DNA of 64,000 nt from Lachnospiraceae bacterium (GTDB taxonomy: Bacteria; Bacillota; Clostridia; Lachnospirales; Lachnospiraceae): contig JAIDFQ010000071.1 in assembly GCA_029054245.1 (NCBI GenBank), forward strand, positions 1 to 64,000, written 5' to 3'. A program made the translations under genes and the position numbers. This document shows positions 1 through 64,000 of this stretch, one piece after another (position 1 is the first letter of the stretch; the number at the start of each line of letters is the position of its first letter). The notes under the pieces were generated by a model. That model was not told the DNA's origin and did not search any database. It worked only from the letters and a program-made list of their open reading frames with translations.

Positions 1-3000
1 TGTCATTCTTATCGTAGGTCAGGTCAAATACCGGTCCGTCAAATTCCTCCGCATGGACCAGCCTGTCCTTCAGGTCATAGCCATAGGAGACCTCCCGTGC
101 CTGTCCGTCCTTCCCTTCCTGCCTGACCGAAAGGATATTTCCTGCTTTGTCATAGGAGATATAGGTAGTCCGCCTGATATTGTTTTCCCTGTCCTCTACG
201 CACTCTTCTATGATTCTGTCCCTGCCGTCATAGCAGCGGCTGATACGGTATCCTTCCGGGGTTATGATTCCTGTCCGGTTGCCGTTTTCATCATAGCTGT
301 ATCTGGTCACTGCCGTATCCGGCACAGGATCCTTGTCCACAAGACCGCTGTCAAGAAATTCCTTTTTCTCTTTCAGCCTTCCTGCCCGGTCATAACTGTA
401 CAGTATCCTCCTGAGAACGGTCCCTTTTCCGGTCTCGCCGCTGGTACTGATTACTTCTTCCTCGCTGATCCGGTTCCCCCTTGCATCATAGCGGTAGGAG
501 ACCCTTGCCCCCAGGCCATCCTCCACACGCACCAGCCGGTTCCTTGCATCATAGGCGAAGGTCAGCGTCAGGTCTTCCCCTTCCGTAAGGAGCTGCCCCT
601 CTGCCCCGTATCTTCCCCCATGCCTTACTTCCTTTATGCGGTTCCCGTTATCGTCATAGGCGTAAGAAGTCATGCGGTAGCTGACGTTCCCCGCCTCTTC
701 CCCGGCAGGCGCCAGCTCCCTGATGAGCCTCCCTGCAAGGTCGTAGGCATAGTAAGTGCTGCATCCCTTCCCATCTGTCCTGCGGATGCAGTTCCCCCAC
801 AGGTCATAGGCATAAGTATGCTCCAGGACGCCGTCAGGTCCCGTGACCGAGACCAGGCGGTTCCCCTCATCATAGCCGTATGTCCAGCCTGCCCCATCAT
901 CCGATCCTTCCTCATACTGCTCCGGCAACACATGCCCGGTCCTGTTCCCTGCCGCATCATAAAACAGCCGCTCCACGCCGCCGTCTGGATAGTGGATACG
1001 GATCAGCCTGTTATCCAGGTCATAGTCATAGACGGTTCCCTCCCCGTCCTTCGTCTTTTCATCATAGGCATTGGGATGGACCTTCTTCCTGATATTCCCT
1101 TCCCCGTCCCAGAACATCCTCTCATGGCTTCCGTCAGGGTAGACCGTGTCCGCCAGGCGGTTCAGGAAATCATACCGGTAATCCGTGCGCCCTCCCTTCT
1201 TCTCCTTCCACTGCCGGGGCGTGTACATGGCGAGCTTCCTCCCCATCCCGTCATACAGGAAATGGGTCTCATTGCCTTCCCCGTCCCGCTCCATGGTGCG
1301 GTAGCCGCCCCTGTTATAGGCATACTCCCACCGTACTGCCCCGTCGTCTTCGGCAAGCCGCCTACCATCCCTGCTGTATTCACATCCAAGCTCGCTGCCG
1401 TCGCCGTAGACGGTCACGGACGGATAGACGCTGTCCTCCCTGTAGCGGTAGGCGGTCACATGCCCCTCCCCGTCGCTCTGGCTTATGAGCCGCCCCATGT
1501 GGTCATAGCCGTAGCTTTCTTCGATATAATGCCCTTCCGCCGTCTTTTCCTTCCTAATGATCAGGTTATGGCGGGCATCATAAAAGGACAGCTTTTCCCG
1601 CCCCCCGTTGTCACGGACGGACACCAGATCCCCGGCACGGTCATAAGTATAGCTCGTCTCCAGCCCTTCCGGTCTGGTCTCCCGGATAAGGCGCCCGCAG
1701 TCGTCATACTGCCGGCAGATGCTCCTCCCCAGCCGGTCCGTCTCCCGGATGCGGTTTCCTTTCCCGTCATATGCAAAGCTTTTCCTGCTCCCGTCGGGAT
1801 AAGCCACCATGCTGATGACATGCTCCTCATTATAGAAATACTGCCGCTCCCCGGGACAGGCGCTGTATTCCATGCAGACCTTCCGCTCCCTGTCATGGTA
1901 GGCCATCCTGTATTCCTCTCCGTTCGCAAGCCTCTGGGATATGACCCTCCCCATCCCGTCGTACTGGTTCACCAGATAGTCAAGCCCCGTCTGGTCAATG
2001 GGACGCGTCAGATAGCCGTCTTCCGAATACTGGTATTTCGTCACTCCCCCGTCCATATGGACCACTTCTGTCAGCATGCCGTCCGTGTACCGATACTTAA
2101 GGCTCCTTCCCATGTCATCCTGCATGGAGGAGAGCTTCCCGTCCCTGAAGCTGAAGTCCACCGTATATCCGAACCCGGTCTGCATCCGGCACAGCAGTCC
2201 GTCCTGATAGGACAGGACAAGGTTCTGCCCGTTCCTGTCCGTCACTGCCGCGAGGAGCCCCTCTCCTGTATAGCTGTACGCCTTATGCTGGTGGCAGTCT
2301 GCGACCACCCACTCCATCTGTCCGGTTTCCCGCCTGAGGGCATACCTGCCATTGCCAAGGATATCCCTAAATCCCTCCCCGGTTTGCCAAAAAGCCACGC
2401 AGAATCCGTCGGGCAGCTGTCCATGGATGATATCCCCGTCTTCATACAGCCTGCCTTCATATGCGAAGTGCCATCCCTTCCCCAGCCACCCCGCATCCTT
2501 CCTTGTAGAGCTGTAGCTACGCTCCAGGCGGACGGGTTCCCTCACATCCGGCAGGAATAAATCGGTTTCCGCAATGAGGAAGCTGCCCGATACGGCATCC
2601 AATGGATCCGCAATCATCTCATTGAATGTCGCCATCCGCATATTCTGCAGGAAGCTCTCCGTCTGGTTAAACTCATATCCTGTAAGATCGCATCTTCCAG
2701 CATCGATTGCCGTTCCTGCACCTGCTCCGATGATGCCGTTGGTTACTTTTCTTATAGTATCTATGTAAAAATTGGGGTCTTCGTCTCCAAAGCGCAGACT
2801 GTTCATTGCCACCCCCTTCAGACTGCTTGCCCCCATATTGATCATTACATTCTTTGCGTCAAGAGAGCCGGTATACTGATACTCTTCGTAGCATGCGGAA
2901 GCAAAATCCTGCGCACAGTTAAGGACCTTTAATGCAGTCTGGTGCTGCTTCCTGAAAGTCTCCACCTTTTGGAGCGTGGCTACGAGTTTACTTGCTGTTG

Positions 3001-5146
3001 CCACATTTGCAGAGGACGCAAGATTCACTCTGATTGATTTGCAGGTGACTACGCTGAATACCATATTATTAACACTTTTTGCAATCTGATAGGCTTCTTC
3101 ATTTCCTCCGAACACGGTATCCCGCATCATATTAAGGGAGCGGGATAAGTCTCCATTTTCCACCTTATCCAGGTCACTGACTCCTTCTGAAATATCGGAT
3201 ATACCTGATACAGTCGCAAAGGAACCAGTAGCTGCAATAATACCAGCTGCTACAGGCGTAGCCGCACCGCCGGTAGCTGCTAAGACTGCCACAAAGGCAA
3301 CCACCCCGACTACAGTGACGGCTCCCTCTGCAATCTTCGACTTTGCCGCTGACTCCTTTGCCTCAAGCTGCATCTTATAATTAAGCGCCGTTTTGGTCAG
3401 GGCATTCTGGGGATTCAGATTTCTCGCCGCACGGTTCCGCGCATCCATAGCTGTCAGGCTGGCGCGTACAAGGCTGGCAGGCGGAAGTGCCGGATTCTTT
3501 AATTCCGCATCCTTGCGCACAAAAGCAGCCAGGATATTAATCTCTTCGCTCATGGTAATCTGGCTGTCCCCATTCATGAGGACCATCCGTATGCTGTCCG
3601 CCGCACTCATATTGACCGTTTCCACATTTCCCGGATTTCCTAATCCCACAAAAATATTATTTTTGCCGCTGTAGAAATTGATGGAGAGACCTGACAGCGA
3701 CAATGTCCCCGTCCCTTGCAGCATCATTGACGCTGATCCGCCTCCGGGCGAAAACGTGATGCCATAGGGCGCCAGTTCCATATAAGATCCGCTGGGGTCG
3801 GAGAATACTTTATAGTCGGGATTCTTTTCTCCAGCCTCCGGTCCTTCCACTTCCGGCTGCGGAGCTGTCGCTGCCCCCATAGCTGCAGCAGCTCCCGGAG
3901 TTCCTCCTAAGGGCGCACTTCCCCCACTGCCCATACTGCTTCCTGCAGGGAGTGGACTTCCTGCATTTCCCGACGAACCGGCAGTGGCATCTTCATGACC
4001 AGCACAGGGGGCGCTTCCGCTTCCTGTTTTGCTGCTTTGGTTTCCTTCTCCTGCAATCCTGCTGCCGGATTTTCTCCCCACCCTCAGGGCATGGACTGCC
4101 ATTGCGCTCTGTTCTTCATGGTCCGGGAAGTAGATATGGACCCTGCTCCCCTCCTCCGGCATACAGTAAAAGTTGCTGGTTTCTATGGCATAAGTGAACC
4201 ATTTAAGGTCCTCTGCGGGTTCATAAGAGGCATCTATATCCAGCTGTACCCTGACCTGGTTCCCTTTCCTCTCCTTTACAGTAGCCGGTATGCTCATGCC
4301 GAAGATCCTTGGATTGGTCTTCCTGTCCGTAAAGATGCCCTTCCTTCTGGAAAGTTCATATTCATAGACAAGCTCACCCTTAACCGTCCTTATATCAACT
4401 GCCGTCACCACAGTCTCGATATGTCCCAACGCCACCTGTTCGCCAAACTGCATATGCCTGCGGCTCCTAAGCCGCCAGCGCATCCTCTCCTGGGGCAGGA
4501 TATCTGCTGCATGATCTGATTTTTCATAATGTTCCATTCCTTTTAGCAGGGTATACTCTTCCTCTTCCAGCACGGTCCCATGATCCATATGCGGGATCCC
4601 GAAATATGCCCTGCCCCACTGCGCCGTATTGTCTGCAAGGATAAAAGTGGAGAAGTGGCTGGCAAGCCTCTTTAGGAAGTTCCAGTCCGTCTCCTCATAC
4701 TGCATCAGCATGCCCGGAATCCTCATCCCATTGGTCACTTCATCCTTAATCCGCGCTTTTCCATACTCTGACAGCGCCTTTGAAAGAACCTGCGCATAGG
4801 TCTCATTTCCCCGGCAAAAGCTCTGACTTTTGTCTGTGAGATCCCATTCTCTGGTATATCCGGTAAAATGCATACATAAATAGAACAGACCGCTTTCCTT
4901 TTCCGCTTTGATTTCTTCGATCTTTCCGCAGAATATGGTATGCTTCTTCTCATCACGGCGTCTGATATGGACAGACAGACTGCCTGCCGCCTGCTCTACA
5001 ATCTCTATTGCCCGTTCTTCCTCCACGACTGCCCGTATCATGACCTTTCCATGGTCATTCAGCCTTTGCATGATATGAAGGGAATCAATGCTGATGATTC
5101 CTTCCGTCTGTATTTCAATATCCAGATTATGGTATGTTAACATCAT
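1..5146 (-). CDS. VgrG-like spike fused to RHS-repeat polymorphic toxin (3' end beyond window)
   Basis: About 1715 codons are read from ATG at 5146 to the left edge without a stop; the C-terminal toxin domain is outside the window. In order: a VgrG/gp27-like N-terminus; an OB-like segment near residues 310-353 (FYCMPEEGSRVHIYFP) shared with the two other spike genes; a Gly/Ser/Ala-rich linker; a hydrophobic Ala/Val/Gly stretch near residues 600-632; a DUF6531-like entry (DPLDAVSGSFLIAETDLFLP) near 843; then many YD/RHS repeats (YDxxGR, YDxxGN) to the edge. RHS repeats form a cocoon around a toxin, and the fused spike implies delivery by the contractile machine encoded upstream. AAGGAGG lies 12 bases before the start. 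It is the last visible gene of the operon. The repeat part looks clearly G+C richer than the rest. Confidence 0.9.
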   Translation of the reverse strand, partial: MMLTYHNLDIEIQTEGIISIDSLHIMQRLNDHGKVMIRAVVEEERAIEIVEQAAGSLSVHIRRRDEKKHTIFCGKIEEIKAEKESGLFYLCMHFTGYTREWDLTDKSQSFCRGNETYAQVLSKALSEYGKARIKDEVTNGMRIPGMLMQYEETDWNFLKRLASHFSTFILADNTAQWGRAYFGIPHMDHGTVLEEEEYTLLKGMEHYEKSDHAADILPQERMRWRLRSRRHMQFGEQVALGHIETVVTAVDIRTVKGELVYEYELSRRKGIFTDRKTNPRIFGMSIPATVKERKGNQVRVQLDIDASYEPAEDLKWFTYAIETSNFYCMPEEGSRVHIYFPDHEEQSAMAVHALRVGRKSGSRIAGEGNQSSKTGSGSAPCAGHEDATAGSSGNAGSPLPAGSSMGSGGSAPLGGTPGAAAAMGAATAPQPEVEGPEAGEKNPDYKVFSDPSGSYMELAPYGITFSPGGGSASMMLQGTGTLSLSGLSINFYSGKNNIFVGLGNPGNVETVNMSAADSIRMVLMNGDSQITMSEEINILAAFVRKDAELKNPALPPASLVRASLTAMDARNRAARNLNPQNALTKTALNYKMQLEAKESAAKSKIAEGAVTVVGVVAFVAVLAATGGAATPVAAGIIAATGSFATVSGISDISEGVSDLDKVENGDLSRSLNMMRDTVFGGNEEAYQIAKSVNNMVFSVVTCKSIRVNLASSANVATASKLVATLQKVETFRKQHQTALKVLNCAQDFASACYEEYQYTGSLDAKNVMINMGASSLKGVAMNSLRFGDEDPNFYIDTIRKVTNGIIGAGAGTAIDAGRCDLTGYEFNQTESFLQNMRMATFNEMIADPLDAVSGSFLIAETDLFLPDVREPVRLERSYSSTRKDAGWLGKGWHFAYEGRLYEDGDIIHGQLPDGFCVAFWQTGEGFRDILGNGRYALRRETGQMEWVVADCHQHKAYSYTGEGLLAAVTDRNGQNLVLSYQDGLLCRMQTGFGYTVDFSFRDGKLSSMQDDMGRSLKYRYTDGMLTEVVHMDGGVTKYQYSEDGYLTRPIDQTGLDYLVNQYDGMGRVISQRLANGEEYRMAYHDRERKVCMEYSACPGERQYFYNEEHVISMVAYPDGSRKSFAYDGKGNRIRETDRLGRSICRQYDDCGRLIRETRPEGLETSYTYDRAGDLVSVRDNGGREKLSFYDARHNLIIRKEKTAEGHYIEESYGYDHMGRLISQSDGEGHVTAYRYREDSVYPSVTVYGDGSELGCEYSRDGRRLAEDDGAVRWEYAYNRGGYRTMERDGEGNETHFLYDGMGRKLAMYTPRQWKEKKGGRTDYRYDFLNRLADTVYPDGSHERMFWDGEGNIRKKVHPNAYDEKTKDGEGTVYDYDLDNRLIRIHYPDGGVERLFYDAAGNRTGHVLPEQYEEGSDDGAGWTYGYDEGNRLVSVTGPDGVLEHTYAYDLWGNCIRRTDGKGCSTYYAYDLAGRLIRELAPAGEEAGNVSYRMTSYAYDDNGNRIKEVRHGGRYGAEGQLLTEGEDLTLTFAYDARNRLVRVEDGLGARVSYRYDARGNRISEEEVISTSGETGKGTVLRRILYSYDRAGRLKEKKEFLDSGLVDKDPVPDTAVTRYSYDENGNRTGIITPEGYRISRCYDGRDRIIEECVEDRENNIRRTTYISYDKAGNILSVRQEGKDGQAREVSYGYDLKDRLVHAEEFDGPVFDLTYDKND

Positions 5147-5190
5147 GGTCCGAATTTTCCTCCTTGGTTGTCTTCATCGGCGGATTATCT

Positions 5191-5667
5191 CTATTCCGGC
5201 TGTCCTGTAGTAATGATCTCTATGATTCCGCCGTATTTACAAGTAAGTGTCGCCCTGCCAATCAGCGCTTTCTTTCCCGGCTCCACATAGACATCTTCCT
5301 TTTCCTTGTCCCACTTAACCGATACGATTTCAGGTATGCACTCCCCCAAACACGCCATATGCTTTTTTCCATCTCCTAATTCCTGCGTGAAGATTTCCTC
5401 CACCTGATCTTCAAAGTCTATTCCCGTCGTTTCCGCCACTTCCCTTGCCAGCTGCTTAGCGGTTTCTATTGTCTTCGGATTTTCCGGACTCGAACATCCC
5501 CCAAAACAAATCACGTTTTCAGACTTACAGTCTTTGATTGTGACCTGTGCCCGCTTTTTCAAAAAGACCCCATGGCTTGCTTCAAGAACCAGCTTGCTTT
5601 CCCGCATTCCAAAATTACATTTCGTATCCGCACAATGCACGATATAAGTTTCATCTATCCCTGCCAC
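5191..5667 (-). CDS. DUF4280 / PAAR-like spike-tip protein
   Basis: 158 aa from a GTG start that follows the stop of the upstream gene directly, with GAGGTG 6 bases before it. It has the DUF4280 pattern: an N-terminal YIVHCADTKCNFG segment, a central conserved-Cys region (CFGGCSSPENP, MACLGECIPEI) and a C-terminal LTCKYGGIIEI strand. DUF4280 proteins are PAAR-like and are expected to sharpen a VgrG spike and carry effectors. Its place directly before the VgrG-RHS gene fits a tip loaded together with that effector. The repeated Cys could bind metal or form disulfides. The family call is by motif recognition only. Confidence 0.75.
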   Translation of the reverse strand: MAGIDETYIVHCADTKCNFGMRESKLVLEASHGVFLKKRAQVTIKDCKSENVICFGGCSSPENPKTIETAKQLAREVAETTGIDFEDQVEEIFTQELGDGKKHMACLGECIPEIVSVKWDKEKEDVYVEPGKKALIGRATLTCKYGGIIEIITTGQPE

Positions 5668-6192
5668 TTATCTCACCTCGATTTCTTTAAAAGTAACGCC
5701 CATTACCTGTCGTCTCAATAAGCTTTCTACGACCTCAAGACTTACTACCGGAAGCCTGATTCTGCTGTCTGCGAGCAGAAATGCCTTGTGACCGCCGATT
5801 CTGCTTCTGTTTAAGTACAGTCTTTTTTCCATTCCGTTTGGATAGTATTCCGTGGCATCATCCACCGCTTCGATCTCGCTAAGGAGCAGATGAAAATAAA
5901 TAAGCTCTCTCCCTTCCTCCTTATGGATCAGCACGACCTTCTTGGACACCGGTTCATCCTCATACATATCGATGACCCTCTTGGCTTTTTCAGATACCAT
6001 GTATACAGGACTTTTGATAAAATCCGGGGCACATTCTCCCTTGGTCCCGTCCAAGTATAGCGGCGTGACATCATTTATTTTCCCTGCATCTTCCCGCGTA
6101 AAGATATGGCGTTTTCCATAAATATCAAAGTTCCGAAGACCGATCACATCCATCAGCGTGTTATCCTGTTCCATAAAAAAATACCGGTTCAT
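5668..6192 (-). CDS. DUF1629/Imm11-like protein
   Basis: 174 aa; ATGA overlap with the stop of the preceding pentapeptide gene shows translational coupling. The central run SPVYMVSEKAKRVIDMY and the C-terminal segment ending RRQVMGVTFKEIEVR resemble the DUF1629 (Imm11/Imm43-like) pattern of a 'vSekak.il' helix followed by beta strands and a closing 'gi.f.e.e' strand. Such proteins often sit beside secreted effectors as immunity or accessory factors. It could be immunity to a toxin, or a loading adaptor for the pentapeptide or DUF4280 protein. It is not next to the toxin's 3' end, where an immunity gene would normally be, so accessory use is equally likely. Confidence 0.45.
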   Translation of the reverse strand: MNRYFFMEQDNTLMDVIGLRNFDIYGKRHIFTREDAGKINDVTPLYLDGTKGECAPDFIKSPVYMVSEKAKRVIDMYEDEPVSKKVVLIHKEEGRELIYFHLLLSEIEAVDDATEYYPNGMEKRLYLNRSRIGGHKAFLLADSRIRLPVVSLEVVESLLRRQVMGVTFKEIEVR

Positions 6193-7175
6193 CCCTCCGC
6201 CGCCTCCTTTTTCGTCCTGTCCACAATCAAAAGCTCCGCCAGCTGCTTATCATCAAACTGCTCCGGTCCAAAACCTTCCCTTGAAAAAGATGCCTGCAAA
6301 AGCTCTGCATCCTTAAAATTATTCTCAACCAGTTCGCAGTCTTCAAAATCCGTCTGCTGAAGGTGGGCGCCGGTGAAATTGCATCCTTCGATCCGGCACC
6401 TTAAGAATCTTGTCCCCCAAAGATCTGTCTTTCCAAAATCGATTCCCTTCAATCTGCATTCTTCAAAGACAGTAAAACGCATATTCTTTTCCCGGCAGTC
6501 CCCGTCCGTCAGGTTTTCCCTATACCAATAATCTGCCGTCAGAATAGCTGAATTCTGGTCATACTGGCTCAATCTGTCCTCCCATGCTTCCTGCCCCCTT
6601 GTATCTCTTTTCACTTGCACAACGATTTCGCTGTAATCTCTGTATTCTCCCCACTGTACGGTCCAGAAGGGCGGCTTTTTGATCCGTTTGAAACTCTCCT
6701 GCTGTTCCAGGCTGCGAAATGCAAACCGCAGGATGTGCGCAATAATCTGGTTGCTTATCATAATCTCATTCTGTATCAGCGCACTGACATCATACTTGTT
6801 GACCTTTCCCATGTATTCGCGCATATCTGTAAGGAGCTGATTCTGCCAGCTAAAATACTCCTGAAACAGAAAGGTAATATCAAAATTAACAGACAGCGGA
6901 TTTTCGTCCAGATACCATTCCATCCCCATAACATCCAGCCGGACAATCGCCTTTTTATCCAACAGATCACATCTTTGCAGAGAAAAAAGGAAATACGTAT
7001 TATCTTCTTTTTTCTGATTGTCTGCCTGCCCTGCAATTTCTTCAAATGCATCAAAGATACATTGCACCAGATCGTCCAGTTTCACCCGCAGAGTTTCCCA
7101 AAAGGTCTGCCGCAGTTCTTCCTGCCTGTCCTGATGAACTGCCTGAAATTTTTCCCATGCTTCTGCTCTCGTCAT
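6189..7175 (-). CDS. Pentapeptide-repeat protein of the injection-system operon
   Basis: 328 aa starting MTRAEAWEKFQ. Residues 1 to about 220 are mixed alpha/beta without a recognised domain. Residues about 225-300 hold pentapeptide repeats, A(D/N)LXX-like with Phe at the centre (GIDFGKTDLWGTRF, CNFTGAHLQQTDFEDC, NNFKDAELLQASF), which fold as a right-handed quadrilateral beta-helix. Pentapeptide proteins with an extra N-terminal domain occur as accessory proteins in type VI clusters. Placement between the spike gene and the DUF4280 gene suggests a role in effector or spike assembly. It is coupled to the next gene by a 4-base overlap. It could also be a cargo effector; nothing visible decides. 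Confidence 0.7.
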   Translation of the reverse strand: MTRAEAWEKFQAVHQDRQEELRQTFWETLRVKLDDLVQCIFDAFEEIAGQADNQKKEDNTYFLFSLQRCDLLDKKAIVRLDVMGMEWYLDENPLSVNFDITFLFQEYFSWQNQLLTDMREYMGKVNKYDVSALIQNEIMISNQIIAHILRFAFRSLEQQESFKRIKKPPFWTVQWGEYRDYSEIVVQVKRDTRGQEAWEDRLSQYDQNSAILTADYWYRENLTDGDCREKNMRFTVFEECRLKGIDFGKTDLWGTRFLRCRIEGCNFTGAHLQQTDFEDCELVENNFKDAELLQASFSREGFGPEQFDDKQLAELLIVDRTKKEAAEG

Positions 7176-7220
7176 TTCCTATCCTTTCCTTCATCCGCCG
7201 TTTAACTGCATGATTTATTC

Positions 7221-8870
7221 CTAGTTCACGTAAACTTCCGTACCTTTAATTTCCAGCTTTCCCTGCTTATTCATCTGGATGCTTCCTCCCTTCAAGGAGG
7301 CAAGAGATGCATTTTTCTTGCACTGTACTTTCAATGTGTATTTTGCACGCATTGTGATTTTATTTTGGGCTGTAATCTGAATGCTGTCGGCTGCTGAGAT
7401 GTTGATCCTGCCGCTTTTGAGCACCTCGATTTTGGCGCTTCCGCCACTGCAGATCACTTCGATTCCTTTAGGTGATAATTTCACTTCCTGACCACTGGGC
7501 ACCCGCAGATATTTGGTGGCAGGATCGCCCATCTTATCCTTGCCGGCATCCTCATCCCTTTCTGTGCCTGCCTGCTGTGCCAGTGCGCCTGCTGCCGCAC
7601 CTATCGCTGCTCCTGCCATCCCCTGCATTGTTCCTGCTGTCCCTGCACCAAAATTGCCTCCCCATGCAGTGCTAAAGTCTCCTCCGCCTCCTAAGCTGTC
7701 TCCTGAACTACCGTTGCCCGAACTGCTGCTTCCAGAATTTCCGGCGCTTTTTTCTGCTCTGTCCTCCTTGCTGCTTCCTGCTGCTGAAGGCGGATTATAA
7801 GTGCTGACGGCACTGATTGCGATTACCTCGCTTGTCTTTTTCGAGGGAAAATAGACCCTTACCCGATCCCCCTTCTCCGGCATGCAGTACCATCCGCTTC
7901 CGTCCGAAGACGCAGAAGGCGTTGAAAATGGAAACCAATAGCAGTCATTTCCCGAATTGGAATCATCGATTTTTAAGTGAATCTGCACTTTTTCCCCTTT
8001 TACATTCAGAATGGTCCCTTCCAATGCAGTGCCTACCAGTTCCATAGGATAAATAACCTTTTGCAGGATGCCCATCTTTTTCCTTAAAGTGACGAACTCA
8101 TACACTGTGCTGCCATCGGTAATATATTCTATTTCTGCAACACTTAAGCTTCTTCCCCTGAAATCTGCCTCTCCATAAAGCATGACGTGGTTATCAAGCT
8201 TGATTCGATAGGAAATAAAGTTCTCATCCGCCAATCCTTCCCCGGCTTCCCGCCAATAAGACAGCTCATCCATATCCTTCCATACATTTTCCACCGACAA
8301 CACTTCCGGTTCTGCAGGTATCTGAGCAATACCCATATATAAGCAGATATTGTCCCTGACTTCGCTGCAGACCAGCGGTATATGCCGCTCAGACAGCATC
8401 CGCTTGATAAAATGCCAGTCCGTTTCATCGTACTGAACGGCAATCTCGCCTATTGCACTATCCCCAAATAGGATTTGGGATTGCCCGCCGTATTCCTTTA
8501 CGATTCCAGACACCAGCGTCCCTAATGACATGGAGGTGTCCTGGAAGGAACGGGATTTTTTCTGGATATCCATCAGATAACTATGGGTATATGCCGTCAC
8601 CTTAACATGAAAACTTTTTCCTTCGCTCTTCACCCATAGTCCGGTAATGACACCGCTGAAAATAGGCTTTCTTTTTCCATCTTTATTTTCAAAAAGAGTA
8701 ATTTTCTGACCACTGTTCGTCTCATGAATAGGAAAGTCCCCGTTTTCTTCTCCCAAGTCTGCTTGAAGTTCCATTTTTCCATGTTCACCCGGTTTATGAT
8801 GAATGTGCACTGAAAGGATTGTTTTGATCTGTAATCCTGTAAGATCCAAATCATGCAGACCATAAGCCAT
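7221..8870 (-). CDS. VgrG-like / phage spike protein (second copy)
   Basis: 549 aa from ATG at 8870, chosen because AAGGAGG lies 10 bases upstream. A gp27-like N-terminal half contains the spike hallmark LFGDSAIGEIAVQYDETDWHFIKRMLSE. An OB-like segment at about residues 307-347 (YWFPFSTPSASSDGSGWYC, then a PEKGDRVRVYFPSKKTSEV run) is followed by a Gly/Ser/Ala-rich linker (about 357-450) and a C-terminal beta-rich region with repeated IxIxA-type strands (INISAADSIQITAQNKITM), as in a gp5/VgrG needle. It should form the trimeric puncturing spike on the Hcp tube. It is paralogous to 8903-10546 and to the N-terminus of the RHS gene. Confidence 0.8.
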   Translation of the reverse strand: MAYGLHDLDLTGLQIKTILSVHIHHKPGEHGKMELQADLGEENGDFPIHETNSGQKITLFENKDGKRKPIFSGVITGLWVKSEGKSFHVKVTAYTHSYLMDIQKKSRSFQDTSMSLGTLVSGIVKEYGGQSQILFGDSAIGEIAVQYDETDWHFIKRMLSERHIPLVCSEVRDNICLYMGIAQIPAEPEVLSVENVWKDMDELSYWREAGEGLADENFISYRIKLDNHVMLYGEADFRGRSLSVAEIEYITDGSTVYEFVTLRKKMGILQKVIYPMELVGTALEGTILNVKGEKVQIHLKIDDSNSGNDCYWFPFSTPSASSDGSGWYCMPEKGDRVRVYFPSKKTSEVIAISAVSTYNPPSAAGSSKEDRAEKSAGNSGSSSSGNGSSGDSLGGGGDFSTAWGGNFGAGTAGTMQGMAGAAIGAAAGALAQQAGTERDEDAGKDKMGDPATKYLRVPSGQEVKLSPKGIEVICSGGSAKIEVLKSGRINISAADSIQITAQNKITMRAKYTLKVQCKKNASLASLKGGSIQMNKQGKLEIKGTEVYVN

Positions 8871-8902
8871 AATTTCTGTTCCTCCTTGCAAATGAATCTA
8901 AA

Positions 8903-10546
8903 CTAATTCTCGTATATTTCTTTTGCCTTTAAAGAGATAGACTGAGAAAACATCTTGATATCTGAGCCGGCATTATTTTTCAGTTCCAACACAGTTCCTG
9001 CTGAAAGATTGATTCGCTCCCCATTGATGCTTAACTGTTTCCCCGCATTGATTGTAATGCCTGCCGGGGCTATAAAATTGATATTTCCCGTTTTATACAT
9101 GGTAACACTGGCTTCCCCCGCCGATAAAATAACACCGCTGGGCACCATCTGCACCACGTTCCCATCCTTCGTGAAAATATTTCTCTTGGAAGGGTCGTCC
9201 ATGGGATTCTCCTTTTTCTCTGCGCCTTCCCCAGCCGCCGCAAGCGCTGCTGCCGCCGCTCCTGTCGCCAATACTCCCCCGGCGGCGGCTGCCCCTCCTC
9301 CGGCGCCGGCGCCGCCTGCAAAGCCTCCGCCTCCTCCTGAAGAACTGCCTCCTCCCGAAGAGCTGCCCCCGCCTCCCGGCGCACCTCCGCCGCCTGAAGC
9401 GCTGCTGCCGGAGCTGCCTCCTGATGCCCTGTCACCTGATCCGCTGCCCCCTGGGGCAGCAGGCATATGGCTGTCATGTTTTGTGATTACATAGGCTTCC
9501 TTCTCATCCTTGGTGGGAAAGTATACGCGGATACTGTCCCCTACTTCCGGCATGCTATACCAGCCGCTGCCGTCCGAGGATGCCGCCACCGTTGAAAAGG
9601 GAAACCAATAGGTTCCCTGTTCACGGGTCATATCGCCGTTTAAGGTGACCCGCACCTTGTCTCTGTTGATCTGAACAGTCTTCCCATCTACAGAAATACC
9701 GGTAATCCGTCTGTTATACTTGCGGGTGGCAAGCATTGCCTGCTTTTGTCTAAGTTCATAGGTACATACCAGTAATCCTTCTTTCAATGTCCGCCGCAGG
9801 CTGCCAATATACCACGTTGCCCCCTTAAACCGGATCCTGCTGCCCAAGGTATACAGTTCATAGCTGTCAATGAAATATTCCACGAACTGCTGAGGGATTA
9901 GATCTGGAAAGCCGTTCTTAGATAAGTAGTCATACCGCTCCAAGTCTTTCCCCATGTGGTAGGGATTCTTTTCCCAATCCACATCTATGTAAGCAGCTGA
10001 AAGTCCTGCCTGAAAACGGGCGCTTTGGTAAGTGGCATCTGCATACAGCCTGTCGGAATAAGCGCTGACGAAGCGGGCTAGAAATTCCCAGTCGGTTTCC
10101 TCATACTGAAACCAAATCTGCCCAATTGGCTCCTCTGGAATATTTTTTATGCAGATACACCCAGAATAGGCTTCCATGATTTCTGCAATGACAGAATGTG
10201 TGGTTCGAGACGTATTTTGAAAGGATCTGGTTTTTTGTTTGGTATCCAAAATCCATGTGGCATCATATGCCGTAAGCTTCACTTCCCTATGGTTGCCCAC
10301 TCGCTTCATACTGCTGTCCGCTATGATTCCTTTAAAGAGTATCTTCTCCTTGTCGTCTTCTCTGTAATGAACGGTGACTGTTTCCGGCATCTCATAAAAT
10401 GCCATCTCCTCCGGCTCATCATCCAATACTGCCGATAAGTGCAGTTCGCCGTGATGATTTGGTCTTTGCAGAATCTCTAGTTCCTCAATCGAAATTACCT
10501 CTCCCAAAGACAGATATATATCTTTATAAGTAATCGCGTTTTTCAT
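8903..10546 (-). CDS. VgrG-like / phage spike protein (first copy)
   Basis: 547 aa from ATG at 10546, eight bases after the end of the preceding gene. N-terminal gp27/VgrG-like domain with QYEETDWEFLARFVSAYSDR matching the 'yeEtdweFl.Rl.e' spike motif. OB segment near residues 310-350 (YWFPFSTVAASSDGSGWYS, then a PEVGDSIRVYFPTK run). Then a very long Gly/Ser/Ala linker (about 359-448) and a C-terminal beta-strand array (VTMYKTGNINFIAPAGITIN). The extended glycine linker differs in sequence from those of the two other spikes. Probable spike component of the contractile machine; three spike-type genes in one operon suggest a heteromeric or exchangeable tip. Confidence 0.8.
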   Translation of the reverse strand: MKNAITYKDIYLSLGEVISIEELEILQRPNHHGELHLSAVLDDEPEEMAFYEMPETVTVHYREDDKEKILFKGIIADSSMKRVGNHREVKLTAYDATWILDTKQKTRSFQNTSRTTHSVIAEIMEAYSGCICIKNIPEEPIGQIWFQYEETDWEFLARFVSAYSDRLYADATYQSARFQAGLSAAYIDVDWEKNPYHMGKDLERYDYLSKNGFPDLIPQQFVEYFIDSYELYTLGSRIRFKGATWYIGSLRRTLKEGLLVCTYELRQKQAMLATRKYNRRITGISVDGKTVQINRDKVRVTLNGDMTREQGTYWFPFSTVAASSDGSGWYSMPEVGDSIRVYFPTKDEKEAYVITKHDSHMPAAPGGSGSGDRASGGSSGSSASGGGGAPGGGGSSSGGGSSSGGGGGFAGGAGAGGGAAAAGGVLATGAAAAALAAAGEGAEKKENPMDDPSKRNIFTKDGNVVQMVPSGVILSAGEASVTMYKTGNINFIAPAGITINAGKQLSINGERINLSAGTVLELKNNAGSDIKMFSQSISLKAKEIYEN

Positions 10547-10553
10547 CCTGTGC

Positions 10554-11201
10554 TTACTCTCCTTCCAAGGTTCCCTGAAGCGGCATAGATAACAGTTCAT
10601 TGAGCCTTAGCACCAGCGCTTCCAGCAGAAGCCCGTAAGTATCCTTATCCTTCTCAAAGCAGTTATAATTCCCCACTATTTTGTTGCTGCCAAATCGGAT
10701 GCGGAAAATAATATTATGCGTCCAGCCTTTTCCTGTGGGTGTCCGGTAAATCAGATAGTCCAGATTTTCCAGTACGATTTCTTTCTTTACCTCTGCAAAG
10801 GTGTTCATCGCCCTCATACCGCTCACCAGCTGTTTCTTCCACTTTCCGATGCTTTGCTTCTCCATGGGTCTGTCAGCCACCGTAAGAATCTGGCTGGCAT
10901 TCTGCTCATGGTTTACGAAAATAGCCACCGCCTGCGTCTCTTCCACACCGGTGTAAAAATCCTTGATCAGTACCATGGGAATCTGATCTTCAAAATAAAC
11001 TCTGGTCTCAAAAGTACAGGTTTGCCCATCTTGAAATGCCACCATTCCATTTTTCACGCCATCCAGCATCTCTTCCAGCGTCATCTTCGGCACAGGATTA
11101 TCCTTCTCTGCTGCCGCCGCACTTAATTTTTCTGCCTCTTCCTTTTTTAGTCTTCTGCTTTCCCTCTCGAGCATTGCAATCCGTTCATCTACATATTCCA
11201 T
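10554..11201 (-). CDS. Unrecognised operon protein, possible DUF1795/Eag-like adaptor
   Basis: 215 aa from ATG at 11201, preferred because GGGAGG lies 7 bases upstream. An N-terminal charged helix (about residues 1-35, Lys/Glu/Ala-rich) is followed by an alpha/beta domain whose C-terminus (LENLDYLIYRTPTGKGWTHN, then a beta strand and a long helix with LLLEALVLRLNELL) recalls the DUF1795/DcrB fold of Eag chaperones. Eag proteins hold hydrophobic segments of RHS effectors before loading. The resemblance is of pattern only. It lies directly upstream of the first spike gene, where a spike or effector adaptor would fit. A baseplate protein is the alternative. Confidence 0.5.
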   Translation of the reverse strand: MEYVDERIAMLERESRRLKKEEAEKLSAAAAEKDNPVPKMTLEEMLDGVKNGMVAFQDGQTCTFETRVYFEDQIPMVLIKDFYTGVEETQAVAIFVNHEQNASQILTVADRPMEKQSIGKWKKQLVSGMRAMNTFAEVKKEIVLENLDYLIYRTPTGKGWTHNIIFRIRFGSNKIVGNYNCFEKDKDTYGLLLEALVLRLNELLSMPLQGTLEGE

Positions 11202-11229
11202 ATTTTTCCCTCCCAAACCTCCTGCGCTT

Positions 11230-12003
11230 TTACAAAAGCAGCATCTGCCTTGTATGCCCTTGCTTTTTATCTAAGTCGCTGTTACCGTTTTTCCTCTCTC
11301 TCAATATGCCCCGGAGCCTTTCATAGAAAAAAACGTTGGAAAAATCTGTCGCCTTTTTTCCTACACTCTTTTCCACATACCAGGCAGTAAGTTCCCGGGC
11401 GATCTTCCCCTTTGTGCCCAGAATCTGCATGGCAAAGCAGTTATCGTAGAGATTGTCCGTTCCTGTCTTTAGCAGTTCATAAGCATATTCCATGAGAAGT
11501 CCTGACCAAAGCCCGGGACCGCCTTCTCCGATAAAAGGCATGTGGATTCTGTTCACCGTATCAAACTCCGTCTGATAATCATCAAAATTCTCATACTCCG
11601 TCCTAAGGCGCGCACCCTCCTGAAGGCGGAACCTACCAAGCTCTATTTCCCCGTTCTCTGGCGGAACTTCATCCATATAAACGTCCCCCAATCCGCCTAT
11701 ACGGTCCTTCTCATAATCCATAGTGATAAAGCGTACCTTGATAAAGGTAAGCTGGTCTGAGCAAGGACAGTTGATACTACAGGCTTCCTCCATTCGGTAG
11801 ATGTTGCCTCCATGCAGGATCAGACCAGGATTTACTTTCAAAAGATGATTTTCCCATGTGATCTCTGTCCCTTTAAGCACCCCGTCGTCACAGCCTTCCA
11901 GCATCATCCTGCTGATCTGTAGGGGGTAGTCCCGAAGTTCGTCCAGCATATCCTTTTTCAAAATGTTTTTATGTACAAAGACTGGGGATTCAAATTTAAA
12001 CAA
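11230..12003 (-). CDS. Unrecognised probable baseplate or tail-fibre-base protein
   Basis: 257 aa; no family recognised with certainty. The N-terminal third has the form 'DGVLKGTEITWENHLLKVNPGLILHGGNIYRM', broken here as DGVLKGTEI then VNPGLILHGGNIYRM, a pattern common in phage baseplate and tail-fibre base proteins, where a 'DGVLsG..v....l.v.pG.al..G..y' beta module occurs. A short Cys pair (SINCPC) follows. The C-terminal half is helical. It lies between two other unrecognised genes and the spike genes, the usual baseplate position. Function is inferred from position and that one pattern. Confidence 0.55.
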   Translation of the reverse strand: MFKFESPVFVHKNILKKDMLDELRDYPLQISRMMLEGCDDGVLKGTEITWENHLLKVNPGLILHGGNIYRMEEACSINCPCSDQLTFIKVRFITMDYEKDRIGGLGDVYMDEVPPENGEIELGRFRLQEGARLRTEYENFDDYQTEFDTVNRIHMPFIGEGGPGLWSGLLMEYAYELLKTGTDNLYDNCFAMQILGTKGKIARELTAWYVEKSVGKKATDFSNVFFYERLRGILRERKNGNSDLDKKQGHTRQMLLL

Positions 12004-12015
12004 ATGACATACCTC

Positions 12016-12711
12016 CTAACAGATTGCGATTTCTCCCACCTCCATGGTCTCTCCGATACCGATAATGCCAAAATGATATTCATAATATAAATCCGCTTGG
12101 TATTGGATTCCCAGGAACTGTTTGATGATAAACTCGTTCTTACGTTCAAGCTCTTCGGTTTTTTTCTTTCCTATATAAATAAGGATTTGAAAGGGATCTT
12201 CATTGCTGTTATACACAATGCAGTCGGAAATCAACGCACACATCACATGTCTGAACAAGGTAAGACTTTCCCCTGTCCGGTACAGCATAAGCATTCCCTC
12301 CAGAAGCGTTTCTCTTTCCTTTCCCGTAAAGAGTGTAAAAGCATCCGTTGCTTCTCTTCCATAAACCTGCCCACTTATCGCCTCACCTAACAGCTTTTTA
12401 TAGTATTCCTCTCTGGTCATCCCCATCTTTAAATCATTTTCCGCAAGCTGATGCATCAGAAGCTGAAAAAGACCGCTGCGAAGAGAAGGATCATCCTCTA
12501 AGTCAGGATGAAACATGTACTGAAAAATTGGCTGGAATCGGTAATAGGGATTGATTTCCACCGTATAGGGTTCCTCAAGCTTTACCTTATTTAAGAATTC
12601 CTCGGATAGTTCCATATAAGGACTATATTTACGGGCGACCTTAAAATTTATCTCATCTTCGCTTATTCCCTGCTCTTTTGCCGCCAGCATAATTTCCCAC
12701 AGATAATTCAT
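12016..12711 (-). CDS. Unrecognised operon protein (probable baseplate component)
   Basis: 231 aa from ATG at 12711 (MNYLWEIMLAAKEQG), which overlaps the stop of the upstream gene; an in-frame start 60 bases earlier would extend into the neighbour and is not favoured. The protein looks mostly helical, with a central segment rich in Met, Leu and Phe (FQPIFQYMFHP, LFQLLMHQLAENDLKMG) and a C-terminal half that alternates helices and strands (PFQILIYIGKKKTEELERK). No signal peptide or membrane helix. I do not recognise a family. Tight coupling with 12713-13996 suggests the two products form a complex, as TssF/TssG or gp6/gp53 pairs do. Confidence 0.5.
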   Translation of the reverse strand: MNYLWEIMLAAKEQGISEDEINFKVARKYSPYMELSEEFLNKVKLEEPYTVEINPYYRFQPIFQYMFHPDLEDDPSLRSGLFQLLMHQLAENDLKMGMTREEYYKKLLGEAISGQVYGREATDAFTLFTGKERETLLEGMLMLYRTGESLTLFRHVMCALISDCIVYNSNEDPFQILIYIGKKKTEELERKNEFIIKQFLGIQYQADLYYEYHFGIIGIGETMEVGEIAIC

Positions 12712-12712
12712 C

Positions 12713-13996
12713 TCACAAAAGCACTCCTTCACACAGATACTCTGGGTACAAGAGCTGTACCTCTGAGACAAGAAAGCTCATCACATCCCGAAACAAAAAA
12801 GGATGTCTTCCCTTGCCTCTGAATTTCAGCAACAGGCATTTTTTGTATTCATAATCCCGGATTTCATCTATGATAAAGCTGTTCATAGAATAGGTTTCCG
12901 GCATCCTGCCGCTTCTTTCTGTAAGCTCATAGCCCTCAAATGAAACATATTCCTCCAATTCAAATCCCCGGATAAACCGGGTAAGCTCCGAAGCCGTCTT
13001 CACGTTCCTTCCCTGACGTTTAAAAAAGCGCTCTACAAACTCATCCTTCCGCTGGTTGGTCATGACCGGATAGGTAAAATGCTCAAATTTTCGATTCTCA
13101 CCGCTACAGATCACATATACCTGCCATCTCTTTGCGTCCGGTTCATCTCCCATAATCATCAGACGCTTTGACGTCTGGCGGACGCTGATTACATGTCTTA
13201 CATCATCAATCAAATAGACATGCTCATCCCCATGTTCTTTTAGGGAGATCGTATGCTCATAGCTTTTATGGTCTTCGCAGGGAACAGGGAAACCTGCGCC
13301 CTCCATGACGGTTCTTCTGATATTCCAGATAGGGATATAGTTTTCATGTGCCCGCTCCCCAAATTCTGCAAGCTCCGGCTTAATATCCACAATTCTTTCT
13401 CCCCTAGGGAGGTTCAAAAGCCCATCGCTTACAAGGTAGACATCCACAAACTTATGCAGATAGGGCGCATTCACCGTCTGCCATGGAATTCCATTGCTGA
13501 TGAACACCTCATACAAATGGGCAATTTCCGCTAAATAAATTTCTTTTATTTTCAACACAAATTCTGCCGGATAATCTGCCTTATCGGTCCTGATTCTGCC
13601 GCCGAAGGTTTCCCTTTGAAGAAGTTTCTGAATCTGCGTAAAATCGCACTCCATGAACAAGGTCTTTACATAGCAGCTGCCCTTTTCCAGAAATTCTTTT
13701 CCCATGCTCCTTATGTCATAAACCTTTTCTGCCAAATCCTGCTCCCGCATGGGCGTCAGCAGATGGTGGGATCTGTCAACATATTCCTTTTCTACAATTC
13801 CCGTACAGATGCGGTAGCGGTTAATATCAAATGCAAGATCATCCATGATCCGATGCTCCAGTACGCTGTACATCTCCTTGTTTGTTTCATACAAAGATAA
13901 AAAAATCTGTTCCACGATATCCTTAAACGCCACCCGTTCTTTTAGGTCTGTAATCTGGTTTACTTCTCTTTTGATTAATTCCTCCATATCAGGCAT
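12713..13996 (-). CDS. Unrecognised operon protein (probable large baseplate component)
   Basis: 427 aa, soluble, no recognised domain. N-terminal 60 residues are helical (MPDMEELIKREVNQITDLKE). Beta-rich middle (SYEHTISLKEHGDEHVYLID). C-terminal alpha/beta region ends RDVMSFLVSEVQLLYPEYLC. The size, and its position next to the Hsp70-like gene and before the spike genes, fit a baseplate wedge protein (TssF/gp6/Afp11 role), but no diagnostic motif is seen. Only 3 bases separate it from 14000-16519, so translation is coupled. A structure prediction compared with wedge proteins would test the assignment. Confidence 0.5.
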   Translation of the reverse strand: MPDMEELIKREVNQITDLKERVAFKDIVEQIFLSLYETNKEMYSVLEHRIMDDLAFDINRYRICTGIVEKEYVDRSHHLLTPMREQDLAEKVYDIRSMGKEFLEKGSCYVKTLFMECDFTQIQKLLQRETFGGRIRTDKADYPAEFVLKIKEIYLAEIAHLYEVFISNGIPWQTVNAPYLHKFVDVYLVSDGLLNLPRGERIVDIKPELAEFGERAHENYIPIWNIRRTVMEGAGFPVPCEDHKSYEHTISLKEHGDEHVYLIDDVRHVISVRQTSKRLMIMGDEPDAKRWQVYVICSGENRKFEHFTYPVMTNQRKDEFVERFFKRQGRNVKTASELTRFIRGFELEEYVSFEGYELTERSGRMPETYSMNSFIIDEIRDYEYKKCLLLKFRGKGRHPFLFRDVMSFLVSEVQLLYPEYLCEGVLL

Positions 13997-13999
13997 AGG

Positions 14000-16519
14000 C
14001 TACTTCCTTCCGTCAAAAAAGTTTTCTTCCCATGTATCATCTTCAAAGGCAAAGAAGGTTTCCTCCCCCTGCCTTAACAGATCATTTTCACGCAGCACCG
14101 GAAGCACCAGAAATCCCCATTTTTCCTTAGATGGCCAGACAAAGAACTTAATCTCACCTTCCAAAATGGTATCCGTTTCCTCCTGAATAACACTTCCTGC
14201 ATACCGTTCATCGATATCTTCCTGGGTCACCTTAGCAAAATCCGCCATATTGTATTTAAAATGGTAGACCTTTAATTTATGTCCCTTTTCGTCATGCAGA
14301 TACAAATCCAGTTGCTCTCCGATTTTAAATCTGGAAATGTATCCGATATCCTGCTCCTTTTCCAGACTGTGAATCAAGATTTTCTCTTTGTTTTCATGGG
14401 TATATGCCATCACTTCATAGGGGAGGGCATTCACCCTGCATCCCTGATTGATTTTCATATAGCCCAGCTTACAATTCTTGAAATAGCTGACCGCTCCTTC
14501 CAGACAGCACATTTTCAGTTCACTTCCCTTATCTGTACCGCGCTCATTTCTGATCAGTCTTCCGGGCACATATTCTTTTAATGCCTCCGTAAACAGGCTG
14601 GATTTGCAGGATTGTCCTGTCAGCTTCAGCATCCCGTACTCCGATAATTCTCCCTCTGCAAACAGCCTTTCCAAAAACCTGTCCATCAGCCCATATATAT
14701 CCGGTCGAAGCAGATTTTCAATTTCATACAGATAAAGGGTAAAAGAGACTTCTTTCCTTAAGGGCATAATCCTGTCTTCTTCTGTGATGGACAGTCTCCA
14801 TTTGTCAAGCAGAATTCCTTTTTCCCTGGTTTTCTCCCTTTCTGTACCTATCTGCAGTTCATACTGAAAGGATTTTTGGAAAAAGCTTTCCTTAATGGTT
14901 TCTGCGATGCCGAACAAGTAGTAGTAGTTATTTTTTACCCTGAAATACTCTTCCCTGCTCTTTCGCTCATATTCCGCAAAGCGGGTGGGAATTATCTCCT
15001 CCGCTTCCTCATACAGTCTGCCTATGCTTTCATAGACTCTGCTTCTTCCTCCTATAAAAGACTCTAAGTCAAAGTGAAACTGTTGATATCCCAATGCCTC
15101 GAGAAGTCTTATTTTGACCAGCTGTAAAATACGGAAAGTCAAATTATTTCCCCCGAAATTCGTATTTCCGTTTTCATATCCTGTTTCCAGATCCACTTCA
15201 TAAGATACCCGGTTATTACGGATGCGGAATTTTCCTGAAGTCAGATCTGTGGTGCCGCCTCCGCAGTCCATGATAAGCGCTTTATACCAGACGCCGTCCT
15301 GATATCTGCCGGATTCGATCAATTCGTTGATGCTGTGGAACAGAACCGCCATGCCCTCATCCAAGGTACATTCCACGTTTTGATCCGGCAGAAGCTCTTT
15401 AAAAATTCCTGCAAATCGCTCCGTCTGTCTGACAGGGGCAAGCAGCTGAATATTTTTAAACCTGCACTTAAACTGTTGCTGCGCCGTATCAATCAAATAC
15501 TGCATAAATGCGGCAAGCATTTCCTTACGCTTAAGCTGTAGCTTGATGCCTCCTGTCGTAACCACCTGCTGCATCCGCTCCGGCGCACTGATCCAGCGCT
15601 TGATATCATAAAACAGCGGTATGTCCTCATCCTGATAAGAATGTGCCGCCATCTGCTTTGCTTCATGCCCAAAACAGTAAACCGGCTTTCCCTCTTCTAT
15701 CCCCTTGATTCCAATGATACTGGGAAGCATCTCCTTTTCCCTGTAATGTCTGCCGCTTACATCCGGTGTCTTGACAATTCTTGTGCTGCCATCCGCACAA
15801 TAAATGCCAAGAGTGGTATTGGCACTGCCAAAATCAATAATAAGGGGCAGTTCCGTCTCCTCCGGCTCCTTGATGTCCACTGCCAGAAGGGGTGTGAGAA
15901 CGCAGACTGCCTGACTTGGTATGCTGACCTCATTTCCGCTGTAAATTTCATAAAGGACTTCTGAAACCTCTTCTCTTTCAAAATATAACAGTGAGTATCT
16001 GTGCCCCTCCGCTTTCAGAATGGGAACACCCTTCCCCTTTAGCAGGAAAAACCCTCCATCCTCCACTCGCTTTATATAAAAGCAGGTATAAATCTGGAAA
16101 TTTTCATCCACCAACAGCACATTCCCCTCATACAACTGTCCATCACTGCTGATTTCGTAATGATCTGTCAGCGCAACAGATTCTCCTTCATACAAAACAA
16201 GGTGTGCCGGAAAGGCAATCTGGGTCTGATTGTCTATTTTAAGATTAATCTTATTGATAAAATTCTGAAGCTTTTCCATGCCGTCCTGTGCAAAATCCTT
16301 GATCTGCCTATATTCTCGGATTCCGCGGTAACGCATAATAAAACGAATTAATTCATCCCTGTCAAGGCGTGTCCCCATGGGCACGACAAGCCTCTGTTTA
16401 TGACAGATCTCCTTAAGCTGATAGGTGGTCATCCCCTGCAGCTCTTCCAAACGATATACATCCTTCGGTTCTGCCTTTTCTTTATGATCTCTAGATAATC
16501 TGTATGTATATTGCCCCAT
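14000..16519 (-). CDS. Hsp70/actin-fold ATPase (SrfB-like chaperone)
   Basis: 839 aa. Residues 1 to about 220 are a separate N-terminal region that includes a short SAP/Rho-N-like helical motif (MTTYQLKEICHKQRL). The actin/Hsp70 ATPase core follows: phosphate-1 LPLIIDFGSANTTLGIYC, phosphate-2 ALIMDCGGGTTDLTSGKF, and an adenosine-type loop GMLKLTGQSCKSSLFTEAL. The order and spacing fit the Hsp70 superfamily, but there is no substrate-binding domain of DnaK type. The same operon encodes a J-domain protein, so the two may act as a dedicated chaperone pair in assembly or recycling of the sheath, where type VI systems use ClpV. This role is inference; the ATPase fold is well supported. Confidence 0.75.
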   Translation of the reverse strand: MGQYTYRLSRDHKEKAEPKDVYRLEELQGMTTYQLKEICHKQRLVVPMGTRLDRDELIRFIMRYRGIREYRQIKDFAQDGMEKLQNFINKINLKIDNQTQIAFPAHLVLYEGESVALTDHYEISSDGQLYEGNVLLVDENFQIYTCFYIKRVEDGGFFLLKGKGVPILKAEGHRYSLLYFEREEVSEVLYEIYSGNEVSIPSQAVCVLTPLLAVDIKEPEETELPLIIDFGSANTTLGIYCADGSTRIVKTPDVSGRHYREKEMLPSIIGIKGIEEGKPVYCFGHEAKQMAAHSYQDEDIPLFYDIKRWISAPERMQQVVTTGGIKLQLKRKEMLAAFMQYLIDTAQQQFKCRFKNIQLLAPVRQTERFAGIFKELLPDQNVECTLDEGMAVLFHSINELIESGRYQDGVWYKALIMDCGGGTTDLTSGKFRIRNNRVSYEVDLETGYENGNTNFGGNNLTFRILQLVKIRLLEALGYQQFHFDLESFIGGRSRVYESIGRLYEEAEEIIPTRFAEYERKSREEYFRVKNNYYYLFGIAETIKESFFQKSFQYELQIGTEREKTREKGILLDKWRLSITEEDRIMPLRKEVSFTLYLYEIENLLRPDIYGLMDRFLERLFAEGELSEYGMLKLTGQSCKSSLFTEALKEYVPGRLIRNERGTDKGSELKMCCLEGAVSYFKNCKLGYMKINQGCRVNALPYEVMAYTHENKEKILIHSLEKEQDIGYISRFKIGEQLDLYLHDEKGHKLKVYHFKYNMADFAKVTQEDIDERYAGSVIQEETDTILEGEIKFFVWPSKEKWGFLVLPVLRENDLLRQGEETFFAFEDDTWEENFFDGRK

Positions 16520-16522
16520 CGC

Positions 16523-18445
16523 TTAGCTGTTATCCCCTTCCTGCGGAACATTCTCATCCGGTTTCGGCTCTTCCGGGCTGCCGCCTTCTTCCTTATCCTT
16601 GTCTGTCTCCTCTTTGTCCCCTTTGCTCTCGGCTGCCTTTTTCGCTTCTTCGGCTGCTTTTTTGGCTTCCTCGGCTGCCTTCTTGGCATCTTCCAGCGCC
16701 TGATTCGTCTGGGCTTCCTTCAAATCTGAAACTGCCTGCCTTGCTTCCTCGGCTGCCTTGTTTGCCTCCTGTGCCGCTTCCGCTTCTTTCGACTGCTTTT
16801 CCGCTTCCTCGGCAGCTTTCCGCTTGGCTTCCTCGTTTAGTTTTTTGCAGGACTCTATCTGAGCGGAAAGGGTCTTAACTCTCTCCGGCATTTCCAAATC
16901 TTCATACATGCCCATGGCTGTCTCAAAATAAGTAATGGCGCTTAGATAATCCTCTTCCTTCATAAGCTCATTGCCTTTACTCTCAATCTCCAGCGCATTT
17001 TTCTTATCATTCATAAGGCTCTGATCTTCCAGTTCCTGTGCCACCTGTTCCTCCTCTATTGCTTTCTGGATACGTTCTTCCAGTGCGGCAAGTTCCTCCT
17101 GCCTTAATTCTTCAAGCTTTTCCTCCGCTGCTCTTTGCTTTTCTAACGCCTCGTTTCTGGTTTCCTTGTCATAAAGCCTGCCCGCCATGGATTTTGCCTG
17201 CTTGTACAGCTCTATGGCGCCGGCATAGTCTCCATAGTCTTCCTTGCGCTCACCTGAATCCAACAGTTCAAATACTTCCTGATAGTCCGCTATTTTTTCC
17301 TGCTGTTCCTTCAGATAATCTCTGCCTGTATTCCCCATTTTTTCTGAAAGTTCCTGGGCTTTTTGATAAAAATCTCCTGCCTTTTCGTAGTCCTCATCTG
17401 CCATAGCTGCATCGCCCTGAATGATCTGCTCTAAAAAAAGAAGCATCTCTTCTATCTCTTCCTGATCCTTTTCCGCTTTCAGGGCTTTCGCCAAGGACTG
17501 TGCCTCCTTGTATTCCTCACTTGCCTTTTCAAAATTGTGATAGGAGACATATCCTTCCGCACTTGCAATATACTGTTCCATATCTTTCCGCTTGCCTTCC
17601 CGAATGCGCCAGCGCACCAAAAATGCAATCAGAACCACTAGCAAAATCACAGCGATGGGAATGACAATAGCAAGAATCTTTTTAAGGCTCATCCGCTTTT
17701 TGGGATTGAGATATACCTTGTCCACAAAGGTAACGGAAATCGTATAGTTATCAATTTCTCTCTTTAGCTTACCTAAAATGAGTTCTTCTACATTGTCAGC
17801 CAGTTCCTGGGGAGCGCTCACTTCCTTTGCACAGTCAAGAAGTTCTGCATTATCACAGTTTTCCCAGATTCCTCTGGTATCCAGAATAAGGATATCTCCA
17901 TTTGCCAGCTTTTTCTTACGCGAAATCTGAATTTGCGGCTGTTTCCCTGTCTTACCAAGATAGGAATACAGGTTATTCCTTTCTTCATGGAGCGCCGCTT
18001 TATCCTTGGGAAGAATTTCATCTTCCACCATATTCTCTGTCAAAGACTGGTCTTTGCTTTCATAAAGGATGCGGTCATTCCTGATCAGCAAAGCTCTGCT
18101 GTTTCCCACACTGGCATACCGGAATTTCACATAATCAGTGATAAACACAGAAACGCTTGCTCTAAGACGCATACCATCTTTATCTGAAATAAGCTCTCTA
18201 TGGGCTTTCTTCAAATTTCTTTTTATGGAAAGCGTAGACATGGATGGGTGCTCCGTAAACTCCCTCAAAATTGTTTTTACAACAATTTCCGCACTGTTTT
18301 TGGCATTTTCATCGTCCAAGCTGTCTGCCGCTACATAGCAGGCAAGATTGTCTAACTCCACATATGCAAAATAATCTCTATTTAATAATTTCGACCCTTC
18401 TTCTGACAGGAAAGCTGTTCGAAAGCCTGCGTTTTCTTTTCTCAT
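16523..18445 (-). CDS. PP2C-like domain + membrane segment + coiled-coil/TPR-like protein
   Basis: 640 aa. Residues about 1-235 follow the PP2C layout, but key metal ligands are altered: the usual DGMGG is AADSLDDENA and the SDG motif is LDTRG, so it is probably a pseudophosphatase. One membrane helix at about residues 258-278 (ILAIVIPIAVILLVVLIAFL) is followed by about 350 residues of helical repeats with TPR-like and coiled-coil character (EDYEKAGDFYQKAQELSEK, DYAGAIELYKQAKSMAG). The tail is Ala/Glu/Lys-rich and repetitive, then acidic and Pro-rich. The topology would put the PP2C part and the long helical domain on opposite sides of the membrane. It could anchor the machine to the envelope. 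Confidence 0.65.
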   Translation of the reverse strand: MRKENAGFRTAFLSEEGSKLLNRDYFAYVELDNLACYVAADSLDDENAKNSAEIVVKTILREFTEHPSMSTLSIKRNLKKAHRELISDKDGMRLRASVSVFITDYVKFRYASVGNSRALLIRNDRILYESKDQSLTENMVEDEILPKDKAALHEERNNLYSYLGKTGKQPQIQISRKKKLANGDILILDTRGIWENCDNAELLDCAKEVSAPQELADNVEELILGKLKREIDNYTISVTFVDKVYLNPKKRMSLKKILAIVIPIAVILLVVLIAFLVRWRIREGKRKDMEQYIASAEGYVSYHNFEKASEEYKEAQSLAKALKAEKDQEEIEEMLLFLEQIIQGDAAMADEDYEKAGDFYQKAQELSEKMGNTGRDYLKEQQEKIADYQEVFELLDSGERKEDYGDYAGAIELYKQAKSMAGRLYDKETRNEALEKQRAAEEKLEELRQEELAALEERIQKAIEEEQVAQELEDQSLMNDKKNALEIESKGNELMKEEDYLSAITYFETAMGMYEDLEMPERVKTLSAQIESCKKLNEEAKRKAAEEAEKQSKEAEAAQEANKAAEEARQAVSDLKEAQTNQALEDAKKAAEEAKKAAEEAKKAAESKGDKEETDKDKEEGGSPEEPKPDENVPQEGDNS

Positions 18446-18477
18446 TTCCTTCTCCTTGTCCGAAAGATTACATTTAT

Positions 18478-19311
18478 CTACCCGCGCATTGCCCCATCGG
18501 TAAGAAGTACCATGATACTTCCGTTTTCCTTATCCTGGGAATTTGACCATTCAGCCTTGCGGATAATCCGGTCCGCCTTCTCCTGCGCCGTCAGAGCCGG
18601 ACTTGCCAATATCTTTTCCAGTTCCGCATAGGAAACTTCTTCAAAGATTCCCTTCGTCATCATCACCACCAGATCGCCTTTTTTCAGTTCCACTGGTACT
18701 TCACATACCTCCATCTGATGAAAGCCATCCTTCCCCACATAATTCCAAACGCCTTCATCTTCCATGGACCATATGGTATCCTGTCTGCTTATTTTGCCAT
18801 CCTTATAAGCTCTCTGTGCAAGAACACTGATGGTCTGACCTTCGCTTAACGGAATCAATTCTCCCTTCCGAAACATCGCGATCTTAATCTGCCCTGCCAT
18901 GGCATAATACAGCCTGCCCTCTTTTAATAAAATAACGCCCACACTGGCACCTCCATGCCGCTCCTCTAAGACCTTCTGCATATTCCTGTGGATGCTGTAC
19001 ATGGTTCTCTCAAAGAAATACTCTGGATTGTGGATTGCTTTATAAAAAGAGAACGCCTCCATAAATTCCCTTACTGCTAATCCAGCACATACCTTTCCCG
19101 TGTTTTCCTTTCCTATTCCATCCGCCATGACCGCCAGCTTGCCCGCATCCGTAACAGTAAGCTCCATCGCATCCGCCTGCACATCTTTGTTTCCGGTCGT
19201 CTCCCCTATTCCGTCCGACGCATCATAGGTCTCTTTATCCCCCAACATTTGAAAGATGCCTCTGGCAATCACACTTGTAACCAATATAAATATCACTATC
19301 TGCCATGTCAT
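18478..19311 (-). CDS. PP2C-like phosphatase domain with N-terminal membrane anchor
   Basis: 277 aa. It begins with a hydrophobic helix (WQIVIFILVTSVIARGIF). The rest is PP2C-like: LAVMADGIGKENTGKVCAGL matches the DGMGGhxaG motif and DKENGSIMVLLTDG matches the C-terminal DNiTvivv motif, but the SDG aspartate is replaced (MMTKGIF). PppA-type phosphatases oppose PpkA kinase in threonine phosphorylation control of type VI secretion. Loss of one metal ligand makes activity uncertain. The ATG overlaps the stop of the upstream FHA gene by 4 bases, so FHA and phosphatase are made together. Confidence 0.65.
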   Translation of the reverse strand: MTWQIVIFILVTSVIARGIFQMLGDKETYDASDGIGETTGNKDVQADAMELTVTDAGKLAVMADGIGKENTGKVCAGLAVREFMEAFSFYKAIHNPEYFFERTMYSIHRNMQKVLEERHGGASVGVILLKEGRLYYAMAGQIKIAMFRKGELIPLSEGQTISVLAQRAYKDGKISRQDTIWSMEDEGVWNYVGKDGFHQMEVCEVPVELKKGDLVVMMTKGIFEEVSYAELEKILASPALTAQEKADRIIRKAEWSNSQDKENGSIMVLLTDGAMRG

Positions 19312-19808
19312 TTTTTTACATCATTCCATTCAAAGTGTTCTCCGCAAAAGGGGACGAATACAAATTTGCTTTTTCCAAGCTCTATGGTGTCATATGGCAT
19401 CAGGTCTTTCGGTACATACACCGCTTCCCGGTTAAGATACGCGATACCGGCAGCATCCCCCGGCAGTATCACTGTATTTTTCTTTTTTGCATCATACACA
19501 ATGATTGTATGATTCTTCCTGGATATCTCATTATCACCCAGAATCTGTATATCCATGTCATCCCCTCTGCCTACAAAGTTCTTGCCATTCTTAATCTTGT
19601 AGTCCTTTCCTACTCTCGCCCCCTCAATGCATACCAGCCAGCCGCAGACCGGTGATACCTCCTCCTCTAAAAGCTCTACTGGCGCTTCAAAACCAGCCGG
19701 AGCCTTGGCATCCTCCATAGCGGCAGTCTCCATATTGCAGTAAGGACATGTAGTTCCATATTTTCTTGTACTGAACATATGACCATTGGGACATCTCATT
19801 AAACTCAT
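19308..19808 (-). CDS. FHA-domain protein with N-terminal zinc ribbon
   Basis: 166 aa from ATG at 19808, with GAGAGG 9 bases upstream. A zinc-ribbon-like N-terminus (RCPNGHMFSTRKYGTTCPYC) is followed, after a linker, by an FHA domain: NFVGRGDDMDIQILGD, then EISRKNHTIIVYD, the R, S and H/N positions that read phosphothreonine. The C-terminus closes with TIELGKSKFVFVPF. FHA proteins bind phosphothreonine peptides, so it may read marks placed by the Ser/Thr kinase PrkC at 55657-57849 or an unseen kinase. It is the second of two FHA genes in the operon, as Fha1-type proteins accompany type VI systems. Confidence 0.75.
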   Translation of the reverse strand: MSLMRCPNGHMFSTRKYGTTCPYCNMETAAMEDAKAPAGFEAPVELLEEEVSPVCGWLVCIEGARVGKDYKIKNGKNFVGRGDDMDIQILGDNEISRKNHTIIVYDAKKKNTVILPGDAAGIAYLNREAVYVPKDLMPYDTIELGKSKFVFVPFCGEHFEWNDVKK

Positions 19809-19825
19809 TGCTCTCATCCTCTCTT

Positions 19826-20374
19826 TCACGTAATCAGTAATTTTGTGTTTGCAATGTAAATCACATCTCCCGGCATTAACCGGCAAGGTCTGCTATTCAT
19901 GATCTTATAGCACACGCCATCGTCCACTTTCCGAATTCGTACGCCATTTAATGAATTTAAATCTTCTATGAACCAGGAATCCATACAATAATTTAGAACT
20001 GCATGCTGGTAATCGATCAGCGCACTGTATTCACATTCATCTAGATCCGCGTCCACCGGTTCCTCAGGGCTGTCTCTTCCTATTAAAAATGAAACTTTTC
20101 CAGCAAGATCCCATGCCTTTACAGGTTTTTCATTTTCGTCCAGAAGAATCAATTCTCTGATTCTGCAATCAGTTTCCTCCGTCATCCCATATTTCTTTTC
20201 TCTGCTCCGGGGTGCAAACTGATCGATCAAATCATTCAGCGCTGCTATGGCTCCTGTCATGAGCAGGATAAAAAGCAGCCATTTCCACCAAATCGGCGCC
20301 TGATAGACTGCAACATATACCGCCAGCGCCGCCATACACAGCATGATGCATGCATCCGTTATCTTCTTACCCAT
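19826..20374 (-). CDS. FHA-domain protein with N-terminal membrane segments
   Basis: 182 aa. Two closely spaced hydrophobic segments near the N-terminus (ACIMLCMAALAVYVAVY, then WWKWLLFILLMTGAIAAL) make a hairpin anchor. A C-terminal FHA domain follows: VSFLIGRDSPEE, then the ligand loop with ALIDYQHAVLNY in place of the usual S..H, and DLNSLNGVRIRKVDDG, the canonical 'D..S.NGt.vng' strand. It therefore presents a phosphothreonine reader at the cytoplasmic face of the membrane and may dock the machine there. It lies between the DnaJ gene and the zinc-ribbon FHA gene. Confidence 0.75.
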   Translation of the reverse strand: MGKKITDACIMLCMAALAVYVAVYQAPIWWKWLLFILLMTGAIAALNDLIDQFAPRSREKKYGMTEETDCRIRELILLDENEKPVKAWDLAGKVSFLIGRDSPEEPVDADLDECEYSALIDYQHAVLNYCMDSWFIEDLNSLNGVRIRKVDDGVCYKIMNSRPCRLMPGDVIYIANTKLLIT

Positions 20375-20419
20375 GTTCCACTCTCCACATCCATCAAAGA
20401 TACCTCTTTTGCCTATCCG

Positions 20420-20839
20420 TCACTTTACTTTAAAAAAAGCTTCAAATAATTTATCTGTATTTACAGGATTATCTGACTTTTTCTGCTCTTTTCCTTTTTC
20501 CCCAGGATGAAAGCCAAAAAACTGTTCAAAGCTGTTTTGATACCTGCCGCTGAAAAATGCCGACATATCCCTGTAATTGTTTTCTTTTTTCTGACTGGTT
20601 CTTTTTTGTTCTTCTTTTTCCTGTCTTATTGTGCTGCCGCCTGCCATCATCAGGTCATAAGCTTCTCTTTTTTCTTTATCCCCCAGCACATCATAGGCTT
20701 CCTGTACTTGGTCGAACAGCTCTCTTTTCTGCTCTCCTGCATTATCAGGATGATATTTCCGCGACAGCTTTCGATATGCCTTCTTGATTTCCTCCTGGGA
20801 TGAGGTACTGCTAACCCCTAGAACTTCATAATAATTCAT
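20420..20839 (-). CDS. DnaJ (J-domain) protein
   Basis: 139 aa from ATG at 20839 (MNYYEVLGV); the alternative start four codons earlier lacks a better ribosome site. A full J-domain covers residues 1-65 with the catalytic HPD ([10 protein letters not shown]) and the KREAYD helix. The remaining 70 residues are charged, with no zinc finger or CTD, so it is a type III J-protein. It should stimulate an Hsp70 ATPase. The likely client partner is the Hsp70-like ATPase at 14000-16519 in the same operon. It is the first gene after a hairpin that separates it from the tube genes. Confidence 0.85.
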
Positions 20840-20882
20840 AAAAAATCCCATCCTGTCCGTGGCTTAAATCCTTTTCTTTAAC

Positions 20883-20910
20883 AGGGAAGCTGCCATAAGG
20901 CAGCTCCCTT
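20883..20910 (-). terminator. Intercistronic hairpin after the tube genes (partial terminator)
   Basis: A GC-rich inverted repeat (AGGGAGCTGCC, loop, GGCAGCTTCCCT on the minus strand) lies 17 bases after the second Hcp-like stop, followed by a weak T-poor tail (GTTAAAG). It may act as a partial terminator or RNA-stabilising hairpin so that sheath and tube transcripts exceed those of the downstream genes. Confidence 0.55.
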
Positions 20911-20927
20911 AAGACAAGCTCTGACTG

Positions 20928-21353
20928 CTATACAGCATATCCGCCTTCTACCGCAACGTTTGCCATTTTATCCTTTTTCTGCTTAATCATAAGATAAAAA
21001 GTACCCACACCTGCTTCGTCACCATAGTCTTCTCTGTAATCCACCACGAACGCATTAGGATAGGTATACTTTCTTACCTCCTGAGATGCTGCGATGACAT
21101 CAATTGTAACTTTTCTGTAGCAATCTGCTTTCTCCGCAGGAACCAGTGCCCATTTCCCAATTTCCTTTGTTGCGTCAAAGGGTTCACCATCAACTGCAGT
21201 CAGTATTTTTCCGGTAATCTCTACCGTTGAACCTAAGTCTGTAGAACGGGCATTGGAATCCTTGGGAATATCTGCCCGGAACTTTACGGATGTAATGCTC
21301 TGCTCCTTCAATTCAATAGCTGCGCCGCCTTCAATTTTTAATCTGAATCCCAT
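20928..21353 (-). CDS. Hcp/phage-tube-like inner tube protein (second copy)
   Basis: 141 aa, beginning MGFRLKIEGG. It is clearly paralogous to the next gene upstream: both have DIPKDSNARSTDLGSTVEIT-type sequence, KWALVPAE.ADCYRK, PNAFV..Y.ED..DE.GVGTF and KQKKDKM at the same spacing. The size and the beta-rich composition fit Hcp or the contractile-phage tube, whose hexameric rings stack into the needle shaft. The tube call rests on size, duplication and position beside the sheath-like gene. It may form hetero-hexamers, or an initiator ring at the spike. Confidence 0.65.
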   Translation of the reverse strand: MGFRLKIEGGAAIELKEQSITSVKFRADIPKDSNARSTDLGSTVEITGKILTAVDGEPFDATKEIGKWALVPAEKADCYRKVTIDVIAASQEVRKYTYPNAFVVDYREDYGDEAGVGTFYLMIKQKKDKMANVAVEGGYAV

Positions 21354-21380
21354 TTTTCATATCCTCTCTTTCTGTTTGTT

Positions 21381-21809
21381 TTATTCGCCGGCGAATCCGC
21401 CTTCAAATGCAAGGGTCGTCATCTTGTCCTTTTTCTGTTTTACCAGAAGGGTGAAGGTGCCAACACCTGACTCATCAGCAAAGTCTTCCTCATATCCAAT
21501 CACAAACGCATTGGGAAGGTTTACCTGTCTTACCACCTGTGACGCTGACACTACATCAATTTCCAATCTTCTGTAGCAGTCTGCATTTTCAGCAGGCACC
21601 AATGCCCACTTTGCAATCTTCATGGTGTCGTCCGCCGCCTCTCCACCTACCGCTGCGAGAATCTTGCCTGTGATCATGATGGTGGCTCCAAGATCTGTGG
21701 AGCGGGCATTGGAGTCCTTCGGAATGTCTGCCCCATACTTTACTCCCGTCACGATCGTCTCGTTTAACTGGATGGTCTCGTTTCCTTCAATTTTCAGTCG
21801 TAATCCCAT
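21381..21809 (-). CDS. Hcp/phage-tube-like inner tube protein (first copy)
   Basis: 142 aa, beginning MGLRLKIEGN with AGGAGG in good position. Same conserved blocks as its tandem paralogue 28 bases downstream, with more than half of the residues identical by eye; they diverge in the N-terminal strand and C-terminal tail. It follows the sheath-like gene by 33 bases, the sheath-tube order seen in myophages, type VI and extracellular contractile systems. Probably the major tube subunit, secreted or propelled with the spike. Confidence 0.65.
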   Translation of the reverse strand: MGLRLKIEGNETIQLNETIVTGVKYGADIPKDSNARSTDLGATIMITGKILAAVGGEAADDTMKIAKWALVPAENADCYRRLEIDVVSASQVVRQVNLPNAFVIGYEEDFADESGVGTFTLLVKQKKDKMTTLAFEGGFAGE

Positions 21810-21842
21810 TTCTTTTTCCTCCTTTTGTTTCCTGGGTATTTA

Positions 21843-24005
21843 TTAACTTGTTTTTTTACTCATCTCAACCTTCAGATTCTTTGTATTGTTATTAAAGGCG
21901 ATGAGTATATTACAAATTCCCGCGGTATCATCGATTTCATAGGACAGTTCATCACCCTCCTGCAAAATGGAATTGACATATTCTCTGTCCGCTCCCCATT
22001 TGCTCTTTTGGCTGTCAGGATTGTTACTGAAGAACTTCAAAATATTGTCCTTCTTGAAATCATTGCTGTAGAAACGCAAGATACGCTCCACATAAGTACT
22101 TACAAGTGTTTTATAGATTGGTTCAAATTCATTTTCGTTTATCTGCAGGTTTCTTGCCTTATAAACCATGATATTTCTGATATCTTTCCCCTGGTACTTG
22201 GCATTTTCAGAGGAAAATACAAAACCAAATCCGTTTACATTGATGTCATTTTTGATTGTATTTGTAAATCCAGAAATTTCCTTTGTCATTGTAGTCGTAG
22301 CAGACAGTGCATGGTCGCCTGCCTCCACATCAAAACGGACACCTGGATAATTTCTTGAGGTCCTTGGGAATCTCTCCTTCAGATATCCTGGGCACTGCCA
22401 TGCTGCTACCAGACCTGCTGCCACATAAGCTGCTCCAATATAGACGCCCTCAATCCAAAGCTTCATGATATCTTCTTTTTCTTTAGAAAGTACGGCTGCG
22501 CCTTCTTCACTCATAATCATCTTCTTATCAAGGATCAAACCTGATTTATCTTTGGGAATCACCGTGATATTCGGAATACACGGTACAACAAATTCACTGT
22601 ATTCCCTTTTCATCAATAAGCCGCATTTTTCCTTGTACTTTTCAACACCGGAAGATGCCATAGCACTGAACGTAGCCTCTTCCCCCGGTTGAAAGCTGAA
22701 GAAAGTGGTGACCTTGTAGGGATACATAGCATTCATCAGATTAGCAAGGCTTTCCATTGTATTCTGGTCATCCTTTTCCACCTTTTCGTTTCCTGCAAAA
22801 CGGATTCTCTGCAGCTTGACCCCCTTGCTCTGCTCCAATTCCACATTTGGCACGATTGCAAACCAAAGGGTATTGTCAAATTCATTTTTGTCATTGACTG
22901 TGTTTAAGTAAGTGACAAGGCGGGGAAGATTATGCGCTTTTACTTGCTGCTCAAGCTTGTTATTCGTGACCAGCAGTTTCGGCTTCATCCCATTTTCTTT
23001 TACTTTATACTGATCAAAAAATGTCTTTACCCCAAGCATTTTCTCTATCAACGGCTTTACAACCTTGACAAAGTCATCTTTTGTCTGCTTATAAAAATCC
23101 AAGTAATTATTGTAGTTAGCAATTTCCTGCTCTACGTTCACTTCGCTTTCTAATGTAGATGTAAGGGGGCAGAAGGTGCGCACCACCAGTTCTCTCACAT
23201 AATCAGACTGATTTTCGTTAAGGGCATCGTAATCATCTTTAAACGCTGAAATCAGCCCTGTATTGGCACTGTCATCTACAATGGCGAGCTGGGTATTTTC
23301 TTCTTTGCTTACTTCCAGTATTTTTAATTCGCCGTCGTCTCCCATGCTGAGAAGCCCTGCCTTAAATACCTGTCCGCTCTCCTCCTTACCCGAATCTCCA
23401 AGCAAGAGCCTTGTTTTGATATCCTCTATTGCAAGAGGAAGCATCGCCATGACATTGTTGTAATTCTGACTTGCCTGTTCAAACATATAATTCAGCTTAT
23501 CCCCCATATCAAGTTTCTTGGGGTCCCCGTCATCCAGCGATTCATACTGTCCATATACATACTGAATTTCTTTTCTGGACTGCCTGATGTCATCCATAAT
23601 CTTCTTGGGTGAAATCATATCCAATATTTTTTCAAATTTGAAATCCACATTGGCAATTCCCATAGCTCCCTTTGTTTCAATCAGGGTGAGGAGCATTTTC
23701 AGAAAATCATTGTCCATATTGAGGGGGATTTCTGTGATGCAATTGTCCGGTATATTTTCCGGCTTCTTTAAGCTGTACATAACCTTCTGGTTGTTTGCGT
23801 TGAAGAAGGAGTACACCACCGGCGCAAATTTTTCCAGAAATTCATCAAAACTTCCCACTAAAAGTTCCTCGTTGATTTCCTTCACTTTGTCATCATCCAG
23901 ACTGTTCTTCCCTTTAACATCCCCAATCAAGGTTAAAAGATCTTTCTTTTCTGGATTGATTTCTTCAAACAGAATCGTTCTGTTTGTCTGGGTTATTACA
24001 TCCAT
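21843..24005 (-). CDS. Contractile sheath-like protein
   Basis: 720 aa, cytoplasmic, no signal peptide. The second half has the TssC/sheath pattern: NTLWFAIVPNVELE, a CIPNITVIPKDKSG strand, a helix LWIEGVYIGAAYVAAGLVAA (sheath 'vGaayvaAGl.A'), and a C-terminal domain with VFSSENAKYQGKDIRNIMVY and a final long helix (YVERILRFYSNDF). Typical TssC is about 500 aa, so the N-terminal 220 residues are extra; a TssB-TssC-like fusion is possible but not shown. The sheath contracts to drive the tube through a target membrane. The call rests on pattern and on the adjacent tube genes. Confidence 0.6.
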   Translation of the reverse strand: MDVITQTNRTILFEEINPEKKDLLTLIGDVKGKNSLDDDKVKEINEELLVGSFDEFLEKFAPVVYSFFNANNQKVMYSLKKPENIPDNCITEIPLNMDNDFLKMLLTLIETKGAMGIANVDFKFEKILDMISPKKIMDDIRQSRKEIQYVYGQYESLDDGDPKKLDMGDKLNYMFEQASQNYNNVMAMLPLAIEDIKTRLLLGDSGKEESGQVFKAGLLSMGDDGELKILEVSKEENTQLAIVDDSANTGLISAFKDDYDALNENQSDYVRELVVRTFCPLTSTLESEVNVEQEIANYNNYLDFYKQTKDDFVKVVKPLIEKMLGVKTFFDQYKVKENGMKPKLLVTNNKLEQQVKAHNLPRLVTYLNTVNDKNEFDNTLWFAIVPNVELEQSKGVKLQRIRFAGNEKVEKDDQNTMESLANLMNAMYPYKVTTFFSFQPGEEATFSAMASSGVEKYKEKCGLLMKREYSEFVVPCIPNITVIPKDKSGLILDKKMIMSEEGAAVLSKEKEDIMKLWIEGVYIGAAYVAAGLVAAWQCPGYLKERFPRTSRNYPGVRFDVEAGDHALSATTTMTKEISGFTNTIKNDINVNGFGFVFSSENAKYQGKDIRNIMVYKARNLQINENEFEPIYKTLVSTYVERILRFYSNDFKKDNILKFFSNNPDSQKSKWGADREYVNSILQEGDELSYEIDDTAGICNILIAFNNNTKNLKVEMSKKTS

Positions 24006-24025
24006 TCCTATACCTCTCTTTCTTT

Positions 24026-26047
24026 TTAAATCATGGATATATAATGTACTTCCAATTCACAGGTTCCATCCTTGGAAGTTATATATATTACATTTCCATA
24101 GCTGACCAAATACTGCATTTTCCGGCAGACAATAGAATTTCCTATCATAATCGTGGAATCACTTTTATGGTAAAGTATCATTTGCCTGTTTTCTGCCGGG
24201 AACAAATATATTTCATCAAGGGTAAGCACATCAATAAGCTCAGGATAATCCGAAAACATATCAGCCATTGCAATCTTCTTCTCTCGGATGGGATGAAGCG
24301 CAAAGGTTAACGGCGGAATTTCTTCCATTTCTTCCGGGAGAAGTGTAAAATAAGCATTCAGCTTACCTGTAAATGCGCCTTCATTTTTTGATTCCATCTG
24401 CTCTGGAATCAAAATCACCTTGTTTCGCTTTGTCCAGATTTTAATGATACAAAAAGCCAGCACGCATATAAGTGCCACCAATACCTGCCAGTACGCCTCT
24501 GGAAGTGATTTAACTCTTACCGGAATACTTCCCACCAGGCTTCCTTCCCCGTCAGAAATCAAAAGCTTAATTTCGCCTCTTCCCCTTCCTTCAGGTTCAA
24601 TCAAAAGAAGCGTCCCTTGGATTTCTGCTTTTACAATGTCCTCCGGTACCTCCTGCAATTCAAAGTAAAGTGTATCATCATCTGAATCCGTAAAATATTC
24701 CTTCAATGTAACAGTCTGCTGTCCCGAAATCGTCAAAAGCCCGACTTCTTTTGAGGATATACTGCCTGGCAGCACATTTAAAACATTGATACTTTCACTT
24801 ATGTAAGTGCTCTGAACATTTTCCAGGAAGTTAAGGCTTAATAGATACTCGCCTGAATTGTGAAAACATACGGTTCCTGATAATTCCTGTCCATTCCCTA
24901 TGATTTCTGCCTGAATCACTTCACCTGTCTGCAAATTTTTAAACTCCGCCTGCCATGCTGCGGTATCATAATTTACATTCTTAACAGCATCTCTATTCCT
25001 ATCTTCAAGTCTAATTTTAAAATCAAGCAGTTGATTCTTATAAATCTCCTCCTGCCATTCCAAAATTGGGGTAATGCTGCGCCTGCCGATTATATACACC
25101 GTCATTCTCTGACTTTGCCCTGTGTCAAATCCTATGTTGACCGGTCCTTTCACGCCTCTCAGTCTGCCTATGGCATATTTCCCTGAAATCTCTAATGAGG
25201 GCGTTTCCGTTGTGGTAACGTTTTCAGTTTCCGCATTTTGCACGATATCAACATGATTAATGTCTTTGTCCGATAAAAGCAGCACTGTCAATTCGTCCGC
25301 ATACACTGCCGGTTCATAGCTGATTTTCTGGTTTCCCTCACCATAAATACTGCTTCCCGCCTCATATACACTGTAGGATGGACCGCTATAAAGCACATCG
25401 CACAATACCCCGGGCAATTCATCTGTTTCCTGTATCAAATAACTTTTTCCGGCAGTCCGCATTGACACATCCTTAAGTTCCTGGACATTTGCTTCCTTCT
25501 CTTCTCCAAAAAAAATGGTAGAGATTGGGATTTCTCCCTCTCTGCACTTTAATACTATTTCCTGTACGTCTCTGTCAGAGTCCTCCTTTATTCTTCCTGT
25601 GTCGGAATGCGTAAGATCCGTCTCACCATCAGAAATCAACACAATCATCCTTTTCCCTTGACATTTTTCAAGCATCCGGTATGCCTCTCCCAAGCCTATT
25701 CCAATGTCTGTCTCGCCTTTATTGGGAGCCTCACCGATTGCTTCCTTCAATTTCTCACCCTGTTCCTTATCTTGTATAGAAACTGGCTGATGGCTGGTTA
25801 TGATTCTGTCATTATAAGCAATATATCCAACCTGAACCTCTTCGCTCTGCAAGGTATCCACAAATGCTTTGAGTGTATCGGATATCACATTCTGACTATC
25901 CTGCTCATTCATTGAACCACTGTGATCTACCACAAAAACAATATAGATATCTTCTTCTACAAGCTTTTCCTGGGCAAATACATCCCACCTGATTATTGAA
26001 AACAGCAACAGAAATATTGCTGCAAAATACATTATTTTTCTTTTCAT
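24026..26047 (-). CDS. Secreted/membrane vWA-domain protein, first gene of the operon
   Basis: 673 aa. N-terminal signal sequence (MYFAAIFLLLFSIIRWDVFA). A von Willebrand A domain follows with an intact MIDAS: VDHSGSMNEQD, ETDIGIGLGEAYRM and LISDGETDLT. A long beta-rich extracellular part follows, then one membrane helix at about residues 533-555 (YWQVLVALICVLAFCIIKIW) and a cytoplasmic tail of about 110 residues with ENRQMILYHKSDSTIMIG. The topology suggests a surface receptor or anchor that links an outside ligand to the machinery inside. It is co-transcribed with the sheath gene (20 bases apart). No homologue is recognised in classical type VI systems. Confidence 0.75.
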   Translation of the reverse strand: MKRKIMYFAAIFLLLFSIIRWDVFAQEKLVEEDIYIVFVVDHSGSMNEQDSQNVISDTLKAFVDTLQSEEVQVGYIAYNDRIITSHQPVSIQDKEQGEKLKEAIGEAPNKGETDIGIGLGEAYRMLEKCQGKRMIVLISDGETDLTHSDTGRIKEDSDRDVQEIVLKCREGEIPISTIFFGEEKEANVQELKDVSMRTAGKSYLIQETDELPGVLCDVLYSGPSYSVYEAGSSIYGEGNQKISYEPAVYADELTVLLLSDKDINHVDIVQNAETENVTTTETPSLEISGKYAIGRLRGVKGPVNIGFDTGQSQRMTVYIIGRRSITPILEWQEEIYKNQLLDFKIRLEDRNRDAVKNVNYDTAAWQAEFKNLQTGEVIQAEIIGNGQELSGTVCFHNSGEYLLSLNFLENVQSTYISESINVLNVLPGSISSKEVGLLTISGQQTVTLKEYFTDSDDDTLYFELQEVPEDIVKAEIQGTLLLIEPEGRGRGEIKLLISDGEGSLVGSIPVRVKSLPEAYWQVLVALICVLAFCIIKIWTKRNKVILIPEQMESKNEGAFTGKLNAYFTLLPEEMEEIPPLTFALHPIREKKIAMADMFSDYPELIDVLTLDEIYLFPAENRQMILYHKSDSTIMIGNSIVCRKMQYLVSYGNVIYITSKDGTCELEVHYISMI

Positions 26048-26110
26048 AACTTACTTCCGTTCCTATTTTCTTAATTTTTATTAATTGCATTGCAATTTTT
26101 GTGACATTAA

Positions 26111-26139
26111 TTTAAAATTTTAATACTTAAGAACGTCAA
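26111..26139 (-). promoter_or_regulatory. Candidate sigma-A promoter of the injection-system operon
   Basis: On the minus strand TTGACG (26134-26139) and TTTAAA (26111-26116) are 17 bases apart, about 60 bases before the vWA start. The -35 is strong, the -10 matches 4 of 6. The whole 26048-26316 gap is A/T-rich; I see no other clear signal. Confidence 0.4.
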
Positions 26140-26316
26140 AAACAGAAACTTGGTGATTTTTGTCGTTTTTTACGGGATTTTTGCATGCGAAAAAAACCAG
26201 TTTAATCAATCTCTAAAGATTTTCCTGGCTTTTGTGTTTCATAGAAATTATAGATAGATTTTAAGATGTTATTTTCTTACATATCACATTAAAATATACT
26301 TTAAGGAGATTTTCAG

Positions 26317-26565
26317 ATGGAAGAGAGAAAAAGTAACTTTAATCACACAGATAAGTACATCGAAATAGGTTACAATATAGCCTATTACAGAAAGCATGCA
26401 AAGCTGACGCAGGAACAGTTAGCCGAAATGCTCGGCATCAGCCGTTCTCATATCAGTGCCATCGAAGCGCCAAATATCGTGCGCAAAATATCAATGGATC
26501 TGCTGTTCGATATCGCCGCTGTTCTTGATGTTGAAGTATACAAGCTTTTATTGTTCAAGCATTAA
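26317..26565 (+). CDS. Small XRE-family HTH regulator
   Basis: 82 aa with AAGGAGA 8 bases before ATG. A complete helix-turn-helix of the Cro/C1 type: NIAYYRKHAKLTQEQLAEML, GISRSHISAIEAP, and the closing helix LLFDIAAVLDVEVYKLL. It is divergent from the injection-system operon across a 269-base gap, so it is a candidate regulator of that operon, though this is only inferred from position. No other domain. It ends 87 bases before a bidirectional terminator. Confidence 0.85.
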   Translation: MEERKSNFNHTDKYIEIGYNIAYYRKHAKLTQEQLAEMLGISRSHISAIEAPNIVRKISMDLLFDIAAVLDVEVYKLLLFKH

Positions 26566-26652
26566 CTGCTTTATTATGCTATACAGAACTTAAGCCGTCG
26601 CACACCTCCCCCGTGAATCATGCTTTCAAGGAAGCATTTTCATGCAAAATCA

Positions 26653-26698
26653 AAACCCCCTTTTGTCAGACGTTCCCTGCCTGACCAAAAGGGGGTTT
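26653..26698. terminator. Bidirectional rho-independent terminator
   Basis: AAACCCCCTTTTG and CAAAAGGGGGTTT form a long stem with A and T tracts on both sides. It serves the XRE gene (+) and nrdR (-), which converge here. Confidence 0.9.
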
Positions 26699-26739
26699 CT
26701 ATCTATTATACACTTTAAGCGGCTTTGCTGCGCCGCCCT

Positions 26740-27189
26740 TTATTCCAAAACCTTTTTCAACTCATCCATAAAGGTGTTGATATCCTTAAATTCTCTATAC
26801 ACGGAAGCAAAACGCACGTATGCCACTGCCTCCAAATCCTTCAGCTTGTTCATCACAAGCTCACCGATCACACGGCTGGGAATTTCCTTCTCTTCTTTAT
26901 TGAAGATTTCCGTCTCCACATCGTCCACCAGCTTTTTAATCTGGTTGGCGCTGATTGGTCTTTTATGACAGGCACGCAACACTCCTGCTTCAATCTTGGA
27001 CCTGTCATACGTTTCCCTGTTATCGTCCTTCTTGATGACAATCAGGGGAATGGTCTCCACCTTTTCGTAAGTAGTAAATCGCTTGTCGCACTCATCACAG
27101 ACTCTGCGGCGTCTTATGGAATTATTATCCTCCGCCGGTCTTGAATCAATCACTCTGGTATTCTCGTGACCGCAAAACGGACATTTCAT
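26740..27189 (-). CDS. nrdR: Transcriptional repressor NrdR
   Basis: 149 aa, the usual length. N-terminal zinc ribbon ([34 protein letters not shown]) followed by the ATP-cone domain ([20 protein letters not shown]). NrdR senses dATP/ATP and represses ribonucleotide reductase genes. It lies 120 bases after sigG and is followed by the bidirectional terminator. In clostridia nrdR is often near sigG/ymxH, which supports a native chromosomal location. Confidence 0.97.
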
Positions 27190-27309
27190 ATGATTTCCTC
27201 CACTGGTTTACAGATAATCGTAGCTGTACATTATATTGATAATAATACCATTATATTCCGATTTACAAATTATGTCAACTAATTTATGGAAACCAAAGCT
27301 AATTTCCTT

Positions 27310-28089
27310 TTATGCCGTCAAATAATTTTTCATTGCCCGCAGTGCATTTTTTTCAAGCCTTGACACCTGCGCCTGGGAAATCCCAATCATTTCCGCCACC
27401 TCCATCTGTGTCTTGCCCTCAAAAAAACGGAGGCTGATGATTTCCCGCTCCCGCTCCCCAAGTCTCTTCATCGCCTCGCTCAAGGATAGATGCTCGACCC
27501 AGTTTTCTTCTTTATTCTTCTTATCGCTGATCTGATCCATCACATACAATGCATCTCCGCCGTCTGTGAAGATTGGTTCATACAGACTCATGGGGTTTTG
27601 AATTGCATCCAGTGCATACACAATATCTTCCTTGGATATGCCGATTTCTGCTGCAATCTCATTGATGGTGGGTTCTTTCATGTTCTGCTTGATTAAATTT
27701 TCCTTGGCATAAATTGCTTTATAAGCCGTATCCTTTAAAGACCTGCTCACGCGGATGGTGTTGTTATCCCGAAGAAACCTCCTAATTTCCCCAATAATCA
27801 TAGGTACGGCATAAGTACTGAATTTGACATTCAGCGTTGAGTCAAAATTGTCTATCGCTTTAATCAGTCCAATGCAGCCGATTTGAAATAGATCGTCCAC
27901 ATTTTCATTGCTGGATGAAAAACGTTTGATCACACTTAGGACAAGACGGAGATTCCCTTCAATGTATTTTTCCCTTGCCTCCCTGTCCCCCGACTCTATC
28001 TGTGCGAACAACTTCTCCTTCTCCTCCGCTTTCAAAAGGGGGAGCTTCGCCGTATTCACCCCGCATATCTCAACTTTACCCTGTGCCAT
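27310..28089 (-). CDS. sigG: Forespore sigma factor SigG
   Basis: 259 aa, typical length. Region 2 has GNLRLVLSVIKRF, DDLFQIGCIGLIKAIDNFD and FSTYAVPMIIGEIRRFLRDN; region 3 has RVSRSLKDTAYKA; region 4 has the HTH EGKTQMEVAEMIGISQAQVS. The N-terminal KVEICGVNTAKLP is characteristic of SigG rather than SigF. It directs late forespore transcription. GCAGGAGGAAAA lies just before the start. It is next to ymxH and sigE, as in other spore formers. Confidence 0.97.
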   Translation of the reverse strand: MAQGKVEICGVNTAKLPLLKAEEKEKLFAQIESGDREAREKYIEGNLRLVLSVIKRFSSSNENVDDLFQIGCIGLIKAIDNFDSTLNVKFSTYAVPMIIGEIRRFLRDNNTIRVSRSLKDTAYKAIYAKENLIKQNMKEPTINEIAAEIGISKEDIVYALDAIQNPMSLYEPIFTDGGDALYVMDQISDKKNKEENWVEHLSLSEAMKRLGEREREIISLRFFEGKTQMEVAEMIGISQAQVSRLEKNALRAMKNYLTA

Positions 28090-28121
28090 GTTCTATTTTC
28101 CTCCTGCATCATTTCCAAATC

Positions 28122-28139
28122 TTGTCTTATACAAGACAA
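28122..28139. promoter_or_regulatory. Perfect short palindrome upstream of sigG (possible operator)
   Basis: TTGTCTT-ATAC-AAGACAA, 33 bases before the sigG start; a half-site TAAGACAAG recurs at about 28213. In the 28090-28408 gap between the divergent sigG and ymxH genes I see no confident sigma-F/G promoter. It may be an operator or a small RNA hairpin. Confidence 0.35.
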
Positions 28140-28408
28140 ATATTTGTAATAAAAATCATTCACAAATTGGCAGGAAAATATTCATTATTTTTGACCCCTT
28201 TTTCATCTTTATGTAAGACAAGTCAGGCAGATTTTTCCAGGCACATAAAAAAGGCACAAAGCCAATTTACCATCCAAAAGACTTTGCACCCGTTTTGTAT
28301 CATATTTTCTGTTGATAATGGTATATCACAACCGCAAAGCAAAGTCTGCTGAACCTTTTTCTGTTTTCTGCATAGAATAAAATATACCAAACAAGAAAGG
28401 CTGCGGAT

Positions 28409-28642
28409 ATGCTCTTTTCTGAATTAAAATGCAAAGATGTAATCAATATGCGGGATTGCAAAAAGTTAGGGAGAATTTCTGATTTGGAATTTGACCAGTG
28501 CAGCGGACATATCTGCAAAGTATTCATCCACAGCGGCAATAAATTCTTTAACCTGCTTTGCACCGAGCCGGATATCTGTATCCCCTATAAAGATATTAAG
28601 CAGATTGGTCCGGATATTATCATCGTGGATATCCGCTGTTAA
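28409..28642 (+). CDS. YlmC/YmxH family sporulation protein
   Basis: 77 aa, a single PRC-barrel-like beta fold: SELKCKDVINMRDCKKLGRI, DLEFDQCSGHICKVFI and the ending DIIIVDIRC fit the YlmC/YmxH family. AAGAAAGG upstream of ATG is a usable ribosome site. Members are made during sporulation (sigma-E in Bacillus); their biochemical role is unclear. It is divergent from sigG and convergent with sigE. A CATAGAAT near 28370 resembles a sigma-E -10 but lacks a clear -35. Confidence 0.85.
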   Translation: MLFSELKCKDVINMRDCKKLGRISDLEFDQCSGHICKVFIHSGNKFFNLLCTEPDICIPYKDIKQIGPDIIIVDIRC

Positions 28643-28686
28643 TATACCAGAAGCGCCGCCCCCGCAAGCCTCTTAAACGGAAAAAC

Positions 28687-28710
28687 GGGGCTGATTCGTA
28701 AACCAGCCCC
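28687..28710 (-). terminator. Terminator of sigE
   Basis: GGGGCTG and CAGCCCC with a 10-base loop, followed on the minus strand by GTTTTT; it ends the spoIIGA-sigE transcript 49 bases after the sigE stop. Confidence 0.85.
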
Positions 28711-28758
28711 TGCCCTTTCCTATCATAAGTCTTCTACAGAGATTCCCCGCGCTGCCCC

Positions 28759-29502
28759 TCAGTAACTTTCCCGCAGAAGTTCCTTTTTCAGCCTTTTCAT
28801 GATCTTTTTTTCCAATCTGGAAATATAGGATTGAGAAATGCCAAGGAGTTCCGCCACTTCCTTCTGGGTCATCTCCTGCCCGTCCGGGGTGCCAAGTCCG
28901 AATCTTAAGTTGATGATGGTCTTTTCCCTTTCCGTCAACTTATCGATTGCCTTTAAGAGCAGCTTGCACTCCACTTCGCTCTCGATATCCTTGTAAATGA
29001 CATCTTCATCTGTCCCCAAGATATCAGAAAGAAGCAGCTCATTTCCATCCCAGTCTACATTTAAGGGCTCATCGATGGAAACCTCCAGCTTCGTCTTATT
29101 ATTTCTGCGCAGATACATCAATATCTCATTTTCAATGCATCTTGATGCGTAAGTGGCAAGCTTGATATTCTTTTCTGGGTTAAAGGTATTGATGGATTTA
29201 ATCAGTCCAATCGTCCCTATGGAGATCAGATCCTCCACACCCACCCCCGTATTGTCGAATTTCTTCGCAATGTAAACCACCAGCCGCAGATTATGCTCAA
29301 TCAAAATGGACTTTGCCTCATCTTCATACTCTGTTCCCAAGTCGCTGATGACGGCATTTTCCTTTTCGCTCTCAAGCGGGGGCGGAAGAACCTCCGAACC
29401 ACCTATGTAATGTACATCTCCCTGCCTTGTCAATAAAAAATTAGGTTCCCTCCGGTAAAGCTTAAACTGAAATTTACCTGGGATAGCTACCTTAAAAACC
29501 AT
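28759..29502 (-). CDS. sigE: Mother-cell sigma factor SigE (pro-form)
   Basis: 247 aa. Region 2 ([56 protein letters not shown]) and region 4 ([35 protein letters not shown]) are intact. The N-terminal about 27 residues ([19 protein letters not shown]) are the pro-sequence removed by SpoIIGA. It lies 28 bases after spoIIGA in the same transcript. SigE switches on mother-cell genes, among them those for cortex synthesis, which matters for the split spoVD gene in this window. Confidence 0.97.
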
Positions 29503-29530
29503 TCTTAACTTCCTCCTCTAGCTTAAATGT

Positions 29531-30340
29531 CTATATCGATAATTCCGGCGGCAATATCATCTGATAGCTGCCTTTTCTGGACACCTTTCCCTTAAAAACT
29601 GCAATAATTACTTTGTCAAACTGTTTCTTACCCGTACTTGTGCTTATTTCCATGGTATCAATCTCATATCCCTCCAGCATACCGCTGTCCTTTCCAATGC
29701 TGTGGTAGGGAATAATCTTATATTTTTCCGGCTTCATCCACCTTCTCAAGCCTTCCCACCTATCTGCATCCAATATCGCCACCGGTTTTTGGCTGACAGG
29801 ATCCACCAGACCATTTCCGGTATCGATCAGCGCAGCAACCGTTACGACACCAGCATCCCCCGGAATGCTGACCTGACAGAAATGCTCTTTCTGCCGCCTT
29901 CGGTATGCTTCGACCAGCTTCCTAAAGATTACAAATCCTACAAACCCGATTCCTGCAATCACAGCTGCCGAATCTCCATGTTCCGCAATCTGCCTGCTTT
30001 TTCCCTTAAGAAAGATTATGAACCCACCCATAAAAAACGATAATAGGTAAAGATACCCCAAAGCACGAAGCAGTTCCTTAATGCCCTTTGTCCTACACGT
30101 AATTTTTATCATCAGCATTCCTACAGGAACCATCCCCAGCAGTACCTTCAGCATATATGGGATTCCCGGCAGACACAAAGCAATGCAGTATCCCGCCGCT
30201 CCGACAGCACTTCCTGCAAAAATCCTCGGATACGTGGCAGTTTTTCCAAGTATTCTGGCAGTAAGTGTAAGCAGATATAAATCCATAACCAGATTCAGCA
30301 AAAATATGCTGTCAATATAAATGGTACCTTGTAATTGCAC
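29531..30340 (-). CDS. spoIIGA: Sigma-E processing aspartic protease SpoIIGA
   Basis: 269 aa from GTG at 30340, chosen because GGAGG lies 14 bases before it and the likely transcript starts at about 30372, leaving no room for a ribosome site before the in-frame ATG at 30361. Five membrane helices in the first 160 residues (DSIFLLNLVMDLYLLTLTAR onward), then a cytoplasmic retropepsin-like domain with the catalytic Asp in AALIDTGNGLVDP. It cleaves pro-SigE at the septum once activated by SpoIIR. Followed directly by sigE. Confidence 0.93.
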   Translation of the reverse strand: MQLQGTIYIDSIFLLNLVMDLYLLTLTARILGKTATYPRIFAGSAVGAAGYCIALCLPGIPYMLKVLLGMVPVGMLMIKITCRTKGIKELLRALGYLYLLSFFMGGFIIFLKGKSRQIAEHGDSAAVIAGIGFVGFVIFRKLVEAYRRRQKEHFCQVSIPGDAGVVTVAALIDTGNGLVDPVSQKPVAILDADRWEGLRRWMKPEKYKIIPYHSIGKDSGMLEGYEIDTMEISTSTGKKQFDKVIIAVFKGKVSRKGSYQMILPPELSI

Positions 30341-30378
30341 TTTGCAATCCTTCACCTCCATTTCTTATGTACTTGTTC

Positions 30379-30411
30379 ATTATAAACATTAATGCCTTCA
30401 TAATTTGTCAA
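30379..30411 (-). promoter_or_regulatory. spoIIG-like sigma-A promoter with 21-bp spacer
   Basis: On the minus strand TTGACA (30406-30411) and TATAAT (30379-30384) are both perfect, but the spacer is 21 bases instead of 17. The Bacillus spoIIG promoter has the same oddity (22 bases), which makes it dependent on Spo0A-P. This strongly suggests conserved Spo0A control of spoIIGA-sigE. Confidence 0.75.
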
Positions 30412-30448
30412 AACATTGTCCTTTAAGGGGGGTTATTCATCGCGGCAT

Positions 30449-30455
30449 TGCGACA
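30449..30455 (-). promoter_or_regulatory. Candidate Spo0A box upstream of the spoIIGA promoter
   Basis: TGTCGCA on the minus strand matches 6 of 7 bases of TGTCGAA and sits about 80 bases upstream of the predicted start of transcription. A second 6-of-7 match in the other direction (TGTCAAA, plus strand) overlaps the -35. Confidence 0.45.
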
Positions 30456-30493
30456 TGGATTGCTATTTGAAGGGAGGGGATGGAGGGGGTGTG

Positions 30494-30726
30494 GGCATCA
30501 TGTGCAGGCAGTCATATGTGCGGGGCTATGTACAGAGATAAGAAGGGCTAAGCATCCCTTGTAAGAAAATACCAGCCGGACGCAAACGGCGTATTGACCC
30601 ATCCATGGGTCAAATTACGCCTTGGGCGAACCTCCTGTCCGCCCATTGCTGATATCCAATGGGATGCTAAGCCCTTCTAATCTCTTCCCATAAGCCCCGC
30701 ACATATGACTGCCTGCACATGATGCC
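30494..30726. repeat. Long hairpin element, family A, copy 1
   Basis: A 233-base near-palindrome. The outer arms (34 bases, GGCATCATGTGCAGG... with exact complement at 30693-30726) are unique to this copy. The inner part shares a 48-base identical block (30576-30623, containing TTGACCCATCCATGGGTCAA) with copy 2 at 42324-42646, plus stem GATAAGAAGGGCTAA pairing with TTAGCCCTTCTAATC around conserved A-A mismatches. A side hairpin has a CCTCCT loop at 30631-30636. Base changes between copies keep pairing (GCATCCC/GGGATGC here, ACAGCCTT/AAGGCTGT there). Probably a structured RNA or DNA hairpin; family not recognised. Confidence 0.8.
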
Positions 30727-30903
30727 GCCTCTACGTTACTCCTGCCTTGCAAATGAAGAACTTCCCCACGCCTACGTTATTCCTAAAAGTGAATGCTCAT
30801 ACGGAGCCATCACTTCATTTACTACACGTAGAAATAAGAAGTGAATCAAACCACATAAATATAGCTGACACGTAGTGGTTTTGATATGGACCGTCAGGTC
30901 CAT
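30727..30903. other. Gene-free stretch with small hairpins
   Basis: No gene is supported. It contains CAAACCAC pairing with GTGGTTTTG (about 30847-30883) and ATGGACC-GTCA-GGTCCAT (30886-30903), the latter abutting the family B element. Confidence 0.5.
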
Positions 30904-31246
30904 GCGGAGCTGATTTGGGTGGTTGTTCTGGGCGGAATCAGACAGCGGTGTTGCCCTCACACAGACGACGGCGTATGGTATCGTTTCAAGTCTCTGCGAA
31001 AAATCGGAAATTTCACTTACAGAATGTGAAAGACCCAGGGGAAAATCGCCATGGATGGCGATTTTAGGAGTCTCGCGGCACGGATGCCGCCGACTCCGAC
31101 CCGACCGGTTTGAAACACCTATATACATTCTGTTAGTGAAATCCGATTTTAAGCTGAGACTTGAAACGATACCATACGCCGTCGCCTGTGTGAGGGCAAC
31201 ACCGCTGCCTGATTCCGCCCAGAACAACCACCCAAAGCTGCTCCGC
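30904..31246. repeat. Long hairpin element, family B, copy 1
   Basis: A 343-base near-palindrome that begins 4 bases after the aminopeptidase stop codon. Outer arms of about 95 bases are nearly exact complements and unique to this copy. The core shared with copy 2 (46601-46983) contains ATCGTTTCAAGTCTC with its complement, TTTCACTTACAGAATGT pairing with ACATTCTGTTAGTGAAAT, the hairpin AAAATCGCCAT/ATGGCGATTTT and a second hairpin GCGGCA-CGGA-TGCCGC inside GGAGTC/GACTCC. In copy 2 that stem is GGAGCC/GGCTCC, a compensatory change. It may double as the 3' end of the aminopeptidase transcript. Confidence 0.8.
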
Positions 31247-31250
31247 CTCC

Positions 31251-32528
31251 CTACCCCCTACAAAACCACTTCAACACCTCCACCAGATACCCCACATCTG
31301 CGCTTCCCCCCGTCTCCACCGCTGAATGCATGGCAAGCTGCGCCAGTCCGATATCCACCGCTGGTACTGACACCTGTCCCGCTGAAATATTTCCAAGCGT
31401 AGATCCTCCCGCAATATCCGACCGATTATAATAATGCTGGAATGGCACCCCTGCCTCCCGGCACAGTTCCTTCATGACCGCTTCCGAATATCCGTCAGTG
31501 GTATACTTCTGTCCCCCGTGATGCTTGATCACAATACCTCCATTTAGCACCGGACGGTTTACCGGATCTGCCTTTTCCCCATGATTTGGGTGTAGCGCAT
31601 GGGCATTATCGGCAGATATCATAAAGCTGTCTGCCAAGAGCCTCAAATAATCGCTCCTGGTTTTCCCGATGCTCTCCCCGATTCTTTCCAAGGTGTCCTT
31701 CAGAAAAGTAGATGCTGCCCCCTGCCTGGTATGGCTGCCCACTTCTTCATTATTGAAAATCACACACATCGCACAATATTCCTTGGGCTTTTCTTCCAAG
31801 ATTGCCTCCAAGGAGGCGTATACACATTCCAGATCATCCAGTCTGGGCGCCAGTATCAATTCCTGACAAGCTCCAGCAATTCTTCCCTTTTCCCTGACAT
31901 ACAAAAACAAGTCTTCTCCCAAAATCTCTTCCTTCTGCACGCCTGCGCAAAGAGCAAGCTTTTGCGCCAGCCATCCCTTCGCCTCACAGCTTCCCATAAG
32001 CGGCAGCAGATCAATCTGAGGATTAAACTCTGTGCCTTTATTGGCATCACGGTTCATGTGAATGGCAAGACTGGGAATGACAAGCAGATCTTCCTCTATG
32101 TTCACATTGACCTCCTTAAGCCCATCTTTGCTGCCGGTCACGACCCTTCCCGCCACCGAAAGACTCCTGTCAAACCACGTAGAATAAATCATGCCGCCAT
32201 ATCCTTCCGTATTCAGCTTAAGATACTGATCCTCCACCGTCATTTCCGGATTGGTCTTCACTTTGAAGGACGGAGAATCGCTGTGGGATGCCATCATGTG
32301 GAATCCCTTCATGTCATCCTCCGGCATTCTGAATGCAATCAAGGATGAACCTCCCCGCTTCACATAATAGCTTTGTCCACTTTTAATCTCCCACTCATCC
32401 TTTTCCTTAAGCTCGGTAAATCCACTCTCCACAAGCCGCCGCTCCACATTGCCGATTGCATGGTAACAGCTTACACTCTCATCAATAAATCTGATACATC
32501 TTTCTGCACATTTTAAATCCTTTTTCAT
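31251..32528 (-). CDS. M18 family aminopeptidase
   Basis: 425 aa from ATG at 32528 (MKKDLKCAERCIRFIDESVS), preferred over an in-frame start 18 codons earlier because family members begin near this helix. M18 signatures: MMASHSDSPSFKVK (metal His and Asp), FNNEEVGSHTRQGAAS (catalytic Glu-Glu), ISADNAHALHPNH (metal Asp) and KHHGGQKYTTDG. It is a cytosolic dodecameric metallopeptidase removing N-terminal residues. It stands alone between ftsZ and the hairpin elements; family B copy 1 directly follows its stop. Confidence 0.92.
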   Translation of the reverse strand: MKKDLKCAERCIRFIDESVSCYHAIGNVERRLVESGFTELKEKDEWEIKSGQSYYVKRGGSSLIAFRMPEDDMKGFHMMASHSDSPSFKVKTNPEMTVEDQYLKLNTEGYGGMIYSTWFDRSLSVAGRVVTGSKDGLKEVNVNIEEDLLVIPSLAIHMNRDANKGTEFNPQIDLLPLMGSCEAKGWLAQKLALCAGVQKEEILGEDLFLYVREKGRIAGACQELILAPRLDDLECVYASLEAILEEKPKEYCAMCVIFNNEEVGSHTRQGAASTFLKDTLERIGESIGKTRSDYLRLLADSFMISADNAHALHPNHGEKADPVNRPVLNGGIVIKHHGGQKYTTDGYSEAVMKELCREAGVPFQHYYNRSDIAGGSTLGNISAGQVSVPAVDIGLAQLAMHSAVETGGSADVGYLVEVLKWFCRG

Positions 32529-32678
32529 ATCCTCTTTCCTTTCTCTATCCATCCCTTTTTGCTGTGCCAGAATAAGTCCCACCTAACTGCCACCCTAGCG
32601 GCGGCATGACTGCAAATCCTCCTATGCTCATCTGCAAACAACGGATGCTAAGCTTCGCGTGCCATCCTTATGTTAACA

Positions 32679-32710
32679 AAAAGCTGCACACCTTCTGGTA
32701 TACAGCCTTT
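32679..32710 (-). terminator. Terminator of ftsZ
   Basis: On the minus strand AAAGGCTGTATACC and GGTGTGCAGCTTTT pair over 14 bases (with G-U pairs) around an AGAA loop and run into TTTTTGTT, 28 bases after the ftsZ stop. Confidence 0.8.
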
Positions 32711-32737
32711 GAACTTCCAATAAAAAATATTCATCTT

Positions 32738-33940
32738 TTATCTCTTCTGCAGAAAATCCGGTATTTTGAGCGGCTTGTCCGCAACATTACTTCTGATATC
32801 CCCAGGACTATTGATTCCTGAAACCGGTCTTCTGGGCGCTTGTCCTGCATTTTGAACAGCGTGTCCCGGATTCCCATTCGCACCGTCTGACATACCTGTA
32901 CCACGTAATGCTACATTGGGCGTAACAGGTTTCATATATTTGCCTGAAAAAGTACTATAAGGTGAGATTGGCTTATTGGTAGGCAGCGTCTCATCCTCAA
33001 GCCCTGTAGCAATTACAGTAATCCTGCAGCTGTCCCCCTTCGTCTCATCATACATCGCACCGAAGATAATGTTGACATCATCCCCTGCAAGCTCCTGTAC
33101 ATAACTTGCTGCGTCAGATGCATCCGCAAGGGTAATATCACCCGATACATTGATGATAACATGGGTCGCACCAGAAATCGTTGTCTCAAGAAGCGGGCTT
33201 TCCACCGCCATCTTAACAGCTTCGCTTGCCTTATCATCACCTTTTCCTTCACCGATACCGATGTGTGCAATTCCCTTATCCTTCATGACCGTCTGAACAT
33301 CTGCAAAGTCAAGGTTGATTACCGCTGGAACATTAATCAAATCCGTAATTCCCTGAACCGCCTGCTGAAGTACTTCATCTGCTTTCTTAAGGGCATCCGG
33401 CATGGTTGTCCTTCTGTCCACGATTTCAAGCAGTTTATCATTAGGAATCACAATCAAGGTATCCACATTGTCCTTGATCTTATCGATTCCATTTAGAGCA
33501 TTGACCATACGGGCTTTCGCCTCAAAACGGAACGGCTTCGTCACAACGCCTACCGTAAGAATCCCCATATCCTTTGCCAGCTTGGCAACTACAGGAGCCG
33601 CGCCTGTTCCGGTGCCGCCTCCCATACCACAGGTAACGAATACCATATCCGCGCCCTTTAACGCAGCTGCGATTTCTTCACTGCTCTCTTCAGCCGCTTT
33701 CTCTCCAATCTCCGGCTTAGCGCCGGCGCCCAATCCTTTGGTCAGCTTCTCGCCTATTTGTAACAATTTGGGTGCCCTGCATAACTGCAGTGCCTGTTTA
33801 TCTGTATTGATACCGATAAACTCAACCCCGGTAATACTTTCATCTACCATTCTATTGACAGCATTATTACCTGCGCCACCTACACCAATCACAATAATCT
33901 TGGCAGCAGATTCAGCATCGTTCGTCTTAATTTCCAGCAA
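32738..33940 (-). CDS. ftsZ: Cell division protein FtsZ
   Basis: 400 aa from TTG at 33940 (start [13 protein letters not shown]), chosen because AAGGAGG lies 8 bases upstream; upstream in-frame ATGs lack a site. Tubulin-like GTPase: [14 protein letters not shown], the G-box [19 protein letters not shown] and the T7 loop [13 protein letters not shown]. The C-terminal tail [10 protein letters not shown] is the docking peptide for FtsA/ZapA/SepF-type partners. Last gene of the dcw cluster. Confidence 0.97.
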
Positions 33941-34058
33941 GGGTATTTCCTCCTTCATCATTCCCATATCAAATATACATAACATGCCATTTTAATAAAC
34001 TCATATAGACTATCATATAATCTTTTTCTTCAATTATCAACCACAAATTTTAGTTTTT

Positions 34059-34904
34059 TTAAGTTTCGGGTGTTTCGTCCACCCTTTTATCCGGTTCAAA
34101 AGATGTTTTTTTCGTTTCTTCGGTATAATTTTCCATATGGAGGGTTCCCTTCTTCCCCACAAGGCTGGGAAGCATATACTGAAGCTTCATGATCTTCTCG
34201 TCCAGATTGTCCCCTGCTCCAAGCGCCGCCTTCACCTCGTCAAAATACAGCGTCAGCGACCCATCGCTTCCGAAATAAATCCTGTCCACCGAAAGGTTGT
34301 ACTTATTTACCAACTGGGTAATATTCAAAATGGATGCAAAAATCGCTTCGTTCTCCACTGGAAGATACTCATGTACCACCACATAATCGAACTTAAGACC
34401 TGCCACCATGGGGACGCCTTCTGTCTTTTCAAAGGAGCTCTCCACCACAATGCCGTCTTTGTCAAAGTACATATACCGCTCCAGATATTCCACATATCCA
34501 GCCAGCGCCTTCTCATAAACCTCAATCTTAATGGTATTGGGATCCAAGACAGACACGTCCATTTTTTCGATAAATGGCACATCCACGATACTCTTGTCCT
34601 TATACTTTAAGGATAAAAGAAGGGAATTATTCCCATAATGCCCTTCCATTACCATATCTATGATTTCTTCATTGGTGTAATGGATATTGCCCTCTACATA
34701 TACTGTTGTAACCGTATAGTTTGTTATAATGTAGACAAACACTGCCACAAACGCCGCAAAAAGGGCTATGAGCATCCCGCCGATAATAAAAAGACTCTTA
34801 TGTCCTTTAAGATACTCCCCCGGGCTGACCTTTTCCTTTCTTTTTGCCGACTCCGTATTTATTTTTTTATTCTGTTTGTTTCTTTTCAGCTTCTTTTTTG
34901 CCAT
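34059..34904 (-). CDS. ftsQ: Cell division protein FtsQ/DivIB
   Basis: 281 aa from ATG at 34904 (MAKKKLKRNKQ), with GGAAGG 6 bases upstream. A Lys-rich cytoplasmic N-terminus of about 40 residues, one membrane helix (LFIIGGMLIALFAAFVAVFV), then a POTRA domain (VTTVYVEGNIHYTNEEIIDM) and a beta domain typical of DivIB. It bridges FtsL and FtsB in the divisome. It lies 30 bases after murA. Confidence 0.9.
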   Translation of the reverse strand: MAKKKLKRNKQNKKINTESAKRKEKVSPGEYLKGHKSLFIIGGMLIALFAAFVAVFVYIITNYTVTTVYVEGNIHYTNEEIIDMVMEGHYGNNSLLLSLKYKDKSIVDVPFIEKMDVSVLDPNTIKIEVYEKALAGYVEYLERYMYFDKDGIVVESSFEKTEGVPMVAGLKFDYVVVHEYLPVENEAIFASILNITQLVNKYNLSVDRIYFGSDGSLTLYFDEVKAALGAGDNLDEKIMKLQYMLPSLVGKKGTLHMENYTEETKKTSFEPDKRVDETPET

Positions 34905-34933
34905 GTAAGCCTTCCATTCCTGCCGGAGCACAC

Positions 34934-36187
34934 TTATCCCGTGTAAATAGTCACGCCAAGATTCTGATAGTCTCTGCAGATATCTTCGTATCCACGCTCG
35001 ATAAAGTGGCAGTTCTTTACGACTGTTTCTCCAAGCGCCATAACACCGGCAATCACAAGCGCCGCTCCTCCCCTCAGTTCCTGTGCCGTCACCTCACAGC
35101 CCAGGAGGCTATCCACGCCCACGATCACAGCTTTGCGCTTTCCTTTCATCTCAATGCATGCCCCCATTTTTTTAAGCTGCTCCACAATATGGAAGCGGTT
35201 CTCAAAAATCGTCTCTTCAATAACACTGACGCCTTTTGCCGTCGCTAAAACTGCCATCAGCGGCGACTGCATATCGGTGGGGAATCCTGGGTAGATTTCC
35301 GTTTTTAGATAAGGAATGGCTCTTTTGTTCTCATCCGCAATCACATTCAGTCCTTCCCGGAAGATGTGAACCTGCGCCCCAATCTCCTCCGCTGCCTTCA
35401 ACATACTTCGCATCTGTGCCACAGGCGCATCTTCCAAAAAAATATGCCCGCCAGCGCCAAGTACACTCATCAGATAAGTTCCCGCCACGATCCGGTCTGC
35501 CGGTATGCGGAAACGTATCCCATGCAGCTTATGTCCTCCCTGAATGATCAGCACCGAACCGCCGATTCCCTCAATGACAGCCCCTGCTTCCCGCAAAAAC
35601 TCACACAGGGTAACGATTTCCGGCTCCATGGCGGCATTCTGAAGTACCGTCACTCCCTTTGCCATGACAGACGCAAGAATCACATTTTCTGTAGCGCCCA
35701 CGCTGGAAATCGGAAGTCTGATCACCGTTCCCTCAAGTTCCTTGACCCTTGCCGTAAAACAGCCTTCCTTTTCATATATAGAAACGCCCATTCTGCGCAG
35801 TGCATTCAGATGCAGATCGATGGGTCTTTCCCCAATCACACATCCGCCGGGATAAGCCATCGTCACTTCCCCCATTCTGGCAAGCATTGCGCCAAGCAGC
35901 GTAATAGAGGATCGCATGCCGGTGACATTTTCGCCTGACATGGTATCCTCCGACAGATTCCGCGCATCGATCATAAGCGCCTGCCCTGTACGGCTCACCT
36001 TACAGCCTACGCCTAAGAGCAGCTGCTGCATATGGTGCACATCCGAAATACAGGGACAGTTCTCTATGACACAGACGTCCTCTATCAAAAGAGCGGCTGC
36101 CATTACCGGCAGCACAGCATTTTTAGAGCCTTGTATCTTTGTTTCTCCGAAAAGAGCGTTTCCTCCTCTGATATGAATAGCATCCAA
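34934..36187 (-). CDS. murA: UDP-GlcNAc 1-carboxyvinyltransferase MurA
   Basis: 417 aa, full length. Starts MDAIHIRGGNALFGETKIQG. KNAVLPVMAAALL (substrate loop), the catalytic Cys in MAYPGGCVIGERPIDLHLNA (fosfomycin target), and DMQSPLMAVLATAKG near the C-terminus are present. It transfers enolpyruvate to UDP-GlcNAc, the first committed step of peptidoglycan synthesis. Here it occupies the place in the dcw cluster where many Firmicutes have murG/murB; no murG is in the window. Confidence 0.95.
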   Translation of the reverse strand: MDAIHIRGGNALFGETKIQGSKNAVLPVMAAALLIEDVCVIENCPCISDVHHMQQLLLGVGCKVSRTGQALMIDARNLSEDTMSGENVTGMRSSITLLGAMLARMGEVTMAYPGGCVIGERPIDLHLNALRRMGVSIYEKEGCFTARVKELEGTVIRLPISSVGATENVILASVMAKGVTVLQNAAMEPEIVTLCEFLREAGAVIEGIGGSVLIIQGGHKLHGIRFRIPADRIVAGTYLMSVLGAGGHIFLEDAPVAQMRSMLKAAEEIGAQVHIFREGLNVIADENKRAIPYLKTEIYPGFPTDMQSPLMAVLATAKGVSVIEETIFENRFHIVEQLKKMGACIEMKGKRKAVIVGVDSLLGCEVTAQELRGGAALVIAGVMALGETVVKNCHFIERGYEDICRDYQNLGVTIYTG

Positions 36188-36264
36188 ATTCTCACCTTCT
36201 GCCTTCCGGTTTAAAAGTTAGACCTATTCTACTATATGTAAGCGCTCTTAGAATGCACCTTGTA

Positions 36265-37434
36265 CTATAAATCTTTCAGCCGTATGCCTCTTCCCACGCT
36301 CAGCACGATTCCTATTTCCACTAAAAGGAACAGCACGGACGAGCCTCCATAGCTGATAAAGGGAAGGGAAATACCGGTATTGGGAATCGTGTTGGTCACC
36401 ACCGCCACATTTAAGATAACCTGTATCGCGATATGCCCCATGACCCCCACCACCAAAAGCGCTCCGAACAAATCCTGAGCATTGTTGGCAATCACCATAA
36501 AACGCCAGATCAGAAGGATGAATAAAAGTAAAATAGAAATTGCTCCAAACAGTCCCAATTCTTCACATATAATAGAAAAAATCATATCATTCTGAGCCTC
36601 CGGCAAAAATCCCAGCTTCTGCATGCTCTGCCCAAGCCCCTTTCCCAAAATACCGCCGGAACCTATGGCATATAGCGCCTGCAGCGTCTGAAAGCCCTTG
36701 CCGCTGGCATATGCCTCCGGGTCCAGCCATGCCAATATACGCGTACCACGTACGCCAAGACTGCCGGAATCCGCCAGATTCACAATCACAAAGACGGCTA
36801 GCACGCACACCGCCGCCCCCGCCAGACCAAGCAGGATAAAACGCTTATAGTCGGGGCTTGAGACAAACAGCATCAGCGCTGCAATACCGAAAATAATGAT
36901 GGCAGAACTCATATTTTCCGTAACCTTCCACACCAGAAGGCAAATGGGCATCGGTATCATCAACACAATCATAAATCCCTTCCCCGTTCTAATCTTCCGC
37001 CCCATCCGGCAGATCAGGCTTGCGAGAAATAAAATCATGCCAAGCTTTGCGATCTCCGCCGGCTGAATAGACATACCCGCCACCCTAAGCCACCGCTTTG
37101 CACCGTTCGCCTCATAGCCAAAGGGAATAATAAGGAGAATTAAGATAATAGATGCCACATACCCCAGGACGGCAAAATGTTCCCAAAAATGGTATGGAAT
37201 ATTGGCAACCACCATCATGGACCCCAGCCCGATAATCGTGGACGTAAGCTGCCTTTTTAAGTAAAACGCCGGATCACCCTGCTGGCTTCCGTCGTAGGAG
37301 CTGGTCGAGTAAAGCATCACCAGACCAAAAGCAAGTAAAAACAGTACAATGAACAGCAATGTGTAATCAAAAAATGACTCCTGCTGCCCTTTGTTCCTCC
37401 TTCTTAGATTGTTTCCATATCTTCTTTCTGCCAA
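36265..37434 (-). CDS. SEDS glycosyltransferase FtsW/SpoVE
   Basis: 389 aa from TTG at 37434, with GGAG 9 bases upstream. About ten membrane helices. SEDS motifs: RWLRVAGMSIQPAEIAKLG (periplasmic loop with the catalytic region), AQNDMIFSIICEELGLFG and ISLPFISYGGSSVLFLL. It polymerises lipid II with a class B PBP. In the cluster order it corresponds to spoVE; with an FtsI-type and a SpoVD-type PBP both present, it could partner either one. SpoVE versus FtsW cannot be decided from sequence alone. Confidence 0.92.
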   Translation of the reverse strand: MAERRYGNNLRRRNKGQQESFFDYTLLFIVLFLLAFGLVMLYSTSSYDGSQQGDPAFYLKRQLTSTIIGLGSMMVVANIPYHFWEHFAVLGYVASIILILLIIPFGYEANGAKRWLRVAGMSIQPAEIAKLGMILFLASLICRMGRKIRTGKGFMIVLMIPMPICLLVWKVTENMSSAIIIFGIAALMLFVSSPDYKRFILLGLAGAAVCVLAVFVIVNLADSGSLGVRGTRILAWLDPEAYASGKGFQTLQALYAIGSGGILGKGLGQSMQKLGFLPEAQNDMIFSIICEELGLFGAISILLLFILLIWRFMVIANNAQDLFGALLVVGVMGHIAIQVILNVAVVTNTIPNTGISLPFISYGGSSVLFLLVEIGIVLSVGRGIRLKDL

Positions 37435-37439
37435 AACCG

Positions 37440-38813
37440 CTAAACTCCAATCTTTAAAACCAACTCTTTAAACATCTGTCCCCGCACCTCATAATTGGGG
37501 AACATCCCCCAGCTTGCGCATGCCGGGGACAGCAATACCGCATCTCCGGGCACAGCCTGCTTCACACTAAGTTCAAAAGCTTCCTCAAAGGTATCTGCCA
37601 GAAGGATGTTGGATATGCCATGCGCCTTTGCACAGGCGGCAATTTTTTCTTTTGTCTGACCAATAAGGACAAATGCCTTCACCTTTCCATCAAAAGCTTC
37701 TATCCATTCGTCATACTCGCTCTGCTTATCATAACCGCCTCCAATCAGCACGGTAGGACGGTTCATTGCACGGATTCCCTGTATTGCCGCATCTGGATTG
37801 GTTCCCTTTGAATCATTGTAGAAATCTACGCCGTTTTTGGTGGCGACAAATTCGATCCGGTGCTCCACCGCCTTAAATTCGCGAATCGTTTTAAGAATAA
37901 TCTCCATCGGCACATCCATCCCACGGCAGATTGCAATGGCTGCCATCACATTTTCCACATTGCACATCCCCACAAGCTTCATGTCGTGAATGTTCATCAG
38001 CCTTTGCGCTTCTCTTCCCTTTTCAAAGCACTTCTCTGCCAGAAAGATTTCCTCTCCTTCAAGATAGATTCCCTCTTCCAATTCTCTCTTGGAGGAAAAG
38101 AAAACCACCTTTGCCGGGCTCCTGTCTCCAAATGCCCTGGTATAAGGATCCTCATAGTTCAAAACACAAGTGTCTTCCTCCGTCTGGTTCCTTGCAATCT
38201 CTTCTTTGGTTCTTACGTAACATTCCATCGTATGGTGGCGGTTCAAATGATCCGGTGTGATATTTAAAATTGCCGACACAGCCGGTTTAAACGTGTGAAT
38301 TGTCTCTAGCTGGAAGCTGCTGATTTCTGCAACCGTAACCGAATCCTCCTTTGTCTCTAAAGCAACCTCTGTATATGGATTCCCAATATTTCCCACTACA
38401 TAGACAGAATCATAATACGCTTCCATAATCTGTCCCACCAAAGTGGTTGTAGTCGTCTTTCCATTCGTTCCTGTGATTGCCGCTACCTTTCCTTTCGCAA
38501 AGGTATAAGCCAGCTCTATTTCCCCCCAGATGGGAATTTGTGTTTTTCTGAATTCTTCAAGCATAGGGGCATCAACCGGAACACCGGGGCTTATTACCAC
38601 AAGTGCAATCTCCTTCTTGACCTCCTCCGGCACACATCCCAGCAAAACAACAAGCTCTGGCAGCTGCGATTTCTCAATGATTTCTTCCCTGCTCAGCTTA
38701 TCATTGCCGTCAAACAGCACCGGCTGCGCTCCCACGCTCGCAAGGAGATGTGCCGCGCCGATGCCGCTTTTGCCGCTCCCCACTACCAGAACCTTTTTTC
38801 CCTGTATATCCAT
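37440..38813 (-). CDS. murD: UDP-MurNAc-L-alanine:D-glutamate ligase MurD
   Basis: 457 aa from ATG at 38813 (MDIQGKKVLVVGSGKSG), chosen because AAGGAGG lies 6 bases upstream. Rossmann-like N-domain, ATP-binding VAAITGTNGKTTTTTLVG, central domain with NITPDHLNRHHTMECYVRTK, and C-domain FYNDSKGTNPDAAIQ typical of MurD. It adds D-Glu to UDP-MurNAc-L-Ala in the cytoplasm. 20 bases after mraY. Confidence 0.96.
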   Translation of the reverse strand: MDIQGKKVLVVGSGKSGIGAAHLLASVGAQPVLFDGNDKLSREEIIEKSQLPELVVLLGCVPEEVKKEIALVVISPGVPVDAPMLEEFRKTQIPIWGEIELAYTFAKGKVAAITGTNGKTTTTTLVGQIMEAYYDSVYVVGNIGNPYTEVALETKEDSVTVAEISSFQLETIHTFKPAVSAILNITPDHLNRHHTMECYVRTKEEIARNQTEEDTCVLNYEDPYTRAFGDRSPAKVVFFSSKRELEEGIYLEGEEIFLAEKCFEKGREAQRLMNIHDMKLVGMCNVENVMAAIAICRGMDVPMEIILKTIREFKAVEHRIEFVATKNGVDFYNDSKGTNPDAAIQGIRAMNRPTVLIGGGYDKQSEYDEWIEAFDGKVKAFVLIGQTKEKIAACAKAHGISNILLADTFEEAFELSVKQAVPGDAVLLSPACASWGMFPNYEVRGQMFKELVLKIGV

Positions 38814-38833
38814 ATAAGCCTCCTTGTATCCCT

Positions 38834-39793
38834 TTATAATCCTAATACGGCGAGAAGGCAGAGCATTGCAGTAACAATTGAAAAAACTGCCACCACCTTC
38901 GTTTCCTTCCATCCGCACAATTCAAAGTGATGATGGAGCGGCGCCATTTTGAATATTCTCTTTCCTCCGCTTACCCTATAGTAAACGACCTGTATAATCA
39001 CAGACAAAACTTCCACTACATAGATAAATCCCACAATAGGCAGAAACAACGGCATATGCATCATGTAGGCACAGCCGGCTACAAACCCGCCAAGAGCAAG
39101 CGATCCGGTATCTCCCATGAACACACTTGCGGGATGCACATTGAACAGAAGAAATCCTAAAAGCGCCCCCGTCACCGCACAGGTAATCGGTGCGATTCCC
39201 GCCCCCGTTCCAACTGCCGCCACCGTGAAAAAGGTTGCCACCATCACGGTCACGCTGCTTGCAAGACCATCCAGCCCATCCGTAAAATTCGTTCCATTTA
39301 CAGTGCCGATTACAACGATAAACAAAAGCGGGATATCAAGCCAGCCAAAATCCACAAAATAACCTTTTAAGAAAGGAATCCGCATCGAAAGGGATACGCC
39401 TGCCGCACTGCGTAAGTAATACGCAAACAGCCCTGTCACCACGATCTGCAAAAACATTTTCTGCCATGGTCTAAGTCCCATTGAACGCTGGAGCACCACC
39501 TTGATATAATCATCCAAAAATCCAATCAGCCCGAACCCCAGCGTCAGAAATAGAACTGGCGCAATCTTCGGATAGTCTTTTACATATAGCACAGATGTAA
39601 CTGCCACACTGACCATAATCAGGATCCCTCCCATTGTGGGTGTTCCTGTTTTTTTCAGATGTGTGCTCGGTCCGTCCTCCCTGACGGTCTGACCTGCCTT
39701 CATCCTTCTAAGCAGAGGGATGATAAGGGGTCCAAGTGCCGCGCTGAGCACAAATGAAATCAATATGGGCACAATAATAAAACTGCCTGCCAT
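38834..39793 (-). CDS. mraY: Phospho-MurNAc-pentapeptide transferase MraY
   Basis: 319 aa from ATG at 39793 (MAGSFIIVPILIS), with GAGAGG 8 bases upstream. About ten membrane helices. Conserved loops: KKTGTPTMGGILIM, FGLIGFLDDYIKVVLQRSMG (catalytic Asp-Asp), VNGTNFTDGLDGLAS and FKMAPLHHHFELCGWKE. It makes lipid I. It follows the 3' part of the split spoVD gene by 12 bases, so its transcription from the dcw promoter would have to cross the inserted element or start inside it. Confidence 0.97.
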   Translation of the reverse strand: MAGSFIIVPILISFVLSAALGPLIIPLLRRMKAGQTVREDGPSTHLKKTGTPTMGGILIMVSVAVTSVLYVKDYPKIAPVLFLTLGFGLIGFLDDYIKVVLQRSMGLRPWQKMFLQIVVTGLFAYYLRSAAGVSLSMRIPFLKGYFVDFGWLDIPLLFIVVIGTVNGTNFTDGLDGLASSVTVMVATFFTVAAVGTGAGIAPITCAVTGALLGFLLFNVHPASVFMGDTGSLALGGFVAGCAYMMHMPLFLPIVGFIYVVEVLSVIIQVVYYRVSGGKRIFKMAPLHHHFELCGWKETKVVAVFSIVTAMLCLLAVLGL

Positions 39794-39805
39794 TGCCTGC
39801 ACCTC

Positions 39806-40451
39806 TCAATTATAATCCATTTTTCCCAAATAAGGAAGAATATTTTCAAAAAGCTGCCTTACCACTGGCGCCGCCACCTGTCCTCCATAATAAAGGCCTT
39901 GCGGATTGTGAATGATGACAAGTGCGATTACCTGTGGATCATCTGCCGGCGCAAATCCAACAAAAGAAGCAATATATCTTCCGCTTCCTCTAGGGAGCGT
40001 CTGGCTGGTCGCCGTCTTTCCCCCCACTCTTGCCCCCTCTACATATCCATTCTTGCCGGATCCATTTTCAACCACCTGTTCTAACATCATCCGCATAGTG
40101 GCAGAAGTCTCCTCCGATACGATATGCTCCTTGACCGGATAAGAGAACCTTTCTATCTCTGTTCCCTCCCTATTTGCGGTCATAACGGCAAAGTGCGGCG
40201 TGATCCTCCTCCCGCCGTTTACAATGGAAGATGCCGTTGTGATAAGCTGTATGGGGGTAATCTGAAAAGACTGCCCGAAGGATACTGTTGCCAGCTCCAC
40301 TGCTTTCATATCTTCCATTTTATGCATGATGGTCCCCGCCTCCCCCGGCAGATCCACACCGGTTTTGTTCAACAGACCAAACTGGGTAAAGTAATGATAA
40401 TAATTTTCCACCCCCAGACGCAGCCCTACCGTAATAAACACCGGGTTACAG
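39806..40451 (-). CDS. spoVD: SpoVD-type class B PBP, 3' part of a gene split by a mobile element
   Basis: From the att core at 40451 the frame reads CNPVF-ITVGLRLGVENYYHYFTQFG and on to a stop at 39806, about 210 codons beyond the core. It carries the end of the transpeptidase domain: PGEAGTIMHKMEDMKAVELA, the third active-site motif as KTA (VGGKTATSQTLPRG) and FVGFAPADDPQVIALVIIHN. It lacks its own start and membrane anchor. No stop or frameshift is present. Joined to 48096-46996 at the 17-bp repeat it makes a 576-codon PBP. Short length and lack of PASTA domains distinguish it from the FtsI-type neighbour. Confidence 0.9.
40435..40451. repeat. att site, recombinase-proximal end
   Basis: TAAACACCGGGTTACAG. 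To its left is spoVD 3' sequence; to its right GTGTTTACACAAC and the recombinase stop. One mismatch to the other end (C here, T there). On the minus strand it encodes Cys-Asn-Pro-Val-Phe of the SxN motif region. Confidence 0.85.
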
Positions 40452-40465
40452 GTGTTTACACAACT

Positions 40466-42073
40466 TTAATCACGCCTACCATAAAAAACCCTTTCCCGGC
40501 ATTCCCCCTCTTTGTCAAAAGTAATCAGTAATTCCCCGTCCTTATGTACCTCAATCTGATGTATCTGCCGTAAAAATTCTTTCATCTCTGCTTTTATGAT
40601 CAGCGCCTCCGCCCGAATGACTGCCTCTATCTTTTCAAGACGCGCCTCATAGTTATTATATTGCAGGCAGGTCCGCATTATTCCGTCTATTTTTGTTTCC
40701 AGCCGTTTTAACCGCTCATTCAAATCCACACTATATTTTCCATAATCTTCGTCGCTGATGACACCGTTTAGAAGCTTTTCCACCAGCAGTTCTTTTCTGG
40801 ACATCAGTTTTTTATGCTCCTTTTGAACCTTTTTCAATTCCCCCTGCCCATCCTGTGCTTCAAATACCCGCCTCAGCACACCCAGGATATCGGCAAGCAT
40901 CCTTCCCTCCTCCCCAACTCCTCCCCAGTGTTGCAAAACCGCCCCTTCCACGCAGGATAAAAGCATATCTTCCGTAAGATTGATATTATCACATCCAGGA
41001 GACTTTTCCTTTTGCTTTCCTTCTCCTTTTTTTCTTCCGCTTTCTAAAAAGGTAGCGCATTTCCATACCACCTTTTTTCCCTTGCCCTGTGTGTAACAGG
41101 TCCTGTAATAAAACCGCCCGCACTCCGCGCATTTTAATTTTCTGGTGAGCTCATATTTTCCATCCCTTCCCCCATGGCAGTTGCCGCCTCCCACCTGCCG
41201 CTGCACTGCTTTTTTTTGCAGGATGGCAGTCACCTCCTCCTGATATTCCTTTGAAACTATGGGAGGAAGCGCACCTTCCATCACGATCCAGTCCTCTTTC
41301 GGCACCTCCTCATACCGCTTGGTATCAAAATTGTAAGTTCTCGTGTTCAAAATCATGGTTCCGTGCGCCCTTGGCGTGTACAGCATTTTCCTCCACTGGA
41401 CTTCCGATATCCTCTGCCCCTTCTTCCCCCTGGCGCCAAGCTCATACAAAATCCGGCTTATGGTATAAAATCCCTTTCCCTCCTTCGCCAACGCAAATGC
41501 CGTCCTGTAATACTCCGCCTCCTCCTCATTAATCTCATACCTGTCCTTCTCCACCTTATTCCATCCGAACATCTCACAGGTAATGTTGCATCCGCTCTTC
41601 TTCTCCTGCCTTCTCCTGTGCGCATTCTTAATCTTCTTGGAAAGCTCCCTGCTAAAATCCTCCGCCAATATTGCCTTAATGCCAGAGATCAGATTATCAT
41701 CCGGTGTATAAAATTTTCCTTCTATATATATATACAATCTCAATCGATTCTCCGTGAGTCTGCTTAAGAAAAAATACCAATCTTTTGCTGAGCGCGTAAG
41801 CCTGTCAATGGACTTGATCATAACAATATCAAATCTGTCCCTTTCCATATCTTCCAGCAGCCTCTGATACTCGCTGCGCTTATATGCCACTGTACCCGTC
41901 TGAGATTCCACATACTGCTCCGCTATCTTCCACCCTCTTTTTTCTGCTATCTCCCGGCTTTCAAACACCTGGGTGGCAAGCGCATTCATCTGACTTTCCT
42001 CCTCCGTACTGCACCTGTTATAAATCCCCACTCTTTCCACTTCCTGCTCCCTTCCGCAAAAGTACGCTTCCAT
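40466..42073 (-). CDS. Large serine recombinase (site-specific integrase/excisionase)
   Basis: 535 aa from ATG at 42073 (MEAYFCGREQ), with AGGAGG 6 bases upstream. Resolvase domain with catalytic Ser in GIYNRCSTEEESQ and SIDRLTRSAKDW; Recombinase domain (CEMFGWNKVEKDRYEINEEE, KEGKGFYTISRILYELG); zinc ribbon with LKCAECGRFYYRTC and a distal Cys pair; then a coiled coil (EHKKLMSRKELLVEKLLNGV) and beta tail. Same architecture as SpoIVCA, which excises the Bacillus skin element. Its stop lies 15 bases from the att core. It should catalyse integration and, with a helper, excision of this element. Confidence 0.93.
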   Translation of the reverse strand: MEAYFCGREQEVERVGIYNRCSTEEESQMNALATQVFESREIAEKRGWKIAEQYVESQTGTVAYKRSEYQRLLEDMERDRFDIVMIKSIDRLTRSAKDWYFFLSRLTENRLRLYIYIEGKFYTPDDNLISGIKAILAEDFSRELSKKIKNAHRRRQEKKSGCNITCEMFGWNKVEKDRYEINEEEAEYYRTAFALAKEGKGFYTISRILYELGARGKKGQRISEVQWRKMLYTPRAHGTMILNTRTYNFDTKRYEEVPKEDWIVMEGALPPIVSKEYQEEVTAILQKKAVQRQVGGGNCHGGRDGKYELTRKLKCAECGRFYYRTCYTQGKGKKVVWKCATFLESGRKKGEGKQKEKSPGCDNINLTEDMLLSCVEGAVLQHWGGVGEEGRMLADILGVLRRVFEAQDGQGELKKVQKEHKKLMSRKELLVEKLLNGVISDEDYGKYSVDLNERLKRLETKIDGIMRTCLQYNNYEARLEKIEAVIRAEALIIKAEMKEFLRQIHQIEVHKDGELLITFDKEGECRERVFYGRRD

Positions 42074-42212
42074 GCCAAGCCTCCTTTTCAAGAAGCACCT
42101 TTGCCGCATTCATCTCTGAAGCGCTGATTAATCCCCTCTCTTCCAACAGTTCCAAAAGATGGAGTTGTATACGGCTTTGCATTTCCTTTTTTTCCATCAT
42201 ACTTGTTCTCAT
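42018..42212 (-). CDS. Small ORF overlapping the recombinase start
   Basis: 64 aa, mostly one amphipathic helix pair (MEKKEMQSRIQLHLLELLEE, ISASEMNAAKVLLEKEAW). It overlaps the first 56 bases of the recombinase in another frame, which could couple their translation. The ribosome site is weak (AAGAGG too far upstream). It may be a small regulator or recombination directionality factor, or be non-coding; no family recognised. Confidence 0.4.
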   Translation of the reverse strand: MRTSMMEKKEMQSRIQLHLLELLEERGLISASEMNAAKVLLEKEAWHGSVLLRKGAGSGKSGDL

Positions 42213-42323
42213 CTGGTGATTGCTTATACCTCTTCACCTATCAAGTTTTACTTTAATATATTCATGCTGGATGTAAATATGTTTCGGTTTTGAGAGTAGA
42301 CCGGATGTCAAAGACTGTAGACC

Positions 42324-42646
42324 GCAAGTGTGTTGAGGAAAGGGAGGGCGCATGAGGGCAGCTGGGGATTGGCGCGGACGGTAAAAAAACTATAGCGGCC
42401 CCATGTACAGCGATAAGAAGGGCTAAACAGCCTTTATTTAGATATTGGTACCGGACGCAAACGGCGTATTGACCCATCCATGGGTCAAATTACGCCTTCG
42501 CCGGACCTCCTATCCGGCGATTGCTGGAAATTGAAAGGCTGTTAAGTCCTTCTAATCGCTTTCCCAGGGGCTCTCTATAGGTTTTTTACCGTCCGCGCCA
42601 ATCCCCAGCTGCCCTCATGCGCCCTCCCTTCCCTCAACACGCTTGC
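42324..42646. repeat. Long hairpin element, family A, copy 2
   Basis: 323 bases. Outer arms of about 80 bases are near-exact complements (GGGAGGGCGCATGAGGGC... at left, its complement ending at 42646) and share nothing with the arms of copy 1. The inner 48-base block at 42451-42498 is identical to copy 1. The side hairpin TCGCCGGA-CCTCCTA-TCCGGCGA has the same CCTCCT loop (42506-42511) but a different, still pairing stem. It fills the gap between the recombinase and the membrane-protein gene together with the promoter at 42681-42709. Confidence 0.8.
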
Positions 42647-42680
42647 TCCCTCATTCATTTTCTTAACTTTTGGAGGATTC

Positions 42681-42709
42681 TTGAAGACGTAGATGGTCTG
42701 TTGTATAAT
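42681..42709 (+). promoter_or_regulatory. Sigma-A promoter of the membrane-protein gene
   Basis: TTGAAG (42681-42686) and TATAAT (42704-42709) with a 17-base spacer, leaving a leader of about 120 bases before 42838. Confidence 0.65.
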
Positions 42710-42837
42710 GGTAAAATATGAAATAATCACAGCGCAGAACGTCTCGGAATCGGGGAAAATATGGAAACGCTGTTGGTTATAAAGACATTATTTACGAACC
42801 ATAATGAATAAACTCTTTATGTTTATAGGAGGCGGCA

Positions 42838-43449
42838 ATGTCGAAAGCACCAAAGAAGCGTTCAATTATTTTGCCATTTGTCATTGGTATTTTTCTGGGG
42901 ATAACAGCCAAACTTGTAGATGTGCCGAATATCACATACCGTTTTCCTATCTTTGATGATGTCATGGCACGATTTGGGATTTGGGTTTGGGCGGCTGCAT
43001 TCATAGCCATTCTTTCAAAGTCGCCTCTATTTGCAGCAGTGCGTTCTTTTGTCTTTTTTGTGGGAATGTTATCTGCTTATTATGGATATACCATATTATT
43101 TTTAAAATTTTTCCCAAAATCTCAAATTGTTTTGTGGAGTTGTATTGCTATGATTACGCCCTTTTGCGGTTTTTTAATATGGCATATCCATCTAAACAAA
43201 TGGTTCGCTAATTTAATCGCTTCATTTCCTTTTATCCTCTTCTTTACAGAATGGTATTTAACATCAGAGGATACGCAATTGCTATTTATTCCTTATTTAT
43301 GTATGGCACTCTCCTGGCTATCAGCTGTTCCTACAAATAAAAAACGTTTATTCAGTCTGCTTTACGGATTATCCATATCCATTATATTGATTCTTCTGAT
43401 ACGGGCAGAAATCATAACTAATATCTACGAACGGCTGTTAAACATATAG
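42838..43449 (+). CDS. Integral membrane protein, function unknown
   Basis: 203 aa, ATAGGAGG 5 bases upstream. Five or six membrane helices (ILPFVIGIFLGITAKLV, FVFFVGMLSAYYGYTILFLK, LIASFPFILFFTEWYL, LFSLLYGLSISIILILLIRA). No catalytic motif. It may belong to the DUF6518-type membrane proteins, but I am not sure. It is cargo of the element, on the strand opposite to the recombinase, with its own promoter and a short hairpin (GCCC/GGGC near 43462-43480) after it. Confidence 0.7.
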   Translation: MSKAPKKRSIILPFVIGIFLGITAKLVDVPNITYRFPIFDDVMARFGIWVWAAAFIAILSKSPLFAAVRSFVFFVGMLSAYYGYTILFLKFFPKSQIVLWSCIAMITPFCGFLIWHIHLNKWFANLIASFPFILFFTEWYLTSEDTQLLFIPYLCMALSWLSAVPTNKKRLFSLLYGLSISIILILLIRAEIITNIYERLLNI

Positions 43450-43541
43450 CGATATCAAACGCCCTGTTTTCCTTTGGGCAAGGCGGACTATACGCATATC
43501 CAATTTCTGTTATGAAATCCCTAAAACACCATAAAATAACA

Positions 43542-43570
43542 TTGACTTTAGTGCTTTAAAGCTGTATAAT
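43542..43570 (+). promoter_or_regulatory. Sigma-A promoter of the ABC transporter operon
   Basis: TTGACT (43542-43547) and a perfect TATAAT (43565-43570) with a 17-base spacer, about 45 bases of leader before ATG at 43622. No T-box or riboswitch fits in that leader. Confidence 0.85.
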
Positions 43571-43621
43571 CTGATACGCAGTGATCTATTTCATTGTAAT
43601 ATCTTTTTGGGAGGAAACATT

Positions 43622-44668
43622 ATGAAAAAAGCACTTGTATTATTTTTAACCGCAGTCATGGTCAGCGGTCTTGTTGCCTGCGGAAGCCCTGCTCCTGCCA
43701 CACAGGAAGCATCCACGAAAGAAAGCGGCACAGATTCTACCGAAGGCGGAGAAACAGAACTCTCTGTTGAAACCGCTGCTACAGACGGCGCTGCTTACAA
43801 GGTAGGCATCTGCCAGCTTGTACAGCATGAAGCATTAGATGCTGCTACAGAGGGCTTTATGGATGCCCTGAAAGAAGAACTGGGCGATCAGGTCACTTTT
43901 GACATCCAGAACGCACAGGGTGATTCCAATACCTGTTCTACCATCATCAACAGCTTTATTTCCAGCGATACCGATCTGATTCTCGCCAACGCAACTCCTG
44001 CCCTGCAGGCGGCAGCTGCCGGAACGAATGAAATTCCTATTCTTGGAACATCCGTTACAGAATACGGCGTAGCGCTGGATATTGATAACTTTACCGGAAC
44101 CGTGGGCGGAAATATTTCCGGTACTTCTGACTTAGCTCCGCTTGACGGTCAGGCTGATATGCTTGCAGAATTATTCCCTGACGCAAAGACGGTAGGTCTG
44201 ATCTACTGTTCCGCTGAGGCAAATTCACAGTATCAGGTTGACACCATCAAAACATTCTTGGAAGAAAAAGGCTACAGCTGTGAATATTATTCTTTCTCAG
44301 ACTCCAACGATATTTCCGCAGTTGTGACAAATGCTGCTTCTTCTGTTGATGTCATCTACGTTCCTACCGACAACACTGCTGCATCCAATGCAGAATTAAT
44401 CAACAACATCTGTCTTCCTGCCGGTGTACCAGTAGTCGCAGGTGAAGAAGGAATCTGTGCAGGCTGTGGTGTTGCTACCTTGTCAATCAGCTATTATGAT
44501 ATCGGTGTTGCTACCGGTAAAATGGCTGCAAAGATCCTTGCAGAAGGAGCTGACATCTCCACCATGCCGATCGAATACGCACCTACTTTTACCAAGAAAT
44601 ACAACGCTGCAAACTGTGAAGCATTGAACATCACCGTTCCCGATGATTACGTAGCAATCGGCGAATAA
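43622..44668 (+). CDS. ABC transporter substrate-binding lipoprotein (TrpX/ABC_sub_bind type)
   Basis: 348 aa from ATG at 43622, after GGGAGG. Lipoprotein signal with lipobox LVACG at residues about 17-21, then a Ser/Thr/Glu-rich linker. The mature part has the ABC_sub_bind (PF04392) pattern: YKVGICQLVQHEALDAATEG, NAQGDSNTCSTIINSFI, TVGLIYCSAEANSQYQVD, VIYVPTDNTAASNAELIN. Relatives bind aromatic amino acids or other small ligands. Anchored outside the membrane, it serves the permease and ATPase that follow. The family is confident, the substrate is not. Confidence 0.88.
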   Translation: MKKALVLFLTAVMVSGLVACGSPAPATQEASTKESGTDSTEGGETELSVETAATDGAAYKVGICQLVQHEALDAATEGFMDALKEELGDQVTFDIQNAQGDSNTCSTIINSFISSDTDLILANATPALQAAAAGTNEIPILGTSVTEYGVALDIDNFTGTVGGNISGTSDLAPLDGQADMLAELFPDAKTVGLIYCSAEANSQYQVDTIKTFLEEKGYSCEYYSFSDSNDISAVVTNAASSVDVIYVPTDNTAASNAELINNICLPAGVPVVAGEEGICAGCGVATLSISYYDIGVATGKMAAKILAEGADISTMPIEYAPTFTKKYNAANCEALNITVPDDYVAIGE

Positions 44669-44703
44669 CCGCCGGCAAATGAGCTTATTGATTCATAAAC
44701 AGA

Positions 44704-44729
44704 CAGCGGGGGAATTTATTCTCTCGCTG
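44704..44729 (+). terminator. Intercistronic attenuator hairpin
   Basis: CAGCG and CGCTG pair around an imperfect G-rich stem, followed by CTTTTGTT, between the binding-protein and permease genes. It would favour excess binding protein over the membrane parts. Confidence 0.65.
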
Positions 44730-44793
44730 CTTTTGTTAAATTTAAAACAAGTGCATGTCCACCAATTTTAATTGTGGATAAATGGAGGTAATC

Positions 44794-45726
44794 ATGAACA
44801 TCTTACACTTACTTAATTCCATGCCGGGAACCCTTGCGCAAGGGCTTATATGGGGCATCACGGCAATCGGTATTTACATTACATACCGCATTCTTGACGT
44901 TGCCGATCTGACCGTTGACGGCTCCCTTTGTACCGGCGGTGCAGTCTGCATCATGATGATGGTTTCCGGACAAAACGTTTTTGTTTCTATGCTTATAGCA
45001 ACGTTAGCTGGTATGCTGACCGGACTGGTAACAGGACTTTTTCACACCTTTATGGGCATCCCCGCTATCTTATCTGGTATTCTGACCCAATTAGGTCTTT
45101 ACTCCGTAAACTTAAAAATTATGGGAAAGGCCAATCAGGCAATCAACGTTGACAAATACAACCTTCTGGTTTGTTCTAGATATATCAAAGGCGTACCCTT
45201 CTACCAAAATACAATTTTTGTAGTTGCAATCTGTACCCTTATATTAGTAGCTCTTCTTTATTGGTTCTTCGGCACAGAACTTGGATGCGCCCTGCGGGCA
45301 ACCGGATGCAATGGCAACATGTCCCGTGCCCAGGGAATCAACACCAACTTTTCCAAGGTCCTGGGGCTGATGATCTCAAACGGTCTTGTCGGGCTCTCCG
45401 GCGCACTGCTTGCACAGTATCAGGGATTTGCCGACATCAATATGGGACGCGGCGCTATCGTAATCGGACTTGCCGCGGTCATCATCGGCGAAGCTGTCTT
45501 CGGCCGCATCTTCCACAACTTTGCACTTAAGCTGATCAGTGTCGCTCTAGGCTCCATCCTTTACTATATCGTGCTTCAGACCGTAGTCTGGATGGGAATC
45601 GTAGACACCGACAATCTGAAATTACTGACTGCTTTGATCGTTGCCGTCTTCCTTGCCATTCCCTACTGGAAAAGCAAATATTTCAGCAAAGCCATCGTAA
45701 AGAAGGGAGGTAAAGACAATGCTTGA
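44794..45726 (+). CDS. ABC transporter permease
   Basis: 310 aa from ATG at 44794 with GGAGG 6 bases upstream. Eight or more membrane helices; BPD_transp_2-like layout as in TrpY/branched-chain-type permeases: ADLTVDGSLCTGGAVCIMMM at the first loops, LGCALRATGCNGNMSRAQGI (the ATPase-coupling EAA-like region), and GFADINMGRGAIVIGLAAVI near the C-terminus. Its stop overlaps the ATPase start by 8 bases. It forms the membrane channel of the importer in the element's cargo. Confidence 0.88.
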   Translation: MNILHLLNSMPGTLAQGLIWGITAIGIYITYRILDVADLTVDGSLCTGGAVCIMMMVSGQNVFVSMLIATLAGMLTGLVTGLFHTFMGIPAILSGILTQLGLYSVNLKIMGKANQAINVDKYNLLVCSRYIKGVPFYQNTIFVVAICTLILVALLYWFFGTELGCALRATGCNGNMSRAQGINTNFSKVLGLMISNGLVGLSGALLAQYQGFADINMGRGAIVIGLAAVIIGEAVFGRIFHNFALKLISVALGSILYYIVLQTVVWMGIVDTDNLKLLTALIVAVFLAIPYWKSKYFSKAIVKKGGKDNA

Positions 45727-46513
45727 AATTAAGAATGTCACAAAAGTTTTCAATCCTGGAACGGTAAACGAAAAACTTGCTTTAGATAATTTTTCCTTAA
45801 CCCTTGAGGATGGCGACTTTGTCACCGTCATCGGAGGAAACGGGGCTGGAAAATCAACCATGATGAATGCCATTGCAGGTGCATGGACGGTAGATGCTGG
45901 TCAGATCCTAATCGACGGCATTGATGTCACCAAGCTGCCCGAACACAAGCGCGCAAAGTTCTTGGGACGGGTTTTCCAAGATCCTATGACTGGCACCGCC
46001 GCAACTATGGGGATTGAAGAAAATCTTGCGCTTGCAAAACGCCGCGGCAATACCCGCTTTCTGACCCCAGGCATCACCAAAAAGGAACGTGAGGAATATA
46101 AAGAGCTCCTAAAAATACTGGATTTAGGGCTGGAAACCCGGCTTACCTCCAAAGTAGGGCTTCTATCCGGCGGACAGCGCCAGGCACTGACACTGCTCAT
46201 GGCAACCCTAAAGAAACCCAAACTCCTCCTTTTAGACGAGCACACCGCTGCCCTTGACCCCAAAACCGCGGCAAAAGTCTTAGAAACCACAGAATACATC
46301 GTAGGAAAGGATCACCTGACCACCCTTATGATCACCCACAACATGAAAGACGCCATCGTTCACGGAAACCGCCTAATTATGCTGATGGACGGAAAAATCA
46401 TTCTGGATATCAAAGGAGAAGAGAAAAAACGCCTCACTGTTAAAGATCTCCTTCAGAAATTTGAAGCAGCAAGCGGCGAAGAATTCACCAATGACCAGGC
46501 AATCCTGGGATAA
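45719..46513 (+). CDS. ABC transporter ATP-binding protein
   Basis: 264 aa, GGGAGG 8 bases before ATG, inside the end of the permease gene. Walker A GGNGAGKSTMMNAIAG, signature LLSGGQRQALTLLMATLK, Walker B KLLLLDEHTAALDPKT and the switch His in MITHNMKDA are intact. It powers the importer with the two preceding genes. It is the last cargo gene before the family B element at the att end. Confidence 0.93.
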   Translation: MLEIKNVTKVFNPGTVNEKLALDNFSLTLEDGDFVTVIGGNGAGKSTMMNAIAGAWTVDAGQILIDGIDVTKLPEHKRAKFLGRVFQDPMTGTAATMGIEENLALAKRRGNTRFLTPGITKKEREEYKELLKILDLGLETRLTSKVGLLSGGQRQALTLLMATLKKPKLLLLDEHTAALDPKTAAKVLETTEYIVGKDHLTTLMITHNMKDAIVHGNRLIMLMDGKIILDIKGEEKKRLTVKDLLQKFEAASGEEFTNDQAILG

Positions 46514-46533
46514 TAAAAGAATAAGTCAAATCA

Positions 46534-46577
46534 CATTTCCCTTGTTTTATGTCCTCTTGACATTTTGCAAGGGAAAA
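46534..46577 (+). terminator. Terminator after the ABC operon
   Basis: ATTTCCCTTG...ATGTC and GACAT...CAAGGGAAAAT form a stem of about 19 pairs with mismatches around CTCTT, followed by an A/T-rich run; 21 bases after the ATPase stop. Confidence 0.65.
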
Positions 46578-46600
46578 TTTATAAATAAAATTGCCTTCCT

Positions 46601-46983
46601 CTGGCAGATGTTTGGGGCGGGATTAATGAATGGCGCCGACAGGATAGCAGAAAGGGGGCTTGAGGGCAGTCGGTGTACAGGAGGCGGCATATAGAATCGT
46701 TTCAAGTCTCTGCGAAAAATTGGCATATTTCACTTACAGAATGTTGATTCCCTAGGGCAAAATCGCCATGGATGGCGATTTTAGGAGCCTCGCGGCACGG
46801 ATGCCGCCGGGCTCCGCCCCGACCTCTTTGAAAAACTCAAATACATTCTGTTAGTGAAATCCAATTTTGAGATGAGACTTGAAACGATTCTATATGCCGC
46901 CTCCTGTACACCGACTGCCCTCAAGCCCCCTTTCTGCTACCCTGCCGGCGCCATTCATTAATCCCGCCCCAAATATCTGCCAG
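46601..46983. repeat. Long hairpin element, family B, copy 2
   Basis: 383 bases. Outer arms of about 110 bases (CTGGCAGATGTTTGGGGC... and its complement) differ at about three positions, all transitions, one or two of which still pair as G-U. Core shared with copy 1: ATCGTTTCAAGTCTC, TTTCACTTACAGAATGT, AAAATCGCCATGGATGGCGA, GCGGCACGGATGCCGC. The right arm ends 11 bases from the att core and supplies the last about 20 codons of the truncated spoVD frame. Arm bases differ from copy 1 but pairing is kept (GGCGTATGGTATC there, GGCATATAGAATC here). Confidence 0.8.
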
Positions 46984-48096
46984 CACCATTTCCGTAAACA
47001 CTGGGTTACAGCTGTTCATAGTCGCCTGCACGAAGTTCTCCGCCCCATGCCCCGCAATCTTATGACATCGTATCTTCCTATCTTCCACCATAATAAATCC
47101 CGGACAGCTGAACTGATCCTCCGTGGTAACCACTCCCCCCTCTAAACCGGCTGCCGCCGTTATAATCTTAAACGTAGATCCCGGTTCATAGGTATCACTG
47201 ATGCATCCATTCCGCCACATTCCATTCAATAACTCCTGTTTTTTTTCTTCCGAAAGCCCTGTAGTGTCTGTCTCTTCCGGCAGCGTATAGGGCTGGTTTA
47301 AATCAAACTCCGGCACATCCACCATTGCCATAAGCTCTCCATTCTGCGGATTCATAACGATGATGGATACCCGGTCCGCCTGTTTCGTCTCCATAACCTG
47401 CTTCGCAAGCTGGGTGGCATAGCTTTGAATATTCATATCCAGACTTAAATAAAGGTCATTGCCGGCAACCGGTTCCACCCTTTCCTCTCCAGCCGCATCA
47501 AGCTCCACCCCCTTTGCATCGGTAATGGTGAGAATCATGCCGTCTTCCCCTTTTAAGTACTCCTCATATTTTACTTCCAGGCCTATGATTCCCTGATTAT
47601 CGCCCCCTGTAAATCCAAGCACCTTCGATGCCAGAAAGTCATAGGGATAATAGCGCTTATAATCTTCATCCACCTTAACGCCTTCCAGATTATAAGCTCT
47701 GATGGCGTCCCCAATCTCTTTATCCACATTGCTTTTGATTCTTTCTATAGATGAATACTTTTCAACACGGTTTCGCACATATTCCTCCGAAAGACCAAGC
47801 TCTTTGCAAAGGACTTCCACGATTCTATCAGGATCCTTGATTTGGTTATGTATGACGGAAATCGTACAGACAGTTTTATTATCCGCGATAACGGTTCCGT
47901 TCACATCCAGTATCCTTCCTCTTGCCGCTTTAATGCTCCTCTCCCTTTCGTGAAGCTCCTTCGCCTTTTCCGTATAGTGATCTGACTGAAAAACCATCAG
48001 ATAGACCAGCCGCCCCGCAAGAATGGTAAAGATGAGCAGGCATGCAAAAAAAATCGTGACGATCTTTTTTCTGTTATAGGTTTTGTTTTTAACCAT
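46921..48096 (-). CDS. spoVD: SpoVD-type class B PBP, 5' part of a gene split by a mobile element
   Basis: From ATG at 48096: short cytoplasmic basic start, one membrane helix (IVTIFFACLLIFTILAGRLV), PBP dimerisation domain (AARGRILDVNGTVIADNKTV), then the transpeptidase domain with catalytic Ser in EPGSTFKIITAAAG. Residue 367 is the Phe of the SCNPVF block, where the att core lies. The remaining 24 codons (TEMVLADIWGGINEWRRQGS...) belong to the mobile element and end in TGA at 46921. As it stands the product lacks the KTG motif and cannot be an active transpeptidase. SpoVD makes the spore cortex in the mother cell. Confidence 0.9.
   Translation of the reverse strand: MVKNKTYNRKKIVTIFFACLLIFTILAGRLVYLMVFQSDHYTEKAKELHERERSIKAARGRILDVNGTVIADNKTVCTISVIHNQIKDPDRIVEVLCKELGLSEEYVRNRVEKYSSIERIKSNVDKEIGDAIRAYNLEGVKVDEDYKRYYPYDFLASKVLGFTGGDNQGIIGLEVKYEEYLKGEDGMILTITDAKGVELDAAGEERVEPVAGNDLYLSLDMNIQSYATQLAKQVMETKQADRVSIIVMNPQNGELMAMVDVPEFDLNQPYTLPEETDTTGLSEEKKQELLNGMWRNGCISDTYEPGSTFKIITAAAGLEGGVVTTEDQFSCPGFIMVEDRKIRCHKIAGHGAENFVQATMNSCNPVFTEMVLADIWGGINEWRRQGSRKGA
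46995..47011. repeat. att site, distal end
   Basis: TAAACACTGGGTTACAG; to its left element sequence TTTCCG, to its right CTGTTCATAGTCG of spoVD. Matches 40435-40451 at 16 of 17 bases. Confidence 0.85.
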
Positions 48097-48099
48097 AAA

Positions 48100-48149
48100 A
48101 ACCTCATAGAAAAGGTATTATTATAATCTATTACCAATTCTATGAGGTT
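48100..48149 (-). promoter_or_regulatory. Hairpin that hides the spoVD ribosome binding site
   Basis: On the minus strand AACCTCATAGAA and TTCTATGAGGTT pair perfectly over 12 bases, with an inner GGTA/TACC stem. The 3' arm contains the spoVD Shine-Dalgarno (TGAGG), five bases before ATG, and runs into TTTTT. It can act as a terminator after ftsI, as a translational block for spoVD, or both. Confidence 0.7.
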
Positions 48150-48168
48150 ATTCTATCAAGATGCTTCT

Positions 48169-50415
48169 TTATTCTTCCGGCGCCTGTTGTGGGGATGGCG
48201 TTGCTTCCGCCCCTTCTCCTCCTACACTTTGTCCCAGATCATAGCTTCCGCCAAAGACATGCCCCGTATCAGGATCCACGTATTCTCCTGTATTGGGATT
48301 TACTGCATAGCCCGTAGCCGGATCGATTGGGAAGGTTTTCCATATTTCATTGGGCGAAGTCCCTTCACCCTCCCCATCTTCATTAGACGCTTCGGGATTC
48401 CCCTCACCAGCTGTTCCATCCGGTGAACTGCCCTCCCCGCCTTCTTCTCCCTCTGGTTCTTCCGAAACCGGAGGCGTCATAATTTCAATCTGCAGAGCTT
48501 CAAGCTCTTCTATTTCTTTATCTGAAAGCGGTTCTGTCATGAAAATGCCCTTATAAGGAAGAACTTCCGTAAGAATGCTTCTCACAATTCTTGTGGCAAA
48601 TTTTGCATCATCCATAATGGCGCCCGGAACATTGGGTCTGTCTACCACCACATAAATGGCAATCTGAGGATCATCAATGGGCGCATATCCCAAAAAGGAT
48701 ACCACATATTCGTGGTTGCCGCGGGGCAGGGTCTCGGCTGTTCCCGTTTTGCCTCCAATCAGATACCCGGCAGGTCTTGCCGTCTTTCCGGTTCCTTTTT
48801 CCCCGGACACCACCAGATTGCACATTTCCCGCACCTTTGCCGAAGTACTTTCAGAAATTGTCTGCTTTAAGATTCTTGGCTCAATATTCTGCACGGTAGC
48901 GCCTGACGGACTGATAATCTTGCTTACCAGGTGCGGTTCGTAATAATATCCTCCGTTAATTAAAGAACAGAATCCGCTTATCATCTGGATCATGGTGGCA
49001 TTATATCCCTGTCCAAAGCTGTTGGTTGCAAGATCGGTAGGACCCATCGTATCTTTGTTGAAAACCACACTTGCCGTTCTTGCTTCTCCCGCCAAATCAA
49101 TGTTTGTCTTAAGTCCAATATTAAAAATATGCTGGAATTCCGTAAAAACATCTACCCCTGTCGCCGCAGCAATATACATCATATTGACGTTGCAAGACCG
49201 CTCTATTCCTTCTGCGACAGACAAAGTCCCATCGCCCCATGTGTTATGACACTTGATATCATGGTCACCCACATGGAGTTTTCCCTCACAGTTGTATTTT
49301 TCTTCGCCGGTAATGCTCCCGCTTTCTATTCCTGCTGCTACAGTAAATGGCTTTGAGACAGAACCCGGTTCATAGGTATCGCTGATACAGAAATTTTTCC
49401 ACAAAGCATTCAGCTGTCTATAAAACGCGTCATTATCCTCCTCTATCGCCTTCACATTGTCTGCATTGATATATTCTCCGGTCCTTTTCCCCTGCTCATC
49501 CAAAATGGGCATCCCTATGAGCGCCTGGGTGTTTCTGGTATCATTTAAATCAAAGGTGGGATAACTTGCCATTGCCAGAATTTTTCCGGTATTTACTTCC
49601 ATAATGATACAGCCTATATTTAAAGCGCCAAAGCCCTCGTGTGCATTATCATGGTATTCTTCATCAAATTTTTTCAAGTATTTTTCTACTATTCTCTGAA
49701 TATTATTGTCTATCGTGGAGACAATGCTGTTTCCATCTTCAGCGGGAATCGTCGTCCTTTGCAGGTTAGAATCATCATTCAAATATCCGTATTCCCTGCC
49801 TGGTGTTCCCGACAGAATATCATTGTAATACTCTTCCAATCCATAGGAACCCACATTGTCGCTGGTGGTAAAGCCAATCACATCACAGGCAAGGCTGTTT
49901 CCCGGATAGGTTCTCTTATACTCTTCTTCAAACCAAATTCCTTTAATAAGAGAATCATCCGCATTCTGTAGTTCGATAAATTCCTGTATCTGCTCATATT
50001 CCAAGCGTCTGGCAAGCACACGGTAGCGGGAAGTGTCCTTATTCGCCTCAATATAAGTACGCACGCTAGTGGTGTCAATTCCCAGCTGGCTCCTCAGTGC
50101 ATTAAGTGTGGGCTCTAAGTATTCTTCCTTCTCGGTCACTGCCACCGCATCCAAAATCACGTTATAAACCTTTTCGCTGGTTGCCAGGATACTTCCGTTT
50201 GCATCGTAGATTGTACCTCTCTTCGCCGGGAGCGTAGTACTGTCATACCTTTGCTGGGATAAAACTTGCTTTTTGTACTGCTCGCCATTATCTCTGGTAA
50301 TGGCAAACAGCCGGTAGGATAACCCCACAAAAGCCAGTAGCACACCTAAAAATAGCACTACCAGCTTTTTTTGCATCTTAATTGTAAATTTACTGTACCT
50401 CTTTTTGCTGTCCAA
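48169..50415 (-). CDS. Class B penicillin-binding protein (FtsI/PBP2-type)
   Basis: 748 aa from TTG at 50415, with AGGTG 6 bases upstream. One membrane helix (LVVLFLGVLLAFVGLSYRLF), dimerisation domain (PAKRGTIYDANGSILATSEK), transpeptidase motifs SVSK (EPGSVSKPFTVAAG), SCN (GIERSCNVNMMYIA) and KTG (IGGKTGTAETLPRG). The C-terminus is a long Glu/Gly/Pro/Ser-rich tail with NPNTGEYVDPDTGHVFGG; PASTA domains are absent. As the intact first PBP of the cluster it should be the vegetative septal transpeptidase, working with FtsW, FtsL and FtsQ. Confidence 0.93.
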   Translation of the reverse strand: MDSKKRYSKFTIKMQKKLVVLFLGVLLAFVGLSYRLFAITRDNGEQYKKQVLSQQRYDSTTLPAKRGTIYDANGSILATSEKVYNVILDAVAVTEKEEYLEPTLNALRSQLGIDTTSVRTYIEANKDTSRYRVLARRLEYEQIQEFIELQNADDSLIKGIWFEEEYKRTYPGNSLACDVIGFTTSDNVGSYGLEEYYNDILSGTPGREYGYLNDDSNLQRTTIPAEDGNSIVSTIDNNIQRIVEKYLKKFDEEYHDNAHEGFGALNIGCIIMEVNTGKILAMASYPTFDLNDTRNTQALIGMPILDEQGKRTGEYINADNVKAIEEDNDAFYRQLNALWKNFCISDTYEPGSVSKPFTVAAGIESGSITGEEKYNCEGKLHVGDHDIKCHNTWGDGTLSVAEGIERSCNVNMMYIAAATGVDVFTEFQHIFNIGLKTNIDLAGEARTASVVFNKDTMGPTDLATNSFGQGYNATMIQMISGFCSLINGGYYYEPHLVSKIISPSGATVQNIEPRILKQTISESTSAKVREMCNLVVSGEKGTGKTARPAGYLIGGKTGTAETLPRGNHEYVVSFLGYAPIDDPQIAIYVVVDRPNVPGAIMDDAKFATRIVRSILTEVLPYKGIFMTEPLSDKEIEELEALQIEIMTPPVSEEPEGEEGGEGSSPDGTAGEGNPEASNEDGEGEGTSPNEIWKTFPIDPATGYAVNPNTGEYVDPDTGHVFGGSYDLGQSVGGEGAEATPSPQQAPEE

Positions 50416-50427
50416 AATTACACCTGC

Positions 50428-50904
50428 CTAATTCGGAATATCTCCTGTCTGCCTTACATAATCACTTCCCTCACCATTGAAGGTCACAATCTGTCCTTCC
50501 TTGGCATAAGTCATGCCAAGTTCCTGAATGGCGACTCTTTTCACTTCCTCCAAATCAATATCACTTGTTATTCTACTGTAATTTTCGTCATTGTCACGCT
50601 TCAGCTGATTTAGCTCACTCTCTAACGCCGCGATGTGCTTGATGCTGTTGGTGATATCCGACTGCAGCGTCAGATACCACGTAAGTATAAAGCCTGCCGC
50701 CACCATGGCAACTGCCATGGAGAGTACAGAACCAATGTTCATATGCTTTGCGCGTTCCCGGTTCTTGCGCGTCCTGGCGCTTACTTTCCTTACCGGTTCG
50801 TTTGTTCTATCAGGCACTGCCTGAAGTCTTCTGGCAGTATTTCCCTGCACATAAACGCCGTTTTTATATGCAGCTCTTCTTCTGGCTCTTTCATCTACTG
50901 CCAT
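50428..50904 (-). CDS. ftsL: Cell division protein FtsL-like
   Basis: 158 aa. Basic N-terminus (about 55 residues), one membrane helix (VLSMAVAMVAAGFILTWYLT) and a coiled coil (AALESELNQLKRDNDENYSR) ending in a short extracytoplasmic tail, the FtsL/DivIC layout. Position between rsmH and the PBP gene fits ftsL. It recruits and activates the SEDS-PBP pair at the septum. Confidence 0.85.
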   Translation of the reverse strand: MAVDERARRRAAYKNGVYVQGNTARRLQAVPDRTNEPVRKVSARTRKNRERAKHMNIGSVLSMAVAMVAAGFILTWYLTLQSDITNSIKHIAALESELNQLKRDNDENYSRITSDIDLEEVKRVAIQELGMTYAKEGQIVTFNGEGSDYVRQTGDIPN

Positions 50905-50917
50905 CTTTTAATCTCCT

Positions 50918-51859
50918 CTATACTGATACTTTCTCAAATATTCTTAGCTTTGCACTCTTCGATCTTGGATTTTCTTCCTGTTCCTCTTTCCCTGGCAGGA
51001 CTGGCTTTCCTGTTACGACTTTTCCTCTGCTCCTCTTCCCGCATACACATACCGGAAATGAGGGAGGACATGTACAAGGATTTGCCGCCTGTCTGAATGC
51101 ATTCTTCACGATTCGGTCTTCCAATGAATGAAAGGTAATGATGCAGAGCCTTCCTCCTGGGTTCAGCAGATCAATCAATTCATCCAAAGACTCCTTTAAA
51201 ACTTCCAGTTCTTGGTTGCATTCAATCCTGATTGCCTGAAAAGTACGCTTGGAAGGATGTCCGCCCTCTGCCCGCATTTTTGCCGGAATAGAAGCTCTTA
51301 TGATTTCGTTGAGTTCGCCTGTAGTCTCGATAGGCTTCTTTTGTCTTTCTATAACAATGTGCTTGGCTATATTCTTTGCAAATTTCTCTTCGCCATAGTC
51401 CCTGATGACACGGAACAGTTCCATTTCCTCATAATAATTGACGATTTCCTTCGCCGTAAGGCTCTGACGCATGTCCATCCTCATATCAAGAGGCGTGTCG
51501 AACCGATAGGAAAATCCCCTCTCCTGGGTGTCCAGCTGATAAGACGATACCCCCAAATCCAGTATCATTCCATCCATCCCCGTGATGCCAAGTGAACAAA
51601 GAACTGCTTTGGTATTTCTATAATTGCTCCTGACAATCGTAACTTTGTCCCCGAAGGGCAAAAGCCGCTCACCTGCCGCCCTAATCGCTGCATCATCCTG
51701 ATCGATTCCAATCAGTCTTCCGCCTTTTAAAAGTCTTCCGGCGATTTCCTGGGAGTGTCCGCCGCCGCCTAAGGTTCCGTCTACATAGACCCCTTCCGGC
51801 TTTATATTCAGTCCTTCGATTGTTTCCTCAAGCAATACGGATGTGTGCTTAAAAGCCAT
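50918..51859 (-). CDS. rsmH: 16S rRNA m4C1402 methyltransferase RsmH
   Basis: 313 aa from ATG at 51859 ([17 protein letters not shown]), with AAGGAGC just upstream. SAM-binding [60 protein letters not shown] and [18 protein letters not shown] are the family blocks. It methylates N4 of C1402 in 16S rRNA. Second gene of the dcw operon, 13 bases after mraZ. Confidence 0.97.
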
Positions 51860-51872
51860 GGATGCTCCTTTA

Positions 51873-52304
51873 TCAAATACCGATTCCAAGTTCTATCATG
51901 TGCTTAGAGATTTCCTCCATATCCTGGTAGGTAACTGTGCCTTCCCATCTGTCCTTACTCCAGATTTCCACCCGGTTTCCCACACCTACAAGCACCGTAT
52001 CTTTGGTGATTCCTGCAAATTCCCGAAGCACTGCCGGCAAAAGGATCCTTCCCTGCTTGTCCACTTCCACGCTGGCTGCACCGGCAAGGAAAAAGCGGGT
52101 AAACTGCCGTGCTTCTTTGTCTATCATTGGTAATCCACGTAATTTTTCTTCAAAAGCCTGCCATTCGGGCTGATCAAACACAAATAGACAGCCATCCATT
52201 CCCTTTGTCACCACAAATTCATCGCCCAATACATCGCGGAACTTGGAAGGAATGATCAGTCTGCCCTTAGCATCTATTGTATGGTTGTATTCTCCCATAA
52301 ACAT
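51873..52304 (-). CDS. mraZ: Transcriptional regulator MraZ
   Basis: 143 aa from ATG at 52304 ([16 protein letters not shown]), two codons inside the longest frame, as in the family. Two SpoVT/AbrB-like halves: [20 protein letters not shown] and [20 protein letters not shown]. It binds direct repeats upstream of its own operon as a ring-shaped oligomer; matching repeats are at 52417-52464. First gene of the dcw cluster. Confidence 0.95.
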
Positions 52305-52410
52305 ATGCATTCACCCGTTCCAGGCATCCGCCCATCCCTTTCGGCACGTGACGGATTGCTGCTCCTGCCTTTGCTTTACAAAATGGTCTGCCACGGAAAG
52401 AACGGGATCA

Positions 52411-52466
52411 TTTATACCACTTTCACCCACTTTTAAAACACTATCTACCACTTTCCACCACTTTTA
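52411..52466 (-). promoter_or_regulatory. MraZ operator repeats with mraZ promoter
   Basis: Five AAAGTGG-type boxes on the minus strand at 52458-52464, 52448-52454, 52438-52444 (degenerate ATAGTGT), 52427-52433 and 52417-52423, spaced 10, 10, 11 and 10 bases. TATAAA (52411-52416) follows directly as -10. MraZ binding to such boxes would block or modulate the promoter. The leader 52305-52410 holds nothing else I can name. Confidence 0.75.
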
Positions 52467-52569
52467 GATACATTCTACCTCAATTTGGAGCCGAGCGCAA
52501 GAAAAAAAATGCACCCTGTATGACCTTACAGAGCGCATAAATACTGGTTTTTTCGTTTATTTTAGCAAA

Positions 52570-52620
52570 ATTCCCCATATCTAGTGCCAAGATAAATTTG
52601 AATTACTAGATATGGGGAAT
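52570..52620 (-). terminator. Terminator of lgt
   Basis: ATTCCCCATATCTAGT (minus strand) pairs perfectly with ACTAGATATGGGGAAT over 16 bases, 19-base loop, followed by TTTTG; it insulates the dcw promoter from the upstream lgt transcript. Confidence 0.8.
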
Positions 52621-52638
52621 CACCCTTAAAAAATTTTT

Positions 52639-53511
52639 TTATTTTTCCATAATTTGCTTTTCATTTTTGAGCCGTAGCCGAATGACCACATCACCGATGA
52701 CAGCGCCAACGAACAACACAATTGCAAGAACCAAAGAAACGGGAACCGTCGTATGGGGAATAAAGAGCTGATCTGTCCTGATTCCCTCAATCCACGCCCT
52801 TCCGAGACCGTAACCCCCCAGATATAACAATGCAATTTCACCCTCAAACCTCTTGTGCTTCCAATAAAGTAAAAGGAGAATCAAAATAAACAGATTCCAC
52901 AAGCTTTCATAGAGAAAAGTAGGATGAACCTGAATATAATTCACTCCCTCCGTAATATGCGCCGCAATGGACTCGGAAATATCACTGCTTCTGACCGCCG
53001 CAGCAGGAAGACGCATCGCTAAAAGATTATCTGTATATTCCCCGAACACTTCCCTGTTGGTAAAATTCCCCCATCTTCCAATCGCCTGTCCTAAAATCAA
53101 TCCCACCACGCCTGTGTCAGCCATCCGAAGGGCATTCTGCTTTTTTATCTTCGCATAAACAAACAGGGTAATAAACGCAGCAATCACTCCGCCGTAAATG
53201 GCAAGTCCGCCCTGTCTGATATTGAAGACACTTAGCAGGTTATCCTTGTATTGATCCCACGCGAACACTACATAGTAGATTCTCGCTCCAATAATGGAAA
53301 AGATAACTGCATAAATGGCAAAATCCCAATATAAATCCGGATCCTGCCCTGTTTTCTTCGCAACTTGCGCTGCTATCAATATGCCGAGCAGAACACCAAT
53401 TCCGATAATCACCCCGTAAAGGGCAATCTCAAAGCCAAACACAGAAAAGCTCTTCGGCACATTCTTCAGATAGATTCCCAAATTGGGAAAATCAATATCC
53501 ATGATATCCAT
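52639..53511 (-). CDS. lgt: Prolipoprotein diacylglyceryl transferase Lgt
   Basis: 290 aa from ATG at 53511 (MDIMDIDFPNLG), with GGGTGG 5 bases upstream. Seven membrane helices. Family motifs: IFSIIGARIYYVVFAWDQYK, RQGGLAIYGGVIAAF, GQAIGRWGNFTNREVFGEYT and the closing region with RAWIEGIRTDQLFI. It transfers diacylglycerol from phosphatidylglycerol to the lipobox Cys of prolipoproteins such as the binding protein at 43622. Confidence 0.96.
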   Translation of the reverse strand: MDIMDIDFPNLGIYLKNVPKSFSVFGFEIALYGVIIGIGVLLGILIAAQVAKKTGQDPDLYWDFAIYAVIFSIIGARIYYVVFAWDQYKDNLLSVFNIRQGGLAIYGGVIAAFITLFVYAKIKKQNALRMADTGVVGLILGQAIGRWGNFTNREVFGEYTDNLLAMRLPAAAVRSSDISESIAAHITEGVNYIQVHPTFLYESLWNLFILILLLLYWKHKRFEGEIALLYLGGYGLGRAWIEGIRTDQLFIPHTTVPVSLVLAIVLFVGAVIGDVVIRLRLKNEKQIMEK

Positions 53512-53525
53512 TTCATCCACCCATA

Positions 53526-54623
53526 TTACACGTTAAAGCGGAACAAAATCACGTCCCCGTCTTTTACAACATAATCCTTTCCTTCCATACCCACAAGACC
53601 TTTTTCTCTTGCTGCCGCCAAAGATCCCTGTTCCAGCAGATCTTTATAATTCACCACCTCAGCCTTGATAAAACCCCTTTCAAAATCGGTATGTATCTTT
53701 CCTGCCGCCTGTGGCGCCTTGGTACCGATCTTGATGGTCCACGCCCTGGTCTCATCCTCTCCCGCCGTCAAGAAACTATGCAGTCCAAGCAGATGATAGC
53801 TTGCCTTGATCAGTTTTTCAAGTCCAGACTCCTCAAGTCCTAAATCTTCCAGGAACATCGCTTTTTCTTCCTCATCGAGCTCCGAAATCTCCTGCTCAAT
53901 CTGGGCGCAGATGACAAATACCTCGCTTCCGTTTTCTGCTGCAAATTCCCGCACAGCCTTCACGCCTACATTCCCCGCCCCGTCATCGGACAGATCATCT
54001 TCACCCACATTTGCCGCAAAAATAACCGGTTTGTAGGTCAAAAGATTATAGGAATTTAAAAGAAGTAGTTCATCCTCATCCTCCGTCACAAAGCTCCTTG
54101 CAAGCTTCCCTTCTTCCAGATGGGCTTTCAGTGCCTCTAAAAGCGCCGCTTCCTTGGCAAGAGACTTGTCCATCCTTGCCGCCTTGCCTGTTTTGGCAAT
54201 TCTTCTCTCAAGAATCTCTATATCAGAGAAAATCAATTCCAAATCAATGGTTTCAATATCCCTAAGGGGATCAATGGTTCCGTCCACATGTACCACATTG
54301 GTATCCTCAAAGCACCGCACTACATGCACCACCGCGTCTACTTCTCTAATGTTGCTTAAAAACTGGTTTCCAAGCCCCTCCCCTTTGGAGGCGCCCTTTA
54401 CAAGTCCGGCAATATCCACGAACTCAATAACCGCAGGCGTAACCTTTTTAGATTGATACATATCTCCAAGAAGCTTTAACCGCTCATCAGGAACCGCTAC
54501 CACACCCACATTGGGATCTATGGTACAAAACGGATAATTGGCAGATTCTGCACCTGCTTTTGTCAGTGAATTGAATAATGTGCTCTTTCCTACATTTGGC
54601 AATCCTACGATTCCTAGTTTCAT
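53526..54623 (-). CDS. ychF: Redox-regulated ribosome-associated ATPase YchF
   Basis: 365 aa, typical length. G1 [20 protein letters not shown], switch region [17 protein letters not shown]3 [20 protein letters not shown], a coiled-coil insert and C-terminal TGS domain ([20 protein letters not shown]). An Obg-family member that prefers ATP and binds ribosomes. It lies 15 bases upstream of the lgt start and may share its transcript. Confidence 0.96.
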
Positions 54624-54646
54624 ATCTGATGATACCTATCCGAAAA

Positions 54647-54665
54647 TCCTTTATTTACAAGGATA
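54647..54665 (-). terminator. Weak terminator after rsgA
   Basis: ATCCTT and AAGGAT with a 7-base loop and TTTTC tail on the minus strand, in the 144-base gap between rsgA and ychF. Confidence 0.35.
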
Positions 54666-54767
54666 TTCGCCTTTCTCTATATTTTTACTACATAATCTGC
54701 TACACAATTTTAAAGGCATTATCGATTCTTTTAATCCTTTTGTCTATAAAAATATTCTTTCATTATT

Positions 54768-55643
54768 TCAATATTTCTTTCTATTTTTCAGCTCTTCATA
54801 TAACACAGCATAATTGCGGTAACGCACCTGACTGATCTTCCCCGCTTCCAGTGCATCTTTAACGCCGCACACCGGCTCACTTATGTGGGAGCACCCTCCA
54901 AAACGACAATTCTTCTCATACTCTGCAAATTCGGGATAATACCCCTGCAATTCTTCCTTTTCCATCTCTCCCAGATTTAGGGATGTAAACCCAGGTGTAT
55001 CCATAATAAAAGTACTTTCATCAAGAGCAAATAACTGCGCATGTCTGGTTGTATGTTTTCCGCGGTCAATCTTCCGGCTGATTTCACCGGTTTCCATGTT
55101 TGCATCCGGGTAGAGTGCATTAATGATTGTCGACTTTCCCACACCGCTTGGACCGGCTACTACAGTCGTCTTTCCCATCAGGCATTTTCTGATTTCATCC
55201 ATTCCCTGCCTGCCCGTGCCGCTCACGAATAAAACCTGATATCCGCATTCTCCATATGCCTTTTCAAGGTCCTTTTGTTCCTCCAAGGATGCAAGATCTT
55301 TTTTATTGAAACAGATGACTGCTTTCAGTGCCTGCTGCTCCATGGTAATGAGAAATCGATCTAAAAGATTATAGTTGGGATTGGGCTTTACAATGGCAAA
55401 AATCACCAGCGCCTGATCGATATTGGCAGATGCCGGTCTAATCAACACACTCTGTCTTGGCAGGATTTTGATGATATTCCCTGTAAGAGGCACATCACCA
55501 GACAGTTCAATCTCCACATCATCCCCAACCAGGGGCTTTATCTTATCCTTTCTGAAAATCCCCTTTGCCTTGCACTCTGCCACACCCACAGGCGTATGCA
55601 CATAATAAAAACCGGCAATTCCCTTTATGATCTTCCCTTTCAT
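54768..55643 (-). CDS. rsgA: Ribosome small-subunit GTPase RsgA
   Basis: 291 aa from ATG at 55643 (MKGKIIKGIAGFYYVHT). N-terminal OB fold, circularly permuted GTPase with G4 CFNKKD, G1 VAGPSGVGKSTIINALYP and G3 IMDTPGFTSLNLG, and a C-terminal zinc site (NCRFGGCSHISEPVCGVKDA). It matures the 30S subunit. It overlaps or abuts the 3' end of prkC, with 13 bases between the prkC stop and this start. Confidence 0.96.
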   Translation of the reverse strand: MKGKIIKGIAGFYYVHTPVGVAECKAKGIFRKDKIKPLVGDDVEIELSGDVPLTGNIIKILPRQSVLIRPASANIDQALVIFAIVKPNPNYNLLDRFLITMEQQALKAVICFNKKDLASLEEQKDLEKAYGECGYQVLFVSGTGRQGMDEIRKCLMGKTTVVAGPSGVGKSTIINALYPDANMETGEISRKIDRGKHTTRHAQLFALDESTFIMDTPGFTSLNLGEMEKEELQGYYPEFAEYEKNCRFGGCSHISEPVCGVKDALEAGKISQVRYRNYAVLYEELKNRKKY

Positions 55644-55656
55644 AACACGTGTAATC

Positions 55657-57849
55657 CTATTCTGCAGCAAACTGAATGGGTCTTCTGACTTCTTTGTTCT
55701 CTGAAGTCCCCTCTATCGTTGACTGGCTGCCGTCCTCATTGGTAACTGTGGTGGTCTCAGTGGTGTTCACATATTGAAAAAGAACATACCCCGTTCCTAT
55801 CCTGATTCCTGTGATATTCTGCTGCTGAACGGGAAAAGATGCCGTCTGTGTGCTTAAAAGCTGCGTTCCATCGTCTGCCATCAGTGTAACCGTCACCATG
55901 GTGCCAGATTTGTAACCCGAATCTTCTTCCGGCGTGGGTCCTGCAATACTGTCAGTGAACTTATATGTTGCCTGGGCAGGTCCTAAACTAATGCTGATAT
56001 CCACCTTCGTACCCTCCGCTACAGAAGAACCGGCGGAATAACTCTGGTAACATACAAGTCCCGACAAGTCGGGATTTTCATGGTTCGTTTCTGTGACGAC
56101 GCCAAGCTCAAGCTTTGCCTCTATCAGCATCGCCATGGCTTCCTCTTCACTCTTCCCCATCAGATCTGGTACTGGGACTTTGTCCTTTCCCATACTGATG
56201 CAAATGGTCACTGCTGTTCCAGCTGGCGCTTTGGAGCCTGACGAAGGTGACTGGGTAATGATATTTCCTTCCTTAATGTATGCATCATACCCGCTGGTCT
56301 TATTGACGGTAAAGCCTTCCTTACTCAAGGTTGCAACCGCCTCCGCCTCTGACATCCCTACCACATCCGGTATCTCCACCCCTTCGGAACCGGCGCTTAC
56401 CGTCAAAACTACATTATCCCCTTCCGTAATCATCGTTCCGGCATTTGCACTTGCCTTCATAACGATTCCTGCTTCATACTGGGTGCTTTCTTCATATTCA
56501 ATTTCTGGTGTTAAACCAAGATTTAATAATTGAACTTTCACGTCGTCAATCTTCTTCCCGACGACTTCAATCATCTCAACCTGCTCTTTTTCCTCTTCTT
56601 CCTGTTCTGCAGTCTGCTCACTACTCTGCCCAAATAAATCAGCCTCGAAAAGTCCAAAAGCATTTCCTACCAGGAATAAGACGATACACCCCACTAAGAT
56701 TGCCGCTATGATTGCAAGCGTGGTTGTAAGCCGCTCCATCTTGGGATCATAATCGTCATCCTCTTCTTCATCATCATCCTCATCATCGTCCTCGTAGTAC
56801 TCATATTCGGACTCATAATATTCTTCGTCTTCTTCTTCCTCTTCTTCTTCCTCAATGACATATCTCTTTTTGGCTGATTTCTTCACATCCGCTTCTTTGC
56901 GAAGATGCATCGCCTCTTCCATGCTGTCCCTGTACTTGGACTGCTTCTTGATCCTTTCCATGTCATTGTCCGTAATCATCTTTGTGGAGCCCTCTTCATC
57001 AGGGTCGATTACCTTTACAAAATCTTCATCCGGTGTCATGAGTGACTGCTTTAAGTCCACAATAAGCTCTCCCATAGACTGATATCTGCGGTCTGGGCTC
57101 TTCTGACAACACTTAAATACAATCTGCTCCACACTTACGGGAATTTCTGAAATATACTCTCTAGGAGAAGGCATCTCCTCCTGGATATGCTTAATGGCAA
57201 TTGCCACCGTCGTCTCTCCGTTAAACGGCACCCTGCCGGTAAGCATTTCAAACATGGTAACACCAAGTGAATAGATATCACTCTTTTCATCAGAATATCC
57301 TCCCCTTGCCTGCTCGGGAGACGTATAATGGACAGATCCCATAACATTTGATGTGATGGTATTGCTGGTGGCAGCTTTGGCAATTCCAAAATCCGTCACC
57401 TTCACTTTTCCTTCTTTGGAAATAATAATATTCTGCGGCTTGATGTCTCTGTGGATAATATGGTTGTTATGTGCTGCTTCAATGCCCATGCTCACCTGGA
57501 TGGCAATGCTGACAGCTTCTTTCACAGAAAGCCTTGCTTTCTTTTCTATATATTTTTTTAGGGTGATGCCCTCTACCAATTCCATCACAATAAAGTAGAT
57601 TCCATTCTCTTCCCCTACATCATATACATTTACAATGTTGGGATGCGCAAGCCCGGCTGCCGCCTGGGCTTCAATCCTGAATTTCGATACAAAATTGGCA
57701 TTTTCGCTGAATTCCTGCTTCAGAACCTTTACTGCCACCAGACGATTCAACTTATGATCCTTTGCCTTATAGACATCGGACATGCCGCCCGTGCCGATTT
57801 TTTCCAATATTTCGTATCTATCTCCGATTATCATTCCTATCTTAACCAT
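55657..57849 (-). CDS. prkC: PASTA-domain Ser/Thr kinase PrkC/Stk1
   Basis: 730 aa. Kinase domain at residues 1-280 with P-loop IGTGGMSDVYKA, VAVKVLK, HRDIKPQN and DFG. A juxtamembrane region ends in a very acidic run of Glu/Asp/Tyr at about 340-375, then one membrane helix (LAIIAAILVGCIVLFLVGNA) and at least three extracellular PASTA repeats (VEIPDVVGMSEAEAVATLSK; VPVPDLMGKSEEEAMAML). It senses muropeptides or lipid II and phosphorylates Thr residues; it is a candidate kinase for the two FHA proteins of the injection system. Coupled to prpC. Confidence 0.96.
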   Translation of the reverse strand: MVKIGMIIGDRYEILEKIGTGGMSDVYKAKDHKLNRLVAVKVLKQEFSENANFVSKFRIEAQAAAGLAHPNIVNVYDVGEENGIYFIVMELVEGITLKKYIEKKARLSVKEAVSIAIQVSMGIEAAHNNHIIHRDIKPQNIIISKEGKVKVTDFGIAKAATSNTITSNVMGSVHYTSPEQARGGYSDEKSDIYSLGVTMFEMLTGRVPFNGETTVAIAIKHIQEEMPSPREYISEIPVSVEQIVFKCCQKSPDRRYQSMGELIVDLKQSLMTPDEDFVKVIDPDEEGSTKMITDNDMERIKKQSKYRDSMEEAMHLRKEADVKKSAKKRYVIEEEEEEEEDEEYYESEYEYYEDDDEDDDEEEDDDYDPKMERLTTTLAIIAAILVGCIVLFLVGNAFGLFEADLFGQSSEQTAEQEEEEKEQVEMIEVVGKKIDDVKVQLLNLGLTPEIEYEESTQYEAGIVMKASANAGTMITEGDNVVLTVSAGSEGVEIPDVVGMSEAEAVATLSKEGFTVNKTSGYDAYIKEGNIITQSPSSGSKAPAGTAVTICISMGKDKVPVPDLMGKSEEEAMAMLIEAKLELGVVTETNHENPDLSGLVCYQSYSAGSSVAEGTKVDISISLGPAQATYKFTDSIAGPTPEEDSGYKSGTMVTVTLMADDGTQLLSTQTASFPVQQQNITGIRIGTGYVLFQYVNTTETTTVTNEDGSQSTIEGTSENKEVRRPIQFAAE

Positions 57850-57866
57850 ATCTACCTCTTACATCA

Positions 57867-58601
57867 TCATTCTTTTGCGAATACATTGATCAGTATTACC
57901 GCAATATTATCTTTCCCGCCATTACGATTGGCTGCTTCCACCAGTTTCCGAGCTCTCTCTTCCAAAGAAGGATATGCTTTTATAATCTCGCTGATTTCCT
58001 CATCCTCCAGCATATTGGTCAAACCGTCAGAACACATAAGTACGATGTCCCCCGGTCTTAATTCCTCATGGAAAAAATCTATTTCCACTGTGTCGAGTGC
58101 GCCGATGGCTCTCGTAATGATATTTTTATCAGGATGATTTCTTGCCGCGGCGCGGTCAAGACCGCCCAAACGGATCATTTCCTCCACCAATGAATGGTCT
58201 CTGGTAACCTGCCTGATTTCCTCATTTATGATGTAAAGCCTGCTGTCTCCAACATTTGCCACCTGCAGATAGTGCCCAAGGCAGGTTGCCGCCACCACTG
58301 TGCTGCCCATCCCGTAAAGGCTGTTATCTTCCTTTGCCTTACGCCGGATCTGGTCATTCGCTGCCATGATTGCCTTGCCTAAAATCCTGATCGGATTCTT
58401 TTCAAAGCATCCCCTGATCTCCCTGACCATGGTCTCCACTGTACATTTGGAAGCATAATCTCCTGCATTATGCCCTCCCATACCATCGGCAACAACAAAT
58501 ACATTAGGAAGATTTCCAACAGAGGTCTCCGATACATATACAAAATCTTGATTTAATTTTCGCTTTTTTCCTATATCTGTCACAGAAAAGGATCGTAACA
58601 C
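57867..58601 (-). CDS. prpC: PP2C phosphatase PrpC/Stp1
   Basis: 244 aa from GTG at 58601 (start Met-LRSFSVTDIGKK), chosen because GGAGG lies 8 bases upstream, overlapping the rlmN stop. All metal ligands are intact: RKLNQDFVYV, VADGMGGHNAGD, LMCSDGLTNML and GGKDNIAVILI, unlike the two PP2C-like proteins in the injection operon. It dephosphorylates PrkC substrates. Next to prkC by 17 bases. Confidence 0.95.
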   Translation of the reverse strand: MLRSFSVTDIGKKRKLNQDFVYVSETSVGNLPNVFVVADGMGGHNAGDYASKCTVETMVREIRGCFEKNPIRILGKAIMAANDQIRRKAKEDNSLYGMGSTVVAATCLGHYLQVANVGDSRLYIINEEIRQVTRDHSLVEEMIRLGGLDRAAARNHPDKNIITRAIGALDTVEIDFFHEELRPGDIVLMCSDGLTNMLEDEEISEIIKAYPSLEERARKLVEAANRNGGKDNIAVILINVFAKE

Positions 58602-58612
58602 GGTTTTACCTC

Positions 58613-59653
58613 CTATTGCAATGCCTTTTGCCTTCTCCGAAGCTGCCCGCATGCACCGTCAATATCTCTTCCCATTTCCCTTCTAATAGTAACATTTATT
58701 CCATTTTTTGCAAGTTTATTTTTAAATGCAGTAATAAAAGACGCCTCAGACTGTACGTAATCCCGCTCTTTTATAGGATTTACCGGTATTAGATTCACAT
58801 GGCAGTTCATGCCTTTTATTAGGAATAGAAGCTCGCTGGCATCCTCTAAGTTGTCATTGACACCGCTTACCAGCGCATATTCAAATGTGATACGCCTGCC
58901 TGTCTTTTCAAAATAATACTCACATGCCTCCATCAACTCCGCAATAGAATATCTGTTTGCAACAGGCATCAGCTTTCTCCGCTTTTCATCCGTCGACGCG
59001 TGGAGCGACAATGCCAGCGTAATCTGAAGCTGCTCATCTGCCAGACGCCGCATTCCATCCACCAACCCACATGTGGATACGGTAATGCTGCGTTGACTGA
59101 TATGTAATCCATTCTCATCTGTGATAAGCATCAAAAATCTTAAAAGATTGTCATAATTATCAAGCGGCTCTCCCGTTCCCATGACCACCACATTGGAAAC
59201 CCGCTCTCCCGTCAGATATGTGATTGCATACACCTGATCCAGCATTTCCGAGGGCATAAGCGACCGCTCCAGTCCGTCCAGGGTAGAAGCGCAGAAGGCA
59301 CATCCCATACGGCATCCCACCTGCGAAGAGATGCAGACACTGTTTCCATGCTTATATCTCATAAAGACGCTCTCCACCAACTTTCCGTCCCCAAGTTCAA
59401 AAAGATACTTTTTCGTACCATCTAAAGCAGATTCCTGTACACACACCTGTTTCAAAGCCGTAAATGAATACTGCTTAGCAAGCTTTTCTCTAAGCGAAAG
59501 GGACAGATTCGTCATCTCGTCAAAACTGCGGACCAGCTTTTCATGCATCCACTGATAAATCTGCTTCGCCCTGAAAGGCTTTTCTCCAAGCAGTGCCATT
59601 TCATTCTTTAATTCTTCCAATGTAAGTGATTTAATATCCTGCATCGTCTTCAT
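58613..59653 (-). CDS. rlmN: 23S rRNA (A2503-C2) methyltransferase RlmN
   Basis: 346 aa. Radical-SAM cluster motif in GCRMGCAFCASTLDGLERS (CxxxCxxC), VVMGTGEPLDNYDNLLRFL, HASTDEKRRKLMPVANRYSI and the C-terminal catalytic Cys region REMGRDIDGACGQLRR. It methylates A2503 of 23S rRNA and A37 of some tRNAs. Its stop overlaps the prpC ribosome site. Confidence 0.97.
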   Translation of the reverse strand: MKTMQDIKSLTLEELKNEMALLGEKPFRAKQIYQWMHEKLVRSFDEMTNLSLSLREKLAKQYSFTALKQVCVQESALDGTKKYLFELGDGKLVESVFMRYKHGNSVCISSQVGCRMGCAFCASTLDGLERSLMPSEMLDQVYAITYLTGERVSNVVVMGTGEPLDNYDNLLRFLMLITDENGLHISQRSITVSTCGLVDGMRRLADEQLQITLALSLHASTDEKRRKLMPVANRYSIAELMEACEYYFEKTGRRITFEYALVSGVNDNLEDASELLFLIKGMNCHVNLIPVNPIKERDYVQSEASFITAFKNKLAKNGINVTIRREMGRDIDGACGQLRRRQKALQ

Positions 59654-59729
59654 CTTTCTACTAATCTTTTCACGCTGTACATCGGCAGATATGCCTGCAT
59701 GTACACCGGGCTTGCGTTGACAATACGTT

Positions 59730-61094
59730 TCATTTTTTACGGCGAAATCTTGCCAAAAAGAAGCCGTCTGTTTCGTGAATTCCTGGAAAGAGCTGCAACA
59801 AACCTGTTTTTTCTCCCCCAGAAATCACTTTTGGCAGAAAGGGCGTAAGACTTTCAAGTTCAAACGAATCATGCGCCAAGATCCATTCCGCCATATGGTC
59901 ATTTTCATCAGGATTGATCGTGCAGGTGCTGTAAATCAACACACCTCCCGGCTTTACATACTGCCACACCACATCCAAAATCTTTCGCTGTAGTATGATA
60001 AGTTCTTTTATTCCCTCTTCCGTGATGCGATACTTGATATCCCGCTTTTTCCCAATAATGCCTAATCCTGAACAGGGCACATCCGCCAGAACCACATCCG
60101 CTCTGCCAAGCAGAGATTCATCCATCTTGCAGGCATCATAAACCTGGGCTTCTATATTCTCATACCCCATTCTTCTTATATTATCTCTGATCATCGATAC
60201 CTTATACTCGGATAAATCCCTTGCGATCACTTTTCCTTTTCCGCACAGCTTTTCCGCTATATGCATCGACTTTCCTCCGGGAGCAGCACACGCATCCACC
60301 ACTAGAAAGTCATCAGTAACACCTGTTTTTTCAATACCTGCCGCCTCTGCCACCAGCATACTACTCACATCCTGCACGGTAAACCAGCCCTGTGCATAGC
60401 CGGGCAGATTTTTGATTCCAGCCGCATGATCGAGCACGTAAGCATACGGAAGATATGGATGTTCCTTTACTTGTGCTCCCGTCTCCTTCAGCTCTTTGAT
60501 CCACACATCCTTTTCGGCATTTTTCTGCTCTTGCCTAAAACGCACAGTTACCGGACGCTCCTTTAAAAGCGATTCCAACATGCAGCTCGTCTTTTCCCGT
60601 CCATATGATAGAATCCATTTTTCTACCAGCCACTCCGGCATGGAATACCTGACGGAAAAATAGCGTATCTCGTCTTTGTCCCGGTCAGGATAAGGAAGCC
60701 TGTCCTTGTTCCTTGCGATGTTCCTTAAAACACCGTTTACAAATCCTGCAAGTCCCTTAAACCCTCTCTTTCCTGCCAGCTTCACAGCCTCATTGCAGAC
60801 CGCCCCGTCAGGAATGCTGTCCATGAAAAGCAACTGGTAAACGCTCATGCGCATCAAATTCCTAATAAGCGGCTTCATCCGTGAAACGGGTACTTTGGAA
60901 AACTGATCCAGAATATAGTCAATCTGAATCAGCCGCTCCAAGGTACCCTCCACCATTCTCTTTACAAATGCCTTATCTCTGGTCTTGCTGTAATTATATT
61001 TATCAAGCACATCCCTGATCACCAGATGGCTGTAGCTTCCTTCTTCCAAAATCTCCAGCAGCACATCTAAGACCAGTTCTCTCGTATTATCCAC
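59730..61094 (-). CDS. rsmB: 16S rRNA m5C967 methyltransferase RsmB
   Basis: 454 aa. N-terminal NusB-like helical domain (about residues 1-140), then a Rossmann methyltransferase with VVDACAAPGGKSMHIAEKL, the catalytic Cys pair in LADVPCSGLGIIGKKRDIKY and LIYSTCTINPDENDHM. It methylates C967 of 16S rRNA. Part of the fmt-rsmB-rlmN-prpC-prkC run conserved in Firmicutes. Confidence 0.96.
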   Translation of the reverse strand: MDNTRELVLDVLLEILEEGSYSHLVIRDVLDKYNYSKTRDKAFVKRMVEGTLERLIQIDYILDQFSKVPVSRMKPLIRNLMRMSVYQLLFMDSIPDGAVCNEAVKLAGKRGFKGLAGFVNGVLRNIARNKDRLPYPDRDKDEIRYFSVRYSMPEWLVEKWILSYGREKTSCMLESLLKERPVTVRFRQEQKNAEKDVWIKELKETGAQVKEHPYLPYAYVLDHAAGIKNLPGYAQGWFTVQDVSSMLVAEAAGIEKTGVTDDFLVVDACAAPGGKSMHIAEKLCGKGKVIARDLSEYKVSMIRDNIRRMGYENIEAQVYDACKMDESLLGRADVVLADVPCSGLGIIGKKRDIKYRITEEGIKELIILQRKILDVVWQYVKPGGVLIYSTCTINPDENDHMAEWILAHDSFELESLTPFLPKVISGGEKTGLLQLFPGIHETDGFFLARFRRKK

Positions 61095-61139
61095 TTGAAC
61101 AACTTTCCTTTCTGTCCGCGTCCCCTATCCTTATTTATG

Positions 61140-61862
61140 CTAATCTCTTCTCCGCCGGCTTCCTGAAAGCAGCACCAGTCTTAGAAGCTGCAGAATGGAT
61201 GCTGCTGCTGCCGCTACATAGGTAAGCGCCGCCGCACCAAGCACACGCCTACAGCTGCCCACCTCATCTTCCCCCATGATTCCATAGTTTCCAAGCATCT
61301 TAAGCGCTCTTCCCGAAGCATTGAATTCAACCGGCAGCGTAATGATCTGAAACAGAACTGCAAGCGAAAATATCCATATGCCGATTTCAGCAAGAGAAAA
61401 ATATCCTCCTCCCGGAAGTTCAAAGCCAAGTCCCAGGATAAGTCCTAAAATCACAATGGGAAGTCCTAATTTTGATCCGATATTTGCAGCAGGCACCAGC
61501 GCAGAGCGAATCTTTAAGGGCAGATACCCTTCCTTGTGCTGCAGGGCATGTCCACATTCATGCGCTGCCACTCCAATGGCGGCAACAGAATAAGAACCAT
61601 ACACAGAATCGGACAATCTAAGCACCTTATGGGCAGGATCGTAATGATCCGTCAGATTTCCTGCCACTTGCTGAATCTGTACATCATAAATGCCGGACAT
61701 TTGCAGAATTTTCTGTGCCGCTTCTGCTCCGGTATATCCTCTCTTGGCACGAATCTTTGCATATTTGCTGTACGTGCTGTTTACCCTTGAACTTGCAAAG
61801 ATGCATAAAAGGGCGCCAATCAGTACCAGAATATAAGTGGGATCAAAATAGTATCCAAACAT
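61140..61862 (-). CDS. YugP-type membrane zinc metallopeptidase
   Basis: 240 aa. N-terminal membrane helix (YILVLIGALLCIFASSRV), zinc-binding HExxH-like helix in GVAAHECGHALQHKEGYLPL, then three further membrane helices and a basic tail. The segment AAQKILQMSGIYDVQIQQVA and the HECGHALQH motif identify the YugP / DUF2268-unrelated 'zinc metallopeptidase' family (Zn_peptidase_2). Role unknown. It sits between rsmB and fmt, a placement common in Clostridia. Confidence 0.9.
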   Translation of the reverse strand: MFGYYFDPTYILVLIGALLCIFASSRVNSTYSKYAKIRAKRGYTGAEAAQKILQMSGIYDVQIQQVAGNLTDHYDPAHKVLRLSDSVYGSYSVAAIGVAAHECGHALQHKEGYLPLKIRSALVPAANIGSKLGLPIVILGLILGLGFELPGGGYFSLAEIGIWIFSLAVLFQIITLPVEFNASGRALKMLGNYGIMGEDEVGSCRRVLGAAALTYVAAAAASILQLLRLVLLSGSRRRRD

Positions 61863-61865
61863 TTG

Positions 61866-62822
61866 TTATTTTTCTCCTTTCCTGCCAAATATCATCCCCG
61901 GCGTCACCTCATAACCTGCCAGAAACTCTCTGACCGTCATGCGCCGCTTTCCTTCAAGCTGCAAAACCCGGATGCGCAGAAGTTCTTTGCCTGTATAAAC
62001 GTCAAAAAAATCTTTTTCCACATTGGCAACACATCCTGGTTCGTATGCTCCGGCGTCTTCTGCAGCTGCCTCTATCACGTCTGCCTCCCAAATCTTCAAG
62101 GTCTTACCATGATAATAGGTATAGGCGCTGGGCCAGGAATTTAGCCCTCGCACCAGCCGCTCAATCACTTTTGCTTCTTTATTCCAGTCGATTTCTCCCA
62201 TGGACTTGGTAAGCCTTGCTGCATGAGAAGCGAATGCGTCGTTTTGCTTTTCAGGCGTTAATTCTCTCTTTTCAATCTTAGAAAGCGCCTCCACTATCAA
62301 CTGCGCGCCAGCTTCCATCAGCTTATCATGTAGGCTCTCTCCCGTCTCCTTTGGGGCTATAGGAACCACAGCCTTTAAGAGCATATCGCCAGTATCAATT
62401 CCTTTTTCCATCTGCTGAATGGTGACGCCGGTTTTTGTTTCTCCATTTAAAATCACCCACTGAATCGGCGCCGCACCGCGATAGGCGGGAAGTAAAGAAG
62501 CATGAATATTGATACACCCAAAGGCTGGCATATTTAAGATTTCCTCTGACAGAATCTGCCCGAATGCTGCAACCACGAAAATATCTGCTGAATACTTTGA
62601 AAGCTGTTTCACAGCCTCCTTTTCCCTGATCTTTACCGGCTGAAATACCGGTATGCCGTGTCTTAGTGCACATTCCTTCACCGGCGTCATCTGCACTTCC
62701 CTGCCTCTTCCCTTTTGTTTATCCGGCTGGGTGACGACAGCGCTCACTTCATGTCCTGCTTCTATGATCGCCTCTAAAGGCGCTACCGCAAAATCCGGGG
62801 TTCCCATATATACAATCTTCAT
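61866..62822 (-). CDS. fmt: Methionyl-tRNA formyltransferase Fmt
   Basis: 318 aa. N-terminal MKIVYMGTPDFAVAPLEAII, formyl-folate site INIHASLLPAYRGAAPIQW, catalytic Asp in KGIDTGDMLLK and a C-terminal OB fold (LRGLNSWPSAYTYYHGKTLK). It formylates initiator Met-tRNA. 60 bases after def and 3 bases before the YugP gene. Confidence 0.97.
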   Translation of the reverse strand: MKIVYMGTPDFAVAPLEAIIEAGHEVSAVVTQPDKQKGRGREVQMTPVKECALRHGIPVFQPVKIREKEAVKQLSKYSADIFVVAAFGQILSEEILNMPAFGCINIHASLLPAYRGAAPIQWVILNGETKTGVTIQQMEKGIDTGDMLLKAVVPIAPKETGESLHDKLMEAGAQLIVEALSKIEKRELTPEKQNDAFASHAARLTKSMGEIDWNKEAKVIERLVRGLNSWPSAYTYYHGKTLKIWEADVIEAAAEDAGAYEPGCVANVEKDFFDVYTGKELLRIRVLQLEGKRRMTVREFLAGYEVTPGMIFGRKGEK

Positions 62823-62882
62823 CTTCCACCTCCGCTATCGCATGGTATTTATCACATGCTGCATTTTCCGTCATAAATCTAA

Positions 62883-63368
62883 TCATTCTTCTTCCTGATC
62901 ATACAGGTCAGCCGTGTTCATCAGTTCCCCTTCCACTCTCTCCACATAAAGATGACCTTCCAAATGTTCCAGCTCATGACAGATGGCACGGGCAAGCAGT
63001 TCCGTTCCCTCCAGCTCAAAGGGCTCTAAATTTTCATCATAAGCTTTTACCTTCACATAATTGGGTCTCGTCACCACACCAGTCTTACCCGGCACGCTGA
63101 GGCATCCTTCGTTCCCTGTCTGCTCCCCGCTGCTTTCCAAGATCACCGGATTAATCAAAAGAATGGGATCCTCCCCTGTCACATCTATGGTGACAATTCT
63201 CTTTAAAACCCCCACCTGTGGAGCTGCCAGTCCCACACCGTCCGCTTCATACATGGTGTCGAACATATCCTCAATCAATTCCTTGGTCCGGTCCGTAATC
63301 TCCTTTACTTCCTTACATACCTTATTTAAAACCGGATCACCTATTTCTCTTATGTTTCTGAGTGCCAT
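62883..63368 (-). CDS. def: Peptide deformylase
   Basis: 161 aa. The three motifs are present: GVGLAAPQVGV, EGCLSVPGK (metal Cys) and CHELEHLEGHLYVER (HExxH). It removes the N-formyl group from new proteins. It lies between priA and fmt, the usual order. Confidence 0.97.
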   Translation of the reverse strand: MALRNIREIGDPVLNKVCKEVKEITDRTKELIEDMFDTMYEADGVGLAAPQVGVLKRIVTIDVTGEDPILLINPVILESSGEQTGNEGCLSVPGKTGVVTRPNYVKVKAYDENLEPFELEGTELLARAICHELEHLEGHLYVERVEGELMNTADLYDQEEE

Positions 63369-63389
63369 TTTTCTTTTTCCTTTCTTTTA

Positions 63390-64000
63390 TTAATATCGAT
63401 CTATAGGGTCAAAATCAAATTGTATGTTTTCATCCTTCAGTTCCAGAAGCTCCGACTTCTGCTCTATTTTATCCTTTATCGCCGTCAGCTTTGCATAATT
63501 GGGAGATTTACAGTAGATCACAAAACGGTAAATGTCGTTGATCTTTCCGATAGACGCTTTTGCCGGTCCAATCACCGCCGTCTGCCCTCTGTCAATTGCT
63601 GCTTTCTTTTTCGCCTCACCTATTTTTTGCGTCTTACTTCCATCAAGCACATCCGCTTTTTCCGCTGCTTCCGTCTTGGCAATCGCCGCAACCTTCCCCG
63701 CCAGCGCTTCGCCCCTTATTTCATCCGGCGTTGTAATAAGCACCGCCAGCATATGGGCGGCAGGCGGATACGCCCCAAGCTCCCTATAAAGAACTTCTTC
63801 CTCATAAAACGCTTCATAATCCTGCGCCGCTGCCCGGATAATACTGTAATGATCCGGTCTGTAAGTCTGTATCAGCGCTTCTCCCGGTTTAGAGCCTCTT
63901 CCAGCTCTTCCCGCCGCCTGCGTAAGAAGCTGGAAGGTTCTCTCCCCGGCACGGTAATCACTGTCATTTAAAGACAAATCTGCCGCCAGCACCCCCACCA
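63390..64000 (-). CDS. priA: Primosomal helicase PriA, 3' part (5' beyond window)
   Basis: Open to the right edge. The last about 203 residues are visible: helicase motif V-VI region GVLAADLSLNDSDYRAGERT and FQLLTQAAGRAGRG, then PriA C-terminal segments (YRELGAYPPAAHMLAVLITT, NDIYRFVIYCKSPNYAKL). A Lys/Ala-rich insertion (about KADVLDGSKTQKIGEAKKKA) lies between them. PriA restarts stalled forks. It is 21 bases upstream of def. Confidence 0.93.
   Translation of the reverse strand, partial: VGVLAADLSLNDSDYRAGERTFQLLTQAAGRAGRGSKPGEALIQTYRPDHYSIIRAAAQDYEAFYEEEVLYRELGAYPPAAHMLAVLITTPDEIRGEALAGKVAAIAKTEAAEKADVLDGSKTQKIGEAKKKAAIDRGQTAVIGPAKASIGKINDIYRFVIYCKSPNYAKLTAIKDKIEQKSELLELKDENIQFDFDPIDRY

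Follow-up and report, generated by a model that had tools for sequence, protein, structure and literature searches.

The spore-cortex synthesis gene spoVD is divided into two open halves by a 6,560-bp element (measured from AA core to AA core) in a 64,000-nt stretch of DNA from a Lachnospiraceae bacterium (GCA_029054245.1, contig JAIDFQ010000071.1, positions 1 to 64,000, forward strand), hereafter called the window. Other species have the gene divided at this very codon, and thus the split is not a product of chance. From sequence comparison we consider it likely, with a probability of roughly 0.87, that this is a skin-type intervening element of spoVD which is largely vertically inherited, developmentally excised, of non-phage nature and a carrier of host genes. 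An original prediction had placed a recombinase between two spoVD halves with near-identical junctions, and all of these were confirmed at the positions it gave (Table 1). Its proposal of a skin-type element in spoVD agrees with the recurrence of the split together with its own recombinase and with sigma-E-like boxes in their loosened form.

Table 1. Features of the split spoVD locus in the window.
Feature	Positions	Strand	Remarks
spoVD 3' half	39806..40447	-	From AA core to stop; no in-frame start codon before core
Right attachment site AAACACC-TGT-AA-CCC-GGTGTTT	40435..40456	-	Inverted repeat centred on AA (40447-40446); extent from repeat
Large serine recombinase	40466..42040	-	Resolvase and Recombinase (PF00239 and PF07508 matches); zinc-ribbon match below cut-off
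Small 64-aa ORF, candidate recombination directionality factor	42018..42212	-	Overlaps recombinase start
Sigma-E-like pattern ATA-N15-AATATATT	42255..42280	-	Upstream of small ORF/recombinase operon
Long inverted repeat holding TwoAYGGAY RNA (42402-42567)	42324..42646	-	Rfam
203-aa protein	42838..43449	+	Cargo; no Pfam/NCBIfam match, unclustered with any other cargo ORF
TrpX-like substrate-binding protein, ABC transporter	43607..44668	+	Cargo; TTG frame, ATG at 43622
ABC permease (BPD_transp_2)	44782..45726	+	Cargo
ABC ATPase	45719..46513	+	Cargo
Long inverted repeat holding TwoAYGGAY RNA (46710-46874)	46601..46983	+	Rfam
spoVD 5' half	46996..48096	-	True coding part ends at AA core 47007-47006, by comparison with relatives
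Left attachment site	46995..47016	-	Core AA at 47007-47006, in SxN Asn codon; extent from repeat
Sigma-E-like pattern ATA-N16-AATAGATT	48125..48151	-	Upstream of spoVD

The two halves and their junctions

The best-scoring NCBIfam model for both window halves is SpoVD (TIGR02214), which they match over adjoining model positions, 2-349 for the N half and 349-559 for the C half. The halves were scored apart, giving 318 and 231 bits against a curated cut-off of 688 bits for the model, of which the last 77 positions are unmatched. The frame of the 5' half continues past the AA core to a stop at 46921. No second spoVD copy was found in the window genome among the matches listed, with a single N-half match at E 1e-60, and a search of that genome for the transpeptidase domain gave six matches, two of which are the spoVD halves.

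The window junctions share a repeat of 22 nt at 91%, which includes the 17-bp repeat with one mismatch of the original prediction. That repeat is real, whereas it does not stand as the crossover site, the core being AA, the only contiguous dinucleotide common to all 37 left/right pairs. Inverted-repeat matches also peak at AA, with 7.4 (left) and 7.2 (right) of 12 compared with 1.5-5.0 at other centres, and the attachment sites form a direct repeat with inverted-repeat symmetry. Joining at AA restores the frame and yields NSCNPVF, including the catalytic Asn of the SxN motif, in 37/37 loci with both junctions; recombination would thereby restore the gene, as was originally proposed. The KTA motif pointed out in the same prediction is normal for this family, KTAT being present in 36/37 split and 28/28 intact copies.

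Both halves are open, and the absence of decay claimed earlier extends to the relatives, where stops or frameshifts were sought as a refuting case: there are none in 27 N halves, and one in 38 C halves, a stop near the usual end. Purifying selection on both halves is strong, in the same range as intact copies or lower, with dN/dS of 0.013-0.066 (13 pairs with finite dS and dN above 0; finite dS between split species 0.38-1.9) as against 0.017-0.099 for intact spoVD (6 finite values from 6 pairs).

Distribution and inheritance

One genome per species was scanned over 84,980 species, and 52 recombinase relatives were found. The scan required the exact peptide patterns QWRKMLY and IYNRCSTE, and therefore the 38 split loci (37 closer loci plus the window) are a lower bound. 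In all 37 recombinase loci at 45% identity or above (45-82%), the recombinase is followed on its own strand by the spoVD 3' half, at a distance of up to about 1.5 kb downstream. No gene intervenes in 36 of them, and a 307-aa ORF separates the two in the remaining one (L075). These 37 recombinases and that of the window form a single clade with a support of 100. Around the 15 more distant recombinases (36-40% identity), the spoVD 3' half was found within the fetched stretch in 0/15, and no split gene was seen in ORF lists labelled by eye. Next to many of these sister recombinases lie genes for an ABC permease or an acyl-CoA synthetase. A phage origin of the clade was considered and rejected: a scan of viral contigs with an alignment of four recombinases gave 10 loci, the best of them only 35% identical.

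The element is present in 38 genomes of Lachnospiraceae-type (gut) bacteria, represented by consensus assemblies of which many are MAGs. Its length is 3.4-8.7 kb across the 27 loci for which the fetched stretch includes both ends. Both junctions are present in 37/38 loci, window included; for 10 of the 37 junction pairs the fetched locus does not include the left half, which is taken to be adjacent. The exception, L082, is without a left half and was omitted from the junction, tree and Mantel counts; its MAG holds a split-type 3' piece plus an intact spoVD on another contig and is probably a mixed bin. The split form is the only one seen in 37/38 genomes. One further genome (G227), excluded from all counts of 38, has a left half ending in NSCK 425 bases from a contig end, and no 3' half was found anywhere in its assembly. 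Relatives with an uninterrupted gene, a comparison suggested at the outset, do exist, and one intact copy (L009), which reads NSCNPVF, is nested among the split species as a natural empty site. The spoVD tree requires at least nine gains or losses of the split, and thus inheritance is not purely vertical.

Recombinase, small ORF and promoter-like boxes

The conserved start of the recombinase is the GTG at 42040, within a longer ATG frame from 42109, and its dN/dS is 0.10-0.13 (5 pairs). The small ORF stands ahead of the recombinase in 35/38 loci, compared with 0/38 for a control stretch. The three loci without it are exactly the three with truncated recombinases, which have neither the zinc-ribbon nor the C-terminal region, and this is the pattern expected of a directionality factor. 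Four copies of the small ORF compared with Pfam gave no family better than E 0.05; a copy also occurs in 1/15 sister recombinase loci (L103, E 1.5e-4).

A sigma-E-like pattern, loosened after the data had been inspected, lies upstream of the recombinase operon in 25/38 loci, some at odd distances, the loci being related and not independent. Controls for this set gave a mean of 1.75 and a maximum of 5 in shuffles, 2 on the reverse strand and 1 behind the C half. The loosened pattern is also found upstream of spoVD in 24/27 cases and in 2/15 sister recombinases. The strict form, drawn from spoIVA upstream regions, is found in 5/5 of these, but in only 3/38 recombinase operons and 2/27 spoVD genes, and thus it is the loosened form on which the case for a promoter depends.

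Cargo

The cargo transporter of the window is of the TrpXYZ type, and the two TwoAYGGAY RNAs in their long inverted repeats are judged to be passengers. Elements often carry ordinary metabolic genes (trpXYZ, glpK and others), some of them without a second close copy. No phage structural or replication genes are found in the window cargo, the cargo of the other elements being annotated in part. Beyond the original prediction, the split is not confined to the window genome, and the window element carries an ABC transporter and no phage genes.

Proposed mechanism

The mechanism that we infer, from the excision itself and when it occurs to the sigma factor and the part played by the small protein, would run as follows. 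In growing cells spoVD would lie in two pieces and give no active product, and the cargo, in the window the transporter, would be expressible. In the mother cell, sigma-E would turn on spoVD together with the small protein and the serine recombinase of the element. The recombinase, aided by the small protein as directionality factor, would cut both attachment sites at AA, which forms positions 1 and 2 of the catalytic Asn codon; the element would be released as a circle, and the joined halves would read NSCNPVF and specify an active transpeptidase for the cortex. Loss of the cargo from the mother cell, a terminal cell, would not be inherited.

A wider scenario, which we hold tentatively and at somewhat less than even odds, is that of a developmental DNA splice as old as the lineage in gut Lachnospiraceae, in which a recombinase captured by the host guards the catalytic codon of a cortex transpeptidase. 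What keeps the element in place would be its host genes, whose loss would be affordable in the terminal mother cell alone. The recombinase would, in some branches and possibly on several occasions, have dropped its zinc-ribbon/coiled-coil region along with the directionality factor, leaving a minimal one-way excisionase.

Alternative explanations

It is conceivable, although we regard it as improbable, that the element excises randomly or in growing cells and acts as a reversible on/off switch in part of the population, without a mother-cell signal. For the yin element of yabG, a fraction of the population has been found to carry the excised form at every time point, according to the available part of PMC10747680. 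Against this reading speak the loosened sigma-E-like pattern ahead of both the operon and spoVD, and the 37/38 genomes that show the split form only. Moreover, spoVD tracks spoIVA: over 299 genomes, among the matches listed, the spoVD N half and spoIVA are both present in 189, both missing in 98, and only one is found in 12.

Two further readings dispense with excision. The halves could be translated separately and then reassemble; both are open and conserved, and an in-frame start codon precedes the 3' core in 19/38 loci, yet no such start is found in the other 19/38, the window among them. The unjoined left half has Lys at the catalytic Asn codon in 25/37 loci, Asn being kept in 12/37, and Ser-Cys precedes the right copy in only 7/38, so that in most loci neither piece has the whole motif; we consider this reading very unlikely. 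Even less credible is a selfish insertion that knocked out spoVD in lineages which no longer need it. The split form is indeed what the assemblies hold, but a dispensable gene is at odds with the dN/dS of both halves, which lies in the range of intact copies or below it, and all five genomes checked (G000, G264, G064, G122 and G227) retain spoIVA and an unsplit sigK match. Developmental excision of a skin-type element remains the preferred reading.

Comparison with known systems

Programmed DNA deletion in bacterial development has been described for only a few elements, the majority of them of phage origin (PMC5595907, PMC10747680, in their available parts). No earlier report of an element intervening in spoVD was found in the open-licence PubMed Central literature, among the matches listed; the accessible portion of PMC12946183 names skin in its reference list only. 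The spoVD element would add a spore-cortex synthesis gene with strand exchange inside a catalytic codon, in 38 genomes. Named isolates with the split occur among the loci, for example Parablautia intestinalis D8-82, P. muri D42-62 and Lachnospiraceae 10-1 and 1xD42-87, and thus the proposed excision is testable. The system offers a candidate directionality factor as well as natural recombinases apparently without one, useful for the study of one-way serine recombinases. In genomes of this kind, gene-presence surveys may call spoVD broken or absent, and the ability to sporulate may then be misjudged.

The following comparisons hold as far as the available parts of the cited sources go. As in skin (sigK; Bacillus subtilis and Clostridioides difficile), a serine recombinase is found in a split mother-cell sporulation gene that excision joins or, here, would join (PMC5025042). 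In skinCd of C. difficile, the recombinase CD1231 is accompanied by a 72-aa directionality factor, CD1234, a small accessory protein controlled by sigma-E (and SpoIIID) (PMC5025042), to which our candidate small ORF may correspond. Unlike skin, the target is spoVD, the window element is without phage genes, and the small ORF overlaps the recombinase gene in a single operon. The best sigK match in 8/8 genomes tested is an unsplit frame of 211-240 aa covering model positions 24-226, one of them over the cut-off. The elements vfbin (spoVFB), SP-beta (spsM) and yin (yabG) likewise lie inside sporulation genes that their excision restores, whereas they are prophages or prophage-like and have other targets (PMC10747680, PMC4191935). 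ICEBs1 at a secondary site in B. subtilis spoVD is also a mobile element inside this gene, but it is a laboratory insertion of another kind, with undetectable excision from that site (PMC3715440). The gin element in gerE of Bacillus cereus is similar in that it is non-phage and is excised in sporulation by a recombinase, GirC, with an extra factor, GirX (PMC5595907), just as the spoVD element is a non-phage intervening element with a recombinase and a candidate extra factor. However, gin measures 28.6 kb, has three recombinase genes and is found in some B. cereus and B. toyonensis strains (PMC5595907), in contrast to the spoVD element with its one recombinase, its far smaller size and its single clade over 38 genomes.

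Split spoVD and its intervening element

Both pieces of spoVD have SpoVD as their top NCBIfam match, with adjoining model positions, and the N half (the 5' part of the gene) finds a single match in the window's genome at E 1e-60, namely itself. The interval between them is measured from AA core to AA core, the core being the dinucleotide at both junctions where joining would rebuild NSCNPVF, and the recombinase stops 18 bases from the right core. The ORF after the 3' end of spoVD is presumably MraY. The inverted repeats around the two TwoAYGGAY RNAs have arms of 82 and 123 nt and look like small mobile repeats. Read by eye, the stretch 43540-43600 seems to hold a sigma-A-like promoter of the cargo trpX and is similar among several trp-type elements.

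Features of the split spoVD locus in the window and of recombinases at other loci (L-numbers, from the species-wide scan)
Feature	Position	Strand	Remark
spoVD N half	48096 to Asn codon 364	minus	behind intact 748-aa class B PBP
spoVD C half	rest of protein, to 39806	minus	resumes after 6,560 bp
Small ORF, 64 aa	42212-42018	minus	overlaps recombinase GTG start
Large serine recombinase	GTG start 42040	minus	between spoVD halves
TrpX-like binding protein, permease, ATPase		plus	cargo, inside element
203-aa protein of unknown kind		plus	cargo, inside element
TwoAYGGAY RNA (RF01731)	42324-42646		position is that of the long inverted repeat around it, beside recombinase operon
TwoAYGGAY RNA (RF01731)	46601-46983		position is that of the long inverted repeat around it, near left end of element
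Short recombinases	L092 9992-10843; L104 3215-4081; L105 10001-10861		at spoVD site
Recombinases with C-terminal winged-helix match (HTH_24)	L056 6265-8094; L083 9989-11815; L085 8369-10483		L056 below its cut-off

Recurrence across genomes

A search of 299 genomes of the family found, among the matches listed, a short-framed N half ending at the same codon in the window's genome, G264 (of the same genus), G064, G122 and G227; outside the window's genome, the top three recombinase relatives also come from G264, G064 and G122, where they sit a few kb away from split spoVD. Alignment of four recombinases against 84,980 species, each represented by one genome, yielded 52 loci. At 37 of these (45-82% identity, G264, G064 and G122 included) the recombinase is followed, in the same orientation and no more than about 1.5 kb away, by the 3' half of spoVD, with no intervening gene in 36 and a 307-aa ORF between in L075. 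These and the window make up 38 genomes, among them the named isolates Parablautia intestinalis D8-82, P. muri D42-62 and Lachnospiraceae 10-1, 1XD21-87 and 1xD42-87, and a strain labelled Roseburia hominis An869. The left half lies inside the fetched stretch at 27 loci, and a genome search for the other 11 gave a short-framed N half in 10, the sole find in the metagenome-assembled genome (MAG) of L082 being an intact copy on another contig. Probably a mixed bin, that MAG (G304) combines a split-type 3' piece with an intact, 59% identical spoVD on a separate contig.

The other 15 loci (L093-L103 and L106-L109) encode large serine recombinases of a sister family (36-40% identity), with spoVD absent from the fetched stretch and no obvious split gene nearby; by labels read by eye, many adjoin ABC permease or acyl-CoA synthetase genes.

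Crossover site

The junctions were compared at 37 loci having both, the NSC-AA codons serving to locate the left site; that site always reads SerCys-AA and the right AA-(C/T)-CC.., that is AsnProValPhe. Flanking positions vary in many loci, and AA is the sole contiguous pair identical in 37/37. The original prediction, that recombination at a shared junction restores spoVD, holds for the reading frame, as joining in silico at AA gives NSCNPVF in 37/37, but the shared core contracts to AA. The left codon at the core is Lys in 25/37 (AAG 19, AAA 6) and Asn in 12/37, and Ser-Cys precedes the right copy in only 7/38. Inverted-repeat matches peak at AA (left 7.38/12, right 7.24/12; other centres 1.45-5.0), which together with the uniquely shared pair locates the exchange of strands at the Asn codon within SxN. 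Serine recombinases acting on a non-self-complementary core with sites in the same orientation produce deletion, not inversion; AA is not self-complementary and the sites share their orientation, so deletion is expected.

Selection on the halves and the recombinase

The absence of decay, noted for the window's two halves, extends to its relatives: each of the 27 N halves reads in frame with no stop, and a stop occurs in 1/38 C halves (L089), close to the usual end. An in-frame start before the core is absent from the 3' half in 19/38, window included, and present in the other 19. The halves of split species have dN/dS of 0.013-0.066 (13 pairs, where dS is finite and dN > 0), a range not expected of dead fragments; intact copies give 0.017-0.099 (six finite values from six pairs). 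With dN/dS of 0.10-0.13 (5 pairs), the recombinase itself is under selection. STFK (36/37 split, 25/28 intact copies) and KTAT (36/37 and 28/28) are as in intact relatives; at the latter motif KTG is usual for PBPs.

History of the element

The recombinases at spoVD group in a single clade (support 100) apart from the other 15, and their distances correlate with those of spoVD (37 loci; Mantel r 0.52, p 0.001), so that inheritance of the element looks largely vertical. Even so, a tree built from 37 split copies and 28 intact ones, the latter supplying the uninterrupted relatives that had been proposed for comparison, requires at least 9 changes of state, 5 of them forced by well supported branches. 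The intact spoVD of L009 reads NSCNPVF, and its nested placement amid split species suggests clean loss of the element.

Among the elements annotated, cargo differs between branches: 18 loci carry trpXYZ, L075 and L105 have an FGGY gene resembling glycerol kinase together with three neighbours (we take the genes to be glpK, glpA-like and FAD-like, the kinase alone having been searched), and L083 has Hsp70 with a chemotaxis receptor. The window's TrpX has no other close copy in its own genome (other match 34%); relatives outside any spoVD element occur in G064 and G022 (70% and 63%). A second kinase copy (78-79%) was found in G308 and G309 and none in G064, whose genome is 61% complete. Given these element-free relatives, and a best viral relative of the recombinase 35% identical, the cargo appears to consist of captured host genes; a cargo gene lacking a second copy might help to retain the element.

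A candidate directionality factor

A profile from six copies (E below 0.01) finds the small ORF just ahead of the recombinase in 35/38 loci (29 outside the seed), with both genes invariably on one strand; control stretches give 0/38 and sister loci 1/15 (L103). The three loci without it, L092, L104 and L105, are exactly those with recombinases of 284-289 aa, which keep the Resolvase and Recombinase domains and lack the zinc ribbon and everything beyond. Directionality factors are thought to act on large serine recombinases via their coiled-coil region, as the excerpt of PMC5025042 puts it, and joint loss of the ORF and the C-terminal part would therefore be expected if the ORF, a candidate, were such a factor. 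The three fall within one small group of the spoVD tree, L092 is sister to L104/L105 in neither tree (its branch is long and its placement flagged unsure), and one or two shortening events are possible. The HTH_24 match (see table) was not reported for the window's recombinase.

Link to sporulation

Of the 299 genomes, 189 have both the spoVD N half (E 1e-60) and spoIVA (E 0.001), 98 have neither and 12 have only one. According to the excerpt of PMC517825, spoVD belongs to the sigma-E genes in B. subtilis. The strict sigma-E-like pattern, ATA-N15/16-CATANATT, lies upstream of spoIVA in 5/5 genomes with a split N half, and of only 3/38 recombinase operons and 2/27 spoVD starts. Loosened to ATA-N15/16-[CA]ATANNNT, it precedes 25/38 operons, against a mean of 1.75 and a maximum of 5 in 100 shuffles, 2 on the reverse strand and 1 behind the C half. 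It also precedes 24/27 spoVD starts (the shuffle control covering the operon set) and 2/15 sister recombinases (L096 and L103); these counts are support and not proof, because the sequences had been viewed before the pattern was relaxed and the loci are related to one another.

Comparison with known elements

The spoVD element, known here from sequence alone, would function like skin, vfbin, gin and yin. No published element intervening in spoVD was found among the open-licence papers searched, and the sole other spoVD insertion found is a laboratory insertion of ICEBs1, whose excision was undetectable according to the excerpt of PMC3715440. As far as seen, the target gene, the predicted crossover in a catalytic codon, the lineage-wide clade, the putative host cargo and the short recombinases appear to be new.
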